DNA of 64,000 bases from Cellulophaga algicola DSM 14237. Its GTDB lineage: Bacteria > Bacteroidota > Bacteroidia > Flavobacteriales > Flavobacteriaceae. The translations under genes and the position numbers were made by a program. The stretch's first letter is position 1; every line of letters begins with the position of its first letter. The notes under the pieces are model-generated. The model ran no database searches and was not told the DNA's origin. It was given only the letters and a program-made list of their open reading frames with translations. Shown here one piece after another: positions 1 to 64,000 of the stretch. Location of the stretch: positions 2,418,001 to 2,482,000 of the forward strand of contig NC_014934.1 of the NCBI RefSeq assembly GCF_000186265.1. Reading direction: 5' to 3'.

Positions 1-578
1 TTCAGCTTATTTAAGGTCTCTCTAAATGATTTTTCTCTTTTGGCTGAGGTGATAATAAATCTTGTGCCAAATGTTTTGGCTAACGCTAGGCTTTCTGCAT
101 CATTTTTTCCAATTCGGATTTGCGGTGCATTAAAACGACTATCGCCACCTGTATGAAAATCTATACAATAATCAATATTAGGAATAATTTCTTTTACAAT
201 GTGATAGGCAAATCTACTGGCTAATGAGCCTCGTAAACTTCCTGGAAATACACGGTTTAAGTCTCTGCCGTCAGGGAATTCTCTAGTCTGACTTAAAAAC
301 CCAAATACATTAACTACTGGTATGCATATAACCATACCAGCAACGGGAATGTGATATTGTTCAGATATAATTTTCCGAACTATTTCAACGCCATTAATCT
401 CATTACCATGAATTCCTCCTGTTAGTAACAATGTGGGACCAGCTTCTTTACCTCTAGATACAATAACTGGAACTTCAATGGTAGAGCCTGTATGTAATTT
501 GGCTATATTTAAGGATAATTGATGTGTTTCACCAGGGAGAATAACCTGACCTAATATTTTTATTTTCTTATTCGGCAT
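1..578 (-). CDS. Succinylglutamate desuccinylase/aspartoacylase family zinc hydrolase (partial, runs off the left edge)
   Basis: The visible 192 N-terminal residues begin [12 protein letters not shown]. They contain the zinc-ligand motif [13 protein letters not shown] (H and E of HxxE), a VFPGSLRGS stretch and DFHTGG with the second histidine ligand, as in the M14-like AstE/AspA family that hydrolyses N-acyl amino acids. The C-terminal part lies outside the window. The gene starts inside the 3' end of rimK and overlaps it by 11 bases, so the two are probably translationally coupled. In many bacteria a gene of this family sits beside rimK, which suggests a linked role in glutamate or peptide-tail chemistry. 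The substrate cannot be told from sequence. Confidence 0.85.
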
Positions 579-1443
579 TTCTTTCAACGTATTTAATAAT
601 ATGCCCTGCGATATTTTTTCCTGTAGCAGTTTCAATTCCTTCTAATCCAGGAGAAGAATTTACTTCTAAGATTAAAGGGCCACGTGCAGATTGTAACATG
701 TCTACTCCTGCAATTCCTAAACCTAATGATTTGGCAGCTTTAATTGCTGCATTTTCCTCTTCATCGGTAAGTTCAATAATATTCGCCGTACCACCACGGT
801 GTAAGTTAGATCTAAATTCGCCTTCTTTGCCTTGTCTTTTCATTGCGCCTACTACAACCCCATCTACTACAAAAGCTCTAATGTCTGCACCTTTTGCTTC
901 CTTAATAAATTCTTGAACGATAACTCTTGCCTGCAGGCCATTAAATGCCTCTAAAATAGATTCAGCAGAATTGCGGTTGTCGGCTAAAACTACTCCTAAT
1001 CCTTGTGTGCCTTCTAATAGCTTAATGACTAATGGAGCGCCACCTACTTTATCAATAACGCCACTCACATCTTTAGAGTAATTACTAAAAACTGTTTTGG
1101 GTAAACCTAATCCTGCTCTAGAGAGAATTTGTAAACTTCTAAGTTTATCCCTTGATCTTACCAGGGCCTGAGATTCTGTTGCAGAGAAGACTTTCATCAT
1201 TTCAAACTGTCTAACGACTGCAGTTCCATAAAAAGTAACAGAGGCTCCAATTCTAGGGATTACACCATCTACGTTTGTGATTTCTTCTCCTTTATAAACA
1301 ATACAAGGTTTCTTTTTCTCAATGACTAAGTCGCATTTAGTATGGTTAACGACAACCATTTCATGCCCCTTTTTTTCACCTGCTTCAATTAGTCTTTTGG
1401 TAGAATACAGATTTTGATTTGCGGATAGGATTACAATTTTCAT
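568..1443 (-). CDS. rimK: RimK-type ATP-grasp alpha-L-glutamate ligase
   Basis: The product has 291 residues, close to the usual RimK length of about 300. An N-terminal pre-ATP-grasp domain (about 1-95, with [12 protein letters not shown]) is followed by an ATP-grasp domain with [18 protein letters not shown] (nucleotide loop), [20 protein letters not shown] and the metal-binding end [17 protein letters not shown]. Family members add glutamate to a carboxyl end, classically ribosomal protein S6 in E. coli. The start is a clear ATG at 1443 giving [11 protein letters not shown]. It is the first gene of a pair with the overlapping desuccinylase-like gene. The assignment to RimK is firm; the natural target in this organism is inferred only. 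Confidence 0.92.
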
Positions 1444-1798
1444 GTTTAATTTGTTAGGTATAGCGTTTAAAATGTACAGGATAGAATCCTCTTTAAACTA
1501 TTTGTTATTTAGAGTGATTAGATATTTTGATAAGTGGTAATGGGAGCAATTTGATACGGAAAAGTATTTGTTGCTTTTTCTTTATTAACTGATGTTGGTG
1601 CTCAATATTTAGTGTTTATGAAGTTTATGAAAGCTATTGTATTCGAGTTAAAAATAACTATCCAGATAAGGTAGCCAAAATAAACTTAAAATAAAATTCT
1701 AAGTAGTTTTTTTAGAATTATTTGTCAAACGTAAAATTCACGTATTTTTCTCATGAAGTGACATCACATTCTTTAATGTATTGCGAGGAGGTAATGCC
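1444..1798. other. Intergenic region, 355 bases
   Basis: No open frame with coding character is visible on either strand. It holds the 5' flank of rimK and the 3' flank of the PAP2 gene. A weak inverted repeat (AATTCTAA at 1695-1702 with TTAGAATT at 1712-1719), followed by T-rich sequence on the minus strand, could end the PAP2 transcript. I see nothing else in it. Confidence 0.5.
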
Positions 1799-2383
1799 TT
1801 AAATAAGATGAGAGCTCTTGAAAACTGGTAGTTTTTTGAGTAGAAAAATGTATAAGCAACTTAATGTAATACCAACAGTTAATCCGGTAATGATATCTAA
1901 AGGGTAGTGTACTCCCAAATAAATGCGACTGTAGCTCACCAGGAGTGTCCAAGCTGCTAGTGCGAATAGGAATAGTTTATTTTTTTTGTAAAAAAGTAAA
2001 CTAAAGAATACTGCTAAGGCAGATGAATTGGCGGCATGCGCAGAAAAGTACCCAAATTTGCCGCCACAATGATTTTTTACATTTCGCATAAGAAGGTTAA
2101 TTTCATCATCATGACAAGGTCTTAGTCTGGCAACGCTATTTTTTACAATAATGGATAACTGTTCTGTGGTTAAAAGTAATGCTGCTACTGCAATTAGAAT
2201 ATAGATAGTTTTTTTAACTCCAAAACTTCTGTAGGTGTAATATAACAGGAATACATAAATAGGAATAGTAACAAGGCTTAATGTTCTAGAAAGGTACATC
2301 CAAAATCCATCCCAAGCAGGAGTTCCAAGTCCGTTTAAGTATAAAAAAATATCTTGATCAATTTTAATAAGCTCTTCTAACAT
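1799..2383 (-). CDS. PAP2-family membrane phosphatase
   Basis: The protein has 194 residues and several hydrophobic segments. The three PAP2 signature blocks appear in order: KNSVARLRPCHD (KxxxxxxRP), FSAHAANSSA (the PSGH block, here SAHAAN) and SRIYLGVHYPLDIITG (SRxxxxxHxxxD). Enzymes of this type remove phosphate from lipid pyrophosphates such as undecaprenyl pyrophosphate or from phosphatidate at the membrane. The SAH form of block 2 is common in the lipid-A phosphatase/UppP-like PAP2 branch. It may be transcribed with the PAP2 gene upstream at 2437-3315, 53 bases away. The lipid substrate is not decidable from sequence. Confidence 0.88.
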   Translation of the reverse strand: MLEELIKIDQDIFLYLNGLGTPAWDGFWMYLSRTLSLVTIPIYVFLLYYTYRSFGVKKTIYILIAVAALLLTTEQLSIIVKNSVARLRPCHDDEINLLMRNVKNHCGGKFGYFSAHAANSSALAVFFSLLFYKKNKLFLFALAAWTLLVSYSRIYLGVHYPLDIITGLTVGITLSCLYIFLLKKLPVFKSSHLI

Positions 2384-2436
2384 AAAATAGTATAACTAGT
2401 AATTGTTAGGATAAACAATTTTATAATTCAATACTA

Positions 2437-3315
2437 TTAAAAGCGACCAACAATTCCAATTTTTCCGGGTCCAAAGTCTAGATTCCAACTAACTTTTTTA
2501 GACTGGTCGTTATACTTCTCATCGTATCGACCATCAAGATAACGATCTATAGATTCCACCGTAAAAATGCTAATAGCTACTCCTAGTGCTACATCCGTTA
2601 ACCAGTGTTGACCTTCCCACATTCTAGAAACACCAGGGATAAGTCCTACGGTGTAAATACCCGCTTTGGTCCATGGATTTTTAAACTGCTTAGCAATAGC
2701 ATAGGCATTGGTGAAAGCTAACATGGTATGACCAGACGGAAAAGAATGAAAGTTTCTACTTGGATTAAAAGGATCAAAAGTATCTTCTGTTTTTCCGCTC
2801 ACAGGCCGTGCTCTACCCACAAGAGATTTGGTCAGTTGTTGTAATAGTCCGGCAGAAGTAGCAGATGCGATCAAAAGAACTCCAGTACGTCTTAGTTTTT
2901 CGTTTTTTGAGACTAACCCTGTTAAATAGACACCTCCAGTAAACATGTAGTTGTATTGCGGACTTCCAAATTCGCTACCGTAGTCTCTTATAAATTTAGG
3001 GATTCCTTCTTTTTGACGTATTGAAAAATTAGAAGTTTCTTCATCAAAAATGTAAAGTACTCCCGTGCCGGCAGTAATGGCTCCAAAAGTAGCCCATTGT
3101 TTACCCTGCCAATGCAGTGGTCTTGTATAGGAATAGCCTACACCTCCAAAAACACTACCTAAATCATATTTGAAAGATTGCCATGTAGTTTCTGTAGAAT
3201 CGGAAAAGGGCTGCGCTTCTAAAGATTGTTGTCCTTGTGAGTAGCTTAAACCAATGAGAAAGAAAACTACGATAGGAAGTATTTTTATTTTCTGATTTGT
3301 TTTATGATTTTGCAT
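2437..3315 (-). CDS. Secreted or envelope PAP2-family phosphatase
   Basis: The protein has 292 residues. An N-terminal hydrophobic signal (about residues 10-28, ending near YSQGQQ) is followed by a short unconserved stretch, then PAP2 blocks KSLVGRARP, FHSFPSGHTMLAF and SRMWEGQHWLTDVALG, so the catalytic histidines are present. The extended N-terminus and Gly/Tyr-rich C-terminal end (GKIGIVGRF) differ from the smaller integral PAP2 protein downstream; the catalytic domain probably faces the periplasm. The order of the two PAP2 genes suggests a small operon. Substrate unknown; lipid phosphate hydrolysis is a family-level inference. Confidence 0.87.
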   Translation of the reverse strand: MQNHKTNQKIKILPIVVFFLIGLSYSQGQQSLEAQPFSDSTETTWQSFKYDLGSVFGGVGYSYTRPLHWQGKQWATFGAITAGTGVLYIFDEETSNFSIRQKEGIPKFIRDYGSEFGSPQYNYMFTGGVYLTGLVSKNEKLRRTGVLLIASATSAGLLQQLTKSLVGRARPVSGKTEDTFDPFNPSRNFHSFPSGHTMLAFTNAYAIAKQFKNPWTKAGIYTVGLIPGVSRMWEGQHWLTDVALGVAISIFTVESIDRYLDGRYDEKYNDQSKKVSWNLDFGPGKIGIVGRF

Positions 3316-3474
3316 AGAATTTAATGAGTGCGTTGTATAGCTATAAATTACAAAAATAAAAGTTATGCGCTATTCTTAAAGATTTTTTACTTGAAGTAGA
3401 TAGCTAAAATTGTTTAAGTGTGGTAAACAATCCGCTTTTTATTACTGTATGTTTTCTAATCTAAAGGTCGTGTA

Positions 3475-3514
3475 AAATAAAAAACCCTTGAAAATCATAA
3501 GATTAACAAGGGTT
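3475..3514 (-). terminator. Intrinsic terminator after the tRNA pair
   Basis: AACCCTTG (3483-3490) pairs with CAAGGGTT (3507-3514). On the minus strand the hairpin follows the 3' end of tRNA-Leu by a few bases and runs into TTTTTTATTTT. Confidence 0.75.
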
Positions 3515-3518
3515 CTTG

Positions 3519-3602
3519 TACTCGAGGCGGGACTTGAACCCGCACGGACTAATGTCCATTGGATTTTAAGTCCAACGTGTCTACCAATTCCACCACTCGA
3601 GC
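3519..3602 (-). tRNA. tRNA-Leu (anticodon TAA)
   Basis: The minus strand folds as an 84-nt class II tRNA. The acceptor arms GCTCGAG and CTCGAGT pair, the T-arm contains GGTTCAAGTCC, the anticodon stem-loop is TTGGACTTAAAATCCAA with TAA, and there is a long variable arm as expected for leucine. CCA is not encoded. It lies 61 bases downstream of tRNA-Gly and shares its transcript. Confidence 0.96.
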
Positions 3603-3663
3603 CTATTTGCCTCTACGGCTAGGATCATTGTTTAAACGTATACAAATATACGATTTAATACAG

Positions 3664-3735
3664 AGCGAAAAAAGGGATTCGAACCCTCGACCTCCACCTT
3701 GGCAAGGTGATGCTCTACCCCTGAGCTACTTTCGC
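3664..3735 (-). tRNA. tRNA-Gly (anticodon GCC)
   Basis: The minus strand gives a 72-nt cloverleaf: acceptor GCGAAAG with TTTTCGC, D-arm GCTCAGGGGTAGAGC, anticodon arm CACCTTGCCAAGGTG with GCC, and T-arm GGGTTCGAATCCC. CCA is not encoded. It is first in a two-tRNA unit with tRNA-Leu. Confidence 0.96.
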
Positions 3736-3784
3736 AGTTGATGTTTTATTTTAAAGAACTTCACATTCGTTCCAAATGCGGATG

Positions 3785-3814
3785 CAAATTTAAGATAATT
3801 CTATAAAAACCAAA
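3785..3814 (-). promoter_or_regulatory. Bacteroidota-type promoter for the tRNA operon
   Basis: On the minus strand TTTG (3811-3814) is followed after 18 bases by TAAATTTG (3785-3792), matching the -33 TTTG and -7 TAnnTTTG elements of the Bacteroidota primary sigma factor. It lies about 50 bases before tRNA-Gly. Confidence 0.7.
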
Positions 3815-3858
3815 GAAAAAAAGCAGAAAAGAATTAAAAAAATTAATTAACTGCTTTT
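3812..3858 (-). terminator. Putative mutS terminator
   Basis: AAAAGCAG (3819-3826) pairs with CTGCTTTT (3851-3858) around an A/T-rich loop. On the minus strand the stem is followed by a run of T, about 50 bases beyond the mutS stop. Its T-run abuts the -33 element of the tRNA promoter. Confidence 0.6.
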
Positions 3859-3910
3859 GTTCGTTTGCTATGTATTAAAATACAGCTATTTAGCTTTTTT
3901 AAATTTTAGT

Positions 3911-6523
3911 TTAAGCTTTCTCTTTTTTGGTTATTAGGCGCTTAATTTCATTTAATTTCATCAAAGCTTCTACAGGAGTGAGTGTATTTATGTCTAAATG
4001 GGTAATTTCTTCTTTGATCTGCTGAAGTAAAGGATCGTCTAAATTAAAGAAGCTTAACTGCATTTCCTCATGGGCGTCTTTTAATTTTCCTGTTAGTTCT
4101 TCACTAGAATGTGATTTTTCTAATTTTTTTAGAATCTTATTCGCTTTTGCAATGACTTGTTGTGGCATTCCGGCCATCTTTGCTACATGTATTCCAAAAC
4201 TATGCTCACTACCTCCTGGTGTAAGCTTACGTAGAAAAAGAACATTGTCCTTGAGTTCCTTTACAGAAACATTGTAATTCTTAATACGCTCAAATGTTGT
4301 CGCCATTTCATTAATTTCATGATAATGGGTGGCAAACAGCGTTTTTGCTCGCGCAGGATGTTCGTGCAGGTACTCAGAAATAGCCCAAGCGATGGAAATA
4401 CCATCATAGGTGCTTGTTCCTCTACCAATTTCATCTAATAAAACTAAACTACGCTCAGAGAGGTTGTTTAGAATAGATGCCGTTTCATTCATTTCTACCA
4501 TGAATGTAGATTCGCCCATAGAAATATTATCGCTTGCGCCTACCCGCGTAAATATTTTGTCTACAAAACCAATTTTAGCACTTTCTGCGGGTACAAAACT
4601 TCCCATTTGTGCCAGTAAAACAATAAGGGCTGTTTGTCTTAATATGGCAGATTTACCACTCATGTTTGGACCCGTAATCATGATGATTTGTTGTTCTTCT
4701 CTGTTTAAGACAACATCATTTGCAATATAAATTTCTCCTAAAGGAAGTTGTTTTTCAATGACAGGGTGTCTACCATTTTTAATTTCAATCTCGGTAGTAT
4801 CATTGATACTTGGTAATACGTAGTTGTTTTCTTTGGCTAATTGTGTAAATCCGCAGAGACAATCTAATTGTGCAATTTGATATGCATTGTTCTGTACAGG
4901 GGCTATGTATTCTTGCATCCACATGATAAGTTGCGAGAATAATTCTTGTTCTAAGCTTAGAATTCTTTCTTCTGCTCCTAATATTTTGCCTTCATACTCT
5001 TTTAATTCTTCGGTAATATAACGTTCTGCATTTACTAAGGTTTGCTTGCGAATCCATTCTTCAGGAACTTTATCTTTATGTGTATTGCGTACTTCTATAT
5101 AGTACCCAAAAACATTATTTGAAGCTATTTTTAAAGAGCTGATGCCTGTGCGTTCCGTTTCTCGGGCTAGCATTTTATTAAGGTAATCTTTACCAGAGAA
5201 AGCCAATCCTCTTAGTTCGTCTAATTCTTCTGAATACCCCTTAGCAATAGTACTGCCCTTGAGCATATTTACAGGAGCTTCTTCATGAATCATCTCCTTT
5301 ATTTTAGAGCGCAATAAATCGCAAGCATGCAATTGGTCTCCAATAAATTTAACAGCTTCATTCTTACTCTGTATGCAAAGCTGCTTGATGGGAACAATAG
5401 CTTCAAGAGAATTTTTTAATTGAATAACTTCTTTTGGGTTTATCTTTCCTGTAGCAACTTTAGAAATTAACCGCTCTAGATCTCCAATTTGTTTAATGTG
5501 ATTTTGAAATTTAGCATGTGTAGGTTCGTTAGCTTTTAAATAGGAAACTACTTCATGTCTTCGTTTAATCTTCTCAACATTTTTTAAAGGTAATGCAAGC
5601 CAACGCTTTAACATTCTGCCGCCCATCGGAGATATTGTCTTGTCTATAATGTCAAGTAGGGTAATGGCATTGCTGTTATTTGCGTGATATAATTCAAGAT
5701 TTCGGATCGTAAAACGATCCATCCAAATATGTTCTTCTTCAGCTATACGTTCTAGTTTGCTAATGTGTTGTAATTTTCGATGCTGAGTTTCTGTAAGATA
5801 ATGCAGGGTTACACCAGCGGCCGTGATTCCAAGGCTTAAGTGGTCTACTCCAAAGCCTTTTAAGCTCTTGGTTTTAAAATGATTGGTAAGTGTCTCTAGC
5901 GCATAATCATCTTGAAAAACCCAATCTTCCATAAAAAATGTATGGAATTGTTTACCAAAAGTTTCTTGAAATTCTTTTTTATGGGATTTGGAGACTAATA
6001 TTTCATTAGGGGCAAAGTTCTGGAGTAATTTATCTACTTGATCATCGGTACCTTCAGAAGTTAAAAATTCTCCAGTAGAGATGTCTAAAAAAGCAACGCC
6101 AATACCTTTTCGTCCAAAATGAACAGCCGCAAGAAAGTTATTGCTTTTAGCACTTAAAATATCATCATTAAAGGCAACACCCGGAGTTACTAATTCTGTA
6201 ACGCCACGTTTAACAATAGTTTTGGTTTGTTTAGGGTCTTCTAGTTGATCGCAAATGGCAACCCGAAGTCCTGCTTTAACTAGTTTAGGTAAATAGGTGT
6301 TTACGGAATGGTGCGGAAAGCCAGCCAATTCTGTTTTTTCCCCGCCATTATTCCTGTGGGTTAATGTAATTCCTAATATTTGCGAGGCCCTTATCGCATC
6401 ATCACCAAATGTTTCGTAAAAATCTCCAACGCGAAACAATAGTAATGCATCAGGATATTTCTTCTTGATCGTATTGTACTGATTCATTAAAGGAGTTACC
6501 TTCTTTTTTTCTGTCTTTGCCAA
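3911..6523 (-). CDS. mutS: DNA mismatch repair protein MutS
   Basis: The product has 870 residues. The N-terminal mismatch-binding domain carries the Phe-x-Glu motif ([11 protein letters not shown], about residues 32-42), followed by connector, lever and clamp regions. The ABC ATPase domain has Walker A GPNMSGKS at 618-625, the signature region [13 protein letters not shown], Walker [17 protein letters not shown] and FATHYHEI. It recognises mismatches after replication and recruits MutL. The frame begins with TTG at 6523 ([16 protein letters not shown]), with an in-frame TAG just upstream; the next ATG is at residue 13. TTG is favoured because MutS proteins of this lineage keep the basic leader before TPLM. 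It diverges from the RNA methyltransferase gene. Confidence 0.97.
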
Positions 6524-6540
6524 AAGCTATATAATTAACC

Positions 6541-6548
6541 TATTTTTG
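6541..6548 (+). promoter_or_regulatory. -7 box upstream of the RNA methyltransferase gene
   Basis: TATTTTTG matches TAnnTTTG. It lies about 90 bases before the ATG, in the interval shared with divergent mutS. Confidence 0.5.
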
Positions 6549-6638
6549 CATCAAAATAATGAAAAACGAATGTACTATTTTCTTTAAGGAATATACATGA
6601 TTGTTGATATTTTGAAATAAGTTTTTGATTTAAGAAAC

Positions 6639-7169
6639 ATGCGAAAATTAAAGAATAGCGAACTAGATCGTTTAGATGTTAATGGGTTTAAAGAAGCCAG
6701 TAAATCTCCATTGATTATTGTTCTAGATAATATTAGAAGTTTAAATAATATTGGTTCTGTTTTTAGAACGGCAGATGCTTTTTTAATAGAAAAAATATAT
6801 TTGTGCGGTATAACAGCACAGCCTCCGCATAAAGATATACACAAAACTGCATTAGGAGCAACGGACAGTGTGGTTTGGGAATATGTAGAGAATACGATGG
6901 ATGTTATTCAATCTTTAAAAGAAAATAAGGTAACCACGATTGCCATTGAACAAGCTGAAAATGCTGTTTTTTTAAATGATTTTAAGGTTTCTAAAGATGA
7001 AAAATATGCTTTAATCTTCGGGAATGAAGTAAAAGGTGTTGCTCAAGAAGTTGTTTCTAGTTGTGATACTGTGGTAGAAATTCCGCAATACGGCACAAAA
7101 CATTCTTTAAATATTTCGGTAAGTGCAGGAGTAGTTGTCTGGGATTTGTGGGCCAAATTGAATGCTTAA
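6639..7169 (+). CDS. SpoU/TrmH-family RNA 2'-O-methyltransferase
   Basis: The product has 176 residues, the length of a minimal SPOUT catalytic domain without an N-terminal RNA-binding extension. The SpoU motifs are visible: motif 1 VLDNIRSLNNIGSVFRTADAF (N and R catalytic region, about residues 29-49), motif 2 ALIFGNEVKGV (about 126-136) and motif 3 IPQYGTKHSLNISVSAGVVVW (about 148-168), which form the knotted SAM site. It probably methylates a tRNA or rRNA ribose; the target (TrmH-like G18 or other) cannot be set from sequence. It ends at a strong bidirectional terminator. Confidence 0.9.
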   Translation: MRKLKNSELDRLDVNGFKEASKSPLIIVLDNIRSLNNIGSVFRTADAFLIEKIYLCGITAQPPHKDIHKTALGATDSVVWEYVENTMDVIQSLKENKVTTIAIEQAENAVFLNDFKVSKDEKYALIFGNEVKGVAQEVVSSCDTVVEIPQYGTKHSLNISVSAGVVVWDLWAKLNA

Positions 7170-7196
7170 TGATTGTTCTGATTCATTTACAAGTAT

Positions 7197-7232
7197 AAAA
7201 AAAACCCTAGCTTTTCAGTTAGGGTTTTTTTG
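7197..7232. terminator. Bidirectional intrinsic terminator
   Basis: AACCCTA (7203-7209) pairs with TAGGGTT (7220-7226), flanked by an A-run upstream and a T-run downstream. It can serve both the RNA methyltransferase gene and the convergent folK-dNK gene, though the latter ends about 120 bases away. Confidence 0.8.
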
Positions 7233-7349
7233 TATAGTTTGAGTTAGTTAGTTCTAAAACCAGCCATTAAATAAGTTCTAATAGTTGCTTTTATTACATG
7301 CAATTAAGGGAAATCATTCTAAGTATGCAAGTATAATGTGAATATTATC

Positions 7350-8495
7350 TTAATTTTTTATTCCTACACTGTATTCTATAATTTGGTCCACTATGAAATT
7401 GTAGTCCTTTTCTTTCTCTACGAAATCTAATTCGCTAATATCAACGATTAACGTATTATGGTCGGGTGCACTTTTAATAAAATCTAAATACCCACGATTA
7501 ATTTTTTCTAAATAATCTGGAGGAATGTTTTGTTCGTAATCACGATCTCTTTTCTTTATGTTTTCTAAAAGACGCTCTGTATTTTGATATAGATACACAT
7601 ATAGACCTGGTTTTTTAACTTCTTTATGCATGAAGTTAAAAACTTTGCGATACAATTTAAACTCTTCTTCCTGTAAGGTTACTTTAGCAAAAATTAGCGA
7701 TTTAAAGATGTCATAATCACTGACCATAAAACTCTTAAAAAGATCAAATTGAGAAGTGTCATCTGTAAATTGTTGGTAACGTTCTGCTAGGAAAGACATC
7801 TCTAGCGGAAAGGCATAACGCGCTTGGTCTTCGTAAAATTTAGGAAGGAAAGGGTTGTCTGCAAAACGTTCTAAAATTAATTTCGCATTAAAATCATCAG
7901 ATATTCTGCTGGCTAAGGTAGTTTTTCCTGCTCCAATGTTTCCTTCTATGGCTATGAAATTTAATTTAGATAAGAGTAACTCTCTAGTTTTATAGAGCTT
8001 TAAGGTGGTTTTTGTTACCGTGCTTTTATCGCGACACATCTGTATCATATTACGGGTGTCTTTATTAAATATTGGGTGATAAAATTGCGGTGCGATATCA
8101 CTTAAAGGCTTTAAAACAAACTTCCTGTCCTGTAATGAAGGGTGCGGAAGTGTTAGTGTGCTGGTATTGATAATATCATAATCGTAATAAAGAATATCAA
8201 TATCAATACTTCTTGCGGCGTAACCGTCGGAAACTTCTCTAACTCGCCCTAATTTTTTTTCAATAGCATGTATTTTCTGAAGTACAAGTTCAGGTTCCAT
8301 ATTTGATTGTATGGTGAGACAGCAATTGAAAAAGTCTTCGGACTCAAAACCCCATGAAGGACTTTCGTACACATGAGATATAGCGGTAACCGCGCTTATA
8401 TTTTCGGAAATTTTGAAAATTGCGCTTTGTAGATTGTAGAGCTTGTTGCCAAGATTACTGCCTAGCGATAAATATATTATTTTGGGGTTGTTCAT
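7350..8495 (-). CDS. folK: FolK-deoxynucleoside kinase fusion
   Basis: One protein joins two enzymes. Residues 1-150 are 6-hydroxymethyl-dihydropterin pyrophosphokinase: YLSLGSNLGNK, the metal-binding pair D98/D100 in ARSIDIDILYY, and LPHPSLQDRKFVLKPL. Residues about 178-381 are a deoxynucleoside kinase with P-loop GNIGAGKTT (185-193), an LAERYQQF segment and a lid-like KKRDRDYEQNIP stretch. HPPK makes a folate precursor; the kinase salvages deoxynucleosides, so both halves feed nucleotide/folate supply. Such fusions are known in flavobacteria. I chose the ATG at 8495 (MNNPKIIYLSLG) because HPPK normally begins there; an upstream ATG at 8522 would add nine unconserved residues. A second free-standing kinase lies at 48472-49086. 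Confidence 0.93.
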   Translation of the reverse strand: MNNPKIIYLSLGSNLGNKLYNLQSAIFKISENISAVTAISHVYESPSWGFESEDFFNCCLTIQSNMEPELVLQKIHAIEKKLGRVREVSDGYAARSIDIDILYYDYDIINTSTLTLPHPSLQDRKFVLKPLSDIAPQFYHPIFNKDTRNMIQMCRDKSTVTKTTLKLYKTRELLLSKLNFIAIEGNIGAGKTTLASRISDDFNAKLILERFADNPFLPKFYEDQARYAFPLEMSFLAERYQQFTDDTSQFDLFKSFMVSDYDIFKSLIFAKVTLQEEEFKLYRKVFNFMHKEVKKPGLYVYLYQNTERLLENIKKRDRDYEQNIPPDYLEKINRGYLDFIKSAPDHNTLIVDISELDFVEKEKDYNFIVDQIIEYSVGIKN

Positions 8496-8534
8496 AATAG
8501 CGGAACAAAATAAATAAAACAATTTAACATTAGT

Positions 8535-8542
8535 TATCTTTG
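8535..8542 (+). promoter_or_regulatory. -7 box of the sppA promoter
   Basis: TATCTTTG fits TAnnTTTG and lies 24 bases before the sppA ATG, in the gap between the divergent folK and sppA genes. Confidence 0.65.
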
Positions 8543-8566
8543 TGAGGAATTTATAACGAAATTTTA

Positions 8567-10327
8567 ATGAAATTTTTAAGGAATCTATTGGCAGCCATTA
8601 TTGGTTGCTTAATTGCGTTTGGGGTATTATTTGGAATGTTTCTAATATTTGTAGCGCTTTTGAGTGGCGAAGATGATGAAAAAACAATTAAAAGTGACTC
8701 CATTTTAGAAATTCAAATTCAAAATCCTGTACAAGATTACGTAGGTCGTGATGAATCTGACCCTTTTGCAGGTCTGTTTCAACAAGCCCAAGGTTTAGAT
8801 GAAATTATTCATGCTATTAAAGTAGCAAAAAACGATAATAAAATAAAAGGGATTAGTATAAATAATAATTTTATACTAGCAGGGTTGTCTCAAACGCAAG
8901 CTATTCGTAGGGAGTTAGAAGATTTTAAAACCTCTGGTAAATTTGTGTACGCCTATGCAGATTTGTATGTACAAAAAGATTACTACTTAGCATCTGTTGC
9001 AGATAGTTTGTTTTTAAACGAAGTGGGATCTTTAGATTTTAAAGGACTTTCTTCTGAAGTACTTTTCTATAAAGATTTACAAGAAAAGGCTGGAGTAAAA
9101 ATGGAAGTAATTCGTCACGGTAAATATAAAAGTGCGGTTGAGCCTTATTTAGCGAATGAAATGAGTGAGGCAAATAGAACTCAAATAAAAGAACTATTAA
9201 GTTCTCTTTGGGGTTCAATGGTCGATGAGATTGCAATAAGTAGGAATATGACTCCTGAAAATTTAAATAGTATAGCAGATACTTTAGGAGGTAGAATGCC
9301 GCAATTGGCTAGACAATCTGGTTTGGTTGATGGTGTTTTGTTTTTTGATGAATATGAAAATAAACTTAAGAATGCCCTTAAATTAGCGGTGGATAAAGAC
9401 CTTAATTATGTTTCTTTAGAAGACTATATCACCACGGCTAATAAAACAAAATTGTATAAAGGCGATGATAAGATTGCTGTAATTTATGCGCAAGGAGAAA
9501 TTTTGTACGGAGAAGGTGGTCCAGATGTTATAGGTCAAGGAATAATTAATAAATCGCTTAAGGAAGCAAGGGAGGATGATGCTGTAAAAGCAATCGTACT
9601 TCGTGTTAATTCTCCAGGCGGTAGTGCGTTAACCTCAGACATTATTTGGCGCGAAATAGAATTAACGAAAGCAATTAAGCCCGTGGTAGTATCTATGGGA
9701 GATGTAGCGGCTTCAGGGGGTTATTATATTGCTGTAGGTGCAGATAAAATATTTGCAGAACCAACAACAATTACAGGATCTATTGGTGTTTTTGGGACTA
9801 TACCCAATGCAACAGAGTTGGCTAAAAATATAGGTATAAATGCCGAACAAGTTGGTACTAATAAAAATTCTGTAGACTATTCGTTATTCGAACCTATGTC
9901 AGACGGCTTTAGAAATATGGTTCAAGAAGGAGTAGAGAGTACTTATACTACATTTTTAGAGCGCGTAGCTCAAGGAAGAAAAATTACCGTTGCAGAAGCA
10001 GATAGTATGGCGCAAGGTAGGGTTTGGAGTGGTCTTGATGCTAAAAATTTAGGATTAGTTGATGAGTTAGGTAATTTAGATGATGCTATCAAAGGAGCTG
10101 CGGAATTAGCTGAAATTAGTGAATTTGGAGTAAAAATATTTCCTAAATATAAATCTGGGTTCGAACGTTTTATGGAAGATTACGGTGGGGCTAGTACTAA
10201 AATTAAACAAGATTTTATTCGTGAAGAAATTGGTGTAGAAGCATATACGATCTTGAGAGAAGTGAAAGCAGCAATGAACCAAGAAGGTATACAGGCTAGA
10301 ATGCCTTTTGTCTTGAGTATTAAATAA
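8567..10327 (+). CDS. sppA: Signal peptide peptidase SppA, 67-kDa type
   Basis: The product has 586 residues, the size of the long two-domain SppA. A membrane anchor spans about residues 6-32. The tandem S49 domains supply the Ser/Lys dyad: Lys188 in GKYKSAVEPYL of the first repeat and Ser383 in VAASGGYYIA of the second, with the oxyanion-region motif NSPGGSALTSD before it. The enzyme degrades cleaved signal peptides in the inner membrane. The start is an ATG at 8567 just after a good -7 box. The transporter gene follows after 15 bases, so the two may be co-transcribed. Confidence 0.95.
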   Translation: MKFLRNLLAAIIGCLIAFGVLFGMFLIFVALLSGEDDEKTIKSDSILEIQIQNPVQDYVGRDESDPFAGLFQQAQGLDEIIHAIKVAKNDNKIKGISINNNFILAGLSQTQAIRRELEDFKTSGKFVYAYADLYVQKDYYLASVADSLFLNEVGSLDFKGLSSEVLFYKDLQEKAGVKMEVIRHGKYKSAVEPYLANEMSEANRTQIKELLSSLWGSMVDEIAISRNMTPENLNSIADTLGGRMPQLARQSGLVDGVLFFDEYENKLKNALKLAVDKDLNYVSLEDYITTANKTKLYKGDDKIAVIYAQGEILYGEGGPDVIGQGIINKSLKEAREDDAVKAIVLRVNSPGGSALTSDIIWREIELTKAIKPVVVSMGDVAASGGYYIAVGADKIFAEPTTITGSIGVFGTIPNATELAKNIGINAEQVGTNKNSVDYSLFEPMSDGFRNMVQEGVESTYTTFLERVAQGRKITVAEADSMAQGRVWSGLDAKNLGLVDELGNLDDAIKGAAELAEISEFGVKIFPKYKSGFERFMEDYGGASTKIKQDFIREEIGVEAYTILREVKAAMNQEGIQARMPFVLSIK

Positions 10328-10342
10328 TTTTTTATTGTTTAA

Positions 10343-11053
10343 ATGACCACAGAAGATAAAAAATTCGCTTTTAAATTATATTTATTTCTAGCTGCATTAT
10401 TTATCACTTCATTAGTGGTATCTAATTTAATCTTTCAAAAGTTTTTTTATTGGAAACCTTTTGGAGATGTTACTGTTTTTGGAGCGAGTTTATTCGAAGT
10501 TTCCGTAGGTATTTTGCCTTATCCTATCACCTTTTTAATTACAGATCTTATATCAGAAATGTATGGTAGGAAAAAAGCGAACCAAGTAGTTACTGCGGGA
10601 ATTTTTGCTTCTTTCTTTTCTATGGGAATTATTTTGTTAGCTAATTATGTTCCGGCTATTGAAGGTTCTCCTGTTCAAGATGAAACTTTTAGTCATGTCT
10701 TCGCATTGTCGCCCATTGCAGTCTTGGCTTCTATGATGGCCTACCTGTTGGCGCAATATATAGATGTAGCTATTTATCATTTCTGGAAAAACTTAACTAA
10801 AGGAAAGCATTTGTGGCTCCGTAATAATTTTTCAACTTTCTTATCTCAGTTTATAGACACCTTTGTGGTTGTAGGTCTGCTTTGTATTTTCAAAGTTTTG
10901 CCGTGGAGCCTCTTTAAAGGTCTTGTGGTTAGTGGTTTTATTTTTAAGATAATTATAGCATTTCTAGATACTCCTTTCTTATATTTTTGCGTCTATCTAT
11001 GTAGAAAACGATTCAAGTTGAAGCTTGGTGAAGAAATAGTTTTTGAATATTGA
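10343..11053 (+). CDS. yhhQ: Queuosine-precursor transporter, YhhQ/VUT family
   Basis: The protein has 236 residues and about six hydrophobic segments. Family landmarks are the N-terminal VSNLIFQKFF, the conserved loop YPITFLITDLISEMYGRKKANQVV, the QYIDVAIYHFWKNLT segment with LRNNFSTFLSQFIDT, and a basic C-terminus. YhhQ of E. coli imports preQ0 or preQ1 for tRNA queuosine modification. The gene starts 15 bases after sppA. Family assignment is strong; substrate follows from the family only. Confidence 0.9.
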   Translation: MTTEDKKFAFKLYLFLAALFITSLVVSNLIFQKFFYWKPFGDVTVFGASLFEVSVGILPYPITFLITDLISEMYGRKKANQVVTAGIFASFFSMGIILLANYVPAIEGSPVQDETFSHVFALSPIAVLASMMAYLLAQYIDVAIYHFWKNLTKGKHLWLRNNFSTFLSQFIDTFVVVGLLCIFKVLPWSLFKGLVVSGFIFKIIIAFLDTPFLYFCVYLCRKRFKLKLGEEIVFEY

Positions 11054-11097
11054 AATAATCTGAGAGGGATTGAGTTATAACAATTAGTAATTCAATT

Positions 11098-11127
11098 AAT
11101 TAAGAGGGTAAATTGCCCTTAATTTTG
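11098..11127 (+). terminator. Possible terminator after yhhQ
   Basis: AATTAA then GGG (11098-11108) pairs with CCC then TTAATT (11116-11124), with a two-base bulge, followed by TTTG. It is an imperfect stem with a short T-run. Confidence 0.4.
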
Positions 11128-11186
11128 TCCTTCGTTTTTAATGCGTAGGAATTATATAAGAATAAGAATCATAAGATGTTAACTAG

Positions 11187-13913
11187 ATGAAAAAGAAGAT
11201 ATTAAAGATTGTCGGTATTATTTTACTACTATTTGTAATTACTTTAATTGCAGCGCCATTTTTTCTAAAAGGCAAAATAGCAGATATTATTAAAAATAAG
11301 GTGAATAATAGTATTACGGCAACTTTCGATTTTGAGGATGCAGATTTAACCTTGTTTTCTTCATTTCCTAATGCAAAGCTTACTATGAATGCTATTTCAT
11401 TGGTAAATAAAGCACCATTTGTTGGCGATACTTTATTTTCTTCAAATGAGGTGGCTCTAGAAATGTCTATTAAAGAATTATTCAAAGGAGCAGATGAGCC
11501 TATTGCAATATCTAGCCTCACAATAGACAATGCTTTAATAAATATAATCGCAAACGAGGATGGTGCTGCGAATTATGATATTGCCGTGCCTTCAACAGAA
11601 ACTGCTGCTGAAGAAACGGATGCCTCTAGTAATTTTACCTTATCCATGAAATCTTATGCTATTACGAATACAAGAATAAAGTATTTAGACAAAGCTACAG
11701 GAATGCGTTTTGAGCTTATAGATATGAACCATTCTGGAACGGGAGATTTATCATTAGAAAAATCTGAATTGGATACTAAAACAAGCGGATTGGTCTCTTT
11801 TGAAATGGATAGCACTAATTATCTGAATAAAAATCCTATAAAGCTAGATGCACTTATAGGTGTAGATTTGGCTACAAGTACCTATAGTTTCTTAAAGAAC
11901 GAAGCTATGGTAAATCAATTACCATTAGTTTTTGATGGTTTTATAAAGTTAAATGATGATAGTCAGGAGATAGATATTAGTTTTAAAACGCCTTCTTCAG
12001 ACTTTAAAAACTTTCTGGCGGTTATTCCTGAAGAGTATTCTAAGAATATTGAGAATGTAACAACAACAGGAAACTTTAGTATTGCAGGAAGATTCAATGG
12101 TATTGTTGATGATACACATATACCAAAGTTTAAAATTGATATTAATTCTGATAATGCTTCATTTAAATATCCTGATTTACCAAAATCTGTACGCAATGTA
12201 TTTATAGATACAGAAATTACCAATGAAACGGGGATTGTAGCTGATACCTATGTAGATATTAGAAAATTATCTTTTATGATTGATGAAGATAAATTCAACA
12301 TGGTTGCAAATATTAAAGACTTAATGGGGAATACTAAAGTGGAATCCCATATAAATGGTAGAATGAATTTAGCGAATATAGCTAAAGCTTATCCTATTCC
12401 TGTTGATTTGAATCTTGAAGGAATATTAACTGCAGATATTAATGCTGCTTTTGATATGGCATCCATAGAAAGTGAAAAATATGAGAATACCAATATAAAT
12501 GGGAATCTTACTTTAAAGAATTTTGTGTACAATTCAGATGAGCTTAAGAATCCAGTAAAAATTAATTCTACAGCGGTAACTTTTAATCCTAAGACTGTTT
12601 CTTTAAATGAGTTAAGTGGTGTTACGGGTAAGACAGATTTTAGTGCTACGGGAACTATTAATAATCTTTTGGGTTTCATGTTTAATGACGAAAATGTCGA
12701 AGGAGATTTTAATTTAAAATCCAACACTTTTGCGGTAGATGACTTTATGGTAGAGGAAACTGTTGCAGAAACTACAGGAGGCGATAAGCCCGTTACAACA
12801 GGTTCTGCTGCAGAGGAGCAAATAAAAATTCCATCTTTCTTAGACGCAACAATCAATGCTTCTGCAGGAACGGTACTTTATGATAACCTTAGTCTAAAAG
12901 ACGTGTCGGGTACTTTAGTTATTAAGGATGAAAAGGCAACTTTAAAAAATATGACGTCTGCAATTTTCGGAGGAAAGTTGGCGTTTAATGGTGATGTTTC
13001 TACTAAAAATGATACGCCTACTTTCGATATGAAGTTGGGGATGAATGATTTTGATATCAACGAAACGTTTAAATCACTGGAATTGTTTAAGGTACTTGCT
13101 CCTGTAGCAAATGCAATTCAAGGTAAATTAAATTCAGATATTTCCATTTCAGGAATGCTTAATAATGATTTTACGCCAGATTTAGCAACCATATCAGGAA
13201 ATCTATTGGCTGAAATATTTGGCACAAAAGTAGATCCAAATCAAACTAAAGTATTGTCTGCATTAACAAGTAAGCTTAACTTCTTGTCTTTAGATAAGTT
13301 AGATTTAAAAGGATTAAAAACTGCTTTGTCGTTCGATAATGGAACGGTAACGGTAAAACCTTTCACGGTTAATTATCAGGATATTGCTGTTACGGTAAAT
13401 GGGAGCCATACGTTTGATCAAAAAATGAATTATGCTGCTGTATTAAATGTTCCTTCAAAATATCTAGGGAAAGATATTACAAACTTAATTTCTAAAATAG
13501 ATGATACCTCTTTAGATAACCTTACGGTTCCAGTTACAGCTTCAATTGGGGGTAATTATACGAGCCCAACAATAACTACGGATTTAACTTCAGGAATTAA
13601 AGATCTAACCTCTAAACTTATTGAAATAGAGAAGCAAAAACTAATAGCTAAAGGAAAAGATAAAGCTACAGATTTAATAGGAGGCTTATTGTCGGGTAAT
13701 AAAGCTAAAAAAGATTCAGCTTCTACTGCCGTGGATACAAAGACACAAGTTAAAGATGTTTTAGGCGGAATTTTATCCAATAAAAAAGAAACAACTACGA
13801 CAACAAAAACAGATTCTACCGCAGCTGCTACAAAAAACACAGCAGTTAAAGATGCAGCAAAATCAGTTTTAGGAGGATTTTTAAATAAAAAGAAAAAAGA
13901 TACTACGAATTAA
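11187..13913 (+). CDS. AsmA-family envelope protein
   Basis: The product has 908 residues. A single N-terminal membrane segment (about 5-27) is followed by a long, mainly beta region with AsmA features: early FDFEDADLTLFSSFPNAKLTM, repeated GxFxLKNFVY-like strands and the C-terminal AsmA block LNGDVS...FNGTVTVKPFTVNYQDIAVTVNGSHTF-like region (about 690-760). The last roughly 90 residues are low-complexity, rich in Lys, Thr, Ala and Asp, with three repeats resembling DVLGGILSNKK. AsmA-like proteins span the periplasm and are linked to lipid transport or outer-membrane homeostasis. It has its own flanks and ends 11 bases inside the convergent DUF2797 gene. Confidence 0.85.
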   Translation: MKKKILKIVGIILLLFVITLIAAPFFLKGKIADIIKNKVNNSITATFDFEDADLTLFSSFPNAKLTMNAISLVNKAPFVGDTLFSSNEVALEMSIKELFKGADEPIAISSLTIDNALINIIANEDGAANYDIAVPSTETAAEETDASSNFTLSMKSYAITNTRIKYLDKATGMRFELIDMNHSGTGDLSLEKSELDTKTSGLVSFEMDSTNYLNKNPIKLDALIGVDLATSTYSFLKNEAMVNQLPLVFDGFIKLNDDSQEIDISFKTPSSDFKNFLAVIPEEYSKNIENVTTTGNFSIAGRFNGIVDDTHIPKFKIDINSDNASFKYPDLPKSVRNVFIDTEITNETGIVADTYVDIRKLSFMIDEDKFNMVANIKDLMGNTKVESHINGRMNLANIAKAYPIPVDLNLEGILTADINAAFDMASIESEKYENTNINGNLTLKNFVYNSDELKNPVKINSTAVTFNPKTVSLNELSGVTGKTDFSATGTINNLLGFMFNDENVEGDFNLKSNTFAVDDFMVEETVAETTGGDKPVTTGSAAEEQIKIPSFLDATINASAGTVLYDNLSLKDVSGTLVIKDEKATLKNMTSAIFGGKLAFNGDVSTKNDTPTFDMKLGMNDFDINETFKSLELFKVLAPVANAIQGKLNSDISISGMLNNDFTPDLATISGNLLAEIFGTKVDPNQTKVLSALTSKLNFLSLDKLDLKGLKTALSFDNGTVTVKPFTVNYQDIAVTVNGSHTFDQKMNYAAVLNVPSKYLGKDITNLISKIDDTSLDNLTVPVTASIGGNYTSPTITTDLTSGIKDLTSKLIEIEKQKLIAKGKDKATDLIGGLLSGNKAKKDSASTAVDTKTQVKDVLGGILSNKKETTTTTKTDSTAAATKNTAVKDAAKSVLGGFLNKKKKDTTN

Positions 13914-14700
13914 TACGCATGGAAATGTAAAGTCCTTCGTTACTGCGAACGTTAAAAACAGTATCGTCTGAAAATAGTAAGTATTGGCCTTTAATCCCAA
14001 TCAAAGTTCCAGTGTAACTTGGAGTTTTGCTAAGATTGAGGCTTTTTACTTTTTTAGGATAGCGTAATACAGGAAAGTCTAAGTGGGTTTCAGTATTAGC
14101 ATCTATAAAATAAGGCAATGCTTCTTCTGGAATATATTGTTTTAATTTAGTTCTCCAATCTACAAGATTTTCATCAACTATTTCATTTTTAAGCATGGTT
14201 CTCCAATTGGTTTTATCGCCTACATGGTTTTTTAGGGCTACCTCTGTAATTCCTGCTAAATAGCGATTTGGCACCTCTAGAATTTCAATGGCTTCATGTG
14301 CTCCCTGATCAATCCAACGGGTAGGAACTTGAGATTTCCTAGTAACGCCAACTTTAACGTTGCTAGAGTTTGCTAAGTAAACTATGTGCGGTTGTAGTTG
14401 TACTTTCTTCTCGTAGGCTAAATCACGGTCTTCCTTATCTAAATGAGCGGTGCTTAATTCTGGACGCATAATCCAATCTCCAGCAGATGGAATATCGAAA
14501 AAACAACTCTTACAAAATCCTTGGCGATAAATAGGTTTATCGAGTCCGCAATTTAAACATTGGTACTTTATGAAGTTAATGCTTATCTCCTTATTCAAGA
14601 TTTGATTTACATTTAGAAAATCATTCTCAAAAACCATATAATACTGAATAGGTTGTCCTATTTCAGTCTGCATTTTTCGTAAAACACCTTCGTACTGCAT
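13903..14700 (-). CDS. DUF2797 protein with zinc ribbon
   Basis: The protein has 265 residues. A four-cysteine zinc ribbon CLNCGLDKPIYRQGFCKSCF lies at about 49-68. The central part carries HIVYLANSSNVKVGVTRKSQVPTRWIDQGA and later EVALKNHVGDKTNWR, an order resembling the GIY-YIG nuclease fold (strand-loop-Arg-Glu), though no function is established for DUF2797 that I know of. It diverges from the GH3 gene and converges on the AsmA gene with an 11-base tail overlap. The family call is good; a nucleic-acid role is inference. Confidence 0.82.
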   Translation of the reverse strand: MQYEGVLRKMQTEIGQPIQYYMVFENDFLNVNQILNKEISINFIKYQCLNCGLDKPIYRQGFCKSCFFDIPSAGDWIMRPELSTAHLDKEDRDLAYEKKVQLQPHIVYLANSSNVKVGVTRKSQVPTRWIDQGAHEAIEILEVPNRYLAGITEVALKNHVGDKTNWRTMLKNEIVDENLVDWRTKLKQYIPEEALPYFIDANTETHLDFPVLRYPKKVKSLNLSKTPSYTGTLIGIKGQYLLFSDDTVFNVRSNEGLYISMRINS

Positions 14701-14808
14701 AAAATATTTCTATGTAAATTTTTAATCGAAAACCTTAAAGTATAAAACGATTTCTTAAATTGTTAAACTTAAATAACCGAAACTAAATAAAGCTTAAAGA
14801 TACCTAAA

Positions 14809-16323
14809 ATGTCAATACCATTATTTAATTCTATTGCTTCTTGGCTGCTAAAAAAGCGGTATCACCAGATAGAACTTTTTTTAAAATACCCAGAAGAAGT
14901 TCAGCAAGAGGTGTTAATGCAATTGCTAGCATTTGCAAAAGATACTGAAATAGGTAGAATGCATGAATTTGGTTCCATACTAAGTTATAGAACATTTGCT
15001 AGCCGGGTACCTGTTACTTCGTATGAAGAAATGGAGCCTAATATTGAACGTACCAGAAGGGGAGAGCAGAATATTTTCTGGCCTACCAGTATTAAGTGGT
15101 TTGCAAAAAGTAGTGGTACTACAAATGCGAAAAGTAAATTTATTCCGGTGAGTACAGAGGCTTTAGAAGATTGTCATTATAAATCTGGTAAAGATTTACT
15201 TTGTTTGTATCTAAATAATAATGAAAACTCTCAATTGTTTACAGGTAAAAGTTTGCGTCTAGGTGGGAGTAAAGAGTTGTATGAAGATAATGGGACGTTT
15301 TTCGGAGATTTATCTGCTATTTTAATAGATAATATGCCATTCTGGGCAGAGCTTAGTAGTACGCCTAGTAATAAAGTTTCTTTGATGAGCGAGTGGGAGT
15401 CTAAATTAAAAGCTATTATTAAGGAAAGCACACAAGAGAATGTGACCTCTCTGGCTGGTGTTCCTTCTTGGATGCTAGTTTTAATGAATAATGTAATTGA
15501 GGAAACGGGGAAGGATCACCTTTTTCAAGTTTGGGAAAATTTGGAAGTCTACTTTCATGGGGGTGTTAGTTTTAACCCTTATAAAGAGCAATACAAAAAG
15601 TTATTACCACGAAAAAGTTTCAATTATTATGAAATTTATAATGCTTCTGAAGGCTTTTTTGCAATTCAGGATCGGAATAATTCAGATGAACTTCTATTAA
15701 TGTTAGATTATGGTATTTTCTATGAGTTTATAGCAATGGATACCTATTATGATGAGGTACAAAAAATAGTACCTCTTTGGGAGGTAGAAAAAAATAAAAA
15801 TTACGCTATAATTATTACTACTAATGCCGGACTTTGGCGTTACAAAATTGGAGATACTATAAAATTCACTTCGATTAGTCCTTATCGAATTAAGGTTACA
15901 GGAAGAACTAAACATCATATTAATGTTTTTGGAGAGGAGTTAATTATTGAAAATGCAGAAGAGGCATTGCAAAATACGTGCTTAAAGACGGGTGCAGAAA
16001 TAAAGGATTATACTGCGGGACCCATTTTTATGGCAGGAACCGAAAAGGGGGGGCATGAATGGATTATTGAGTTTAGAAAGCCGCCTAAAGAACTAGCCTA
16101 TTTTACTGAGATTTTAGACAACGCTTTAAAATCTCTAAATTCTGATTACGAAGCAAAACGCTATAATAATATTACCTTAAAAATGCCTAAAGTTCATATA
16201 GCACGTCATAATTTGTTCTATGATTGGTTAAAGTTGAAGGATAAACTTGGTGGGCAACATAAGATTCCTAGGCTATCTAATAAAAGAGACTATGTTGAAG
16301 AATTATTAGGAATGAACCAATAA
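14809..16323 (+). CDS. GH3-family acyl-acid amido synthetase-like adenylating enzyme
   Basis: The product has 504 residues, typical for bacterial GH3 proteins. It shows the adenylate-forming motif SSGTTNAKSKFIPVS (about 103-117), the central YNASEGFFAIQ, and the C-terminal LWRYKIGDTIKF followed by VTGRTKHHINVFGEEL. Plant GH3 enzymes adenylate a carboxylic acid and conjugate it to an amino acid; bacterial homologues are common in Bacteroidota but largely uncharacterised. The ATG at 14809 begins MSIPLFNSIASWLLKKRYHQ. It is followed 70 bases later by a small hydrolase-like gene that may act with it. Substrate unknown. Confidence 0.9.
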   Translation: MSIPLFNSIASWLLKKRYHQIELFLKYPEEVQQEVLMQLLAFAKDTEIGRMHEFGSILSYRTFASRVPVTSYEEMEPNIERTRRGEQNIFWPTSIKWFAKSSGTTNAKSKFIPVSTEALEDCHYKSGKDLLCLYLNNNENSQLFTGKSLRLGGSKELYEDNGTFFGDLSAILIDNMPFWAELSSTPSNKVSLMSEWESKLKAIIKESTQENVTSLAGVPSWMLVLMNNVIEETGKDHLFQVWENLEVYFHGGVSFNPYKEQYKKLLPRKSFNYYEIYNASEGFFAIQDRNNSDELLLMLDYGIFYEFIAMDTYYDEVQKIVPLWEVEKNKNYAIIITTNAGLWRYKIGDTIKFTSISPYRIKVTGRTKHHINVFGEELIIENAEEALQNTCLKTGAEIKDYTAGPIFMAGTEKGGHEWIIEFRKPPKELAYFTEILDNALKSLNSDYEAKRYNNITLKMPKVHIARHNLFYDWLKLKDKLGGQHKIPRLSNKRDYVEELLGMNQ

Positions 16324-16393
16324 AATTGTATTTATTCCGTTTAGATTGGTATTTATTAAGAATAGGAATAAAGAATTATAAATAGCGAAACGT

Positions 16394-16939
16394 ATGGTAG
16401 AAAGGCTAGTAATTGTATCTGATATGTGGGGAACCAAAAAGGGGCAATGGATAACCTCTTATTTAGGGTATCTACAGCAATATTTTGAAATTGTTTTTTA
16501 CGATAGTCAAGAATTAGCCAATATCAATTTAACCGTAGAAACGGAAGAAACCTTACATCAGGAATTTGTAAATAGTGGTATAGAGACTGCTGTTGCGCAT
16601 GTATTAAAAAGAGAATCGATTCCTAGTCATTATTTAGCTTTTAGTACAGGAGGTACTATTATTTATAAAGCGGGATTGCAAGGTTTACCTGTAAAATCAC
16701 TTTATGCAATCTCACCAACTAGAGTACGTATGGAAAAAGAGAAGCCTATTTTTCCTTTTAAATTATTATTTGGATCTAATGATGCATTTAAGCCTTCAAA
16801 AGAATGGAGTGATCGGTTAGGGATTTCGTGGTCTGAAGCATCAGGTTATGGGCATGATTTGTATTCAGATGAAAAAATTATCAAGCAAGTCTGTTCAGAA
16901 TTGCTTGATAAAGTAATAAAAAAGCAGTTTCAGAATTAA
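16394..16939 (+). CDS. Small alpha/beta-hydrolase-like protein
   Basis: The product has 181 residues and I do not recognise a named family. The fold cues are those of a trimmed alpha/beta hydrolase: [15 protein letters not shown] at the N-terminus, the nucleophile-elbow-like [12 protein letters not shown] (Ser near position 79), [14 protein letters not shown] near the acid position, and [12 protein letters not shown] with a candidate catalytic His. It shares strand and spacing with the GH3 gene, so it could hydrolyse or process the GH3 product. Its last codons lie inside a bidirectional terminator and overlap the end of clpX by 4 bases. Confidence 0.75.
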
Positions 16940-16950
16940 GAAACTGCTTT
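16919..16950. terminator. Bidirectional terminator inside two overlapping gene ends
   Basis: AAAAGCAGTTTC (16919-16930) pairs perfectly with GAAACTGCTTTT (16939-16950) around an 8-base loop that contains TTAA. The TTAA supplies the TAA stop codons of both convergent genes. T-rich sequence follows on both strands. Confidence 0.8.
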
Positions 16951-18171
16951 TAATTTTTTAATGGTATCAAACGATAATTTTTTCTCTGCATAAGCTCTAG
17001 ATACCTTTAGTTGCTTTTCATCACTACTAGGTAATTCAAACATCGCATCAGTAAAAATAGCTTCGCATAAAGAACGTAAACCACGTGCTCCAAGTTTGTA
17101 TTCTATAGCTTTTTCAACAATATAATTTAAAGCTTCATCTGTAACAGTAAGTGTAACGTCATCCATTTTAAACAATTTTTCGTATTGTTTGATGATAGCA
17201 TTCTTAGGTTCTGTTAAGATGGCTCTTAGTGCTTCTGTATCTAAAGGGTTCATATGTGTTAATACCGGAAGTCTACCAATGATTTCAGGGATTAAACCAA
17301 ATTCTTTTAAATCTCTAGGAATAATATATTGTAGAATATTATTTTCATCTGGTCTGTCTTCATTTTTTGAAGCACTATACCCAATAGATTGCATGTTTAA
17401 GCGCTTATTGATAGCGCGTTCAATGCCATCAAAAGCACCACCAGCAATGAAAAGAATATTTTCAGTATTTACTTCAATAAATTTTTGATCTGGGTGTTTA
17501 CGGCCTCCTTTTGGTGGCACGTTAACTACAGTTCCTTCTAATAATTTAAGTAAACCTTGTTGAACACCTTCTCCAGAAACATCTCTTGTTATGGAAGGGT
17601 TATCGCTTTTACGTGCAATTTTATCTATCTCATCAATAAATACTATTCCGCGCTCTGCTTTTTCTAAATTATAATCTGCCGCTTGTAGAAGTCTCGTTAA
17701 GATGCTTTCTACATCTTCACCAACATAACCTGCCTCTGTAAGAACCGTAGCATCTACAATAGCTAAGGGAACATTAAGCATTTTAGCTATAGTTTTAGCC
17801 ATCAATGTTTTACCAGTTCCTGTTTGGCCAACCATGATTATATTACTTTTTTGAATTTCTACTTCGTCTTCTAGTGAAGAGGGTTGTAGAAGGCGCTTAT
17901 AGTGATTGTAAACTGCTACAGACATTACTTTCTTTGTCCGCTCTTGTCCAATAATATAAGTATCTAAAAAGTCTTTTATTTCAAGAGGCTTTTTTAATAC
18001 TAATTCTGAAGATAAGTCTTCATTCTTAGTTTGTTTTGACTCTTCTGCAACGATGCCGTGAGCTTGCTCAATGCATCGATCACAAATGTGAGCATCCAAA
18101 CCAGCAATTAAGAGGTTCGTCTCTGGTTTTTTTCGTCCACAAAAAGAGCATTCTAAACTTTCTTTTGCCAT
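16936..18171 (-). CDS. clpX: ATP-dependent Clp protease ATP-binding subunit ClpX
   Basis: The product has 411 residues. The N-terminal zinc-binding domain has Cys8, Cys11, Cys30 and Cys33 (CSFCGRK and CDRC). The AAA+ module has Walker A GQTGTGKT, Walker B IVFIDEID, the pore loop region around [13 protein letters not shown], and the sensor/arginine region [14 protein letters not shown]. ClpX unfolds substrates and feeds them to ClpP. It lies downstream of clpP with a 100-base gap that contains a 14-bp hairpin. The ATG at 18171 is the standard start. Confidence 0.98.
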
Positions 18172-18186
18172 AATTTTAATACCATT

Positions 18187-18225
18187 AGTAAACTAAAACG
18201 CTCAAATAGGTCGTTTTAGTTTACT
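18187..18225 (-). promoter_or_regulatory. Hairpin between clpP and clpX
   Basis: AGTAAACTAAAACG (18187-18200) pairs perfectly with CGTTTTAGTTTACT (18212-18225) over an 11-base loop. On the transcribed strand it lies 15 bases before the clpX ATG with no T-run after it, so it looks like an RNA-processing, stability or translation-control element rather than a terminator for clpP. Confidence 0.5.
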
Positions 18226-18271
18226 TATTTTATTTTACTACTGTTTTAAGTAGCTTATTGTTTTGTCGAAA

Positions 18272-18952
18272 TTACTTTGTTTCTCTTACAAGAATCTCAT
18301 CAATCATTCCGTAAACCTTAGCCTCGTCAGCTTTCATCCAGTAGTCACGATCACTATCGTCACGTACTTTCTCAATGTCATGATTAGAGTGTAAAGCAAT
18401 GATTTCGTATAATTCATCTTTAAGCTTTAAAATCTCTCTCGCAGTAATTTCTATATCACTTGCTTGTCCTTGAGCTCCGCCCATTGGTTGGTGAATCATA
18501 ACGCGAGAATGTGTTAATCCACTACGTTTTCCTTTTTCACCAGCACATAAAAGTACAGCACCCATTGATGCTGCCATTCCGGTACAGATTGTTGCTACAT
18601 CAGGCTTTATATACTGCATAGTGTCATAGATGCCTAAGCCAGCATATACACTTCCTCCAGGAGAGTTAATGTATATTTGAATGTCTTTTGAAGCGTCAGC
18701 ACTCTCTAAGAATAGTAATTGTGCTTGAACAATATTTGCTACTTGATCATTTATGCCAGTTCCTAAAAAGATGATTCTGTCCATCATTAATCTAGAAAAT
18801 ACGTCCATTGCAATTGCATTTAACTGGCGTTCTTCTATAATGTTGGGAGTCATGTTTGTAGGATACATGCTACTCATGATTTTATCGTAATACATGCTAC
18901 TAATACCTTGGTCTTTTATAGCATAGTTCTTGAATTCTTTTCCGTAATCCAT
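18272..18952 (-). CDS. clpP: ATP-dependent Clp protease proteolytic subunit ClpP
   Basis: The product has 226 residues. The catalytic triad is visible: Ser129 in MAASMGA, His154 in MIHQPMGG, and Asp203 in [11 protein letters not shown]. The N-terminal extension of about 30 residues before the conserved start region is usual for Bacteroidota ClpP. It assembles as a tetradecamer with ClpX. The gene begins only 21 bases after the T-run of the tig terminator, so its expression probably depends on read-through or on a promoter inside the 3' end of tig. Confidence 0.98.
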
Positions 18953-18976
18953 AGATATTTAGATATGTTTTTAAAT

Positions 18977-19011
18977 AAAAAAAAAGGTGTTGAAAACAAA
19001 TTTTCAACACC
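18977..19011 (-). terminator. Intrinsic terminator between tig and clpP
   Basis: GGTGTTGAAAA (18986-18996) pairs with TTTTCAACACC (19001-19011) over a 4-base loop, followed on the minus strand by nine or more T. It ends tig but also sits in the clpP leader. Confidence 0.88.
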
Positions 19012-19040
19012 GTAAAGATACTTATTTTATCTTTCAAAAA

Positions 19041-20363
19041 CTACCCGTAAACTTCCTTCACGAAGTTTTCGTAAGTAACTTCTTTAGTTTTTAGATTTGC
19101 TTTTTCTTTGTACAGTGTCAATAGCTTTTGACTCATTAACTGCTCTGACAGGCGCTTCACTTCATCTTGGTTAGATAAAACTCTAGCGGCAATGTTGTCT
19201 AATTCTTCTTCAGCAGGATTTAATTGGCCAAATTGAGCCATTTGTGTTTTGATGAATCCTTTTGAAAATTCTTTTAATTCATCAAACTGAACTTGAAGAT
19301 TGTTTTCTGTAATGATCTTACCTTCAATTAATTGATAACGTAAGCCTTTTTCAGATTTTTCGTATTCTGTAGTTGCTTCGTCATCAGTTAAGACTTTTTC
19401 GCCAGTTACTTGAATCCATTTTTTTAAGAAATCTGCAGGCAATTCAAATTTAGTTGTATCAATGAAGTTTTCAGTGATATCATTTAATAATTTTTGATCT
19501 GCTTGCTGCGTAAATTGTTGCTCAGAATCTTCTTTTATTTTCGTTTTTAACCCGTCTTCTGATGTTACTACATCTTTTCCGAAAAGTTTATCAAATAATT
19601 CTTGATCTAATTTTGCAGGCTCTCTTTCGTTGATTTCTTCAATAGTAAAACTTACATCAACAGCAAGTTTTTCCGCTTTATCAGCTTGTATTCCTAATGC
19701 AGCTGCTAATTCTTGATCTTCACCAAACAATCCTTTAGTTGAAATAGTGATAACATCACCAACTTTAGCACCTACTAAGGCATCTGTAGCTTTTTTGCTT
19801 TTTAACGTGCTTATTTCTAAAGTAGCTTTGTTTTCAATTTCTTCTTCTTCGTTTTTGAAAACGCCAACAACTTCGTCTTTCTTAGTTACTTCAGTTTTAT
19901 TGGTAAGAGTGCCATATTGCTTCTGGATACGTTCAACTTGTTCGTTGATCATTTTATCATCAGCAACTATCTTGTACTGTGTAATAGCCTTTTTAGATTT
20001 TAAATCTACTTCAAAGCTAGGAGCTAGTCCCAATTCGAATTCGAATTCAAAATCTTCAGCATCCCAATTAAAATTATCACGTTGTTTTGGTAAAGGATTA
20101 CCAAGTACATCTAATTTTTCCTCAGTAAGATACTTATTAAGGTTGTCTTGTATTAATTTATTTACTTCTTCAACTAATACGGCTTTACCGTATTGTTTTT
20201 TGATAAGACCCATTGGTACTTGTCCTTTTCTGAATCCAGGAATATCTGCTTTTTTCCTGTAGTCTTTAAGGATAGTTTCTACCTTGTCTTGATAATCATC
20301 TTTTGTAACGGCAACCTTTACAACAGCGTTTAATTCGTTAATCTGTTCTTTAGTGATATTCAT
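19041..20363 (-). CDS. tig: Trigger factor
   Basis: The product has 440 residues from the chosen start MNITKEQINELNAVV. The N-terminal ribosome-binding domain has the signature IPGFRKGQVPMGLIKKQYG. The middle region corresponds to the degenerate FKBP-like domain and the rest is the helical C-terminal domain; low identity outside the N-domain is normal for Bacteroidota. Trigger factor is the ribosome-bound chaperone. An upstream ATG (20429) would start inside the promoter (-7 box at 20399-20406), so 20363 is preferred. It stands before clpP-clpX as in many bacteria. Confidence 0.93.
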   Translation of the reverse strand: MNITKEQINELNAVVKVAVTKDDYQDKVETILKDYRKKADIPGFRKGQVPMGLIKKQYGKAVLVEEVNKLIQDNLNKYLTEEKLDVLGNPLPKQRDNFNWDAEDFEFEFELGLAPSFEVDLKSKKAITQYKIVADDKMINEQVERIQKQYGTLTNKTEVTKKDEVVGVFKNEEEEIENKATLEISTLKSKKATDALVGAKVGDVITISTKGLFGEDQELAAALGIQADKAEKLAVDVSFTIEEINEREPAKLDQELFDKLFGKDVVTSEDGLKTKIKEDSEQQFTQQADQKLLNDITENFIDTTKFELPADFLKKWIQVTGEKVLTDDEATTEYEKSEKGLRYQLIEGKIITENNLQVQFDELKEFSKGFIKTQMAQFGQLNPAEEELDNIAARVLSNQDEVKRLSEQLMSQKLLTLYKEKANLKTKEVTYENFVKEVYG

Positions 20364-20398
20364 CTCTATATCTAATTTTACATCAATAAAATGGGCTG

Positions 20399-20429
20399 CA
20401 AAAGTACTACATTTTGTGAATCTTGGCAA
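20399..20429 (-). promoter_or_regulatory. tig promoter
   Basis: On the minus strand TTG (20427-20429) is followed after 20 bases by TACTTTTG (20399-20406), a good -33/-7 pair. It places the transcript start about 30 bases before the tig ATG and decides the start choice. Confidence 0.72.
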
Positions 20430-20464
20430 CTTTTTAAGTGGCTGAATTTCAAAAGTGTAACTTC

Positions 20465-20812
20465 TTATTGTTTGTCGTCATTTAATAACGAGAAAAATAT
20501 AGATTGCAAAAAAGATAAGCAAAGACTGAATAGTATTGCCCATAAAACGCCATCAACTCTAAAGCCATCAATTAAATTGCTGGCTAATAATATGATGATT
20601 GCATTTATGATTAATAAAAATAAACCTAATGTTAGAATAGTTACTGGCAAGGTTAAAATTACTAAAATTGGCTTTACTATAAAATTAAGTAAACTCAATA
20701 CGATGGCAACAATTATTGCGGTAAAGTAGGTATCTACATATACATTTGGTAATATCTTGGATAAAATAACGACAGCTATAGCGCTTAAAAGTATTCTTAA
20801 TAGTAGTTTCAT
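20465..20812 (-). CDS. Phage-holin-family (YvlD-like) small membrane protein
   Basis: The product has 115 residues with about four membrane segments. The conserved core NFIVKPILVILTLPVTILTLGLFLLIINAIIILL matches the chromosomal holin IV/YvlD family, whose members are ordinary membrane proteins of unknown role and not phage lysis genes. It ends with LLNDDKQ. No phage genes are nearby. It lies between tig and the esterase on the same strand; the 69-base gap to the esterase shows no terminator, so co-transcription is possible. Confidence 0.85.
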   Translation of the reverse strand: MKLLLRILLSAIAVVILSKILPNVYVDTYFTAIIVAIVLSLLNFIVKPILVILTLPVTILTLGLFLLIINAIIILLASNLIDGFRVDGVLWAILFSLCLSFLQSIFFSLLNDDKQ

Positions 20813-20881
20813 AAGTTTTTTTTTTAGTTAAGATTCTTTGCTTAAAAAGCAAATTAAAGATACGCAAAAGGTTCTGAGTTG

Positions 20882-21652
20882 CTACGAATTCATGAATTCA
20901 AATGAATAGTCAAAAAACTGCTTGGGGTTTTCGGCATGTAACCAGTGACCTGCATTCTCAATATTTTTTATTTGTGCATTTGGGAAATGTCTTTTTATTT
21001 CAGCAAAATCTTCTAGAACGATGTATTCTGATTTGTCTCCTCTTAAGAATAGAGTAGGGCCAGAGTAGCTTGCTGTGTTGTTTATATTTTCTCCAACTTC
21101 TTCCATTTTTTCACTTAAAACTTTTAAGTTGAACCTGAAGTCTAACACGCCTTTTTCTTTCCAATATAAATTTTTTAATAAAAATTGACGTGTTCCAGAA
21201 TCTCGGATATACTTTTTCAATGCAATGTCAGCTTCTGTTCTTGAGGTTAATGTGCTCAATTGTATTGCGTTTAAAGCATTTATGATTTCTTGGTGGTGTG
21301 GAGGGTAGTATTTAGGAGCAATGTCTGCTATAATTAATTTCTCAACTTTTTCTGGATACGTACATGCAAAAAGCATAGCAGTTTTTCCACCCATAGAGTG
21401 GCCTAAAATGAACGCACTTTTAATTTGATGATGATCCATATAAAAATGTAAATCTTCAACCAATAAATCGTAGTTAAAGGCATCACTTTGAAAACTTTTA
21501 CCATGATTTCTTTGGTCTAAAAGATGTACTTCGAATCCATTTTCTGAATATTGATTACCTAGGCTTTTCCAGTTATCAGACATCCCTAAAAAGCCATGAA
21601 GAATAAGTAAAGGCTTGCCACTACCGAGTATTTGAGAGTGTAAAATTTGCAT
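20882..21652 (-). CDS. Alpha/beta-hydrolase, YbfF-like esterase
   Basis: The product has 256 residues. The fold landmarks are LLILHGFLGMSDNW (HG oxyanion loop), FILGHSMGGKTAM (nucleophile Ser in GHSMGG, about position 98), an acid in LFLRGDKSEY and a catalytic His in IENAGHWLHAENP, close to YbfF/acyl-CoA esterase proteins. The start codon overlaps the pdxJ stop by one base (TAATG), indicating translational coupling. The substrate is not evident. Confidence 0.88.
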   Translation of the reverse strand: MQILHSQILGSGKPLLILHGFLGMSDNWKSLGNQYSENGFEVHLLDQRNHGKSFQSDAFNYDLLVEDLHFYMDHHQIKSAFILGHSMGGKTAMLFACTYPEKVEKLIIADIAPKYYPPHHQEIINALNAIQLSTLTSRTEADIALKKYIRDSGTRQFLLKNLYWKEKGVLDFRFNLKVLSEKMEEVGENINNTASYSGPTLFLRGDKSEYIVLEDFAEIKRHFPNAQIKNIENAGHWLHAENPKQFFDYSFEFMNS

Positions 21653-22380
21653 TATTTTAATTTGTGTAAATACATGTTAACTACATTGTCTAATCCAAAA
21701 TATAAGGCTTCACAGATTAAAGCGTGGCCAATAGATACTTCTAATAAATTTGGGATATTTTCTTTAAAAAATTTAATGTTATCTAAGCTTAAATCGTGTC
21801 CGGCATTAATCCCTAAGCCTAATTTTGTTGCAGTTTTTGCTGCATCAATAAAAGGTTGTATTGCTGCATTTTTGTCTTCTAGATTTTTTGCTATTCCATA
21901 ATTATGGGCAAAGCTTTCTGTATATAATTCAATTCTGTCTGCACCAACTTTTGCAGCGCCTTCTACCATTGCAGTGTCAGGATCTACAAATATTGAGGTT
22001 CTTATACCGTTTTCTTTAAAAGTCTTGATGACATCTTTTAAGAAATCATGGTGTTTTATCGTATTCCAGCCTGCGTTAGAGGTAATAGCATCTTCTGCGT
22101 CAGGTACAAGTGTTACTTGTGTTGGCTTTACGTCTAAAACTAAGGCTATAAAGTTCTTATTCGGGTTGCCTTCTATGTTGTATTCTGTCATGACAGTGTC
22201 CTTTAGTTCACGTGCGTCAGCATACCTAATATGTCGTTCGTCTGGCCTTGGGTGTATCGTAATACCTTGAGCTCCGAAATCTTCTATGTCTTTTGCGACA
22301 ACTAATAAATTGGGCACATTGCCTCCTCTAGCGTTTCTTAGCGTCGCAATTTTATTTATATTAACACTTAACTTTGTCAT
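21652..22380 (-). CDS. pdxJ: Pyridoxine 5'-phosphate synthase PdxJ
   Basis: The product has 242 residues, the usual length. Family motifs are KLSVNINKIATLRNARGG, GITIHPRPDERHI, VTLVPDAEDAITSNAGW, SIFVDPD, RIELYTESFA, GINAGHDLSLDNI and EVSIGHALICEAL. PdxJ condenses 1-deoxyxylulose 5-phosphate with 3-amino-2-oxopropyl phosphate to make vitamin B6. It is the first gene of a unit with the coupled esterase, and is preceded by a -7 box at 22400-22407. Confidence 0.97.
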   Translation of the reverse strand: MTKLSVNINKIATLRNARGGNVPNLLVVAKDIEDFGAQGITIHPRPDERHIRYADARELKDTVMTEYNIEGNPNKNFIALVLDVKPTQVTLVPDAEDAITSNAGWNTIKHHDFLKDVIKTFKENGIRTSIFVDPDTAMVEGAAKVGADRIELYTESFAHNYGIAKNLEDKNAAIQPFIDAAKTATKLGLGINAGHDLSLDNIKFFKENIPNLLEVSIGHALICEALYFGLDNVVNMYLHKLK

Positions 22381-22399
22381 ATTTCATTTTTCTTGAAAA

Positions 22400-22407
22400 C
22401 AAAAATA
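22400..22407 (-). promoter_or_regulatory. -7 box of pdxJ
   Basis: On the minus strand TATTTTTG fits TAnnTTTG, 20 bases before the pdxJ ATG, predicting a very short leader. Confidence 0.6.
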
Positions 22408-22465
22408 CAAATAAGGCATGCTTTTTGCCATATATAATTAGTAATTTGCAGTAATAAGAAGGATT

Positions 22466-23122
22466 ATGAATATACAATCACATATAATAACTACGCTTCC
22501 AGTGTTTAAATTGGAAGGCGCTATGAAAGACGTTGTGAAATTTTTTAAGGAGACCACGTATTCACATATTGCCATCGTGGAGGATGAAAAATTTCTAGGG
22601 GTTATTTCTGAGAATGATATGGAGGTTTTTGATGTTTCAAGTAAAATTGAGGAGTATAGGTTTAATCTGGAGTCAGTTTTTGTGACGGTAGATACTTCAT
22701 GGCTAGATGTATTAGAGTCTTTTGCAAGGAATGATGCTAATATAGTTCCTGTTTTAGATGGAAACTCTCTAGTGGTTGGGTATTATTTATTAACGGATAT
22801 AGTTACTGTTTTTATAGATACGCCATTCTTTACAGAGCCGGGAGGTATTCTTGTTATTGCAAAAGGGGTAAAAGATTATTCGTTTAGTGAAATTGCTCAG
22901 ATAGTAGAAAGTAATAATACCAAGTTGATTGGAGGGTTTATAACGGATTCAAGAAATGATGTTATTCAAGTTACTCTTAAAATTGGAGCGTCTAATTTGA
23001 ATGAAATTATACAGACTTTTAGACGGTATAATTACACCATTTTGTTTGGAAACAATGATGATCAATTTTTAGAAGATTTAAAAGAAAGATCTGATTATTT
23101 AAATAAATACTTAAACGTTTAG
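22466..23122 (+). CDS. CBS-domain protein
   Basis: The product has 218 residues. A CBS pair occupies about 1-125, with HIAIVEDEKFLGVISENDM in the first repeat and ANIVPVLDGNSLVVGYYLLTDI in the second. Residues about 140-200 resemble a small ACT-like regulatory fold (GGILVIAKGVKDYSFSEIAQIV). CBS pairs bind adenine nucleotides and sense energy state. It directly precedes nadK with a 5-base gap and opens the nadK-porG-uppS-bamA cluster, so it may tune NAD kinase or envelope synthesis; that is inference. Confidence 0.85.
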   Translation: MNIQSHIITTLPVFKLEGAMKDVVKFFKETTYSHIAIVEDEKFLGVISENDMEVFDVSSKIEEYRFNLESVFVTVDTSWLDVLESFARNDANIVPVLDGNSLVVGYYLLTDIVTVFIDTPFFTEPGGILVIAKGVKDYSFSEIAQIVESNNTKLIGGFITDSRNDVIQVTLKIGASNLNEIIQTFRRYNYTILFGNNDDQFLEDLKERSDYLNKYLNV

Positions 23123-23127
23123 TGCTT

Positions 23128-24009
23128 ATGAAAGTTGCCATTTATGGACAAACCTATTCTGATAATGCGCTTGATTATGTTGTTGAGTTATTAGATGAGT
23201 TGCGTACTATCCCCGCCGAAGTTTATTTTGAAGAAGACTTTTATCAATTACTTAAAAGCTCAAGGACAGTAGAAGAATTTAATGTCTTTACGGCAGAAAG
23301 TGGGTTAGATGATTCCTTTAATATGTTTGTGAGTTTTGGAGGAGACGGAACTATACTCCGTGCAATTACCTATGTTCGTGATTTAAATATTCCTATAGTA
23401 GGAGTAAATACAGGGCGTCTGGGTTTTTTGTCAACCTTTAAAAAAGAAGATGTTCGTAAAGTGGTTAAAGAATTTATTTCTGGGGCTTATACTATTGTAG
23501 AACGTAGTTTGGTAGAAGTGTATACAGATCCTCAGTTGCCAGAGTTTGAGAATTTAAACTTTGCGCTTAATGAAGTTACGGTAAGTAGAAAGGATACAAC
23601 TTCGATGATTACAGTAGAAACGCATTTAAATAATGAGTATTTAACGTCGTATTGGGCAGATGGTCTTATTGTTGCTACGCCTACAGGTTCAACAGGGTAT
23701 TCTTTAAGTTGTGGAGGGCCAGTAATAGCTCCTTCTGCGAAATCATTAATATTAACACCAATTGCACCACATAATTTAAATGCTAGACCCTTAGTTATTT
23801 CTGATGATACAGAGATTCGACTCAAGGTTTCGGGAAGAGAAGAGAATCATTTAGTTTCATTAGATTCTAGAATAGCTACCGTTGAAAATGGTAGAGAAAT
23901 AATAATCAAGAAATCTTCTATCACGATTAAAATGATAGAATATACTTCCGAAAGTTTTTTAAAAACACTCCGTAATAAATTATTATGGGGTGAGGATAAG
24001 CGTAATTGA
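23128..24009 (+). CDS. nadK: NAD kinase
   Basis: The product has 293 residues. The diagnostic motifs are present: SFGGDGTILRAI (GGDG), NTGRLGFLS, NEVTVSR, and TPTGSTGYSLSCGGPV. The enzyme phosphorylates NAD to NADP. A GTG at 23122 would overlap the CBS stop by one base, but the ATG at 23128 (MKVAIYGQTYSD) is the likely start. It is tightly coupled to the CBS gene and is followed by the porG promoter. Confidence 0.96.
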   Translation: MKVAIYGQTYSDNALDYVVELLDELRTIPAEVYFEEDFYQLLKSSRTVEEFNVFTAESGLDDSFNMFVSFGGDGTILRAITYVRDLNIPIVGVNTGRLGFLSTFKKEDVRKVVKEFISGAYTIVERSLVEVYTDPQLPEFENLNFALNEVTVSRKDTTSMITVETHLNNEYLTSYWADGLIVATPTGSTGYSLSCGGPVIAPSAKSLILTPIAPHNLNARPLVISDDTEIRLKVSGREENHLVSLDSRIATVENGREIIIKKSSITIKMIEYTSESFLKTLRNKLLWGEDKRN

Positions 24010-24101
24010 TTGGTTTTAAAACAATAAATGTTCTGAAATGTTGTTTATCTCTTAGAGAACATCAATCTAATAATTTCAGTTTTATAAACTGGTGAAATTG
24101 T

Positions 24102-24109
24102 TATATTTG
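24102..24109 (+). promoter_or_regulatory. -7 box of the porG-uppS-bamA transcript
   Basis: TATATTTG (TAnnTTTG) lies 16 bases before the porG ATG. Confidence 0.62.
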
Positions 24110-24125
24110 CAAACTTTTAAAATAC

Positions 24126-24821
24126 ATGAGGACATTTTTGGTGCTAATAATTGTCTTTTCTTTTTTAGAAATGAAAGGACAGACGTTCGAGGTTGGAGTA
24201 ATGGCTGGTGGAGTAAATAATATAGGAGATGTAGGGCGTACAAATTATATATTGCCATCTGGACCCGCTTTTGGAGGTATTTTTAAATGGAACAAAAGTA
24301 AGCGTTATGCGTGGCGTGCAAGTATATTGTATGGTGAGTTTACAGCAGACGACACAAAATCTAATATGACCTCTAGGCAACAAAGAGGTTATGTGGTAGA
24401 TAATAGTATATTGGAGTTTTCGGCAGGTTTGGAGCTTAATTTTGTAGAGTACAATTTACATCGATTAGGGCCAGCATTTACTCCTTATTTATATACAGGT
24501 ATAACTTACTTTAGGTATGATTATAATTATATAGACGCTAATCAGGTAATAAACTATGATGATCAAAGGGATGGGTCTTTTGCAATTCCTATGACGATTG
24601 GATTTAAATATAGGATTAGTCAGGTTTTAATCTTAGGAGGCGAAATTGGAGCGAGATATACGTTCACAGACAACTTAGATTTTAGTAATCCTGAAGATGA
24701 AAATCTTGAATCTCTGGATGTAGAATTTGGAAATATTTTTAGTAACGATTGGTATGTTTTCTCAGGGTTAACGTTAACTTATACCTTTAAGAGAAAACCT
24801 TGCTCTGATTGTTTTGATTAA
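24126..24821 (+). CDS. porG: Type IX secretion system protein PorG (DUF6089)
   Basis: The product has 231 residues. A short signal peptide (MRTFLVLIIVFSFLEMKGQ) precedes an outer-membrane beta-barrel made of alternating Tyr/Gly/Thr strands, e.g. FGGIFKWNKSKRYAWRAS, LGPAFTPYLYTGITYFRY, MTIGFKYRISQVLILGGEIG, ending in LTLTYTFKRKPCSDCFD. DUF6089 proteins directly upstream of uppS-bamA correspond to PorG, an outer-membrane part of the type IX secretion machine in Porphyromonas and flavobacteria. Synteny supports the name: uppS starts 6 bases later. No other Por genes are in this window. Confidence 0.82.
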   Translation: MRTFLVLIIVFSFLEMKGQTFEVGVMAGGVNNIGDVGRTNYILPSGPAFGGIFKWNKSKRYAWRASILYGEFTADDTKSNMTSRQQRGYVVDNSILEFSAGLELNFVEYNLHRLGPAFTPYLYTGITYFRYDYNYIDANQVINYDDQRDGSFAIPMTIGFKYRISQVLILGGEIGARYTFTDNLDFSNPEDENLESLDVEFGNIFSNDWYVFSGLTLTYTFKRKPCSDCFD

Positions 24822-24827
24822 AACATT

Positions 24828-25568
24828 ATGAACAGTATAGAGAATATTGATAAGACAAAACTGCCTAAACATCTCGCTATTATCATGGATGGTAATGGTA
24901 GATGGGCAAAACAACACGGTAAATTAAGAGTTTTTGGTCATGAAAATGGTGTAAAAACAGTGCGTGATGTTGTCGAGTCTTGTGTTAAAATGAAAATTCC
25001 TTACCTAACTCTTTATACTTTTTCTACGGAAAATTGGAAAAGACCAAAATTTGAAATAGATACCTTAATGAGACTTCTAGTTTCCTCGTTACGTAAAGAG
25101 CTGCCTAGCTTTATGGATAATGGTATTAAGCTTAATACTATAGGAAACATAGCCTCTTTGCCTAAAAGAGCGCATAAAGAATTGCTAGATGTAATTCAGA
25201 AAACAAGCAGTAATACAGGGATGACTTTAACTTTAGCGCTTAGTTATGGGGCTAGAGAGGAGCTTCAAAACGCTATACGAGAGATAAGTATCAAAGTTAA
25301 AAATAATATAATTTCCTCAGAAAATATTGACGAAACCATTATTAATACCCATCTTTACACGCATGATTTACCTGATGTAGACCTGCTTATACGTACAAGT
25401 GGAGAGCATAGGATTAGTAATTTTTTACTTTGGCAAATTGCATATGCTGAACTATATTTTACAAATGTCTTATGGCCCGACTTTACAGAGCAACATTTGG
25501 TTGAAGCAATTTTAAATTACCAAAATAGAGAACGAAGATTTGGAAAAACTAGCGAACAACTTATCTAG
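24828..25568 (+). CDS. uppS: Isoprenyl transferase (undecaprenyl diphosphate synthase)
   Basis: The product has 246 residues. The catalytic Asp21 lies in IIMDGNGRWAKQHG; later motifs are YLTLYTFSTENWKRP, LALSYGAREEL and DLLIRTSGEHRISNFLLWQ with AELYFTNVLWPDF. The enzyme extends farnesyl diphosphate to the C55 carrier lipid for peptidoglycan and O-antigen. It lies 6 bases after porG, and its 3' end overlaps the bamA start by 29 bases. Confidence 0.97.
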   Translation: MNSIENIDKTKLPKHLAIIMDGNGRWAKQHGKLRVFGHENGVKTVRDVVESCVKMKIPYLTLYTFSTENWKRPKFEIDTLMRLLVSSLRKELPSFMDNGIKLNTIGNIASLPKRAHKELLDVIQKTSSNTGMTLTLALSYGAREELQNAIREISIKVKNNIISSENIDETIINTHLYTHDLPDVDLLIRTSGEHRISNFLLWQIAYAELYFTNVLWPDFTEQHLVEAILNYQNRERRFGKTSEQLI

Positions 25569-28197
25569 AGGTGTAAAAAAAATCACCTCTCCCCAATTAG
25601 CATTTACTTTTATTTTATTTTTAACCGCACTATTTTCTTCCGCACAAGAAGCTTCTTCTTATGAGGAAGGTAAAAAATATATACTAGGTGGTTTAGAAGT
25701 AACGGGACTTCAAAGTTACAATGAGCAAACAGTAAAAACCTATACAGGTTTACGGGACGGACAGCCTATTACAATTCCAGGAGAAGAGATTAGTGCCATA
25801 ATTAATAAGTTGTGGAACTTAGAACTTTTTAGTGATATAAGTTTTTACATTACAAAAGTAGAAGGAGAAAGTATATTTTTAGAATTGAATATTCTAGAAA
25901 GACCTACACTTTCTAATGTTACTATATATGGAGTAAAGAAAGGTAAGATAGATGATATTTTAAAAGATACCGATCTTAAAAAAGGTAAAAAAATTACTGA
26001 AAACCTTATAGCGAATACTAAAAATTACCTTCAAAATAAATATAAAAAGAAGGGGTTTTTAAATACTAAGGTGGCTATTGCTACTGCTATTGATACTTCT
26101 GAAGCCAATGCGCAGAGCATGGTAATTAATATTAAGAAAGGTAAGAAGGTAAAAATTAGCGCTATTAATTTTGAAGGAAACGAGAAATTATCAGATAAGA
26201 GACTTAAGAAAGCCTTTAAAAAGACAAAAGAAAAATCCCTTAAAAACATTTTAACACTTAAAAGATCTAAATATATCCCTGAGGATTACGATGCAGATTT
26301 GGTTAAATTAGTAGAGACTTACGCTGAAAAGGGGTATAGAGATGCACGTATTATTTCTGATTCTATCTCTAACAATGGGGATGATCTTATAGATATAACT
26401 ATTAAGGTAGAAGAAGGTGATAAATATTATTTCGGAGAAATAAATTTTGTTGGGAATACGGTTTATACGGATAGACAATTAAGTTCTGTTTTAGGGATTA
26501 GAAAAGGAGATACCTATAATGGGGTATTACTTAAGGAAAGAATTGCAGATAATACAAAGCCAGATCCAAATGATATAACTAGTTTATATCAGAATAATGG
26601 CTACATGTTTTCTAGTATTAACCCTGTAGAAATGTCTGCAGCGAATGATACTATTAATTTTGAAATACGTATTATAGAAGGTAAAGAAACTTTTCTTAAC
26701 CATGTTACCATAGATGGTAATGATAAAACAAATGATCATGTAGTGTATCGTGAATTACGTACAAGACCAGGTCAGAAATACAATAAAGCAGATATTATTA
26801 GAAGTATCCGTGAACTTGGTGCTTTAGGTTATTTTGATGCTGAGAATGTAAAACCAGATGTTTTAAATCCAGATCCTAACTCGGGTACTGTAGATTTAAA
26901 TTATAGTTTAGTAGAATCTGGTTCAAGTCAGATAGAACTACAAGGTGGTTATGGTGGTGGTGGTTTCATCGGAACATTAGGTTTGTCTTTTAGTAATTTC
27001 TCTATTAAAAACATATTGAATGGAGAATCTTATAAGCCAGTCCCAATGGGAGATGGTCAGACCTTTGCTTTGCGTTTACAAGCGAGCCAGACCTATAGAG
27101 TGTATAGCTTAAACTTTTCAGAACCTTGGCTAGGGGGAAGAAAACCAGTTGGTTTTAATATGTCTTTATCTAGAACGCAGCAGTTTAGAGCATCTTATGG
27201 TAATAACGGAAGATTTGAGGTTAATAAAGATCAGCAATTTTCTATTACGGGTATTACTTTAGGGATCGCTAAGCGTGTGCAATGGCCAGATGATTTCTTT
27301 ACCATATCACATTCTGTAGGGTATCAATTGTATGATTTTAAAGATTATAACTTAGGGCTTTTTAATTTTGGAGATGGTAAAGTTAATTCTCTTGCGTATA
27401 CCTTAGGTATTTCTAGGAGATCTGCAGGAACAAACCCAATTTTCCCTACATCAGGATCTAATTTTGAAATTAAAGCAAAATTCACACCGCCATGGTCTTT
27501 ATTGAATGGTAAAGATTATAAGCAATTAAATGAAGATGAAGCTGCGGTTTATGCCAGTACTGAGTCTAATGCTGCGAAAACAGAAGAGATAGAGCGTATA
27601 GAACGTGAGCGTTTTAAGTGGTTAGAATTCTATAAAGTAAATTTCAAGGGAGATTGGTATACGACCTTAATTGGTAATGTGAGTAATAAATCTTTAGTAT
27701 TAAGAACAAACGCAGAGTTTGGTTTCTTGGGTAATTATAATAGTAGTGTTGGTGATGTACCTTTCGAACGTTTCTTTGTTGGTGGAGATGGTATGGGTAA
27801 TTTTACTTTAGATGGGCGTGAAAATGTAGCGCTTAGAGGGTATGAGAATCAATCAATAACCCCTTATGTGACAGACAAGTTTTCGGATGCAACTGAGCAA
27901 GCTGGTGGACTTATCTATAATAAGTTCTCTATGGAACTTAGGTATCCTTTAACGCTTAAACCATCTGCTTCTATTTATGGTCTTGTATTTGCTGAAGGTG
28001 GAAATGCATTTTCTAGCTTTAAAGAATTTAACCCTTTTGAGATAAAAAGATCAGTAGGTGCTGGTTTGCGTATATTTATGCCTGCCTTTGGTTTATTAGG
28101 TATTGATTTTGGATATGGTTTTGATAGCGATTTAAACCCAGGTTCTGTAGGACCAAGCGGTTGGCAGACACACTTTATTATTGGTCAACAATTTTAA
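25540..28197 (+). CDS. bamA: Outer membrane protein assembly factor BamA
   Basis: The product has 885 residues. A basic leader and hydrophobic signal (LAFTFILFLTALFSSAQ, about 19-35) precede a chain of POTRA domains with the GYxxAxI-like turns KKKGFLNTKV, EKGYRDARI and ALGYFDAENV, then a C-terminal 16-strand barrel with the lid-type sequence FVGGDGMGNFTLDGRENVALRGYEN and terminal QTHFIIGQQF. BamA folds and inserts outer-membrane proteins. No ATG precedes the signal peptide; the frame opens with TTG at 25540 inside uppS, so translation is probably coupled to uppS. Confidence 0.94.
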   Translation: MEKLANNLSRGVKKITSPQLAFTFILFLTALFSSAQEASSYEEGKKYILGGLEVTGLQSYNEQTVKTYTGLRDGQPITIPGEEISAIINKLWNLELFSDISFYITKVEGESIFLELNILERPTLSNVTIYGVKKGKIDDILKDTDLKKGKKITENLIANTKNYLQNKYKKKGFLNTKVAIATAIDTSEANAQSMVINIKKGKKVKISAINFEGNEKLSDKRLKKAFKKTKEKSLKNILTLKRSKYIPEDYDADLVKLVETYAEKGYRDARIISDSISNNGDDLIDITIKVEEGDKYYFGEINFVGNTVYTDRQLSSVLGIRKGDTYNGVLLKERIADNTKPDPNDITSLYQNNGYMFSSINPVEMSAANDTINFEIRIIEGKETFLNHVTIDGNDKTNDHVVYRELRTRPGQKYNKADIIRSIRELGALGYFDAENVKPDVLNPDPNSGTVDLNYSLVESGSSQIELQGGYGGGGFIGTLGLSFSNFSIKNILNGESYKPVPMGDGQTFALRLQASQTYRVYSLNFSEPWLGGRKPVGFNMSLSRTQQFRASYGNNGRFEVNKDQQFSITGITLGIAKRVQWPDDFFTISHSVGYQLYDFKDYNLGLFNFGDGKVNSLAYTLGISRRSAGTNPIFPTSGSNFEIKAKFTPPWSLLNGKDYKQLNEDEAAVYASTESNAAKTEEIERIERERFKWLEFYKVNFKGDWYTTLIGNVSNKSLVLRTNAEFGFLGNYNSSVGDVPFERFFVGGDGMGNFTLDGRENVALRGYENQSITPYVTDKFSDATEQAGGLIYNKFSMELRYPLTLKPSASIYGLVFAEGGNAFSSFKEFNPFEIKRSVGAGLRIFMPAFGLLGIDFGYGFDSDLNPGSVGPSGWQTHFIIGQQF

Positions 28198-28213
28198 ACA
28201 ATGTAAAAATATT

Positions 28214-28274
28214 AAACACGTATTACTATCAAATTAATTAATAATAGTATTAATTTTGATAGTAATACGTGTTT
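28214..28274 (+). terminator. 20-bp perfect inverted repeat after bamA
   Basis: AAACACGTATTACTATCAAA (28214-28233) is exactly complementary to 28255-28274 with a 21-base AT-rich loop, starting 16 bases after the bamA stop. It is unusually long for an intrinsic terminator and is followed by a modest T-run (TTCTTTG). It may be a terminator or a stable mRNA 3' end. Confidence 0.65.
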
Positions 28275-28353
28275 TCTTTGTTATTGGTTAGATAAAAACT
28301 GTTTTTTGCAGTTAAATTGTAGAATTTAATAACATTCTTAAATAATTTAATTA

Positions 28354-28372
28354 TTTTGGCACGGTATTTTCT
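28354..28372 (+). promoter_or_regulatory. Possible sigma-54-like element before ompH
   Basis: TTTTGGCACGGTATTTTCT carries the TGGCAC -24 block, but the -12 position reads TTTCT instead of TTGCA/T. It ends 21 bases before the ATG. Weak evidence. Confidence 0.3.
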
Positions 28373-28393
28373 ATTATAGTAAATGTATACGAA

Positions 28394-29182
28394 ATGAAAA
28401 CAAAAGTTCTTTTAGTTATCAGTGCAATTTTGTGGTCCATAAATGGCTTCTCTCAAACACGTGGTGTGAGAATAGCATATATTGATATGGAGTACATTTT
28501 AGAAAATGTAGAAGAGTATAGAGAGGCAAACGAGCAATTGGATAGTAAAGTTCAGAAATGGAAGCTTGAAATAGAACAAGAAAAAAGTGCTGTTGATCAA
28601 ATGAAAAAGGATTTGATGGCGGAAAAAGTTTTATTAACGGCAGAACTTATTGAAGAGCGCGAAGAAGAAATTAGCCTTCTTGAAAAGGAAATGTTCGATT
28701 ACCAACAAGATAGATTTGGGCCAGGAGGAGATTTGTTTTTGTCAAAGCAGCGTTTAATACAGCCCATACAAGACCAGGTTTTTACGGAAGTACAGAAAAT
28801 TGGTCAGAGTAAGAACTATGATATGATTTTTGATAAATCTGCAGATGTGGTTATGTTATATGCAGAGAAAAGATTAGATATTAGTGATTTGGTTTTGAAA
28901 GCTATCTCTAGAACACGTAAAGTTAGTGCTGCAAGAGAGAAGATCAATCAGCGCGATTTAGAGCCAGTAGAAAGAGAAATGACTGATGCTTATAAGGAAA
29001 GGCTAGAACAATCTAAAGATGCAGAGGAAACAAGAGAGAAACTTGCAACGGACAAGCGAGAAGAGCAGTTGAAATTACGTGAAGACCGTAAAAAAGCGTA
29101 TGAAGCTAGACGCAAAAAGTTGCTAGAAGAACGTGAGGCAAAGAAAAAAGCGACTCAAGAAGAAGAAAAAGAAAATAATTAA
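28394..29182 (+). CDS. OmpH/Skp-family periplasmic chaperone with charged tail
   Basis: The product has 262 residues. After a signal peptide (to about residue 21, GFSQT) comes a Skp-like unit: IAYIDMEYILENVEEY, long coiled coil to about 110, and NYDMIFDKSADVVMLYAEKRLDISDLVLKAI. Normal Skp/OmpH proteins end near here, but this one continues for about 85 residues of Glu/Lys/Arg-rich helix (for example LREDRKKAYEARRKKLLEER). Skp-type chaperones hold unfolded outer-membrane proteins for BamA; its position right after bamA supports that role. The tail is unexplained. Confidence 0.9.
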   Translation: MKTKVLLVISAILWSINGFSQTRGVRIAYIDMEYILENVEEYREANEQLDSKVQKWKLEIEQEKSAVDQMKKDLMAEKVLLTAELIEEREEEISLLEKEMFDYQQDRFGPGGDLFLSKQRLIQPIQDQVFTEVQKIGQSKNYDMIFDKSADVVMLYAEKRLDISDLVLKAISRTRKVSAAREKINQRDLEPVEREMTDAYKERLEQSKDAEETREKLATDKREEQLKLREDRKKAYEARRKKLLEEREAKKKATQEEEKENN

Positions 29183-29257
29183 AAATTTTAAACTCAAAAA
29201 GCTCCCAGGCGGGAATAAACCATTAATTTAACACTCAAAACAAGTAATTTGAAAATC

Positions 29258-29767
29258 ATGAAACATTTAAAAGGAATAGTAGTAGCAGTAGTATTATTTG
29301 TAGGAGCTACAAGTTTTGTTAACGCGCAAAATAAAATGGCTCATATTAACGTAACAGAACTTATGTCTGCAATGCCAGAGATGAAATCTGCTGAAGCTGA
29401 ACTTAAAAAGTTAGAGCAAACGTATGGTGCAGATATTCAAAGTTCAATGACTTCTTTACAAGGGAAATTTAAGCAGTACGAGAGTGAAGCTCCTAGTAAG
29501 TCAGATGAAGAAAATCAGAAAAGAACTGTAGAGCTACAAGAAGCTCAAAAAAATATTCAAAGTGCTCAACAAAAAGCGAGTCAAGAATTACAAACTAAGC
29601 AAGTTGCTTTGTTAGGCCCTATTTCTGATAAAGCTAAAGCAGCTATCGAGAAAGTAGCAGCTGCTCAAGGTGTAAACTATGTTTTAGATTCTTCTCAAGG
29701 TAGCGGTGTAATCGTAGCTAAAGGAACAGATTTATTACCATTAGTGAAAAAGGAATTAGGATTCTAA
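29258..29767 (+). CDS. OmpH/Skp-family periplasmic chaperone
   Basis: The product has 169 residues from the ATG at 29258 (MKHLKGIVVAVVLFVG), with a signal peptide ending near SFVNAQ. The mature part is a typical Skp: KMAHINVTELMSAMPEM, a central coiled coil with Gln/Lys-rich helices (about 45-115), and a C-terminal beta part GVNYVLDSSQGSGVIVAKGTDLLPLV. An in-frame TTG at 29249 would add three residues and is less likely. It is the second of two tandem ompH genes downstream of bamA and ends at a strong terminator. Confidence 0.93.
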   Translation: MKHLKGIVVAVVLFVGATSFVNAQNKMAHINVTELMSAMPEMKSAEAELKKLEQTYGADIQSSMTSLQGKFKQYESEAPSKSDEENQKRTVELQEAQKNIQSAQQKASQELQTKQVALLGPISDKAKAAIEKVAAAQGVNYVLDSSQGSGVIVAKGTDLLPLVKKELGF

Positions 29768-29787
29768 TTCAATCTTGTATAAATTTA

Positions 29788-29816
29788 AAAGCCCACTTTA
29801 TGTGGGCTTTTTTTAT
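29788..29816 (+). terminator. Intrinsic terminator after the second ompH
   Basis: AAAGCCCAC (29788-29796) pairs with GTGGGCTTT (29802-29810) over a 5-base loop, followed by seven T. Confidence 0.9.
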
Positions 29817-29891
29817 TTAAAATTATACATGTTTTTTTTTGAACGTGGTTTTTAATGTAACTTTAAACTATAATTATTCTTTGTTAGTCTT

Positions 29892-30671
29892 ATGAATTTA
29901 CAACCTATAGGTATTTTTGATTCTGGTGTTGGAGGAACGTCTATTTGGAAAGAAATACATAAATTATTACCTAATGAGGATACTATTTATTTAGCAGATA
30001 GTAAGAATGCACCTTATGGTGAAAAATCTGCTGATGAGATTTTAAACCTGAGCATAAAAAACACCGAATTTCTATTAAATCTAGGATGTAAAATTATCGT
30101 GATAGCTTGTAATACAGCTACGACAAACGCAATAGCTTACCTTAGAAAAACCTATGATATTCCGTTTATAGGGATTGAGCCTGCTATTAAACCAGCGGCA
30201 CTTAATTCAAAATCTAAAACTATTGGGGTGTTGGCCACCAAAGGTACTTTGACCAGTGCCCTTTTTAATACAACATCAAAAAATTATTCAGAAGGTATTA
30301 CTGTTATTGATCAAGATGGTGAAGGCTTAGTTCCGTTAATAGAGTCCGGTAAGGTTAATGGTGTTGAGGTAAGAAATCTTTTACTTAAATACTTAAACCC
30401 AATGATACACCAAGGAATAGATTATCTAGTTTTAGGCTGTACACATTACCCTTATTTAATTCCAGTAATTCAAGAAATAGTATCAGACAAGGTTACGATA
30501 ATAGATTCTGGAGAAGCGGTTGCAAAACACACTAAAAGTATTCTAGAGAAATTTAAGCTTTCTGCAAGTGATCAGCTATCAAAGCATCAGTTTTATAGCA
30601 ATAAGAATGCTGATGAGTTAAAATATTTTTTAACAGATTATGAGGTTTCTGTAGATTTTTTAGATTTTTAA
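29892..30671 (+). CDS. murI: Glutamate racemase
   Basis: The product has 259 residues. It has IGIFDSGVGGTSIW (substrate loop with catalytic-region Asp/Ser), ADSKNAPYGEKS, the first catalytic Cys in VIACNTATTNAI and the second in LVLGCTHYPYLIPVI. The enzyme makes D-glutamate for peptidoglycan. It sits at the end of the nadK-porG-uppS-bamA-ompH envelope cluster but behind a terminator. Its last 12 bases overlap the convergent folA. Confidence 0.96.
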   Translation: MNLQPIGIFDSGVGGTSIWKEIHKLLPNEDTIYLADSKNAPYGEKSADEILNLSIKNTEFLLNLGCKIIVIACNTATTNAIAYLRKTYDIPFIGIEPAIKPAALNSKSKTIGVLATKGTLTSALFNTTSKNYSEGITVIDQDGEGLVPLIESGKVNGVEVRNLLLKYLNPMIHQGIDYLVLGCTHYPYLIPVIQEIVSDKVTIIDSGEAVAKHTKSILEKFKLSASDQLSKHQFYSNKNADELKYFLTDYEVSVDFLDF

Positions 30672-31160
30672 CTGATAGGTTAAATAGGTAAAAGCATACT
30701 TATGCTTGTCATCTTTTGGGTGATGCTCTTCTTTTATTAATTCCCATTTATTTTCATCAAATTCAGGAAAAAAAGCATCTGCTTCAAAATTTCCGTGGAC
30801 TCTAGTGAGTTCTATACATGTTGCTTTTTCAAGACCTAAAGCATATATTTCACCTCCGCCAATAATAAATACTGCGTTGTTTAGTTGATTGCCTACAATA
30901 AGGGCTTCTTCTAAAGAATGTACCACCTTGCAATTTTCAAAGACAGTCTTGTAATTTTTGTCTCTAGTGATAATGATATGCGTTCTATTGGGTAGTGGTT
31001 TAGGAAAGCTTTCAAAGGTCTTTCTTCCCATGACTATGGGATAACCGGTAGTTAGCGCTTTAAAGCGCTTAAAGTCGTCAGGGAGATGCCAAAGCAGGTC
31101 ATTATCCTTGCCCAGTGCATTGTTATCAGCTGCAGCTGCTATTAGAGTAACTGTTTTCAA
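30660..31160 (-). CDS. folA: Dihydrofolate reductase
   Basis: The product has 166 residues. Motifs are VTLIAAAADNNALGKDNDLLWHLPDDFKRFK (active-site Asp in LPDD), IVMGRKTFESF, LPNRTHIIITRD, AVFIIGGGEIYALGL and the C-terminal half ELTRVHGNFEADAFFPEF. It regenerates tetrahydrofolate, needed because ThyA (35.4 kb) oxidises the folate cofactor. Its start overlaps the 2TM gene stop by 4 bases (ATGA type), so translation is coupled. Confidence 0.97.
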   Translation of the reverse strand: MKTVTLIAAAADNNALGKDNDLLWHLPDDFKRFKALTTGYPIVMGRKTFESFPKPLPNRTHIIITRDKNYKTVFENCKVVHSLEEALIVGNQLNNAVFIIGGGEIYALGLEKATCIELTRVHGNFEADAFFPEFDENKWELIKEEHHPKDDKHKYAFTYLTYQLKI

Positions 31161-31546
31161 TCTTCTTTTTTTTTATTTATTTGAGAAATAGGGAATTCTG
31201 TTTCTATTTCTTTTTGAAGCGCTGCTATGCGTGTTTTTTGTTTTTTAACCAACTTCTCTCTCTGACTACGTTCCCAGGCTAGACCCATAAATTTTTGGGT
31301 AACAAATACATTTATAAGGTGCATTACAAATAGAAACGACCAGAACGTTATCACCCAAATAAACCAGTCATAGGCTTCGCCATATTTGAGTATTTTATTA
31401 ATTAAAACTAAAAAGACACTACCTACTAAAAAAATGATGAAATGGGCATAAAGGCGCTTCTTTTGCTTAATACGTATTTGAGCATGTTCTAATAACTCAT
31501 GCTGCTCTAAATTTATATCCGATTCTTTTTTAGCTTTTAAAAACAT
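31157..31546 (-). CDS. 2TM-domain membrane protein
   Basis: The product has 129 residues from the chosen start MFLKAKKESDINLEQ. Two hydrophobic segments (about 38-60 and 66-90: FIIFLVGSVFLVLINKIL and WFIWVITFWSFLFVMHLINVF) fit the 2TM domain family found as short proteins or fused to LytTR histidine kinases in Bacteroidota. The remaining ends are charged. An upstream ATG at 31570 overlaps the -7 box, so 31546 is preferred. Role unknown; it is first in a unit with folA. Confidence 0.8.
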   Translation of the reverse strand: MFLKAKKESDINLEQHELLEHAQIRIKQKKRLYAHFIIFLVGSVFLVLINKILKYGEAYDWFIWVITFWSFLFVMHLINVFVTQKFMGLAWERSQREKLVKKQKTRIAALQKEIETEFPISQINKKKED

Positions 31547-31567
31547 CTCAATTAGTATCTTTACTAA

Positions 31568-31575
31568 CAAAGATA
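31568..31575 (-). promoter_or_regulatory. -7 box of the 2TM-folA transcript
   Basis: On the minus strand TATCTTTG fits TAnnTTTG; it lies 22 bases before the chosen ATG and overlaps the alternative longer start. Confidence 0.65.
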
Positions 31576-31601
31576 GTATAATCCTATTTTAACATATCAT
31601 C

Positions 31602-32690
31602 ATGCAAAAGATAATTAAAGAGTTTCCAATTTTAGATCAAACCATCTATGCAAATACAGCAGCCTACGGAATTATGTATGACGGCCTTTTAGATTGGCGT
31701 CAAGAACATGATTTAGATTATTTAATTGGAGGTAGTGATTTTAAACTTAAGGCGGCAAAGTTAATAACACAGGTGAGAGCCACTGTAGGGGCTTTTTTTA
31801 ATTGTAAAAATGAGAATGTAGCCTTGGTTCAGAACTTTTCATTAGGAATGAATATGCTGTTAGAGGGCTTAGATGCTTCAAATAAGGTATTGTTATTAGA
31901 TGATGATTACCCTTCTCTAAAATGGCCGTTTATGAGCCGTGGTTTTGATGTGCACTATGTAGCTATACTTCAAGGAAATTTAGAAGAAAACATTGTAGAA
32001 AAAATCAAATCAGAGAAAATTACCATTTTGGCAATTAGTATTGTACAATGGGTAAATGGGATTAAGATCGATTTGGATTTTCTTGCTAAACTTAAAGCGG
32101 AATTTCCAGAATTATTAATTATAGCCGATGGAACTCAGTTCTGTGGTACAGAAGATTTTGATTTTGATAATTCGGCAATAGATGTTTTAGGGGCTAGTGG
32201 TTATAAGTGGTTGCTTGCGGGCAGTGGTAACGGTTTCATGCTTTTTAAGGAAGAGATTAAGAATCGCTTTACGTTGAAAACCGCCGGTTTTAATTCTGCT
32301 AATGGTGTCGTTGATGGATTTGATACGATTAAATTTGTCAAACATTTTGAGCCAGGCCATTTAGATACCTTAAGTTTTGGTAGCTTAAAATGTTCTCTTG
32401 ATTTTTTATCGGGTATTGGGATGAAGGTTATTGGTGACGCAAATGCCGCTTTGAGTGCTTATGCTTTTCAAGAGTTCTCGAAATTAGAAGTACTGGAAGC
32501 TACCGTCTTGGCAAGAGATAAGCATAGTACCATTTTTAATATTACGGGAAATCAAAAAATGTTTGATGCGCTCCTTAATAATGATATTATGTGTTCACAG
32601 CGTGGAGAGGGTATTAGACTAAGTTTTCATTTCTATAATACGATTAAAAATGTTGCTAAAGTTATAAATGTCATAAAAAAAACGAAGTAA
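31602..32690 (+). CDS. Class V aminotransferase family protein (PLP-dependent)
   Basis: The product has 362 residues. Fold-type I landmarks are YANTAAYGIMYDGL at the N-terminus, the cofactor-binding ALVQNFSLGMNMLLEGL, LIIADGTQFCGTEDFDFDNSAIDVLGASGYKWLL (PLP Asp and Schiff-base Lys in YKWLL), and the C-terminal IRLSFHFYNTIKNVAKVI. It resembles the selenocysteine lyase/cysteine desulfurase-like group but lacks an evident catalytic cysteine loop, so a desulfurase role is not supported. Substrate unknown. It stands alone, divergent from the 2TM gene. Confidence 0.85.
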   Translation: MQKIIKEFPILDQTIYANTAAYGIMYDGLLDWRQEHDLDYLIGGSDFKLKAAKLITQVRATVGAFFNCKNENVALVQNFSLGMNMLLEGLDASNKVLLLDDDYPSLKWPFMSRGFDVHYVAILQGNLEENIVEKIKSEKITILAISIVQWVNGIKIDLDFLAKLKAEFPELLIIADGTQFCGTEDFDFDNSAIDVLGASGYKWLLAGSGNGFMLFKEEIKNRFTLKTAGFNSANGVVDGFDTIKFVKHFEPGHLDTLSFGSLKCSLDFLSGIGMKVIGDANAALSAYAFQEFSKLEVLEATVLARDKHSTIFNITGNQKMFDALLNNDIMCSQRGEGIRLSFHFYNTIKNVAKVINVIKKTK

Positions 32691-32839
32691 AGACTTTGTA
32701 AATACAAAAAATTCTTACATTTAATTGAGAATTCTGATTTTTTGTAAATGTAAATTTACTAATTTGATAAATCGATGTTAACTAATTGTTTATCAATTAT
32801 ATATTGATTTGATTTGTACTGAATTTAAACGACAACGCT

Positions 32840-33136
32840 ATGGCTATCACAAAACAGTATTTAAAAAGTAAGCCGGTATGTAAAGTGACTTTTACAGTGC
32901 CAGCAGAAGAAGCTTCTAAAGTTTATGTAGTAGGAGATTTCAATAATTGGAATCCTAAAAAAGGAACTTTAAGGAAATTAAAGAATGGTACTTTTAAAGG
33001 CACTATGGACTTACCTAAGGAGGCATCTTATGAATTTAGATACCTTATAGATGATACTTATGTTAATGAAGCTGAGGCAGATCGTTATCAATGGAATGAA
33101 TTTGCAGGCACAGAGAATGCAGTTTTAGAGTTATAA
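32840..33136 (+). CDS. Stand-alone CBM48/isoamylase early-set domain protein
   Basis: The product has 98 residues and is only a glycogen-binding-type Ig fold: VCKVTFTVPAEEASKVYVVGDFNNWNPKKGTLRKL (typical VGDFNNW carbohydrate-binding turn) and YEFRYLIDDTYVNEAEADRY. Such domains normally flank glycogen-branching or AMPK-type enzymes; as a lone cytosolic protein it may bind glucans or a partner enzyme. There is no signal peptide. Its 3' end (NAVLEL and terminator) was duplicated about 1 kb downstream. No glycogen genes are nearby. Confidence 0.88.
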   Translation: MAITKQYLKSKPVCKVTFTVPAEEASKVYVVGDFNNWNPKKGTLRKLKNGTFKGTMDLPKEASYEFRYLIDDTYVNEAEADRYQWNEFAGTENAVLEL

Positions 33137-33195
33137 TTATCATATTAAATTTCATAAAAAAAAGCCGAAACAATTTGTTTCGGCTTTTTTGTGTT
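33114..33195. repeat. Duplicated segment, copy 1
   Basis: It covers the last codons of the CBM48 gene (NAVLEL stop), its terminator and the 3' flank of the first TonB_C gene. It is closely similar to 34086-34160, including the same terminator core (GCCGAAACAATTTGTTTCGG against GCCGATACAATTTGTTTTGG). Confidence 0.85.
33161..33190. terminator. Bidirectional terminator, CBM48 and TonB_C genes
   Basis: AAAGCCGAAAC (33161-33171) pairs with GTTTCGGCTTT (33177-33187) over a 5-base loop. An A-run precedes and a T-run follows, so it serves both convergent genes. Confidence 0.88.
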
Positions 33196-34044
33196 TTATT
33201 GAAGTCTAAATGTTATTGGGAGAGAGAAGGGGACCTTAACAGGTTTTCCGTCTTCTTCTCCTGGCTCCATTTGAGGTAGTTTAGCGATAATTCTTCTTGC
33301 TTCTAATTCCAATACAGGATGAGATCCTCTGGTTTTTATAGCTGTTATATTGCCTTCTTTATCTATCATAAATATAACGTTCACTCTTCCTTGTATTCCC
33401 TTTTCTTGTGCAAATTCTGGATAGCGAAAGTTCTTCATGATGTGTTTCATCATTTTTCCTTGAAAGCACTGTTTTCGCTGCTGCTCACTTTCTATTTCAC
33501 ATCCGGGAAATACAGGTACTTTGTCTATGATGTTAAATTCAATAACTTCTGAATTTTCATTTTTCTTGGTTTTAGGTTTTTCAAATCTAGTTTTAATATC
33601 AATAATTTTAAATAGTGTCTTTTCTTCGGGAGTAATTTTTAGCTCTAAAATAAAAGTGGTGTTACCTTTAATATTATCTTCTGTAGAAGGTGTCATTTTT
33701 GGTAATTGCGCTATGGAACCATCTAGTGGCTCTCTGATTATTTCGTCATCAGAATCATAGAAATCAACCTTGTGTATTTCACCAATAGAATCTACTTTAA
33801 AACTAAAATAAACAGATCGTCCGTTGGTATTTGTTTCTGTCTTTTCTTCTTGGTAGTCAAATGAAGCCTCAAAGTTTGTGATCAAAATTTTTCTAAAGCA
33901 TTCTTCTGCAGCACTACTTGTCGTCGTGTTACAATCTTTAAAAGTTGCAAAATTGTTTTCTAGAAATGGGTTGTAATTTGTGGTTTGTGATAGCGCATTA
34001 CAAGAGATAAGTACTATGGCTATGCGTATTAAAATGGTTTTCAT
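33196..34044 (-). CDS. Secreted TonB_C-domain protein (paralogue 3 of 3)
   Basis: The product has 282 residues with a signal peptide (MKTILIRIAIVLISCNALSQ). Two TonB_C-like units follow: a degenerate one (about 45-150, with SVYFSFKVDSIGEIHKVDF and AQLPKMTPSTE) and a canonical C-terminal one (about 195-282, FRYPEFAQEKGIQGRVNVIFMID to ITFRLQ). A Cys pair marks each unit (NCN..EEC and PGCE..QCF). There is no TonB-type membrane anchor or proline-rich spacer, so it is unlikely to energise receptors alone. It arose by tandem duplication with the gene at 34160; the junction is still visible upstream of its ATG. Confidence 0.85.
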   Translation of the reverse strand: MKTILIRIAIVLISCNALSQTTNYNPFLENNFATFKDCNTTTSSAAEECFRKILITNFEASFDYQEEKTETNTNGRSVYFSFKVDSIGEIHKVDFYDSDDEIIREPLDGSIAQLPKMTPSTEDNIKGNTTFILELKITPEEKTLFKIIDIKTRFEKPKTKKNENSEVIEFNIIDKVPVFPGCEIESEQQRKQCFQGKMMKHIMKNFRYPEFAQEKGIQGRVNVIFMIDKEGNITAIKTRGSHPVLELEARRIIAKLPQMEPGEEDGKPVKVPFSLPITFRLQ

Positions 34045-34085
34045 ATTAAAGCTTAAAGGTCAATACAATGAATTTTTACGAACAA

Positions 34086-34160
34086 AGAATGCTGTTTTAG
34101 AGTTGTAATTATCTTATTTGATTTTTTAAAAAAGCCGATACAATTTGTTTTGGCTTTTCT
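34086..34160. repeat. Duplicated segment, copy 2 (CBM48 gene remnant)
   Basis: AAG AAT GCT GTT TTA GAG TTG TAA reads KNAVLEL stop on the plus strand, a non-functional relic of the CBM48 3' end. It is followed by the same intergenic sequence and terminator as copy 1, with the following TonB_C stop region also matching. Confidence 0.85.
34127..34158 (-). terminator. Terminator after the second TonB_C gene
   Basis: AAAAGCCGAT..(34130-34139) pairs imperfectly with GTTTTGGCTTTT (34147-34158), one mismatch and one G-U. It is the diverged copy of the terminator at 33161-33190 and has a T-run on the minus strand. Confidence 0.7.
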
Positions 34161-34981
34161 TATTGTAATTTAAATGAGATTGGAATTGTAAAAGCGATAG
34201 TTGTTGGTTGGCCATTTAATGTTCCAGGCCTAAATGTTGGTAGCTTAGAAATAATTGATTGAGCTTCTTCAAGTAAACTTGCAGGTCCTTTTGCTCTCAT
34301 TTTTTCTACCTTACCTTCTTCATTAATTTTAAAATTCACATAAACAACACCTTGTACACCAATTTCTTGCGCTATTTCAGGGTATCTAAAGTGTTTTCGG
34401 ATATGATTGACTATTTGTGATTGAAAATTTCGTTGATCAGTTTGCTGATCTGTGTATACCTGACCTTCAAATAAGGGTATTCTTGTAATTTCTCCACCTT
34501 TATAAATTTCATTTTCGGGAGTGCTAATTGATGTGAATTTATGATTTACTTCTTGGGTGAAATAAAAGTTAAATGAGTGTGAAGAAATATATTTATCTGT
34601 TTTTCTATTTTCTACTTTGAATGCAGGGATTTTTGTAATTGACTTTTTAAGTGAATCTCCAATTTTCCGTTTAATAATAGAATCATTGGCAAAAGTACTT
34701 ATGTTAGCTTCAATAATTTCACCTAGCTTGTTTGTATTAAAATTTACATAAATATTCAAGGTGTCTTTATAGCTTTTGGTAGATTTTTCTATGTTATTTA
34801 ATGCTAATTCCACTTTCTTTAAAAGAATAGATTCTAAGCATTGATTGGTGTCTTTAGATTTTTTACAGTTTTCATGTATTAATTGTTCTACAGGGAAAAA
34901 AGTTATTGCGGTATCTTCCTGACTATAAAGTTGTATAGTACCAGAAATGAGCGCTAATAAGTATATTAAAATGGTTTTCAT
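34160..34981 (-). CDS. Secreted TonB_C-domain protein (paralogue 2 of 3)
   Basis: The product has 273 residues with a signal peptide (MKTILIYLLALISGTIQLYSQ). The same two-unit plan as its neighbour is visible: an N-terminal degenerate unit with Cys pair (ENCKKSKDTNQC), and a C-terminal TonB_C unit HFRYPEIAQEIGVQGVVYVNF to ISFKLQ. The second unit has IPLFEGQVYTDQQTDQRNF where the paralogues have PxFPGCE and CF, so both cysteines are lost together. It starts one base after the stop of the 34983 gene and is probably co-transcribed with it and thyA. Confidence 0.83.
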   Translation of the reverse strand: MKTILIYLLALISGTIQLYSQEDTAITFFPVEQLIHENCKKSKDTNQCLESILLKKVELALNNIEKSTKSYKDTLNIYVNFNTNKLGEIIEANISTFANDSIIKRKIGDSLKKSITKIPAFKVENRKTDKYISSHSFNFYFTQEVNHKFTSISTPENEIYKGGEITRIPLFEGQVYTDQQTDQRNFQSQIVNHIRKHFRYPEIAQEIGVQGVVYVNFKINEEGKVEKMRAKGPASLLEEAQSIISKLPTFRPGTLNGQPTTIAFTIPISFKLQ

Positions 34982-34982
34982 A

Positions 34983-35456
34983 TTAAAGTTTAAAGGTCAA
35001 TGGAATGGAGTATAGCGTTCTAACAATTTCACCGCCATGTTGTCCGGGTTCTAGCATATTAGGGATTAACGCTGTAATTCTTTTAGCCTCATTTTCCAAT
35101 AACTCGTGAGGCCCTCTAACAGTTATGTTGGTTATTTTTCCTGTTCCATCAATTATGAATCTAGAAAAAACTCTCCCTTGTATGTTATTTTTTTTAGCTT
35201 CCTCTGGGTAGATAAAATTTGCGCTAATATGGTCGAAAATTTTTTGTTGAAAACAGTCTTTTTTATCTTCAGAGGAATCATTCTCACAACCTGGGAATAG
35301 TGGTGCGATATCTAAAACAGAAAATGGAATTTCTGTCATTTCTTCAACGTCTTCAACCTCTCTAATTTCAATTTCTTCAATAATTGTTTCTTGTTGTGCT
35401 GTTGCTACATTTTGGAACGCTAGGAATAACAGCGCGAGTACATATATTTTTTTCAT
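34983..35456 (-). CDS. Secreted TonB_C-domain protein (paralogue 1 of 3)
   Basis: The product has 157 residues from the ATG at 35456 (MKKIYVLALLFLAFQ, signal peptide ending near ATAQ). A short acidic linker (EEIEIREVEDVEEM) leads to one TonB_C domain with APLFPGCENDSSEDKKDCF, FIYPEEAKKNNIQGRVFSRFIID and LYSIPLTFKL. A longer reading from 35474 would start inside thyA and put MLYNHT before the signal, so it is rejected. It starts 7 bases after thyA and runs into paralogue 2. Confidence 0.83.
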   Translation of the reverse strand: MKKIYVLALLFLAFQNVATAQQETIIEEIEIREVEDVEEMTEIPFSVLDIAPLFPGCENDSSEDKKDCFQQKIFDHISANFIYPEEAKKNNIQGRVFSRFIIDGTGKITNITVRGPHELLENEAKRITALIPNMLEPGQHGGEIVRTLYSIPLTFKL

Positions 35457-35463
35457 GGTATGG

Positions 35464-36288
35464 TTATATAGCAACCACGCCTTTTATGTGTGGATGCGGA
35501 TTATAGTCTACTAAGGTAAAGTCTTCAAATTTAAAATCAAAAATATTCTTCACTTCTGGGTTTAAAACCATTTTAGGTAATGGTCTAGGATCTCTGCTTA
35601 ACTGAAGTTCTACTTGGTCCATATGGTTGTTATAGATGTGAGCATCACCAAAAGTATGTATAAAATCTCCTGCTTCGTAGCCACAAGCTTGCGCCATCAT
35701 CATAGTAAACAAAGCATAAGATGCAATGTTAAAAGGTACGCCTAAAAAAATATCTGCACTGCGTTGGTATAATTGACACGATAATTTACCATCTGCAACA
35801 TAGAATTGGAAGAAAGCATGACAAGGCGGTAAAGCAGCTTTTCCGTTGGCAACGTTTTCAGAGAAAGATTTAGAGGTGTCTGGCAACACACTAGGGTTCC
35901 ATGCAGAAATTAGCATTCTTCTGCTGTTAGGGTTATTCTTTAAAGTCTCTACTGCGTCTTTTATTTGATCTATTTCTTCGCTATTCCAATTACGCCACTG
36001 ATGACCATAAACAGGACCTAAATCTCCATTTTCATCTGCCCAATCATTCCAGATGCGCACCCCGTTTTCTTTTAGGTAATCAATATTTGTATCTCCTTTT
36101 AAAAACCAAAGTAATTCATAGATAATGGACTTCAAATGTAATTTTTTGGTCGTAACCATCGGAAACCCTTTGCTTAAATCAAAGCGCATTTGATATCCAA
36201 AAACACTTTTAGTTCCCGTACCCGTACGATCGCCTTTTTGGTTTCCTGTTTCTAATACATGCTGTAATAAATCGTGATATTGTTTCAT
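35464..36288 (-). CDS. thyA: Thymidylate synthase ThyA
   Basis: The product has 274 residues from [15 protein letters not shown]. It has the dUMP/folate motifs [40 protein letters not shown], the active-site Cys in [36 protein letters not shown] and the C-terminal [15 protein letters not shown]. The enzyme makes dTMP using methylene-tetrahydrofolate. An ATG at 36381 lies upstream of the promoter -7 box (36335-36342) and is rejected. folA, folK and dNK genes in the same window belong to the same pathway. Confidence 0.97.
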
Positions 36289-36334
36289 AATTTTGAAGTA
36301 GCTTGTGTTAATGGTATGTGAGTGTAATAGAGAG

Positions 36335-36342
36335 CAAAAATA
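36335..36342 (-). promoter_or_regulatory. -7 box of thyA
   Basis: On the minus strand TATTTTTG matches TAnnTTTG, 47 bases before the thyA ATG. It sets the start of the thyA-TonB_C transcript and excludes the upstream ATG. Confidence 0.62.
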
Positions 36343-36431
36343 AGAAATCAAAATGTATTGAAGTTCTCTTTTTAGTCTCAAAGGCTGGTAAATACATAAA
36401 GTACAGCCTTACTAATTGGTGTAGTTAACTA

Positions 36432-37901
36432 CTACCCAAGTATCATTCCTGCAATGGTAGCAGAAAGTAATGAAGCTAAAGAGCCACCTAGTACAGCTTT
36501 TAAACCAAATTCAGATAATGTCTTACGTTGTCCTGGCGCTAAAGATCCAATACCTCCAATTTGAATTCCAATAGAAGCAAAATTTGCAAATCCGCAAAGC
36601 ATATAAGTAGCCATAATTACAGATTTGTTATAGGTGAAATGAATACCATTAGCAGCATCTTTTAAATCTGCTAATTGTATATACCCTATAAATTCACTGG
36701 CTGCTAACTTTATGCCTAACAATTGCCCCATAAGCATAACGTCTTCTTTTCCAATACCAATAAGCCACATAAGTGGTGCAAAAATGGTTCCTAATATAGA
36801 TTCAAGAGATAGTTTTCCGTATGAAGAGTTTTCTGCTATCCATCCATTTAAATGGGTAAAATCTCCAATCTCACTAAAAACAGAGTTGATCATAGCAATA
36901 AATGCTACGAATACTAAAAGCATAGCGCCAACATTTACGGCTAATTTTAACCCTTCAGTAGTACCGTTCGCAATAGCGTCTAAAAAGTTAGATCCTATTT
37001 TTTCTGTGGATACATGAACGTCTGTATTAATTGGTTCTGTTTGTGGGTATAATATTTTTGATATAACAATAGCTCCAGGAGCGGCCATTACAGATGCTGC
37101 TAAAAGGTGTTTTGCGAATTGCAATCTAAGAATTTCGTCATCTCCTCCTAGAAAACCTATGTATGCTGCTAAAACTGCACCAGCAACAGTTGCCATACCG
37201 CCTATCATTACTAATAGAATTTCAGACTTATTCATTTTTTCTAAATACGCTTTTATCAAAAGCGGAGCTTCTGTTTGGCCTAAAAAGATATTACCAGCTA
37301 CACTTAAGCTTTCTGCTCCAGAAATTCCTAATGTTTTAGTGAGTAACCAGGCTAAAACTTTTACTATTTTTTGGATTATTCCTAAATAAAATAGAACAGA
37401 GGTTAAAGCAGAAAAGAATATAATGGTAGGAAGTACTTGGAATGCAAATATGAACCCAAAAGTATCCATATCTACCACTAAGCCTTCAAATAAAAACTTA
37501 CTACCTGCAGTGGTAAATTCTAAAACTTTTACAAAAAGTTTACCGATTTTGTCAAATATGTATTGAATAAAAGGCACTTTTAAAACACCTATAGCTATGA
37601 TTAATTGTAAGCCTAAACCAACAAATACTGTTCTCCAATTAATAGCTTTTCTGTTAGCACTGAATAAAAAAGACACTAAAATTAAAGAAAACATTCCTAA
37701 AATTCCTCTTAGAAAGCTATTAAGCGTAAAACCTTCATTTGGAAGTATTTTGGGTGAAACAAGTTCAAAAGAAGAAAGATCATTTACAGTGCTTGTATCC
37801 GCAGAAGATGTAATTGTGTCTAACGGTATAACGTCTTGAGCAAAAACAGGGAGGGCTAGTACAACGAAGATTAGCGTTAACCAAAGGCTTTTTTTCATCA
37901 A
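36432..37901 (-). CDS. Concentrative nucleoside transporter (NupC/CNT family)
   Basis: The product has 489 residues. A signal-like segment (MMKKSLWLTLIFVVLALPVFAQ) and a Ser/Thr-rich linker to about residue 55 precede a CNT core with GLGLQLIIAIGVLKVPFIQ, IFLGQTEAPLLIKAYLEKMNKSEI (Q/T E nucleoside motif), GGMATVAGAVLAAYIGFLGG and KSVIMATYMLCGFANFASIGIQIGG. It imports nucleosides with H+ or Na+. The N-terminal extension is seen in Bacteroidota CNTs. It stands near thyA and, further off, two deoxynucleoside kinases that would use its cargo. Start may be the second Met. Confidence 0.92.
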   Translation of the reverse strand: MMKKSLWLTLIFVVLALPVFAQDVIPLDTITSSADTSTVNDLSSFELVSPKILPNEGFTLNSFLRGILGMFSLILVSFLFSANRKAINWRTVFVGLGLQLIIAIGVLKVPFIQYIFDKIGKLFVKVLEFTTAGSKFLFEGLVVDMDTFGFIFAFQVLPTIIFFSALTSVLFYLGIIQKIVKVLAWLLTKTLGISGAESLSVAGNIFLGQTEAPLLIKAYLEKMNKSEILLVMIGGMATVAGAVLAAYIGFLGGDDEILRLQFAKHLLAASVMAAPGAIVISKILYPQTEPINTDVHVSTEKIGSNFLDAIANGTTEGLKLAVNVGAMLLVFVAFIAMINSVFSEIGDFTHLNGWIAENSSYGKLSLESILGTIFAPLMWLIGIGKEDVMLMGQLLGIKLAASEFIGYIQLADLKDAANGIHFTYNKSVIMATYMLCGFANFASIGIQIGGIGSLAPGQRKTLSEFGLKAVLGGSLASLLSATIAGMILG

Positions 37902-37922
37902 AATAAAATTAAAATAAAGTAA

Positions 37923-38552
37923 TTATTGGCGTTTGGAAATTTCATCCCTTAATTTGGCAGCTTTCTCGTAATTTTCACTGGTCACTGCAGTGTCTAATTC
38001 TTTGTAAAGCTCCTCTATGGAAAGCTCAGAATAGCCGTCAGAGGCAGATCCTGTAATTTCTACAGTCTCTCCTTCTTGTAAAATTTCATTCACCATAATA
38101 CTATCGTCAGCCGTTTCATTTTCTTTGTCTTTATTTGAAAATTTCAAGAAAATTCCTGCTTTATCTAGAATGGTTTTATAGGTAAAAATCGGAGCATTGA
38201 AACGAAGCGCTAAAGCAATAGCATCACTAGTCCTTGCATCAATAATTTCTTCGATTTTGTCGCGTTCACAGATAATACTAGAATAGAAAACTCCATCTAC
38301 AAGTTTGTGGATAATCACTTGTTTAACCACAATATCAAACCGATCAGCAAAATTCTTAAAAAGATCGTGCGTTAATGGTCTTGGAGGCTTTATTTCTTTT
38401 TCTAAGGCAATAGCTATAGACTGGGCTTCAAAAGCGCCAATTACTATAGGTAGCTTTCTGTCACCTTCAACTTCATTCAATATTAGAGCATACGCGCCAT
38501 TTTGCGTCTGACTATATGATATCCCTTTTATTTTTAATCTAACTAAGCTCAT
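37923..38552 (-). CDS. Bifunctional nuclease-family protein (DUF151) with UVR motif
   Basis: The product has 209 residues. The DUF151 core (about 1-135) shows LVRLKIKGISYSQTQNGAYALIL, KLPIVIGAFEAQSIAIALE, RPLTHDLF and IIDARTSDAIALALRFNAPIF. The C-terminus (about 170-207) is a UvrB/UvrC-type motif, SIEELYKELDTAVTSENYEKAAKLRDEISK, which normally mediates protein contact. The family has reported RNase/DNase activity; the role here is unknown. It lies between etfA and the nucleoside transporter, 21 bases from the latter. Confidence 0.88.
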   Translation of the reverse strand: MSLVRLKIKGISYSQTQNGAYALILNEVEGDRKLPIVIGAFEAQSIAIALEKEIKPPRPLTHDLFKNFADRFDIVVKQVIIHKLVDGVFYSSIICERDKIEEIIDARTSDAIALALRFNAPIFTYKTILDKAGIFLKFSNKDKENETADDSIMVNEILQEGETVEITGSASDGYSELSIEELYKELDTAVTSENYEKAAKLRDEISKRQ

Positions 38553-38570
38553 AAATATATGTAAAACACT

Positions 38571-38618
38571 AAGGGCTGTTTAAATAAAAGGCTGGACCTA
38601 TGTACTTAAACAGCCCTT
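38571..38618 (-). terminator. Hairpin between etfA and the DUF151 gene
   Basis: AAGGGCTGTTTAA (38571-38583) pairs perfectly with TTAAACAGCCCTT (38606-38618) over a 22-base loop, just after the etfA stop. The T-run on the minus strand is weak. Confidence 0.6.
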
Positions 38619-38642
38619 TTAAGAGGCACAATTTAACAAAAA

Positions 38643-39611
38643 TTAAGCGTTTTGAGCTTTAAATTCTTTTAATTTTTCGATTAACTGAGGAACGACTTCA
38701 AAAGCATCGCCTACAATGCCATAATCTGCTGCCTTAAAAAATGGTGCTTCTGGATCAGAATTGATGACTACTTTTACTTTTGAAGAACTTACTCCTGCTA
38801 AATGCTGAATTGCACCAGAGATACCAATTGCAATATATAAGTTACTCGCTACAGGTTTGCCTGTTTGACCAACGTGTTCTCCGTGAGGCCTCCATCCTAA
38901 ATCTGATACAGGCTTAGAGCATGCTGTTGCCGCACCAAGTACATCTGCTAACTCTTCTATCATTCCCCAGTTCTCAGGGCCTTTCATTCCTCTACCTGCT
39001 GATACAACAATATCTGCATCTGCAATAGTAGCTTTACCAACTACTTTATCTATTTCTACAGATTTTGTAGAGAAATCTGCATCACTAACAGTGGCATCAA
39101 AATTTTCTACTGTCGCTGTTGTGTTATTTTCGTGTAAGCCAAAAGAGTTATTAGAAACACCTACTATTTTAATTTCAGTGCTTATTTCAGAAAAAGCAAA
39201 ACCTTTATTACTAAAGGCGGTTCTTTTAACAGTGAATGGTGCAGTACTTTCTGGAGCTGCAACAACATTTGGTACATAACCTGCTTTTAAATGGCCTGCT
39301 AATAAAGGCGCTAAGAATTTGGTGTCTGTACTAGAACTTAATATCATAACTTTAGCGCCTTCTTTTTCTGCTGCTTGGCGAATGCTACTGGCGAAAGCCT
39401 TAGCATTAAAGGTGGTTAATTTATCATTGCTAATGTTTAGCACTTTAGAAATACCATAGTTTCCTAGGCTTTCATTGTCGTTGGCATTGAAAGAAACAGC
39501 TGTGGCTGTAGTTCCCATTTGTTTTGCTACTTCGGCAGCATAAGAAGCAACCTCAAAAGCATTTTTCTTAAACTTTCCGTTTTCAGATTCTGTATAGACT
39601 AATACTGACAT
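38643..39611 (-). CDS. etfA: Electron transfer flavoprotein subunit alpha
   Basis: The product has 322 residues. The N-terminal domain (about 1-190) has MSVLVYTESENGKFKKNAFEVAS, and the C-terminal FAD domain has VVSAGRGMKGPENWGMIEELADVLGAA, GWRPHGEHVGQTGKPV (FAD motif), YIAIGISGAIQHLAGVSSSKVKVVINSDPEAPFF. With EtfB it accepts electrons from acyl-CoA dehydrogenases and passes them to the quinone pool. It follows etfB after 63 bases and ends at a hairpin. Confidence 0.96.
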   Translation of the reverse strand: MSVLVYTESENGKFKKNAFEVASYAAEVAKQMGTTATAVSFNANDNESLGNYGISKVLNISNDKLTTFNAKAFASSIRQAAEKEGAKVMILSSSTDTKFLAPLLAGHLKAGYVPNVVAAPESTAPFTVKRTAFSNKGFAFSEISTEIKIVGVSNNSFGLHENNTTATVENFDATVSDADFSTKSVEIDKVVGKATIADADIVVSAGRGMKGPENWGMIEELADVLGAATACSKPVSDLGWRPHGEHVGQTGKPVASNLYIAIGISGAIQHLAGVSSSKVKVVINSDPEAPFFKAADYGIVGDAFEVVPQLIEKLKEFKAQNA

Positions 39612-39674
39612 AATAATTATATTTTTTTATTCCCAATTCAGGGAGACTAGTTAAGACTTGATAAAAAGTTTCGA

Positions 39675-40415
39675 TTAAATTACTTTTGCTTCGTTATGCA
39701 ATAAGGTAATTAATTCGTCAACAGAAGAAGCTAATTTTACGGCTCCTTTTGCTGCAGGCTTCGTAAATTTAGTGTCTTTAGTAGCATTTATTCCGTCAAC
39801 AGGCTCTATAACGGTTAATTTTTTCTGACGCGCCATCATGATGCCTCTCATGTTCGGGATTCTTAAATCACTTTCTTCAACAAGTCCTTTTTGACCTCCT
39901 ATTATTAAAGGTAGGCTGGTTGCTATTTTTTCTTTTCCTCCGTCAATTTCACGAAATGCAGTAGCGTTTGTTCCATCAACATCTAAACTAATACATGTAT
40001 TTACAAAGTTCATATCTAAAAGACTAGCCATGATTCCTGGAACCATACCTCCGTTGTAATCAATAGATTCTCTTCCTGCAATGACTAAATCATATGCACC
40101 TTCTTTCACGATGTTTGCAAGTTGTTGCGCTACGAAAAAACCATCTGTAGGTACTGCATTTACCCGTATTGCTTCGTCAGCACCTATAGCAAGAGCTTTT
40201 CTCATTGTAGCTTCAACAGTGGCGTCACCAACAGAAGCTATATGCACCGTAGCACTTTGTTTTTCTTTAAACCACATGGCTCTGGTTAATCCAAATTCAT
40301 CATTAGGATTAATTACAAATTGAACACCATTCGTGTCAAATTTTGTATCGTTATCCGTAAAGTTTATTTTAGACGTAGTGTCAGGAACGTTACTTATACA
40401 AACTAATATTTTCAT
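39675..40415 (-). CDS. etfB: Electron transfer flavoprotein subunit beta
   Basis: The product has 246 residues. Motifs are KILVCISNVPDTTSKINF, GVQFVINPNDEFGLTRA, AIGADEAIRV, YDLVIAGRESIDYNGGMVPGIMASLL (AMP-binding region) and LPLIIGGQKGLVEESDLRIPNMRGIMMARQKKL. It binds AMP and forms the heterodimer with EtfA. It is the first gene of the etfBA unit. Upstream lie a -7 box and a perfect 28-bp palindrome, so repression by a fatty-acid or acyl-CoA sensing regulator is plausible. Confidence 0.96.
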   Translation of the reverse strand: MKILVCISNVPDTTSKINFTDNDTKFDTNGVQFVINPNDEFGLTRAMWFKEKQSATVHIASVGDATVEATMRKALAIGADEAIRVNAVPTDGFFVAQQLANIVKEGAYDLVIAGRESIDYNGGMVPGIMASLLDMNFVNTCISLDVDGTNATAFREIDGGKEKIATSLPLIIGGQKGLVEESDLRIPNMRGIMMARQKKLTVIEPVDGINATKDTKFTKPAAKGAVKLASSVDELITLLHNEAKVI

Positions 40416-40446
40416 TATTTATGGAGTTTTATGTTTCTAAAGACTG

Positions 40447-40454
40447 CTAAGATA
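40447..40454 (-). promoter_or_regulatory. -7 box of etfB
   Basis: On the minus strand TATCTTAG is one base from TAnnTTTG and lies 31 bases before the etfB ATG. Confidence 0.5.
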
Positions 40455-40467
40455 ACCAATATTTTTC

Positions 40468-40495
40468 AAATTTACTATGCGTGCATAGTAAATTT
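40468..40495. promoter_or_regulatory. Perfect 28-bp operator-like palindrome upstream of etfB
   Basis: AAATTTACTATGC (40468-40480), GT, then GCATAGTAAATTT (40483-40495). The centre is about 41 bases upstream of the expected etfB start of transcription, overlapping the -33 zone. The TACTATGC/GCATAGTA core is of the kind bound by TetR-family repressors of fatty-acid oxidation. Confidence 0.75.
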
Positions 40496-40543
40496 TATAA
40501 CTTTTTTTGCGAATTTCACCGTTTATTATGACAGATAATTTCC

Positions 40544-40551
40544 TATTTTTG
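40544..40551 (+). promoter_or_regulatory. -7 box of pdhB
   Basis: TATTTTTG matches TAnnTTTG, 41 bases before the pdhB ATG. Confidence 0.58.
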
Positions 40552-40591
40552 CTATCCTTTTGGGAATAGAATATAAAGAAACGCCGTTTTA

Positions 40592-41569
40592 ATGAAAACA
40601 ATACAATTTAGAGAAGCTATTTGTGAGGCAATGTCCGAAGAAATGAGAAGAGATGAATCTATCTATTTGATGGGTGAAGAAGTTGCTGAGTATAACGGCG
40701 CTTATAAAGCCTCAAAAGGAATGCTTGATGAATTTGGAGCAGACCGAGTGATAGATACTCCTATTTCCGAACTTGGTTTTGCAGGTATCGGAGTTGGTTC
40801 TGCTATGAATGGTAACAGGCCTATCATAGAATTTATGACTTTTAATTTCGCATTAGTAGGAATTGATCAGATTATAAATAATGCAGCAAAGATTCGTCAA
40901 ATGTCTGGTGGGCAATTTAATTGTCCTATTGTTTTTAGAGGTCCTACAGGTTCTGCAGGTCAATTAGGAGCAACACACTCACAGGCTTTTGAAAGTTGGT
41001 TTGCAAACTGCCCTGGTTTAAAAGTTGTGGTTCCTTCTAATCCAGCTGACGCTAAAGGGTTACTAAAAGCAGCAATACGTGACAATGATCCAGTTATTTT
41101 TATGGAATCGGAACAAATGTATGGCGATAAAGCTGAGGTGCCTGAAGGAGAATATTTAATTCCATTAGGTGTTGCAGATATTAAAAGGGAAGGTACAGAT
41201 GTTACTATTATCTCTTTTGGTAAAATTATCAAAGAAGCTTATAAAGCTGCGGATGAGTTGCAAAAAGAAGGTATTAGTTGTGAGATTATTGACTTACGGA
41301 CTGTTAAGCCTTTAGATTATGAAGCAATTCTTAAATCTGTAAAGAAAACAAATAGAGTTGTAATTCTTGAAGAAGCATGGCCTTATGGTAATGTTGCTTC
41401 AGAAATTATCTACCATATTCAATCCAACGCATTTGACTTTTTGGATGCTCCAATTGAAAAAATTAATACAGCTGATACTCCAGCACCTTATTCTCCAGTT
41501 TTATTAGCAGAATGGTTGCCAAACTATACAGATGTAATTAAATCAGTAAAGAAAGTATTGTATAAATAA
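40592..41569 (+). CDS. pdhB: Pyruvate dehydrogenase E1 component, beta subunit
   Basis: The product has 325 residues, a normal E1-beta length. Features are TIQFREAICEAMSEEMRRDESIYLMGEEVAEYNGAYK, the TPP-domain DTPISELGFAGIGVGSAMNG, FNCPIVFRGPTGSAGQLGATHSQAFE, KVVVPSNPADAKGLLKAAI and the transketolase C domain VTIISFGKIIKEAYKAADEL with LEEAWPYGNVASEI. With E1-alpha it decarboxylates pyruvate. The alpha subunit and E2 are not in the window; in flavobacteria they often lie elsewhere. Followed by a strong terminator and a DUF5686 gene. Confidence 0.93.
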   Translation: MKTIQFREAICEAMSEEMRRDESIYLMGEEVAEYNGAYKASKGMLDEFGADRVIDTPISELGFAGIGVGSAMNGNRPIIEFMTFNFALVGIDQIINNAAKIRQMSGGQFNCPIVFRGPTGSAGQLGATHSQAFESWFANCPGLKVVVPSNPADAKGLLKAAIRDNDPVIFMESEQMYGDKAEVPEGEYLIPLGVADIKREGTDVTIISFGKIIKEAYKAADELQKEGISCEIIDLRTVKPLDYEAILKSVKKTNRVVILEEAWPYGNVASEIIYHIQSNAFDFLDAPIEKINTADTPAPYSPVLLAEWLPNYTDVIKSVKKVLYK

Positions 41570-41592
41570 AATACATTTTGTAAGATTGAAGT

Positions 41593-41638
41593 AGCTTTAC
41601 TGACTAACCTGGTCGGTAAAGCTTTTTTGGTTTTTTTT
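41593..41638 (+). terminator. Intrinsic terminator after pdhB
   Basis: AGCTTTACTGAC (41593-41604) pairs with GTCGGTAAAGCT (41612-41623), one G-U pair, and is followed by TTTTTGGTTTTTTTT. Confidence 0.9.
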
Positions 41639-41675
41639 AGTGTACCATAATGTAATTGTAGCACCCCATCCTTTA

Positions 41676-44171
41676 ATGAAAAAATTACTTCTATTTTTCT
41701 TCTCGCTATATTCATTTGCACTTCTAGCTCAAACAAAAGTTAGTGGTGTTGTAATAGATGAAGCAGGCATTCCTGTTGCTTTCGCAAATATAATATTTAA
41801 AGGATCTTCCGAAGGAACAATCACCAACGATGATGGTGTTTTTTATATGGAATCTGATAATACTTACGAAACGCTTCAAGTGTCTTTCGTTGGGTATGAA
41901 ACCAAGGATATATTTTTAGATAAGAAAGTAAACTACGAAATGAAAGTGGTCCTTGCCGAAGGCGGCGAGCAACTAAAAGAGGTCGTAGTTTATTTTGGAA
42001 AACAATCAAAGAAAAATAATCCTGCAATTGATATCCTTCGTAAAATATGGGAACGCAAACGCAGTAATGGAGTAAAACATTACAAGCAATATAACTATGA
42101 TAAATACGAAAAAGTAGAGTTCGATTTAAATACGATTGATAGTGCGCTTATTAAAAGTAAAATTTTTAAAGGCTTAGAGTTTGTTTTTCAGGATCTGGAT
42201 ACCTCAAGAATAACAGGAAAAACGTATTTGCCTATCTTTTTAAATGAAACCTTTTCTAAGGTATATGGCGATAATTTAAAAGGGGAAGAAAAAGAAGAAC
42301 TTTTAGGAACTAAAAATTCTGGTTTTAGTAACAATCAAGCATTAACTGCATTTGTAGAAGATTTGTATTCTGATTATGACATCTATAATAATTATTTAAA
42401 ATTTTTTGATAAAAGTTTTACGAGCCCATTATCTAAAACGGGTATAGATGTGTACAATTACGTATTGGCAGATAGTAGTTTTATAGATAACAAATGGTGC
42501 TATAATATCATATATTATCCAAGAAGGAAGAATGAGCTGACTTTTAAAGGAAACTTTTGGGTGAATGATTCTACTTATGCCATCAAAAAAATAAATTTAG
42601 AAGTCACTAAAAGCGCGAATATAAACTGGGTTAAAGAGATTTATATAGAGCAAGATTTTGAAGTGGTTAATGATTCTGTTTTTCTTTTGAAGAGAGATTA
42701 CATGTTGAGTGATTTTAGTTTAAATAAAAAAGAAGAATCTAAAGGCGTATACGGAAAACGTACTACGGTTTATAATAATTATGTTTTTGATGAATATAAA
42801 GATCCAAAGTTTTATAAAAACCTGTCCAATCAATTTAATTCAGGAATTGTAGAACAGGACTCCATCTTTTGGAAAAATAATAGATTAGAAGCGCTTAATA
42901 AAGACGAGTCTGGTGTTTATAAGTTATTAGATACGCTTAGAACAGTGCCTAAATTTAAGAGCATTTATAATATAGCAAGTATATTGGGCTCAGGGTATGT
43001 TGAGATTGATAAATGGAATTTAGATTTAGGTAATATTTACAGTGTTTTTGGTTATAATGAAGCGGAAGGTATTAGAACAAGACTAGGAGCACGTACCTAT
43101 TTTGGGCAAAATGATCCTTGGCGAATTGAGGCGTATACTGCGTATGGCTTTGATGATCATAAATTTAAACATGGCATATCTGGTAAGTTCTTGTTGGATA
43201 AAAAATCAAGATTAATTGTATCTGGAGGGAATAGGCGTGATATAGAGCAATTAGGATTAAGTTTAACTGCAACTACAGATGTTTTAGGAAGAAGCGTAGC
43301 TTCATCTTCATTGGTTTCTGTAGGTTCTAATGATCGTTTAACAAATATAAATTTATCTACTTTTCAAATAGAAGCCGAGCCGCTGAATAATCTTGTTTTT
43401 AAGGTAGGTGGTTCTTTGCGTAGTCTAAGTTCTGCATTACCAGACGCATTTAGTTTAGATTATCTTGATCCAGAATCCCCAACAGGAATTTCTTCGGAGT
43501 TAAAGCAGTTTGATTTTAATACCACGCTAATTTATACCCCAGGAAAAAGAACTATAGGTTATGGGGTAGAACGCAGAAATATCAATGATAATTATAGTAC
43601 CTTATTTTTGTCTTATACAAAAGGGGTGAAAGATTTTCTGGAAAGCGATTTTGACTATGAGAAAATTCAATTTTCTTATACACAACCATGGCAAATTGGA
43701 GGGTTTGGTAGGTTGTTAAGTACTGTGGAGTTGGGCAAAACCTTTGGGGAAGTTCCTTTAGGCTTATTAAATGTTATTCCAGGGAATCAAACTTTGTTTT
43801 CTATTTATGGTACTTTTCCTAACCTTGATTTTTATGAGTTTGTAACAGATACCTATGCTTCAGTGCACTTAGAACAAAATTTTAACGGCCGTATATTTTC
43901 TAGAATTCCAATAATAAAAAAATGGAACTTGAGAGAAATTATAGGATTAAGAGGTGTTTGGGGAGATCTTTCTGATGAGAATATCTTGATAAATAGTCCT
44001 ACCAATATTCCGTTGCAAGCCCCTAATAGTAAAATGTACTGGGAATATTCTTTCGGCGTAGGTAATATATTTAAGATTCTAAGAATTGATTTTAACTTTA
44101 GAGGAAATTATTTAGAAAGTCCAGAAGCTAGGCCTTTTAGTGTAACAGGATCATTTGGATTTAATTTTTAA
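41676..44171 (+). CDS. DUF5686 / carboxypeptidase-like regulatory-domain outer-membrane protein
   Basis: The product has 831 residues from the ATG at 41676 (MKKLLLFFFSLYSFALLAQ signal). Residues about 20-105 are a carboxypeptidase regulatory-like Ig domain (VSGVVIDEAGIPVAFANIIFKG), followed by DUF5686: ILRKIWERKRSNGVKHYKQYNYDKYEKVEFDL, GNFWVNDSTYAIKKINLEV and a barrel-like C-terminus ending EARPFSVTGSFGFNF. The longer GTG reading (41640) includes terminator T-rich sequence and is rejected. The family is common in Bacteroidota outer membranes; function not established. The pairing with pdhB is recurrent in flavobacteria. Confidence 0.88.
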   Translation: MKKLLLFFFSLYSFALLAQTKVSGVVIDEAGIPVAFANIIFKGSSEGTITNDDGVFYMESDNTYETLQVSFVGYETKDIFLDKKVNYEMKVVLAEGGEQLKEVVVYFGKQSKKNNPAIDILRKIWERKRSNGVKHYKQYNYDKYEKVEFDLNTIDSALIKSKIFKGLEFVFQDLDTSRITGKTYLPIFLNETFSKVYGDNLKGEEKEELLGTKNSGFSNNQALTAFVEDLYSDYDIYNNYLKFFDKSFTSPLSKTGIDVYNYVLADSSFIDNKWCYNIIYYPRRKNELTFKGNFWVNDSTYAIKKINLEVTKSANINWVKEIYIEQDFEVVNDSVFLLKRDYMLSDFSLNKKEESKGVYGKRTTVYNNYVFDEYKDPKFYKNLSNQFNSGIVEQDSIFWKNNRLEALNKDESGVYKLLDTLRTVPKFKSIYNIASILGSGYVEIDKWNLDLGNIYSVFGYNEAEGIRTRLGARTYFGQNDPWRIEAYTAYGFDDHKFKHGISGKFLLDKKSRLIVSGGNRRDIEQLGLSLTATTDVLGRSVASSSLVSVGSNDRLTNINLSTFQIEAEPLNNLVFKVGGSLRSLSSALPDAFSLDYLDPESPTGISSELKQFDFNTTLIYTPGKRTIGYGVERRNINDNYSTLFLSYTKGVKDFLESDFDYEKIQFSYTQPWQIGGFGRLLSTVELGKTFGEVPLGLLNVIPGNQTLFSIYGTFPNLDFYEFVTDTYASVHLEQNFNGRIFSRIPIIKKWNLREIIGLRGVWGDLSDENILINSPTNIPLQAPNSKMYWEYSFGVGNIFKILRIDFNFRGNYLESPEARPFSVTGSFGFNF

Positions 44172-44279
44172 GCTAAAACTAAAAATTTACTATACCGTTT
44201 TCGTAAAAATATACTTAAGGTTACAGGCTAAAACCTTAGATATTTCATTCAATAATCAGGGTAAAATAAATTATTCAAG

Positions 44280-44287
44280 TATCTTTG
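44280..44287 (+). promoter_or_regulatory. -7 box of ppa
   Basis: TATCTTTG fits TAnnTTTG, 22 bases before the ppa ATG; it overlaps the longer TTG reading of that gene and so rejects it. Confidence 0.68.
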
Positions 44288-44308
44288 TCTACAAATCACA
44301 GTATTATT

Positions 44309-44836
44309 ATGAGCGAACAATTAGAAATAACTTTCGATGTTCTAATCGAAATTCCAAAAGGAAGTAGAAATAAATACGAATACGACTTTACATTACACAA
44401 AATAAGATTTGATAGAATGCTTTTTTCGTCAATGATGTATCCTGGTGATTATGGATTTATTCCAGAAACACTTGCTTTAGATAGTGACCCGCTAGACGTA
44501 TTAGTATTAGGTCATGAGCCAACATACCCAATGGTGGTTATGGAAGTTAGGCCTATTGGAGTTTTTCATATGACCGATGAGAAAGGACCAGATGAAAAAA
44601 TCATTTGTGTGCCAGTTTCTGATCCTATCTGGGGAAATAATCGTGACATCAGTGACCTTAATCCACATAGACTAAAAGAAATCGAGCACTTTTTTAGAGT
44701 ATATAAAGATCTAGAAAAGAAAAAAGTAGATGTTGGTGGTTGGGGAGACGCAAAAGAAGCCATTGAAATTTATGAACAATGTGTACAACGTTATGATGAA
44801 AGTGATCATAAAAAGAAACGCACTTTTACGATATAA
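44309..44836 (+). CDS. ppa: Soluble inorganic pyrophosphatase (family I)
   Basis: The product has 175 residues from MSEQLEITFDVLIEIPKGSRNKYEY. The family I site is clear: YPGDYGFIPETLALDSDPLDVLVL (metal-binding Asp cluster), PIGVFHMTDEKGPDEKIICVPVSDP (Asp and Lys), and EHFFRVYKDLEKKKVDVGGW. It hydrolyses pyrophosphate in the cytosol. It lies 117 bases before the membrane pyrophosphatase, separated by its own terminator. Confidence 0.97.
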   Translation: MSEQLEITFDVLIEIPKGSRNKYEYDFTLHKIRFDRMLFSSMMYPGDYGFIPETLALDSDPLDVLVLGHEPTYPMVVMEVRPIGVFHMTDEKGPDEKIICVPVSDPIWGNNRDISDLNPHRLKEIEHFFRVYKDLEKKKVDVGGWGDAKEAIEIYEQCVQRYDESDHKKKRTFTI

Positions 44837-44860
44837 TATTCAACTTTTTAGTAAATTTAA

Positions 44861-44895
44861 AAAAGTCATGCCATTAAAAAGCATGACTTTTTTTG
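44861..44895 (+). terminator. Intrinsic terminator after ppa
   Basis: AAAAGTCATGC (44861-44871) pairs with GCATGACTTTT (44881-44891) and is followed by TTTT. Confidence 0.88.
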
Positions 44896-44953
44896 TTATG
44901 TTTAAAATTTATGCGTTTTTTTGAGAAATAATTAATAGTTAACGGACTACTTT

Positions 44954-47257
44954 ATGAAATCAATGATTATTTACATGCCGATTGCGATGGCACTATTAGG
45001 TTTGTTTTATATGCTAGTGAAAAAATCATGGGTATTAAAACAAGACGCTGGAGATGGGAAAATGAAAGAAATTTCAGATCATATTTACGAAGGTGCACTT
45101 GCATTTTTAAATGCAGAGTACAAACTTTTGGCAATTTTTGTATTAATTGTTAGTGTGTTGCTTTCTATTGTTTCTTTTATAGTGCCAACCACACATTGGT
45201 TAATTGTAATTGCATTTATATTCGGAGCTATATTTTCTGCATTTGCAGGGAACATAGGGATGAAAATTGCAACTAAAACTAATGTAAGAACAACGCAAGC
45301 TGCAAGAACGAGTTTGCCAAATGCTTTGAAAATTTCATTTGGTGGCGGTACCGTTATGGGGCTTGGTGTTGCTGGTTTAGCGGTATTGGGTTTAACAACT
45401 TTCTTTATAGGATTCTTTCATTTTTTTATGGGAGGTGTTTGGACGAATACAATGGATATGACTATTGTACTTGAAACGTTAGCTGGGTTTTCTTTAGGAG
45501 CAGAGTCTATCGCATTATTTGCTCGTGTTGGTGGAGGTATTTATACTAAAGCAGCAGATGTAGGAGCAGATTTAGTAGGTAAGGTTGAAGCAGGAATACC
45601 TGAAGATGATCCTCGTAACCCTGCAACAATAGCAGATAACGTAGGAGATAATGTTGGTGATGTAGCTGGTATGGGGGCAGATTTGTTTGGTTCGTATGTC
45701 GCAACCGTATTAGCAGCGATGGTGTTAGGTAATTATGTGATAAAGGATATGGGTGGAGCAATTGATGATGGCTTTGGTGGTATCGGACCAATATTATTGC
45801 CAATGTCTATAGCCGGTGTGGGTATTATTATTTCTATAATAGGAACCATGCTTGTAAAAATTAAAAATGATGATGCAAAGGAGGCACAAGTTATGGGTGC
45901 TTTAAATATAGGTAATTGGACTTCCATAGTTTTGGTTGCAGTTTCTTGTTTCGGTTTAGTTACTTGGATGTTGCCAGAAACCATGAAAATGGAATTTTTT
46001 GGAGAAGGTTTACAAGAAATTTCCTCAATGCGTGTATTCTATGCAACCTTGGTAGGTTTAATCGTAGGGGCCGTAATATCATCGGTAACTGAATATTATA
46101 CGGGCTTAGGTAAAAAACCAATCTTAAAAATTGTACAACAATCAAGTACTGGAGCAGGAACTAATATAATTGCAGGTTTGGCAACAGGAATGATTTCTAC
46201 ATTTCCTTCAGTGTTACTTTTTGCAGCTGCAATTTGGGCATCTTATGCTTTTGCAGGTTTTTACGGGGTGTCATTAGCAGCTTCTGCGATGATGGCTACT
46301 ACAGCAATGCAGCTAGCAATAGACGCTTTTGGTCCTATCTCTGATAATGCTGGTGGTATTGCAGAAATGAGTGAACAAGAACCAATTGTTAGAGAACGTA
46401 CAGATATTTTAGATTCCGTAGGGAATACTACAGCAGCAACAGGGAAAGGTTTTGCAATCGCTTCTGCGGCATTAACATCATTAGCGCTTTTTGCAGCCTA
46501 TGTTACATTTACAGGAATAGACGGAATTAATATCTTTAAAGCACCAGTTTTAGCCATGTTATTTGTTGGAGGAATGGTGCCTGTGGTTTTTTCTGCTTTA
46601 GCAATGAATGCGGTAGGTAAAGCTGCTATGGAAATGGTAGAAGAAGTACGTAGACAGTTTAGGGAAATACCAGGTATTATGGAAGGTACAGGAAAACCAG
46701 AATATGATAAATGTGTAGCTATTTCTACGAAAGCTTCTTTAAAAGAAATGATGTTGCCAGGAGTATTGACAATAGGTTTTCCTTTAGCAATAGCGTTTGT
46801 TCCAATGATTTTTGGAATGAATAATTTAGCAATAGCAGAAATGTTAGGTGGTTATATGGCTGGAGTTACCGTTTCGGGGGTGCTTTGGGCAATATTCCAA
46901 AATAATGCAGGTGGTGCATGGGATAATGCAAAAAAATCTTTTGAAGCAGGTGTAGAGATTAATGGAGAAATGACATTTAAGGGGAGTGAGGCTCATAAAG
47001 CAGCTGTCACTGGAGATACTGTTGGTGATCCTTTTAAAGATACCTCTGGGCCTTCTATGAATATACTAATTAAACTTACGTGTTTGATTGGTTTAGTGAT
47101 TGCTCCAATATTAGGTGGGCATGCCCAAAAGGAGGTTTCAGAAATTCAGAAAGAGGTGAAAATAGAACGCAATTCTGATGCTGCAAATTTAGCAAAAGCT
47201 ACTGTTGCTTATACAACCATAGTAAATGATGTGCTTAAAAATGAAGAAAAAAATTAG
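44954..47257 (+). CDS. hppA: Membrane-bound ion-pumping pyrophosphatase (K+-dependent type)
   Basis: The product has 767 residues to the first stop and about 15-16 membrane segments. The substrate site is [33 protein letters not shown]; further motifs are [13 protein letters not shown] and the C-terminal [33 protein letters not shown] has Ala, not Lys, at the position that separates K+-dependent from independent enzymes. The pumped ion (H+ or Na+) is not certain. After the lysine-rich end NEEKN a stop occurs, but a -1 shift in the preceding A7 run opens 36 more residues, see 47254-47364. Confidence 0.95.
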
Positions 47258-47364
47258 AAGGGACGTCTCAAGAAGTTAAAGCGCAATTAGAAGCTTTAGA
47301 AAATACTAGCGTTAAATCTAGTGATCCAGAAATAGAAGTTAAGATTGATAAAGTCGATAATTAA
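47254..47364 (+). other. Probable frameshifted C-terminal extension of hppA
   Basis: Reading in the -1 frame after the A7 run (47247-47253) gives [16 protein letters not shown], continuing through SSDPEIEVKIDKVDN to a TAA. The 36 residues are charged and helical and look coding, unlike typical intergenic sequence here. Causes could be a single missing A in the run, programmed or transcriptional slippage at A AAA AAA, or a recent real indel. Confidence 0.6.
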
Positions 47365-47391
47365 AAAATAGATTTTAAATTTTTATTTTTA

Positions 47392-47426
47392 AACCTGCTA
47401 ATAACTATTATTAGCAGGTTTTTTTA
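47392..47426 (+). terminator. Intrinsic terminator after hppA
   Basis: AACCTGCTAATA (47392-47403) pairs with TATTAGCAGGTT (47409-47420) and is followed by a T-run. It lies just beyond the end of the frameshifted extension, not beyond the first stop. Confidence 0.9.
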
Positions 47427-47438
47427 TGGTATTTTAGT

Positions 47439-48440
47439 ATGATGTTATTTAAGAAAGACCCTTTACAAATAATTACATTTGATGCTTATGGTACTGATTC
47501 TCATTTCTATTTAAGAGGGAGAGCGCTTGAAGATGAGTCTATTAACCTAGACGATAAAGGGTGGTTTAACTTAATGCTAAACACATGGAAACGCTTAGAA
47601 ACAGACGAGGTTAAGCATACGAACCTTGACATAACCTTGCCAAATGGCCAAGTGTTGCAGACTTCAACGGATAATCATGGCTATTTTAAAGTGGAAACGG
47701 AAATTCATGATTTACAAAAATTAATCAATGAAGAAGGCTGGGTAAATTTTGAAGTATCTTATGCAAATCCAAATATAAAACGAAGAATTACTAACGAAAA
47801 TAGATTTCCAGGTAAAATATTAATTCCCTCTAAAAAGGCAGCATTTGGTGTTATTACGGATATTGATGATACTATTCTACACACAGGAGTAGTTTCTACT
47901 TTAAAATGGAAAGTGTTATTTAATACTGTTTTTAAAACGGTAAAAAAACGTTTACCATTAAAAGGTGCCCCAGATCTTTATAATTTATTACATCGTGGTA
48001 AATCGGGAGAAAATTCTAATCCAATATTTTATGTGAGCCATAGTCCTTGGAATTTATATCGGTATTTAGAATTATTTCTTAAGCAGAATGATTTTCCTAA
48101 AGGACCTATTTTGTTACGTAGCTTTAATTCTTTTTTTAAAAGAAAAAAAGATGGTCATAAACCACAAAAACAAATAGAAATTTTTGGAATCTTAAAAACA
48201 TATCCAGAACTGCCAATGATTTTAATTGGTGATAGTGGGGAACGTGATGCGGATATTTATAAAGAAGTTGCAGAGCTTTTTCCAGATAGAATTTTGGCTA
48301 TTTACCTTAGAAGTGTAAATCATAAAAAAAGAATGATTCGGGTAAAAAGCTTGTTTGATGACTATAAAACAACCCCCATTTTATTTGTGGAGAATAGTGA
48401 TCAGGCTGTAGCACATGCAAAAAAAATGGGATTCATATAA
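47439..48440 (+). CDS. App1-family (DUF2183) phosphatase-like protein
   Basis: The product has 333 residues. The N-terminal part (about 1-135) is a beta domain (YGTDSHFYLRGRALED). The conserved HAD-like core has FGVITDIDDTILHTGVV (DxDxT motif, about 143-155), FYVSHSPWNLYRYLELFL, PILLRSF and MILIGDSGERDADIYKEV with LAIYLRSV. Yeast App1 is a phosphatidate phosphatase; bacterial homologues are largely uncharacterised. The residues needed for HAD phosphatase chemistry are present. It sits directly behind the hppA terminator. Start may be the first or second Met. Confidence 0.9.
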   Translation: MMLFKKDPLQIITFDAYGTDSHFYLRGRALEDESINLDDKGWFNLMLNTWKRLETDEVKHTNLDITLPNGQVLQTSTDNHGYFKVETEIHDLQKLINEEGWVNFEVSYANPNIKRRITNENRFPGKILIPSKKAAFGVITDIDDTILHTGVVSTLKWKVLFNTVFKTVKKRLPLKGAPDLYNLLHRGKSGENSNPIFYVSHSPWNLYRYLELFLKQNDFPKGPILLRSFNSFFKRKKDGHKPQKQIEIFGILKTYPELPMILIGDSGERDADIYKEVAELFPDRILAIYLRSVNHKKRMIRVKSLFDDYKTTPILFVENSDQAVAHAKKMGFI

Positions 48441-48471
48441 ATTATAAATCCCATTCTTAATGGTGTTATTT

Positions 48472-49086
48472 TTAAAACAAACCGTTTATTTCAGCGTCAA
48501 TCTTATTGATGATTTCTCCTAAATCTTCTGGATTGTCTACAAAATCTAGACTGTCTACATCTATAATTAAAAGTTTCCCTTTTTTATAACTCTGACTCCA
48601 AGCTTCATAACGTTCATTTAATCTACTTAAATAGTCAATAGAAATTGTGTTTTCATATTCACGCCCACGTTTGTGTATCTGTTTTACCAAATTTGGAATA
48701 GAACTACGCAGGTATATTAAGATATCTGGTGGTTGTACCAATTTTTCCATCAACTCAAATAAGCTTGAGTAATTACTAAAATCTCTATTTGTCATCAAAC
48801 CCATGGCATGAAGATTTGGTGCAAAAATATAAGCATCTTCGTATATGGTACGATCTTGAATGATGTTTTTTCCTGTTTCTCGTATTTCTAAAATCTGACG
48901 GAACCTACTATTTAAAAAATAAATTTGAAGGTTAAAACTCCAACGTTCCATTTGATTATAGAAGTCATCGAGATAAGGGTTGTCTTCAACATCCTCAAAA
49001 TGAGGTTCCCAATTATAATGTTTGGAGAGTAATTTGGTTAAGGTTGTTTTTCCGGCACCAATATTTCCAGCAACAGCAACATGCAT
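48472..49086 (-). CDS. Deoxynucleoside kinase (stand-alone)
   Basis: The product has 204 residues. It begins MHVAVAGNIGAGKTTLTKLL (P-loop GNIGAGKTT), then FEDVEDNPYLDDFYNQMERW, IIQDRTIYEDAYIF (ERS/DR catalytic region), a lid-like HKRGREYENTISIDYL and SLDFVDNPEDLGEII. It phosphorylates a deoxynucleoside (adenosine or similar) for salvage. It is more compact than the FolK-fused copy at 7350-8495. A preference for purine or pyrimidine cannot be assigned from sequence. Confidence 0.93.
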   Translation of the reverse strand: MHVAVAGNIGAGKTTLTKLLSKHYNWEPHFEDVEDNPYLDDFYNQMERWSFNLQIYFLNSRFRQILEIRETGKNIIQDRTIYEDAYIFAPNLHAMGLMTNRDFSNYSSLFELMEKLVQPPDILIYLRSSIPNLVKQIHKRGREYENTISIDYLSRLNERYEAWSQSYKKGKLLIIDVDSLDFVDNPEDLGEIINKIDAEINGLF

Positions 49087-49398
49087 ATCTTGTCTTCTTA
49101 ATTATTTTATTTCTTTGTTTTCTAGCGCCTAGATCATTTCTAATTTAATTCTAAGTATTTGGCTTTAGAATGTTGGTAATGGAAATTTAGCTAAGTTCTA
49201 TCTCTATACTTTGTATTTTCTACAAGGGGCACACAATATACAACGATTCTTGGGTAGTAGAAAAAATAGTTGCTGAAATGCATAAATGTTTTTTACGTAT
49301 AATTTTTGAAGAAAATTAAGCTGTGATTTTTTTTGGCACATCGCTTTTAAACCTTTTTCTTTTTTTTTAGTCACATAGGAACAACAACCTAAATAATC
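49087..49398. other. Intergenic region, 312 bases
   Basis: It contains the 5' flanks of the divergent dNK and GLPGLI genes. No coding frame is visible. Near the right end, TTTTGGCACATCGCTTTTAA (49331-49350) has a TGGCAC block like the sigma-54 -24 element but no good -12 GC. Nothing else stands out. Confidence 0.45.
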
Positions 49399-50304
49399 AT
49401 GAAAAAAATTTTACTATTTATCGTTACCTGTCTTCTTCATTTTTCAAGTACACAGGCTCAAGACTTTCAAGGAAAGGCAATTTACCTTTCTAAAACATCT
49501 GTGGGCGACTTTAATTTTGGGGGTCGTGAAATTTCTGAAGAACAAAAGAAAAGATTCATGGCACGCATGAAAGAACAGTCTGAAAAAACATTTATACTGA
49601 CGTTTGATAAAACTGCTGCAATTTATGAGGAAGAAGAAAAGCTAGAAACTCCAGGAAGAGATAATGGAGGAAGAGGTGGGTTTAGATTTGGAGATTTTTC
49701 TGGAGGCAAATTATATAAGAATATTAAAGACCAAAATTATGCTAAAGAATCAGAAATGTTTGGTAAAGTATTCTTAATCAAAGATGACCTGAAGCAATTA
49801 AATTGGACGATGGGTTCTGAAACTAAGAAAATTGGTAATTATACCTGTTATAAAGCAACCGCTATACAAGCGATTGATTCTACGGGTTTTGATAGCTTAC
49901 GAAAAAGAAGAGATAGCGAACGTAAAAAGGAGGAGAAAGAGGATGTTGTAACAAAGGATTCTACTAAGAGTAAAGTCAGCATGTTTAAAGAGAGAGAAGA
50001 ACCAAAAGAAATTGAAATCACAGCTTGGTTTACTCCTGAGATTCCTGTAAGTCAAGGACCAGGAGAATACTGGGGCTTACCCGGTTTAATATTAGAAGTT
50101 AATGCGGGTAACACGGTACTACTTTGCACTAAGATTGTTTTGAATACTGATGAAAAGATAGCAATAGAAGCACCAACAAAAGGAAAGGTTATATCGCAGC
50201 AAGAATATAATGAAACACTTTTGCTTAAGATGGAAGAAATGTCAGAACGCTTTAGGGGTGGTAATAGAGGTTCGGGTGGTAACTCAAATAGAGGAAGAAA
50301 CTAA
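49399..50304 (+). CDS. GLPGLI-family secreted protein
   Basis: The product has 301 residues. A signal peptide (MKKILLFIVTCLLHFSSTQAQ) leads to a mainly beta domain with FILTFDKTAAIYEEEEK, VFLIKDDLKQLNWTMGSETKKIGNYTCYKAT and the family name motif in YWGLPGLILEVNAG (about 230-243). The end is low-complexity Gly/Arg/Asn. GLPGLI proteins in Bacteroidota often precede TonB-dependent-receptor-like genes, as here: the next gene starts by TAATG overlap. Function unknown; a surface or periplasmic partner of the receptor is inferred. Confidence 0.92.
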   Translation: MKKILLFIVTCLLHFSSTQAQDFQGKAIYLSKTSVGDFNFGGREISEEQKKRFMARMKEQSEKTFILTFDKTAAIYEEEEKLETPGRDNGGRGGFRFGDFSGGKLYKNIKDQNYAKESEMFGKVFLIKDDLKQLNWTMGSETKKIGNYTCYKATAIQAIDSTGFDSLRKRRDSERKKEEKEDVVTKDSTKSKVSMFKEREEPKEIEITAWFTPEIPVSQGPGEYWGLPGLILEVNAGNTVLLCTKIVLNTDEKIAIEAPTKGKVISQQEYNETLLLKMEEMSERFRGGNRGSGGNSNRGRN

Positions 50305-53000
50305 TGAGAAATCTATTTATAAAAAAGCACGTACTAGTGCTTATCGCTTTAATTGCTTTGATAAATGTCGCTATTGCTCAGAAAATCACCATTACGGGAG
50401 TATTAAAAGATTCACTAGGAAGCCCCTTAGAAATGGCCAATGTGGTTGCTGTAAATCAAGAAACAAAGAGTCTGGATGGTTTCGGAATTACAGATCCTAA
50501 TGGAAAATATAAGGTTAGCGTGAATCAAAACAGTTCGTATAGCTTAAAATTCAGCTATATCGGTTTTCAACCAAAAGAACTATTGATTAAAACCCTAGAA
50601 GAAGACCTACAACGCGATATAATATTGGCAGAACAAGCACAGAGCTTAGATGAGGTTGAAGTAGTTTATGAGATGCCTGTGGTAGTGAAAGGAGATACCA
50701 TTGTGTATAATACAGACTCTTTTGTTACTGGAACAGAAAAAAAACTGGAAGATGTACTCAGCAAACTTCCGGGGGTAGAAATAAATGATGATGGTGAAAT
50801 ACAAGTAGAAGGAAAGACCGTTACTAAAGTGATGGTCAATGGCAAGGATTTTTTTGATGGTGATTCTAAACTGGCTGCAAAAAATATTCCGGCAAATGCC
50901 CTTGATAAAATAGAAGTGCTGAGAAATTATAGTGAGGTATCGCAATTAAAAGGGGTCACAAACAATCAAGATAACGTAGCTTTAAATATTAGATTAAAAA
51001 CAGGAAAAGAAAAATTTTGGTTCGGAGAAATTACAGCGGGTTTAGGGTTAGATAATAGGTATTTGGCACATCCTAAACTATTTTTTTACAGTCCTAAATA
51101 TAGTGTCAACATTTTAACAGACCTTAATAATATTGGGCAATTGCCTTTTACATCAAGAGATTATAGAAATTTTACCGGTGGCTTTAGAAGCAGAACAGGA
51201 AATACGGGAACTAGTTTTAACGTTGGCGATGGTGGTCTGGGTTTGTCTCAGCTTCAAAACAACCGTGCTAAAGAAATAGAAACAAGATTTGGAGCGGTTA
51301 ATTTTAGTTATGCTCCAACAGAAAAATTAGATTTAAGTGGGTTCGCAATTTATTCCTACGCCAATACAGATTTACAGACGGTGGCTACACGAACGTATAT
51401 TAGTAGTAATCAGCAAGAGGTAACGACAACAGGTACTGAACAAACATCTAATTTAGGATTGCTAAAATTAAGTGCGGCATACACGCCAAATACAAACATG
51501 CAGGTGGAGTATGATGCGCTTGCAAAGTTTTCTGATGAGCATGAGGATGTAGGAATATTGTCTGTAGCAGATGTCACAGATCAAATTTTTGAAAACAAAC
51601 AGCAAACTCCCTCTAGTTTTAATCAGAATGCAAATGTTTATTATACCGTAAATGAGAAGAATATATTGGCTGTTGAAGCACAATATTTAATTCAAAATGA
51701 AGATCCGTTTTATAATGCAATCAGAGAAATACAACCTTTTGAAAGTATTCTCCCTTTGAATGAAGATCAAGCGAATTATAATATCAATCAAGATCGAAAA
51801 ATAAAAACGAATAAGTTTGATTTTAAAACCGATTACTATTTTATTACAGGGCCAAAAAGTAATATTAATTTTACGTTAGGAACCACTCAAAGTAGTCAGA
51901 AATTTAATTCAAATATTTTTCAAATTTTAGATAACGAATCAACTTTAGCGTTTACAGATGACGATTTAGTTAATGATGTGGAATATAAGTTCTCTGATAT
52001 TTTTTTCGGATTTCATTATAAATTAATTGTCGGGAAATTGACATTTAATCCAGGATTCAAAGTTCATGATTATACAGCGAAAAACACGCAATTAGGAGCA
52101 TCGGTTACAGATGATTTGTTCAATATTGTTCCAGATCTTTTTATAAATCTTCAATTAAAGCAATCAGAAAGTATTCGGTTTAATTATGGCGTTAACCGAC
52201 AGTTTTCAGATATAGATAAATTTTCAAGGGCCTATATTTTTAGCAATTACAACTCCATGTATCAAGGTAATCGTGATTTAGAAAGTGCTTTATTCCATAA
52301 TTTATCACTTAATTTTTTCAGCTTTAGTATGTTTAATATGCAAAATATCTTTGCAAATATTAACTATAGTAAGCGTGTAGATGCATTTAAAAACAATAGT
52401 TCAATTGTCGGAATTAATCAGGTAAGTTCTACTATTAATTCTAATTTAGAGGATGAAGTGTTATCTGGTTCTGCTAATTTTCAAAGAACATTTGGAAAAA
52501 TTAAAGTGAGTTCTAAGGGTTCGCTTTCCTATTCTAATTTAAATAATATTGTTAACGGTAGCCCTAGTACCTCAGAGTCTTTAACTCAAAGTTATAGAGC
52601 TTCATTGGCTACGAGTTTTAGGGATGCACCAAATGTTGAGTTTGGGTATACTTATGCAGTTAATAATTATGATAACGGTGGGAACTCATCTACATATTAT
52701 ACAGATACGCCTTTTCTTAAAGTTGATGCTGCCTTTCTGAAACGTTTTATTTTTCTAGCAGATTTAGAGTATTACCATTACAGGGATAAAGCAAACTCTA
52801 TTAATAATGAATACGGAAATTTAGATACCAGTATATCGTATCAAAAAGAAGATAGTAAATGGGCATATAGTGTAGAAGTGACTAATTTACTGAACAATAC
52901 AGAGCTAAATCAAGATAGCTTTAATGAGTTATTTTATAGGACCTCATCGTATGTGGTGCAACCACGATATGTGATGTTAAAAATTAAGTATGATTTGTAA
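50304..53000 (+). CDS. TonB-dependent receptor-like outer-membrane protein with CarboxypepD_reg domain
   Basis: The product has 898 residues. A signal peptide (to about IAQ) is followed by a carboxypeptidase-regulatory-like domain (ITGVLKDSLGSPLEMANVVAV, about 28-110), then a plug-like domain with VVYEMPVVVKGDTIVYNTDSF and KLEDVLSKLPGVEINDDGEIQVEGKTVTKVMVNGKDFFDGD, and a long beta-barrel region with alternating aromatic strands to SYVVQPRYVMLKIKYDL. It is the outer-membrane member of the GLPGLI pair. The ligand is unknown. No TonB box can be named with certainty. It ends 195 bases before metK. Confidence 0.88.
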   Translation: MRNLFIKKHVLVLIALIALINVAIAQKITITGVLKDSLGSPLEMANVVAVNQETKSLDGFGITDPNGKYKVSVNQNSSYSLKFSYIGFQPKELLIKTLEEDLQRDIILAEQAQSLDEVEVVYEMPVVVKGDTIVYNTDSFVTGTEKKLEDVLSKLPGVEINDDGEIQVEGKTVTKVMVNGKDFFDGDSKLAAKNIPANALDKIEVLRNYSEVSQLKGVTNNQDNVALNIRLKTGKEKFWFGEITAGLGLDNRYLAHPKLFFYSPKYSVNILTDLNNIGQLPFTSRDYRNFTGGFRSRTGNTGTSFNVGDGGLGLSQLQNNRAKEIETRFGAVNFSYAPTEKLDLSGFAIYSYANTDLQTVATRTYISSNQQEVTTTGTEQTSNLGLLKLSAAYTPNTNMQVEYDALAKFSDEHEDVGILSVADVTDQIFENKQQTPSSFNQNANVYYTVNEKNILAVEAQYLIQNEDPFYNAIREIQPFESILPLNEDQANYNINQDRKIKTNKFDFKTDYYFITGPKSNINFTLGTTQSSQKFNSNIFQILDNESTLAFTDDDLVNDVEYKFSDIFFGFHYKLIVGKLTFNPGFKVHDYTAKNTQLGASVTDDLFNIVPDLFINLQLKQSESIRFNYGVNRQFSDIDKFSRAYIFSNYNSMYQGNRDLESALFHNLSLNFFSFSMFNMQNIFANINYSKRVDAFKNNSSIVGINQVSSTINSNLEDEVLSGSANFQRTFGKIKVSSKGSLSYSNLNNIVNGSPSTSESLTQSYRASLATSFRDAPNVEFGYTYAVNNYDNGGNSSTYYTDTPFLKVDAAFLKRFIFLADLEYYHYRDKANSINNEYGNLDTSISYQKEDSKWAYSVEVTNLLNNTELNQDSFNELFYRTSSYVVQPRYVMLKIKYDL

Positions 53001-53047
53001 AATTGCAATTTGTTGTTAAACCATTTTTCAGATCCCATCTTTTATTT

Positions 53048-53055
53048 TACTTTTG
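53048..53055 (+). promoter_or_regulatory. -7 box of the metK leader
   Basis: TACTTTTG matches TAnnTTTG and ends 13 bases before the SAM-II-like element, as expected for its promoter. Confidence 0.62.
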
Positions 53056-53068
53056 TGCTATTATTAAT

Positions 53069-53117
53069 TGAGGACGGATTTGACTGATTGCAACCTCGTA
53101 AAAAATGCTAAAGCAGT
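53069..53117 (+). promoter_or_regulatory. SAM-II-class riboswitch aptamer upstream of metK
   Basis: The compact pseudoknot of SAM-II is visible. P1: TGAGG (53069-53073) with CCTCG (53094-53098). Its loop holds GATTTG and ACTGATTGCA; ACTG (53083-53086) pairs with CAGT (53114-53117) and GCA (53090-53092) with TGC (53106-53108), and the 3' tail contains the conserved GCTAAA (53107-53112). The gene product, SAM synthetase, is the expected target. The gap of 78 bases to the ATG leaves the regulatory mechanism open. Confidence 0.85.
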
Positions 53118-53195
53118 TGTGACTGAAATTTCTTTTCGGTTCATAAACTTCTTTTAACCTTTCTGTCAAGTCTATTCTAGAAAATAAAACCATTT

Positions 53196-54452
53196 ATGGC
53201 TTATTTATTCACATCAGAATCTGTTAGTGAAGGACACCCAGATAAAGTAGCAGACCAAATAAGTGATGCGCTTTTAGATAATTTTTTGGCATTTGATCCA
53301 GAAAGTAAAGTAGCATGCGAAACATTAGTAACTACAGGTCAAGTAGTGTTGGCAGGTGAAGTTAAGAGTGATACCTATTTAGATGTTCAACAAATAGCAA
53401 GAGATGTTATCAATAAAATTGGATATACGAAAGGAGAATATCAATTTAGTGGAGACTCTTGTGGTGTTATTTCTTTAATACATGAGCAGTCTAAAGATAT
53501 TAGTCAAGGTGTAGATCGCGGTTCTAAAGAAGAGCAAGGTGCAGGAGATCAAGGAATGATGTTTGGCTACGCTACGAAAGAAACAGAAAACTACATGCCT
53601 TTGGCTTTAGATATTTCGCATAAAATATTACAGATCTTAGCAGATTTAAGAAGAGAAGGTAAAGAAATTTCTTATTTAAGACCAGATGCTAAAGCGCAGG
53701 TAACCATAGAATATAGTGATGAAAATGTACCTCAACGTATAGATACTATTGTAGTTTCTACTCAGCATGATGCTTTTGATGCAGATGATGAAAAAATGTT
53801 GGCGAAAATTAAATCGGATATCATTTCTATCCTAATTCCTAAAGTAAAGGAACAATTGCCAGCACATATACAGACCTTGTTTGACGATGCTATTACCTAT
53901 CATATTAACCCAACAGGGAAATTTGTAATTGGTGGTCCTCATGGAGATACGGGGTTAACAGGTCGTAAGATTATTGTAGATACGTACGGTGGTAAAGGCG
54001 CTCACGGTGGTGGTGCATTTAGTGGTAAAGATCCTAGTAAAGTAGATAGAAGTGCTGCATATGCTGCACGTCATGCCGCTAAGAACTTAGTTGCAGCAGG
54101 AGTTGCCGATGAGATTTTAGTACAAGTAAGTTATGCTATTGGAGTGGTAGAACCAACCTCTATCTACGTAGATACATACGGTACTGCTAAGGTGAATTTA
54201 AACGATGGGCAGATTGCAAGAAAAGTAGCCGAATTGTTTGACATGCGTCCGTTTGCAATTGAAGAACGCTTAAAATTACGTAATCCAATTTATTTAGAGA
54301 CTGCAGCATACGGTCATATGGGAAAAGAACCTATAACAGTAACAAAAACTTTTGAATCTCCTTACAATGGTAGAGTAGAGAAAGAGGTAGAATTGTTTAC
54401 TTGGGAAAAACTAGATATGCTGGATCAAGTGAAAGCAACATTTGGAATATAA
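53196..54452 (+). CDS. metK: S-adenosylmethionine synthetase
   Basis: The product has 418 residues, slightly longer than E. coli MetK as in many Bacteroidota. Signatures are [70 protein letters not shown] and [26 protein letters not shown]. It makes SAM from methionine and ATP. It is preceded by a SAM-II-like riboswitch and followed by the methionine-synthesis genes, so product feedback at RNA level is expected. Confidence 0.98.
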
Positions 54453-54461
54453 ATTTTTGAG

Positions 54462-54505
54462 AGATTCTAGCAGTTTTTTCAAATTAATTAAGATTGCTAG
54501 AATCT
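54462..54505 (+). terminator. Hairpin after metK
   Basis: AGATTCTAGCA (54462-54472) pairs perfectly with TGCTAGAATCT (54495-54505) over a 22-base loop. No T-run follows, so it may be a weak terminator or a processing site. Confidence 0.5.
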
Positions 54506-54568
54506 TAACAAAACAATATCATTTTATAATTATTGGTGAATAATTAGGAATTTAAAAAGTTCCAACGT

Positions 54569-54576
54569 TATATTTG
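54569..54576 (+). promoter_or_regulatory. -7 box of the metY operon
   Basis: TATATTTG matches TAnnTTTG, 30 bases before the SAM-I aptamer. Confidence 0.65.
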
Positions 54577-54605
54577 CACCGCACAAGTTCAAACACGTAT
54601 TGAAT

Positions 54606-54729
54606 AGTTATCAAGAAAGGTGGAGGGAATAGACCCTTTGAAACCTTAGCAACCCTTTGTTCTTATTTTGAACAATGAAGGTGCTAAATTCTACCAAAAA
54701 TTGCAGTAATGCATTGGCGGCAGATAACG
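54606..54729 (+). promoter_or_regulatory. SAM-I (S-box) riboswitch aptamer
   Basis: The consensus S-box core is present: GGTGGAGGGAATAGACCC, TTTGAAACC, TTAGCAACC and GGTGCTAAATTCTACC. P1 pairs GTTATC (54607-54612) with GATAAC (54723-54728). P3 is a stem with GTTC and GAAC around CTTTG and TGAAG. P4 pairs CCAA with TTGG around TTGCAGTAATGCA. It lies in the leader of the metY gene and would sense SAM to shut methionine synthesis down. Confidence 0.95.
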
Positions 54730-54737
54730 AAAAGATT

Positions 54738-54757
54738 AATTGCTATTCCTAGCAATT
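54738..54757 (+). promoter_or_regulatory. Hairpin after the SAM-I aptamer
   Basis: AATTGCTA (54738-54745) pairs perfectly with TAGCAATT (54750-54757) over a 4-base loop, 9 bases after P1. It is a candidate expression-platform stem, though the T-run after it is poor. Confidence 0.5.
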
Positions 54758-54865
54758 GAATATTTCTTCTTAATAACTTTTTGATTTTTATCTAACTCAG
54801 GCGTATAGGTCTGTTACTAGAGTTTGGCTTTTTATTTTATAATTAATTTAAAAAACAAGAAGATC

Positions 54866-56140
54866 ATGAGTAATCAAAAATTAGCAACAAACGCTTTACA
54901 TGCAGGGCATGACACTACGCAAACAGCAGGAACAAGAGCGGTTCCAATCTATCAAACATCATCTTATGTTTTTAGAGATACAGACCATGCTGCAAAATTA
55001 TTCTCTTTAGGGGAATTAGGATTTATTTACACCCGTTTAAATAATCCTACAAATCAAATTTTACAAGATAGGTTAGCCGCCGTAGAAGGTGGGGTAGGAG
55101 CAGTAGTTTTTGCTTCAGGTACCGCAGCAATTGCTACCGGTTTATTAACCTTGCTAAGAGCAGGCGATCATATCGTTGCTTCGAGTAGTTTATATGGGGG
55201 CACTTTTAATTTATTGAATGTAACCTTACCTAGATTAGGAATTACAACCACATTTGTAGATGCTTCTGATCCTGATAATTTTGGTAAAGCAGTACAAGAT
55301 AATACAAGAGCCTTTTTCGTAGAATCTTTAGGAAATCCAAAATTGGATGTTCTAGATTTAAAAGCGATTTCAAAACATGCAAAAGTAGCACAAGTACCTT
55401 TTATTGTAGATAATACGGTAGCTTCTCCTGTGTTATTAAACCCTATTGAACACGGTGCTAATCTTGTTATTCATTCCTTGACAAAATATATTGGAGGTCA
55501 TGGAACTTCTTTAGGAGGTGCTATTGTAGATGCAGGTACTTTTGATTGGACAAACGGAAAATTTCCGGAATTTACAGAACCTTCTGCCGGGTATCATGGA
55601 TTAGTGTATAGCGAAGCTTTAGGGGCAGCAGCATTTACGTTTAAATTAATTTTAGAAGGGTTGCGTGATTTTGGTGGTGCTTTGAGTCCGTTTAATGCTT
55701 TTCAGATTATTCAGGGATTAGAAACCTTACCGGTACGTATAAAGCAACATAGCGCAAATGCATTAGCATTAGCAACGTGGTTAGAAAGTAGAGAAGAAGT
55801 TGCTTGGGTAAACTATCCTGGTTTAAAGAGCAGTACATACTATGATTTGGCTAAAGAATATTTACCAAAAGGACAAAGCGGCCTGGTGACCTTCGGAATT
55901 AAAGGTGGTTTTGAAGCGGCTCAAAAAGTAACAGATGCTACTAAAATATTCTCATTGTTAGCTAATATTGGTGATACAAAATCACTAATTATTCATCCTG
56001 CAAGTACTACCCACCAACAATTAACAGCAGCACAACAAGAAGCAGCAGGAGTGCCGCAAGATTTGGTGCGTTTGTCTGTTGGTTTGGAAGATATTGAAGA
56101 CTTAAAAGCAGATTTAATACAGGCTTTTGAAACACTTTAA
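54866..56140 (+). CDS. metY: O-acetylhomoserine sulfhydrylase (MetY-type)
   Basis: The product has 424 residues from MSNQKLATNALHAGHDTTQT. PLP fold-type I Cys/Met-metabolism motifs are TRLNNPTNQILQDRLAAVEGG, FASGTAAIATGLLTLLRAGDHIVASSSLYGGT, PFIVDNTVASP and NLVIHSLTKYIGGHGTSLGG with Lys207 as the Schiff-base residue, plus the C-terminal KSLIIHPASTTHQQL. It makes homocysteine from O-acetylhomoserine and sulfide. An upstream start at 54824 adds an unconserved 14 residues. First gene behind the SAM-I riboswitch and probably co-transcribed with the fusion gene 71 bases on. Confidence 0.94.
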   Translation: MSNQKLATNALHAGHDTTQTAGTRAVPIYQTSSYVFRDTDHAAKLFSLGELGFIYTRLNNPTNQILQDRLAAVEGGVGAVVFASGTAAIATGLLTLLRAGDHIVASSSLYGGTFNLLNVTLPRLGITTTFVDASDPDNFGKAVQDNTRAFFVESLGNPKLDVLDLKAISKHAKVAQVPFIVDNTVASPVLLNPIEHGANLVIHSLTKYIGGHGTSLGGAIVDAGTFDWTNGKFPEFTEPSAGYHGLVYSEALGAAAFTFKLILEGLRDFGGALSPFNAFQIIQGLETLPVRIKQHSANALALATWLESREEVAWVNYPGLKSSTYYDLAKEYLPKGQSGLVTFGIKGGFEAAQKVTDATKIFSLLANIGDTKSLIIHPASTTHQQLTAAQQEAAGVPQDLVRLSVGLEDIEDLKADLIQAFETL

Positions 56141-56211
56141 TGTACGCAAAGCTTAACTTTTATTACACCTTTTATTTTGCCTATTTAGGCTCAATTGATT
56201 AAACATATACT

Positions 56212-59200
56212 ATGCTACAGCATTTAACGATACCTAATTATACCAACCACGGCGGTACCACACAAGACATTAATTTGTCATACCAACTATTTGGACCTGA
56301 GCTACACACTGCGCCAATTGTGTTAGTAAACCATGCTTTAACGGGTAGCTCTGAGGTGGCAGGCGAAAATGGTTGGTGGTCTGCATTAATCGGGGATGGA
56401 AAATGTATAGATACCCAGAAGTACACCATTTTAGTATTTAATGTGCCAGGGAATGGTCATGATGGTTTTGTCGTTGAAAATTATAAAGATTTTGTAGCCC
56501 AAGATATCGCAAAGCTATTTTTGATAGGATTGAAACAACTAGAAGTGAAGCGCCTTTTTGCGCTTATTGGAGGTTCTATGGGTGGTGGTATAGCTTGGGA
56601 GATGATTGCTTTAGAGCCTAATCTAACGGAGAATTTAATTCCTGTAGCATCCGATTGGAAATCTACTGATTGGCTAATTGCTAATTGTCAAATTCAAGAA
56701 CAATTTTTATTAAATTCTAGTCAGCCTGTTCACGATGCGCGTATGCATGCTATGTTATGTTATAGAACACCAGAATCTTTTAAAGAGCGCTTTAAACGTA
56801 GCACCAACGAAGAATTACATGTGTTTAATGTAGAAAGTTGGTTAACGCACCATGGTGCAAAACTACAAGAGCGTTTTCAATTGTCTGCTTATAAGTTAAT
56901 GAATCAGCTATTGAAATCTATCGATATTACTAGAGATAATAAAGATGCCTTTTCAACGATAGAGAAAAGTGCAACGAACATTCATATTATCGGTGTCGAT
57001 TCGGATTTGTTTTTTACAGCACAAGAGAATAAAGATACCTTTAAACAATTAGCACAAGTAAATAGTAATGTTACCTATGGTGAGATACGATCATTACATG
57101 GCCATGATGCTTTTTTAATTGAGTTTCAGCAAATGGAGCAACTGTTAAAGGGAATATTTGATCAGAACGGAAAAAATAAGCGAATCAAGATATTAAAATT
57201 TGGAGGTAGGTCATTGGCGAATGGTGATGGTCTAAACCGTGTTTTAGAGATTGTAGCCACTAAAGTAAATAAGGGCGAAAATATTGGTGTTGTTTTGTCA
57301 GCACGAGGTAAAGCTACAGATCACTTAGAAAGTATTTTAAAAAGAGCCGCTAAAGGCAAAGAATATTCAAAAGATTTTGAAGCTTTTAAAGTGTATCAGC
57401 AATCAGATTTTAATGTAGCGCTATCCAAAGAATTTTCAGATTTAGAAAAATTGTTTGAAGGGGTTTCTTTATTAGGAGATTACAGTGCTAAAATAAAAGA
57501 TCAAGTATTGTCTTTTGGAGAGTTAATTTCTGGGAAAGTAATTACGCAACTATTAAAGGCTAATGGCGTAAAAGCTAAATTTATTGATTCTCGCGAATTG
57601 ATAAAAACAGATAGCAATTTTGGGGATGCGCAAGTTTATGAAGCTTTATCAAAAGAAAACGTATTAGAAGTTATTTCTAAATTAGATGCAAATGTAGTAC
57701 CAGTTATAACTGGATTTATAGCATCGAATAAAGGTGGTGAAACAACCACTTTAGGGAGGAATGGGAGTAACTATTCCGCAGCATTAATAGCTAATTTTTT
57801 AGATGCTGCAGAATTGCAAAATTATACCCATGTAGATGGGATTTATACTGCAAATCCTGATTATGTAGCAGATGCAAAGCGTATAGCAGAACTATCTTAT
57901 GGGGAAGCAAATGAGCTGGCAAATTTTGGAGCGACCATACTACATGCTAAAACAATTATTCCTTTAATAGAAAAGAATATTCCATTGCGAATATTAAATA
58001 CATTTAATGGGGATAATGAAGGGACTTTAATTAGCGCTAAGACAAGCAAGGAAGGTATAAAATCACTATCTGTAATTGAAAATGTAGCCTTAGTAAATTT
58101 TGAAGGACGTGGGTTGTTGGGAAAAGTCGGAGTAGATGCACGTGTATTTAAAACTTTAGGTGCAAATAATATAAGTGTGAACATCATATCGCAAGGATCT
58201 TCAGAACGTGGTCTTGGTTTTGTGGTTGATGCAGATAAAGCTGAAAAAGCGAAAGAGGTGTTGATTGATGAATTTAGTTCGGATTTTCAGACCAAAGATG
58301 TGAACATGATTACGGTAACCAAAGATGTATCGGTAATTTCAATCGTTGGGCAAGATTTAAGTTCGTTTCATAAGCCTTTTAATGAACTGATTAAAAACCA
58401 AATTGTACCCTTGTTATTTAACAATACAGTAACGGGTAAAAATGTTAGTTTGGTCGTGAGGCGTAAAGACCTTTACAAGGCCTTGAACGTAATGCACGGT
58501 CAGGTTTTTGGAATCAGTAAAAAAGTGAACCTTGCTATATTTGGACATGGGAATGTTGGAGGAACGTTGATCGATCAAATTTTAAAATCGGCTCAAAATA
58601 TAGAAGAACGAAAAGGAATTCAATTAAAGGTTTTTGCAGTGGCAAACTCTAAAAAAGTATTGCTTAATAAAAACGGAATTTCAGAAAATTGGAAAACAGA
58701 TTTGGATGATCAAGGTGTAGCTTTTGATCTGAATTCAATTTTTGACTTTGCAAAGTCACATCATTTAGAAAATTTAATAGCAGTAGATAATACGGCTAGT
58801 AAAACCTTTGTAGCTTCCTATTTAAATATGATTGAAAATGGTTTTGACTTGGTATCTTCAAACAAAATAGCAAATACCTTAAGTTTTGACTTTTATCAAA
58901 ACTTAAGGACAGAATTAGAAAAGAGTCAGAAACAATATTTGTATGAAACCAATGTAGGCGCAGGCCTTCCACTGATAGATACTATTAAGTTGTTGCATTT
59001 GTCTGGGGAGAATATTACACGTATTAAAGGAGTTTTTTCAGGATCTTTGAGTTATATATTTAATACTTTTTCAGAGGTTGATAGGCCTTTTTCATCCATC
59101 CTAAAAGAAGCGATGGAAAAAGGATTTACAGAGCCAGATGCTCGGGAAGATCTTTCTGGTAATGATGTAGGAAGAAAACTTTTGATATTAGCTAGAGAAT

Positions 59201-59598
59201 TAGATTTGAGTAATGAATTTGCGGATATTAGTATTCAGAATTTAATTCCGGAGTCATTACATAATGTTACGGTTGATGAATTTAAAAGTAAGTTGAGTTC
59301 CTTAGATGCCATTTTTGAAAAGATTAAAAAAGAGCAAAAGCCAAATCATGTGCTGCGTTATGTCGGTGATTTGTCTGGAGATTTACAAAAGGAAAAAGGG
59401 AATTTAGAAGTGAAATTAGTTTCAGTTCCTAAAGAAAGTGCTTTAGGACAAGTGAAAGGATCAGATTCTATCATAGAAATATATACGGAGTCTTATGGAG
59501 AAAATCCGTTAGTGATCCAAGGCGCGGGAGCAGGTGCAGCAGTAACAGCACGTGGTGTTTTTGGAGATATATTGAGGATTATAGAAAAAGGTAAATAG
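56212..59598 (+). CDS. Trifunctional fusion: MetX-type homoserine acyltransferase + aspartokinase + homoserine dehydrogenase
   Basis: The product has 1128 residues in three blocks. Residues 1-about 315 are an alpha/beta-hydrolase like MetX: VNHALTGSSEVAG, nucleophile Ser122 in IGGSMGGGIAWEM, acid Asp265 in VDSDLFFT and His298 in LHGHDAFLIE. Residues 323-about 765 are aspartokinase: KFGGRSLANGDGLN (329 on), GRNGSNYSAALIA and ACT domains near VNFEGRGLLGKVGVDARVFKTLG. Residues about 770-1128 are homoserine dehydrogenase: LAIFGHGNVGGTLID, ETNVGAGLPLIDTI, GVFSGSLSYIFNTF and EPDAREDLSGNDVGRKLLI. Thus aspartate activation, reduction to homoserine and acylation are on one chain, missing only aspartate-semialdehyde dehydrogenase. 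Confidence 0.95.
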   Translation: MLQHLTIPNYTNHGGTTQDINLSYQLFGPELHTAPIVLVNHALTGSSEVAGENGWWSALIGDGKCIDTQKYTILVFNVPGNGHDGFVVENYKDFVAQDIAKLFLIGLKQLEVKRLFALIGGSMGGGIAWEMIALEPNLTENLIPVASDWKSTDWLIANCQIQEQFLLNSSQPVHDARMHAMLCYRTPESFKERFKRSTNEELHVFNVESWLTHHGAKLQERFQLSAYKLMNQLLKSIDITRDNKDAFSTIEKSATNIHIIGVDSDLFFTAQENKDTFKQLAQVNSNVTYGEIRSLHGHDAFLIEFQQMEQLLKGIFDQNGKNKRIKILKFGGRSLANGDGLNRVLEIVATKVNKGENIGVVLSARGKATDHLESILKRAAKGKEYSKDFEAFKVYQQSDFNVALSKEFSDLEKLFEGVSLLGDYSAKIKDQVLSFGELISGKVITQLLKANGVKAKFIDSRELIKTDSNFGDAQVYEALSKENVLEVISKLDANVVPVITGFIASNKGGETTTLGRNGSNYSAALIANFLDAAELQNYTHVDGIYTANPDYVADAKRIAELSYGEANELANFGATILHAKTIIPLIEKNIPLRILNTFNGDNEGTLISAKTSKEGIKSLSVIENVALVNFEGRGLLGKVGVDARVFKTLGANNISVNIISQGSSERGLGFVVDADKAEKAKEVLIDEFSSDFQTKDVNMITVTKDVSVISIVGQDLSSFHKPFNELIKNQIVPLLFNNTVTGKNVSLVVRRKDLYKALNVMHGQVFGISKKVNLAIFGHGNVGGTLIDQILKSAQNIEERKGIQLKVFAVANSKKVLLNKNGISENWKTDLDDQGVAFDLNSIFDFAKSHHLENLIAVDNTASKTFVASYLNMIENGFDLVSSNKIANTLSFDFYQNLRTELEKSQKQYLYETNVGAGLPLIDTIKLLHLSGENITRIKGVFSGSLSYIFNTFSEVDRPFSSILKEAMEKGFTEPDAREDLSGNDVGRKLLILARELDLSNEFADISIQNLIPESLHNVTVDEFKSKLSSLDAIFEKIKKEQKPNHVLRYVGDLSGDLQKEKGNLEVKLVSVPKESALGQVKGSDSIIEIYTESYGENPLVIQGAGAGAAVTARGVFGDILRIIEKGK

Positions 59599-59632
59599 AT
59601 ACGAAGAATCAGAAGAGGAATCTCTGATTAAC

Positions 59633-60808
59633 ATGATGATTATGAAAAACAAATTCGAAACAGAAGCTATAAGAACGCAAACAGAGCGCTCACAATTTCT
59701 AGAGCATTCTACGCCAATGTATGTAACCTCGAGCTTCGTATTTGAGGATGCTGAAGATATGCGCGCTTCATTTAGTGAGGAGAAAGAACGTAATATTTAT
59801 TCTAGGTACTCTAACCCAAATACCAATGAATTTATAGAGAAAGTATGTAAAATGGAAGGGGCAGAAGCTGGTTTTGCTTTTGCATCTGGTATGGCTGCCG
59901 TGTTTTCTACTTTTGCATCGCTATTGGATAGTGGAGACCATGTGGTTTCTGCTCGTAATATCTTTGGTTCTACGCATAGTTTATTCATGAACTTTTTACC
60001 CAAATGGAATATCACTTCAGATTATTTTGAAATAGATGATTTAGAGGGTATTGATAAATTAATAAAACCGACTACAAAATTTATCTATGCAGAGTCTCCT
60101 ACTAATCCGGGAGTAGATGTGTTAGACTTAGAAGAGTTGGGTAAAATCGCAAAAAAACATAATATACTTTTGATTATCGATAATTGTTTTGCAACCCCTT
60201 ACTTGCAGCAACCTATTAAGTTTGGTGCAGATTTAGTAATACATTCAGGGACAAAATTAATGGATGGTCAAGGTCGTGTATTGGCAGGGATAACGGTAGG
60301 GAGTGCAGAATTAATAGATAAAGTCTATCGTTTTTCTCGTATAACAGGGCCTGCGCTATCGCCTTTTAATGCTTGGGTAATTTCTAAAAGTTTAGAGACT
60401 CTTGCTGTTCGCGTAGATCGTCATTGCGAAAATGCATTAAAATTGGCAGAGTTTCTTGAAAATCACCCAAAAGTAAATTGGGTAAAATACCCTTTTTTAA
60501 AGTCACACCCCATGTATGAAGTGGCTAAAAAGCAAATGAAAGCTGGTGGTAGTATTGTTGCTTTTGAAGTTAAAGGCGGATTAGAAGCTGGAAGGAATTT
60601 TTTTGATGCTATTAAACTATTATCACTTTCTGCTAATTTAGGAGATGCAAGGAGTATAGTAACACACCCAGCATCTACAACACACAGTAAATTGACCACT
60701 GAAGAACGTGAGGCTGTAAATATAACAGATGGTACCGTGCGTGTTTCAGTTGGTTTAGAACATATTGATGATATAATAGCCGATATTAAACAGGCTTTAG
60801 AGCCTTAA
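59633..60808 (+). CDS. metZ: MetZ-like O-acylhomoserine sulfhydrylase
   Basis: The product has 391 residues. PLP-enzyme motifs are IYSRYSNPNTNEFIEKVCKMEGAEAGFAFASGMAAV, DHVVSARNIFGSTHSLF, LLIIDNCFATPYLQQPI, LVIHSGTKLMDGQGRVLAG (Schiff-base Lys at 208 from the first Met) and ARSIVTHPASTTHSKLT. The family is O-succinylhomoserine sulfhydrylase, though the MetX upstream suggests an acetyl or succinyl ester equally. It follows the fusion gene after 34 bases. ATG at 59633 has the best spacing to AGAAGAGGAA, but Met4 at 59642 is possible. Confidence 0.9.
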   Translation: MMIMKNKFETEAIRTQTERSQFLEHSTPMYVTSSFVFEDAEDMRASFSEEKERNIYSRYSNPNTNEFIEKVCKMEGAEAGFAFASGMAAVFSTFASLLDSGDHVVSARNIFGSTHSLFMNFLPKWNITSDYFEIDDLEGIDKLIKPTTKFIYAESPTNPGVDVLDLEELGKIAKKHNILLIIDNCFATPYLQQPIKFGADLVIHSGTKLMDGQGRVLAGITVGSAELIDKVYRFSRITGPALSPFNAWVISKSLETLAVRVDRHCENALKLAEFLENHPKVNWVKYPFLKSHPMYEVAKKQMKAGGSIVAFEVKGGLEAGRNFFDAIKLLSLSANLGDARSIVTHPASTTHSKLTTEEREAVNITDGTVRVSVGLEHIDDIIADIKQALEP

Positions 60809-60820
60809 AAAAGGATTACA

Positions 60821-60856
60821 AAAAAGCTTCTATAATTTTAATTATAGAAGCTTTTT
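60821..60856. terminator. Bidirectional terminator, 16-bp stem
   Basis: AAAAAGCTTCTATAAT (60821-60836) pairs perfectly with ATTATAGAAGCTTTTT (60841-60856) over a 4-base loop. It separates the methionine genes from the convergent sulfotransferase-like gene. Confidence 0.92.
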
Positions 60857-60872
60857 AATAGTGTTTCTAGAT

Positions 60873-62141
60873 TTATAAACCCAAAGCTAGTACTGCAGAG
60901 TCATCAATTGCGTAAGCATAGGCTCTCCAAACAGTCGTGTAATCTGTATTTTGCCATAACACTTCGCCACTAGCTGTTACTTCCCAAATAGTACCATCTC
61001 TCCCTTCGGCGATTAAAGTGTTTCCATTACTCATGCGTACGCCACTACCAAGGCCTGAACTATATAATTCAGCATCCGTAAAACTCCATACAACCTCAGG
61101 TTCGTTATCTTCTCCAGCAACAAGTTCATAAGGAGGATTCAATTCATATTCTACCACTTCAGACTGGTTATCATATATATCATTAGCATACACAATCATA
61201 TTTCCAGTTTCTATTAAATTAGGGTAGTGTACATTTTTTAAAGTTACCTCTCCCACATTGTCATATGCAAGAGGGTTGCCAAAACGATAGACTAAATCTC
61301 CGCCTAAATTATAATTTCCGCCAGTACTAGTGCTAGCTTCTTCTGTAGTTGTGCTATGATCTAAAACCCAAACTTCACTATAATTATTTACAGTAATGTA
61401 TAGGATATCATTAGTTTCATCTAGTGTAAGACCATTAAAATGCATTAGATCTCCATTTGCCTGACTGCTATTATAATTAATGTCTACTTTATTAGGATGG
61501 TCTACTACAACGCCAAAATTTTCTTTTGAGGCATCGTGGTTTTGAACCAAATGATCTGTAACATGCCATTCCCAGATAATTTCTTCGGTCAATGGATTCA
61601 TTTCTACAATAGCATCAGGGAAAATATCGTTATTTTCAGAAAAGCCTAACTCAGCGGCTTCACTCGCGGTTACTTTTTCCCATACAGGAAAAATGATATT
61701 CCCATTAGATAGGTATTCCACATCATGATGAGCCATATACTCATCACCAGAAGTATAGGAAACTTCCCAGTCAATAGATTGGTACGCATTTATTTTTCTA
61801 AACATACCGCCATATCCCCCAAAAGTTATTCCGGCATTATCGGCTTTAAGGCAAACAACTAAACTACCGTCGTCTAAAAGATTTACGTCATTACCTAAAC
61901 TCCTATCAAATTCCCAGCTAAATAATTGGTCTCCGTCATGGTTTATTAAATAAGCACCATTGCTATTTGTGTCGGCTACCAAAATATAAGAATTGGTATC
62001 AATAGATTCTTCTTCAGAAGTATTTTCATCTGTAGCGGAAGAGCTGGTTTCACTATCGCTGCTACAAGCGCTAAAAGTTATCAAAGCAGTAATTAATAAG
62101 GCTTGCAGTAAAATCTTTAAGTGGGTTCTTTTTTTCATCAT
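60873..62141 (-). CDS. Arylsulfotransferase-like lipoprotein
   Basis: The product has 422 residues. A lipoprotein signal ends in LITFSACSSDSE (lipobox FSAC), followed by a Ser/Glu-rich linker to about residue 50. The rest is a beta-propeller-like arylsulfotransferase family domain: YMAHHDVEYLSNGNIIFPVWE (His region), EIIWEWHVTDHLVQNHD, DLMHFNGLTLDETNDILYI, WVLDHST and GNTLIAEGRDGTIWEV. The active-site His of the family is plausibly in one of the H-containing motifs. It may move sulfate between phenolic compounds outside the inner membrane. It ends at a shared terminator; start may be Met1 or Met2. Confidence 0.85.
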   Translation of the reverse strand: MMKKRTHLKILLQALLITALITFSACSSDSETSSSATDENTSEEESIDTNSYILVADTNSNGAYLINHDGDQLFSWEFDRSLGNDVNLLDDGSLVVCLKADNAGITFGGYGGMFRKINAYQSIDWEVSYTSGDEYMAHHDVEYLSNGNIIFPVWEKVTASEAAELGFSENNDIFPDAIVEMNPLTEEIIWEWHVTDHLVQNHDASKENFGVVVDHPNKVDINYNSSQANGDLMHFNGLTLDETNDILYITVNNYSEVWVLDHSTTTEEASTSTGGNYNLGGDLVYRFGNPLAYDNVGEVTLKNVHYPNLIETGNMIVYANDIYDNQSEVVEYELNPPYELVAGEDNEPEVVWSFTDAELYSSGLGSGVRMSNGNTLIAEGRDGTIWEVTASGEVLWQNTDYTTVWRAYAYAIDDSAVLALGL

Positions 62142-62325
62142 CTCCGTATGTATTAATGTTCGTTTAAAATCTAACTCAAAAGTGGATATTAAATTTTGTC
62201 GTTTCTGTTCTATTCAGTGAATGACCGTTTTCTCTCAGTGAATTTTTATTTTTTAGAGGAATCAATGTGAGGAAGGTTTAATTAAGGAGCTTATAAATAG
62301 AAACACAACATTCTTTAATTTTATT

Positions 62326-62333
62326 TATCTTAG
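62326..62333 (+). promoter_or_regulatory. -7-like box at the Rrf2 start
   Basis: TATCTTAG is one base from TAnnTTTG and lies only 5 bases before the ATG, predicting a transcript that starts at or next to the start codon. Confidence 0.45.
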
Positions 62334-62338
62334 CAGCC

Positions 62339-62749
62339 ATGCTATCAAAAAAGACAAAATACGGATTAAAGGCGCTTACCTTCTTAGCGCAACAAGTAGA
62401 TAGGCAACCGGTACAAATTTCTGAAATAGCAAATGCTGAAAACATCTCTCAAAAGTTTTTAGAAACCATCTTATTATCGCTACGAAAAACTGGTTTTTTA
62501 GGAAGTAAAAAAGGTAAAGGTGGAGGGTATTATTTAATAAAAGATCCTGCGGAAATACAAATGGCTTCAGTGATGCGCGTTTTAGAAGGACCTATTTCTA
62601 TGGTGCCTTGCGTAAGTCTTAATTTCTATGAGAAATGTGATGATTGCCCGGATGAAGCTGCTTGTGGGGTTCATAAATTAATGCTTCAAGTACGTGATAG
62701 CAACCTAGAAATATATAGAAATACAAGCTTAGCAGATTTAATAGCTTAA
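62339..62749 (+). CDS. Rrf2-family transcriptional regulator
   Basis: The product has 136 residues. A winged-helix domain begins MLSKKTKYGLKALTFLAQQ, with ISEIANAENISQKFLETILLSLRKTGFLGSKKGKGGGYYLIKD (helix-turn-helix and wing). Cysteines follow in VSLNFYEKCDDCPDEAACG, the place where IscR-type members hold an Fe-S cluster; here the spacing is C-x2-C-x5-C plus an earlier C, so cofactor or ligand sensing is possible. Its position before sulfate-assimilation genes fits a CymR/CysR-like cysteine regulator. Confidence 0.9.
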   Translation: MLSKKTKYGLKALTFLAQQVDRQPVQISEIANAENISQKFLETILLSLRKTGFLGSKKGKGGGYYLIKDPAEIQMASVMRVLEGPISMVPCVSLNFYEKCDDCPDEAACGVHKLMLQVRDSNLEIYRNTSLADLIA

Positions 62750-62810
62750 TTTTAGTACTACTCCATTTTCATTATCAAATTGATAATAATTCTCTTCTTT
62801 TTTTAAAAAT

Positions 62811-62833
62811 CTACTAAAACTATAGGGTAAAGG
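62811..62833 (+). repeat. 23-bp direct repeat, copy 1 (candidate operator)
   Basis: CTACTAAAACTATAGGGTAA plus AGG. It matches the second copy at 62891-62913 in about 17 of 23 positions, 80 bases upstream of it and upstream of the -7 box. Confidence 0.65.
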
Positions 62834-62876
62834 TAATTTTAACGTTCTTTTGTCGACTTACTTAGGGAAATATTTT

Positions 62877-62884
62877 TATTTTTG
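62877..62884 (+). promoter_or_regulatory. -7 box of the sulfate-assimilation operon
   Basis: TATTTTTG matches TAnnTTTG, 43 bases before the DUF2061 ATG and 6 bases before the second repeat. Confidence 0.62.
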
Positions 62885-62890
62885 CTTACT

Positions 62891-62913
62891 CTATTAAATC
62901 GATAGGGTAATAG
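62891..62913 (+). repeat. 23-bp direct repeat, copy 2 (candidate operator)
   Basis: CTATTAAATCGATAGGGTAA plus TAG. The half-sites CTAT and ATAG form an inverted repeat with a 7-base spacer. It covers the expected transcription start, so a bound repressor would block initiation. Confidence 0.68.
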
Positions 62914-62926
62914 AAAAATTAATCTC

Positions 62927-63190
62927 ATGATTGCAGATCAATTGATTTTAGATAAAGAAAATACAAAGACGACGTATAAGGAAGATAGCAAATCTGAAGA
63001 TCCTAGAAGGAGCATCGTTAAGTCTATTAGTTGGAGAATTATTGGTACGATAGATACTGTGATTATTTCTTGGCTTGTGACAGGAACTTTAAAATTAGCT
63101 TTTTCAATAGGAGTTGTGGAGCTTTTTACAAAAATGATATTATATTTTTTCCATGAAAGAATGTGGAATAAGATTAAATGGGGCAAATAA
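62927..63190 (+). CDS. DUF2061 small membrane protein
   Basis: The product has 87 residues. The conserved DUF2061 core is SIVKSISWRIIGTIDTVIISWLVTG and GVVELFTKMILYFFHERMWNKIKWG, with two membrane segments. The family is frequently placed with cys genes of sulfate assimilation in Bacteroidota and proteobacteria, but its role is not established. It is first in the operon and just precedes cysH. Confidence 0.88.
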   Translation: MIADQLILDKENTKTTYKEDSKSEDPRRSIVKSISWRIIGTIDTVIISWLVTGTLKLAFSIGVVELFTKMILYFFHERMWNKIKWGK

Positions 63191-63198
63191 TTAAGAGT

Positions 63199-63822
63199 AT
63201 GGCTTTTACAGAAAACGATATACAAAAATGGAATACGGATTTTGCTTCGGCAAGTCCAGCAGAAATTATAGCATTTGCACTAACGCAAAATTCAAATGCC
63301 TTAGTGACTACTAATTTCAGACCTTACGAAGTGAATATTTTACATGCAGTTACGGCAGTAGATAATACGATTAAAGTTATTTGGTGCGATACAGGATATA
63401 ATACGCCAAATACGTATAAGCATGCAGAAGATTTAATTAAGCGTTTATCTCTTAATGTAAAATTATACGTGCCAAAGCAGACCTCATCACATAGAGATGC
63501 GGTTATGGGAATTCCTGGTATAGAAGATCCTAATCATGCAATTTTCACAGAACAGGTTAAGTTAGAACCTTTTGGTAGAGCAATGGCGGAGCATAAGCCA
63601 GAAGTTTGGTTTACAAACCTTAGAAAAGGACAAACTGCCCTGCGTAATTCTTTAGATATTTTTAGTGTAAGTAAAGATGGTGTTTTAAAGGTGAGTCCTT
63701 TTTACCACTGGACAGATGCGCAATTAGATGCATATCTAGAGGAAAATAAGCTGCCTAACGAGCATAAATATTTTGATCCAACCAAGGTGTTAGAAAACCG
63801 GGAGTGTGGATTACATACTTAG
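63199..63822 (+). CDS. cysH: Phosphoadenylylsulfate reductase (CysH)
   Basis: The product has 207 residues from MAFTENDIQKWN. PAPS-reductase motifs are NALVTTNFRPYEVNILHAV, VIWCDTGYNTPNTYKHAEDL, EVWFTNLRKGQTALRNSL, YHWTDAQLDAYLEEN and the C-terminal catalytic ECGLHT. It lacks the CC and CxxC pairs of the Fe-S APS-reductases, so it is the thioredoxin-dependent PAPS type by motif, though the true substrate needs testing. An in-frame ATG at 63178 overlaps the DUF2061 stop and is less likely. Followed by cysD. Confidence 0.93.
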   Translation: MAFTENDIQKWNTDFASASPAEIIAFALTQNSNALVTTNFRPYEVNILHAVTAVDNTIKVIWCDTGYNTPNTYKHAEDLIKRLSLNVKLYVPKQTSSHRDAVMGIPGIEDPNHAIFTEQVKLEPFGRAMAEHKPEVWFTNLRKGQTALRNSLDIFSVSKDGVLKVSPFYHWTDAQLDAYLEENKLPNEHKYFDPTKVLENRECGLHT

Positions 63823-63939
63823 AAACTAATTTTACTAAGTATAGCTATAAAATTAATAGTAAATACAAGATATTGAATCTTGTTGAAATTAAAAAAGATA
63901 TTGAATACGGTCATTGAGCGTAATCGAAATGAAGTTAAC

Positions 63940-64000
63940 ATGAAAGACACATCAGGCATAAATCCATTAGAAAACGAAGCAATTTACATCATTAGAGAGG
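63940..64000 (+). CDS. cysD: Sulfate adenylyltransferase subunit 2 (CysD), partial
   Basis: Only 20 residues are inside the window: MKDTSGINPLENEAIYIIRE. The LExEAIYIIRE start is typical of CysD, which with CysN makes APS from sulfate and ATP. The position after cysH fits. The rest is beyond the right edge, so certainty rests on this N-terminus and synteny. Confidence 0.75.
   Translation, partial: MKDTSGINPLENEAIYIIRE

Follow-up and report, generated by a model that had tools for sequence, protein, structure and literature searches.

The locus behind thyA in Cellulophaga algicola DSM 14237 raises the question of whether two adjacent TonB_C genes, here termed A and B, descend from one gene that was duplicated in place or came together in some other way. 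The DNA analyzed, referred to below as the window, was a stretch of 64,000 nucleotides of a genome that comprises 4,888,353 bases in one contig, the size given in the report on the C. algicola IC166T genome (PMC3072087). Three TonB_C genes follow thyA on the minus strand, in the order C, B, and A, while a CBM48 gene converges on them from the plus strand and is separated from gene A by a two-way terminator (Table 1). All three TonB_C genes exceeded the curated PF03544 cut-off of 24.6 bits (A 67.7, B 55.6, and C 45.5). Protein identities to the copies in three congeneric genomes, G005, G016 (C. baltica), and G010, were 97-99% for the CBM48 gene and 96-97% for thyA, while those of gene C were 69-72%.

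Table 1. Genes, repeats, and relics between the CBM48 gene and thyA in C. algicola (positions in the window).
Feature	Position	Strand	Evidence
CBM48 / AMPK1_CBM gene, intact	32840..33136	+	Pfam PF16561 8.9e-08, PF02922 3.3e-07
Repeat R1, intact copy: CBM48 3' end and two-way terminator hairpin	33088..33190	+	sequence repeat, folding
Gene A, 282 aa: terminal TonB_C domain preceded by a similar-looking unit	33196..34044	-	PF03544 1.3e-18
Repeat R2: first codons of A (MKTILI) and relic of gene C end	34028..34062	-	34/35 identical to 34965-34999
Junction TCAATACAATG of C relic and CBM48 relic	34060..34070	.	9/11 bases match TCAATGGAATG
In-frame relic of CBM48 gene end (15 codons and stop)	34060..34108	+	40/49 identical to own CBM48 end
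Weakened relic terminator R1' between B and A	34124..34159	.	folding energy
Gene B, 273 aa, layout as in A	34160..34981	-	PF03544 7.7e-15
Repeat R2': first codons of B and intact end of gene C	34965..34999	-	34/35 match to R2
Gene C, single TonB_C unit	34983..35456	-	PF03544 1.1e-11
thyA (thymidylate synthase), same-strand gene upstream of C, B, and A	35464..36288	-	PF00303 1e-122

A sequence-only reading of the region had proposed that the gap between A and B holds a relic of the CBM48 gene end together with its terminator, and this proved to be real: 84 of 103 positions were identical to the intact C. algicola end, and local alignment of 33060-33200 with 34050-34180 scored 63, against a maximum of 19 in 2000 first-order Markov resamples. 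The match was found to begin at 33088 and 34060, not at 33114 as that reading had it. The second proposed relic, that of the end of gene C just upstream of the ATG of A (34044), was likewise borne out, scoring 20 on its own against a maximum of 13 in 5000 resamples; both relics thus exceed chance similarity. Both relics remain in frame, with GQYNEFLRTKNAVLEL-stop against YQWNEFAGTENAVLEL-stop in the comparison sequence for the CBM48 relic and, on the minus strand, IVLTFKL-stop against SIPLTFKL-stop for the C-end relic. The underlying repeat pairs had identities of 81% (33088-33161 with 34060-34133), 71% (33158-33227 with 34128-34197), and 81% (34027-34090 with 34964-35027).

Because the CBM48 and C relic matches overlap on 11 bases at 34060-34070, we located the junction there, approximately 15 bases to the left of the earlier placement near 34080-34086. 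The 11-base TCAATGGAATG is intact both in the CBM48 gene (33088-33098) and at the end of gene C (34997-35007), and its counterpart at the junction is listed in Table 1. Among the four species this 11-base match is present today only in C. algicola, the equivalent sites in G005, G016, and G010 having about seven bases in common by eye. Thus, fragments of both flanks are doubled head to tail around a novel junction, as expected of a tandem duplication, and this part of the proposal, a doubling of the block bounded by the CBM48 3' end and the end of gene C, stands.

The part of the proposal that did not hold concerns the genes, which had been taken as two copies of one. A and B share a similar length and layout and their first six residues, but when codon-aligned they were identical at only 82 of 270 residues (30%) and 409 of 810 bases (50%), far fewer than in their flanks. 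Similarity therefore falls from the gene start and C-end repeat (34/35), through the CBM48 end and terminator (84/103), to the genes themselves. B matched genes of five other genera at E-values of 2.8e-44 to 2.4e-41, while its match to A stood at 9.4e-30. The full-length tree grouped B with genes from other genera, and in a larger tree it belonged to an eight-row set with support of 99/96, although the branch of B is long and joins a second long one. Forcing A and B into one clade was rejected with full-length proteins (29 rows, p-AU 0.015), after removal of two long rows (p-AU 0.011), for the N-terminal part (p-AU 0.0024), and with six rows added (35 rows, p-AU 0.0004); it was not rejected for the TonB_C domain alone (p-AU 0.28). 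Hence, in four of five data cuts A and B do not appear to be each other's closest relatives, and the trees support a non-sister relation in which neither would be a copy of the other.

These reconstructions drew on 47 frames, of which 31 entered the first tree; the 16 omitted were seven repeats of the same genes and nine other frames, including L149, and the 35-row test added L149 and five more of the omitted frames. All sister tests excluded L120 and L095 as very long branches, and one repeat also excluded L151 and L153; L051 and rows shorter than 230 residues were omitted from the N-terminal cut. Matches to B at 1e-26 or better were found in 20 of 397 family genomes, counting our own and the A of G016. 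The five best outside the genus (2.4e-41 or better) all lay in TonB_C stretches that start directly behind thyA, the relative of B being the first gene in L150, L151, and L152 and the second in L153; in L149, the best of them, the match was the later part of one long open frame.

The sequence-only reading had predicted a one-copy state in relatives, and this was found in two forms. Among the 18 genus genomes searched, C. algicola included and with one genome per species, orthologs of A above 80% were present in two others, G005 (87%) and G016 (82%), and an ortholog of B in one, G010 (78%). The slot reads CBM48-A-C-thyA in G005 and G016 and CBM48-B-C-thyA in G010, so that each member of the pair occurs alone at the same locus, as expected of a duplication that unites two alleles. 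BLAST alignment of the window to G005 and G016 ran unbroken from about 4 kb to 34064 and restarted at 34968; relative to these genomes, the insert thus consists of B and one set of flanks. In G010, an insertion sequence with an integrase-core gene (about L031:1994-3307, probable target repeat TAA by eye) lies at the very end of B and divides it from its terminator. Over 9.3-62 kb, the window was 87.8% identical to G010 and 85.4-85.5% identical to G005 and G016, which were 95.6% identical to each other, and G010 rather than G005 was its closer match in 41 of 51 one-kb bins. It is therefore the sister genome that carries B alone, and the more distant pair that carries A alone.

Given the elements observed directly, namely both one-copy states, the tandem, the flank repeats, and the microhomology, A and B may be viewed as long-separated versions of a two-unit TonB_C gene at one slot (CBM48 - terminator - gene - C - thyA). 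In the C. algicola lineage, an unequal exchange between a molecule with A and one with B, both within the same flanks, would have linked the C end of the former to the CBM48 end of the latter at about 10 shared bases, to yield CBM48 - terminator - A - (end of C | end of CBM48) - terminator - B - C - thyA. We infer that B was already resident and that the DNA arriving from outside most likely carried the A side, out of the C. baltica lineage. A merger of two divergent alleles within the C. algicola lineage, by this or a two-step route, appears quite likely and probably postdates the split of these species, while the specific version in which a single unequal crossover sufficed has, in our estimate, an even chance.

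Four-fold degenerate sites are consistent with this direction of movement. Between B and its ortholog in G010, 26 of 66 differed, an average value for that genome pair (rank 25 of 44 genes). For A the differences were low relative to G005 (26/79, rank 4 of 46) and came to 24/76 relative to G016 (rank 7 of 47), while A differed between G005 and G016 themselves at 23 of 86 sites, more than nearly all genes (rank 46 of 48). The CBM48 gene beside A was also low (10/36). The pattern fits, without proving, a history in which B was resident and A passed from one species to another, the synonymous sites giving modest support to an imported A.

Several observations nevertheless run counter to this account of a merger by a single crossover. 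The relic between the genes would be expected to derive from the B-bearing molecule, yet of the CBM48 ends compared, that of the B-only genome resembled it least (77/100 for G010, against 84/101 for G005, 83/101 for G016, and 84/103 for its own), and the confinement of the 11-base match to C. algicola, the result for the TonB_C domain, and the long branch of B likewise weigh against the account. A rival route takes two steps, in which a tandem duplication (A-A or B-B, at the same microhomology) came first and one copy was then replaced by a foreign allele through the shared flanks. From stop codon through hairpin, the relic resembled the A-only genomes more closely (G005 46/52, G016 45/52, G010 39/51), while the bases beyond the hairpin were B-type. 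Moreover, the starts of A and B are more alike within C. algicola (34/35) than either is to its ortholog (28/35 and 29/35), from which it follows that sequence has been shared between both positions. This route costs one extra event, and about 100 columns do not allow the switch point to be placed; we consider it possible but on the whole unlikely. An attempt to assign the relic to one parental lineage was abandoned, since the same columns were too few and a five-row tree gave no resolution.

The remaining histories differ in age or in kind from a recent merger of alleles. If A and B had already stood in tandem in the ancestor of the four species, recombination between the C-end repeats could have removed B from C. 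baltica and G005, and recombination between the CBM48-end repeats could have removed A from G010; both one-copy states are exactly the outcome expected of deletion between repeats. However, with four-fold sites as a neutral clock, a CBM48-end relic as old as the divergence of the four species should have gathered 14.1 changes of its own, and one as old as the separation from G010 should have gathered 11.7, whereas its 49 dead codon sites showed six (P 0.005 and P 0.034, respectively). By this measure the relic is too little changed to predate the four-species split, and its changes are rather few even for an age greater than the separation from G010; gene conversion between the repeats would, however, give it a young appearance. 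A was also closer between C. algicola and G005 than most genes are, and the stretches read in G005, G016, and G010 held no remnant of the missing gene, although a clean deletion would leave none. Taken together, an old tandem with reciprocal loss seems improbable. The original proposal, in which one gene was duplicated with its flanks and the copies diverged in place, accounts for the head-to-tail order, the junction, and the resemblance of A and B in length, layout, and first residues. It is largely contradicted by genes of 50% DNA identity between flanks of 82-97%, by one-copy relatives with each allele, and by the sister tests. Together with the ranking of similarities from flanks to genes, these results led us to reject plain duplication and divergence, which we regard as very improbable. 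The fossil and the flank doubling are real, and their history is most likely that of two alleles of one slot joined together.

Other parts of the window also depart from the overall relation to G010. The window is nearer to G005 than G010 at the aminotransferase gene at 31602-32690, where we considered transfer from the C. baltica side; this was dropped, because the four-fold sites make the G010 copy of this class V gene the odd one (0.65 to the window and 0.61 to G005), as if it had been replaced in G010. Across three genes at 49399-54452, four-fold differences were 0.15 to 0.31 to G016 and 0.39 to 0.49 to G010, and this region, nearer to the C. baltica-side genomes unlike most of the window, is a probable import. 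At 60873-62141, the four-fold difference to G010 was 19/145 (0.13) against a median of 0.39, pointing to a probable recent exchange with the G010 lineage.

The merger of alleles would have left a mark on the expression of A. The intact hairpin (33152-33196 folded) had predicted energies of -18.9 and -18.4 kcal/mol on the plus and minus strands, and the intact site and three one-copy genomes ranged from -15.6 to -23.6 kcal/mol on both strands (40-63-base stretches), while the relic hairpin (34124-34166 folded) reached -11.3 (plus) and -9.6 (minus). Order and spacing suggest that C, B, and A form one transcript, in which case A is now read only through the relic terminator. The relic terminator, a putative by-product of the merger, should then dampen A, with its predicted stability in that direction down by about half. 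The Bacteroidetes-type promoter pattern had five matches in the window, against a shuffle mean of 5.77, and none at A, B, or C. In the structural model of A, the order of helices and strands suggests two TonB-like units, and its one match to a solved structure at E 0.001 or better was 6i97_D (9.7e-05), a 90-residue chain in a FoxA complex. The next matches were TonB C-terminal domains (E 0.002 to 0.04), and all matches with a probability of at least 0.9 were such domains and their relatives. The model of B was weak (pLDDT 62). Together with an N-terminus that on visual inspection resembles a signal peptide, the predicted fold is consistent with a putative periplasmic role beside TonB-dependent transport.

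We also considered how widely the slot between CBM48 and thyA is occupied. Of the 18 genus genomes, 12 had a CBM48 match (E 1e-30 or better): seven (L174-L178, L180, and L181) have thyA adjoining CBM48 without TonB_C genes, four (C. algicola, G005, G016, and G010) carry TonB_C genes in the slot, and in G007 an A-like gene (40%) adjoins thyA at 2.6 kb from CBM48. A wider scan of 80 CBM48 loci, made like the thyA scan with a TonB_C profile that omitted L120, found five with a TonB_C gene in the CBM48-thyA slot, 43 with a slot lacking one, and 32 without a usable thyA match in the stretch covered, among which L084 and L095 do contain TonB_C genes. Directly downstream of thyA, a TonB_C gene was present at eight of the 30 thyA loci examined, our own included. 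In seven of the 29 from other genera (L186, L192, L194, L195, L200, L201, and L202), one or two such genes per locus followed thyA on the same strand, and the thyA-TonB_C arrangement appears to be a recurrent array.

The stretch behind thyA is thus suggested to be a site of TonB_C gene gain, exchange, and loss in Flavobacteriaceae. A more far-reaching idea, which we put forward as doubtful, is that it serves as a site of TonB_C shuffling across the family, with the A-B tandem as a live intermediate that could collapse through the C-end (34/35) or CBM48-end (84/103) repeats to the A-only or B-only state. If so, lineages would switch between divergent periplasmic TonB-like proteins by the merging and collapse of alleles. 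Neighboring bacterial paralogs are usually taken to be diverged duplicates, and the scars at this locus indicate that a tandem pair can instead be two old alleles joined. Such a merger alters the dating of arrays and the presumed speed at which their proteins evolve.

In narrow literature searches, we found no case of unequal crossing over between divergent alleles in bacteria (the only match concerned fish antifreeze genes), no account of a thyA and TonB gene order in Flavobacteriaceae, and nothing under a combined query on short-repeat tandem duplications. Bacterial tandem duplications with short-homology junctions usually hold identical copies; the C. algicola pair resembles them in being joined at a short direct repeat, here of 11 bases, but differs in that the copies are different alleles. 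In gene displacement in situ and in pseudoparalogs, both described in bacteria, a foreign homolog replaces the resident gene inside a conserved neighborhood. The same elements recur in the proposed merger, a foreign homolog at the place of a resident gene with the neighborhood conserved; however, the resident was kept and scars of both neighbors were left, so that displacement became addition. The ace-1 duplications of mosquitoes bring together near-identical alleles in diploids, under insecticide selection. These heterogeneous duplications (PMC10997782, PMC5137868) are similar in form, in that a tandem holds two different alleles of one locus. The C. algicola pair differs in its alleles and their setting, A and B being 30% identical in residues and standing in a bacterium, without known selection.
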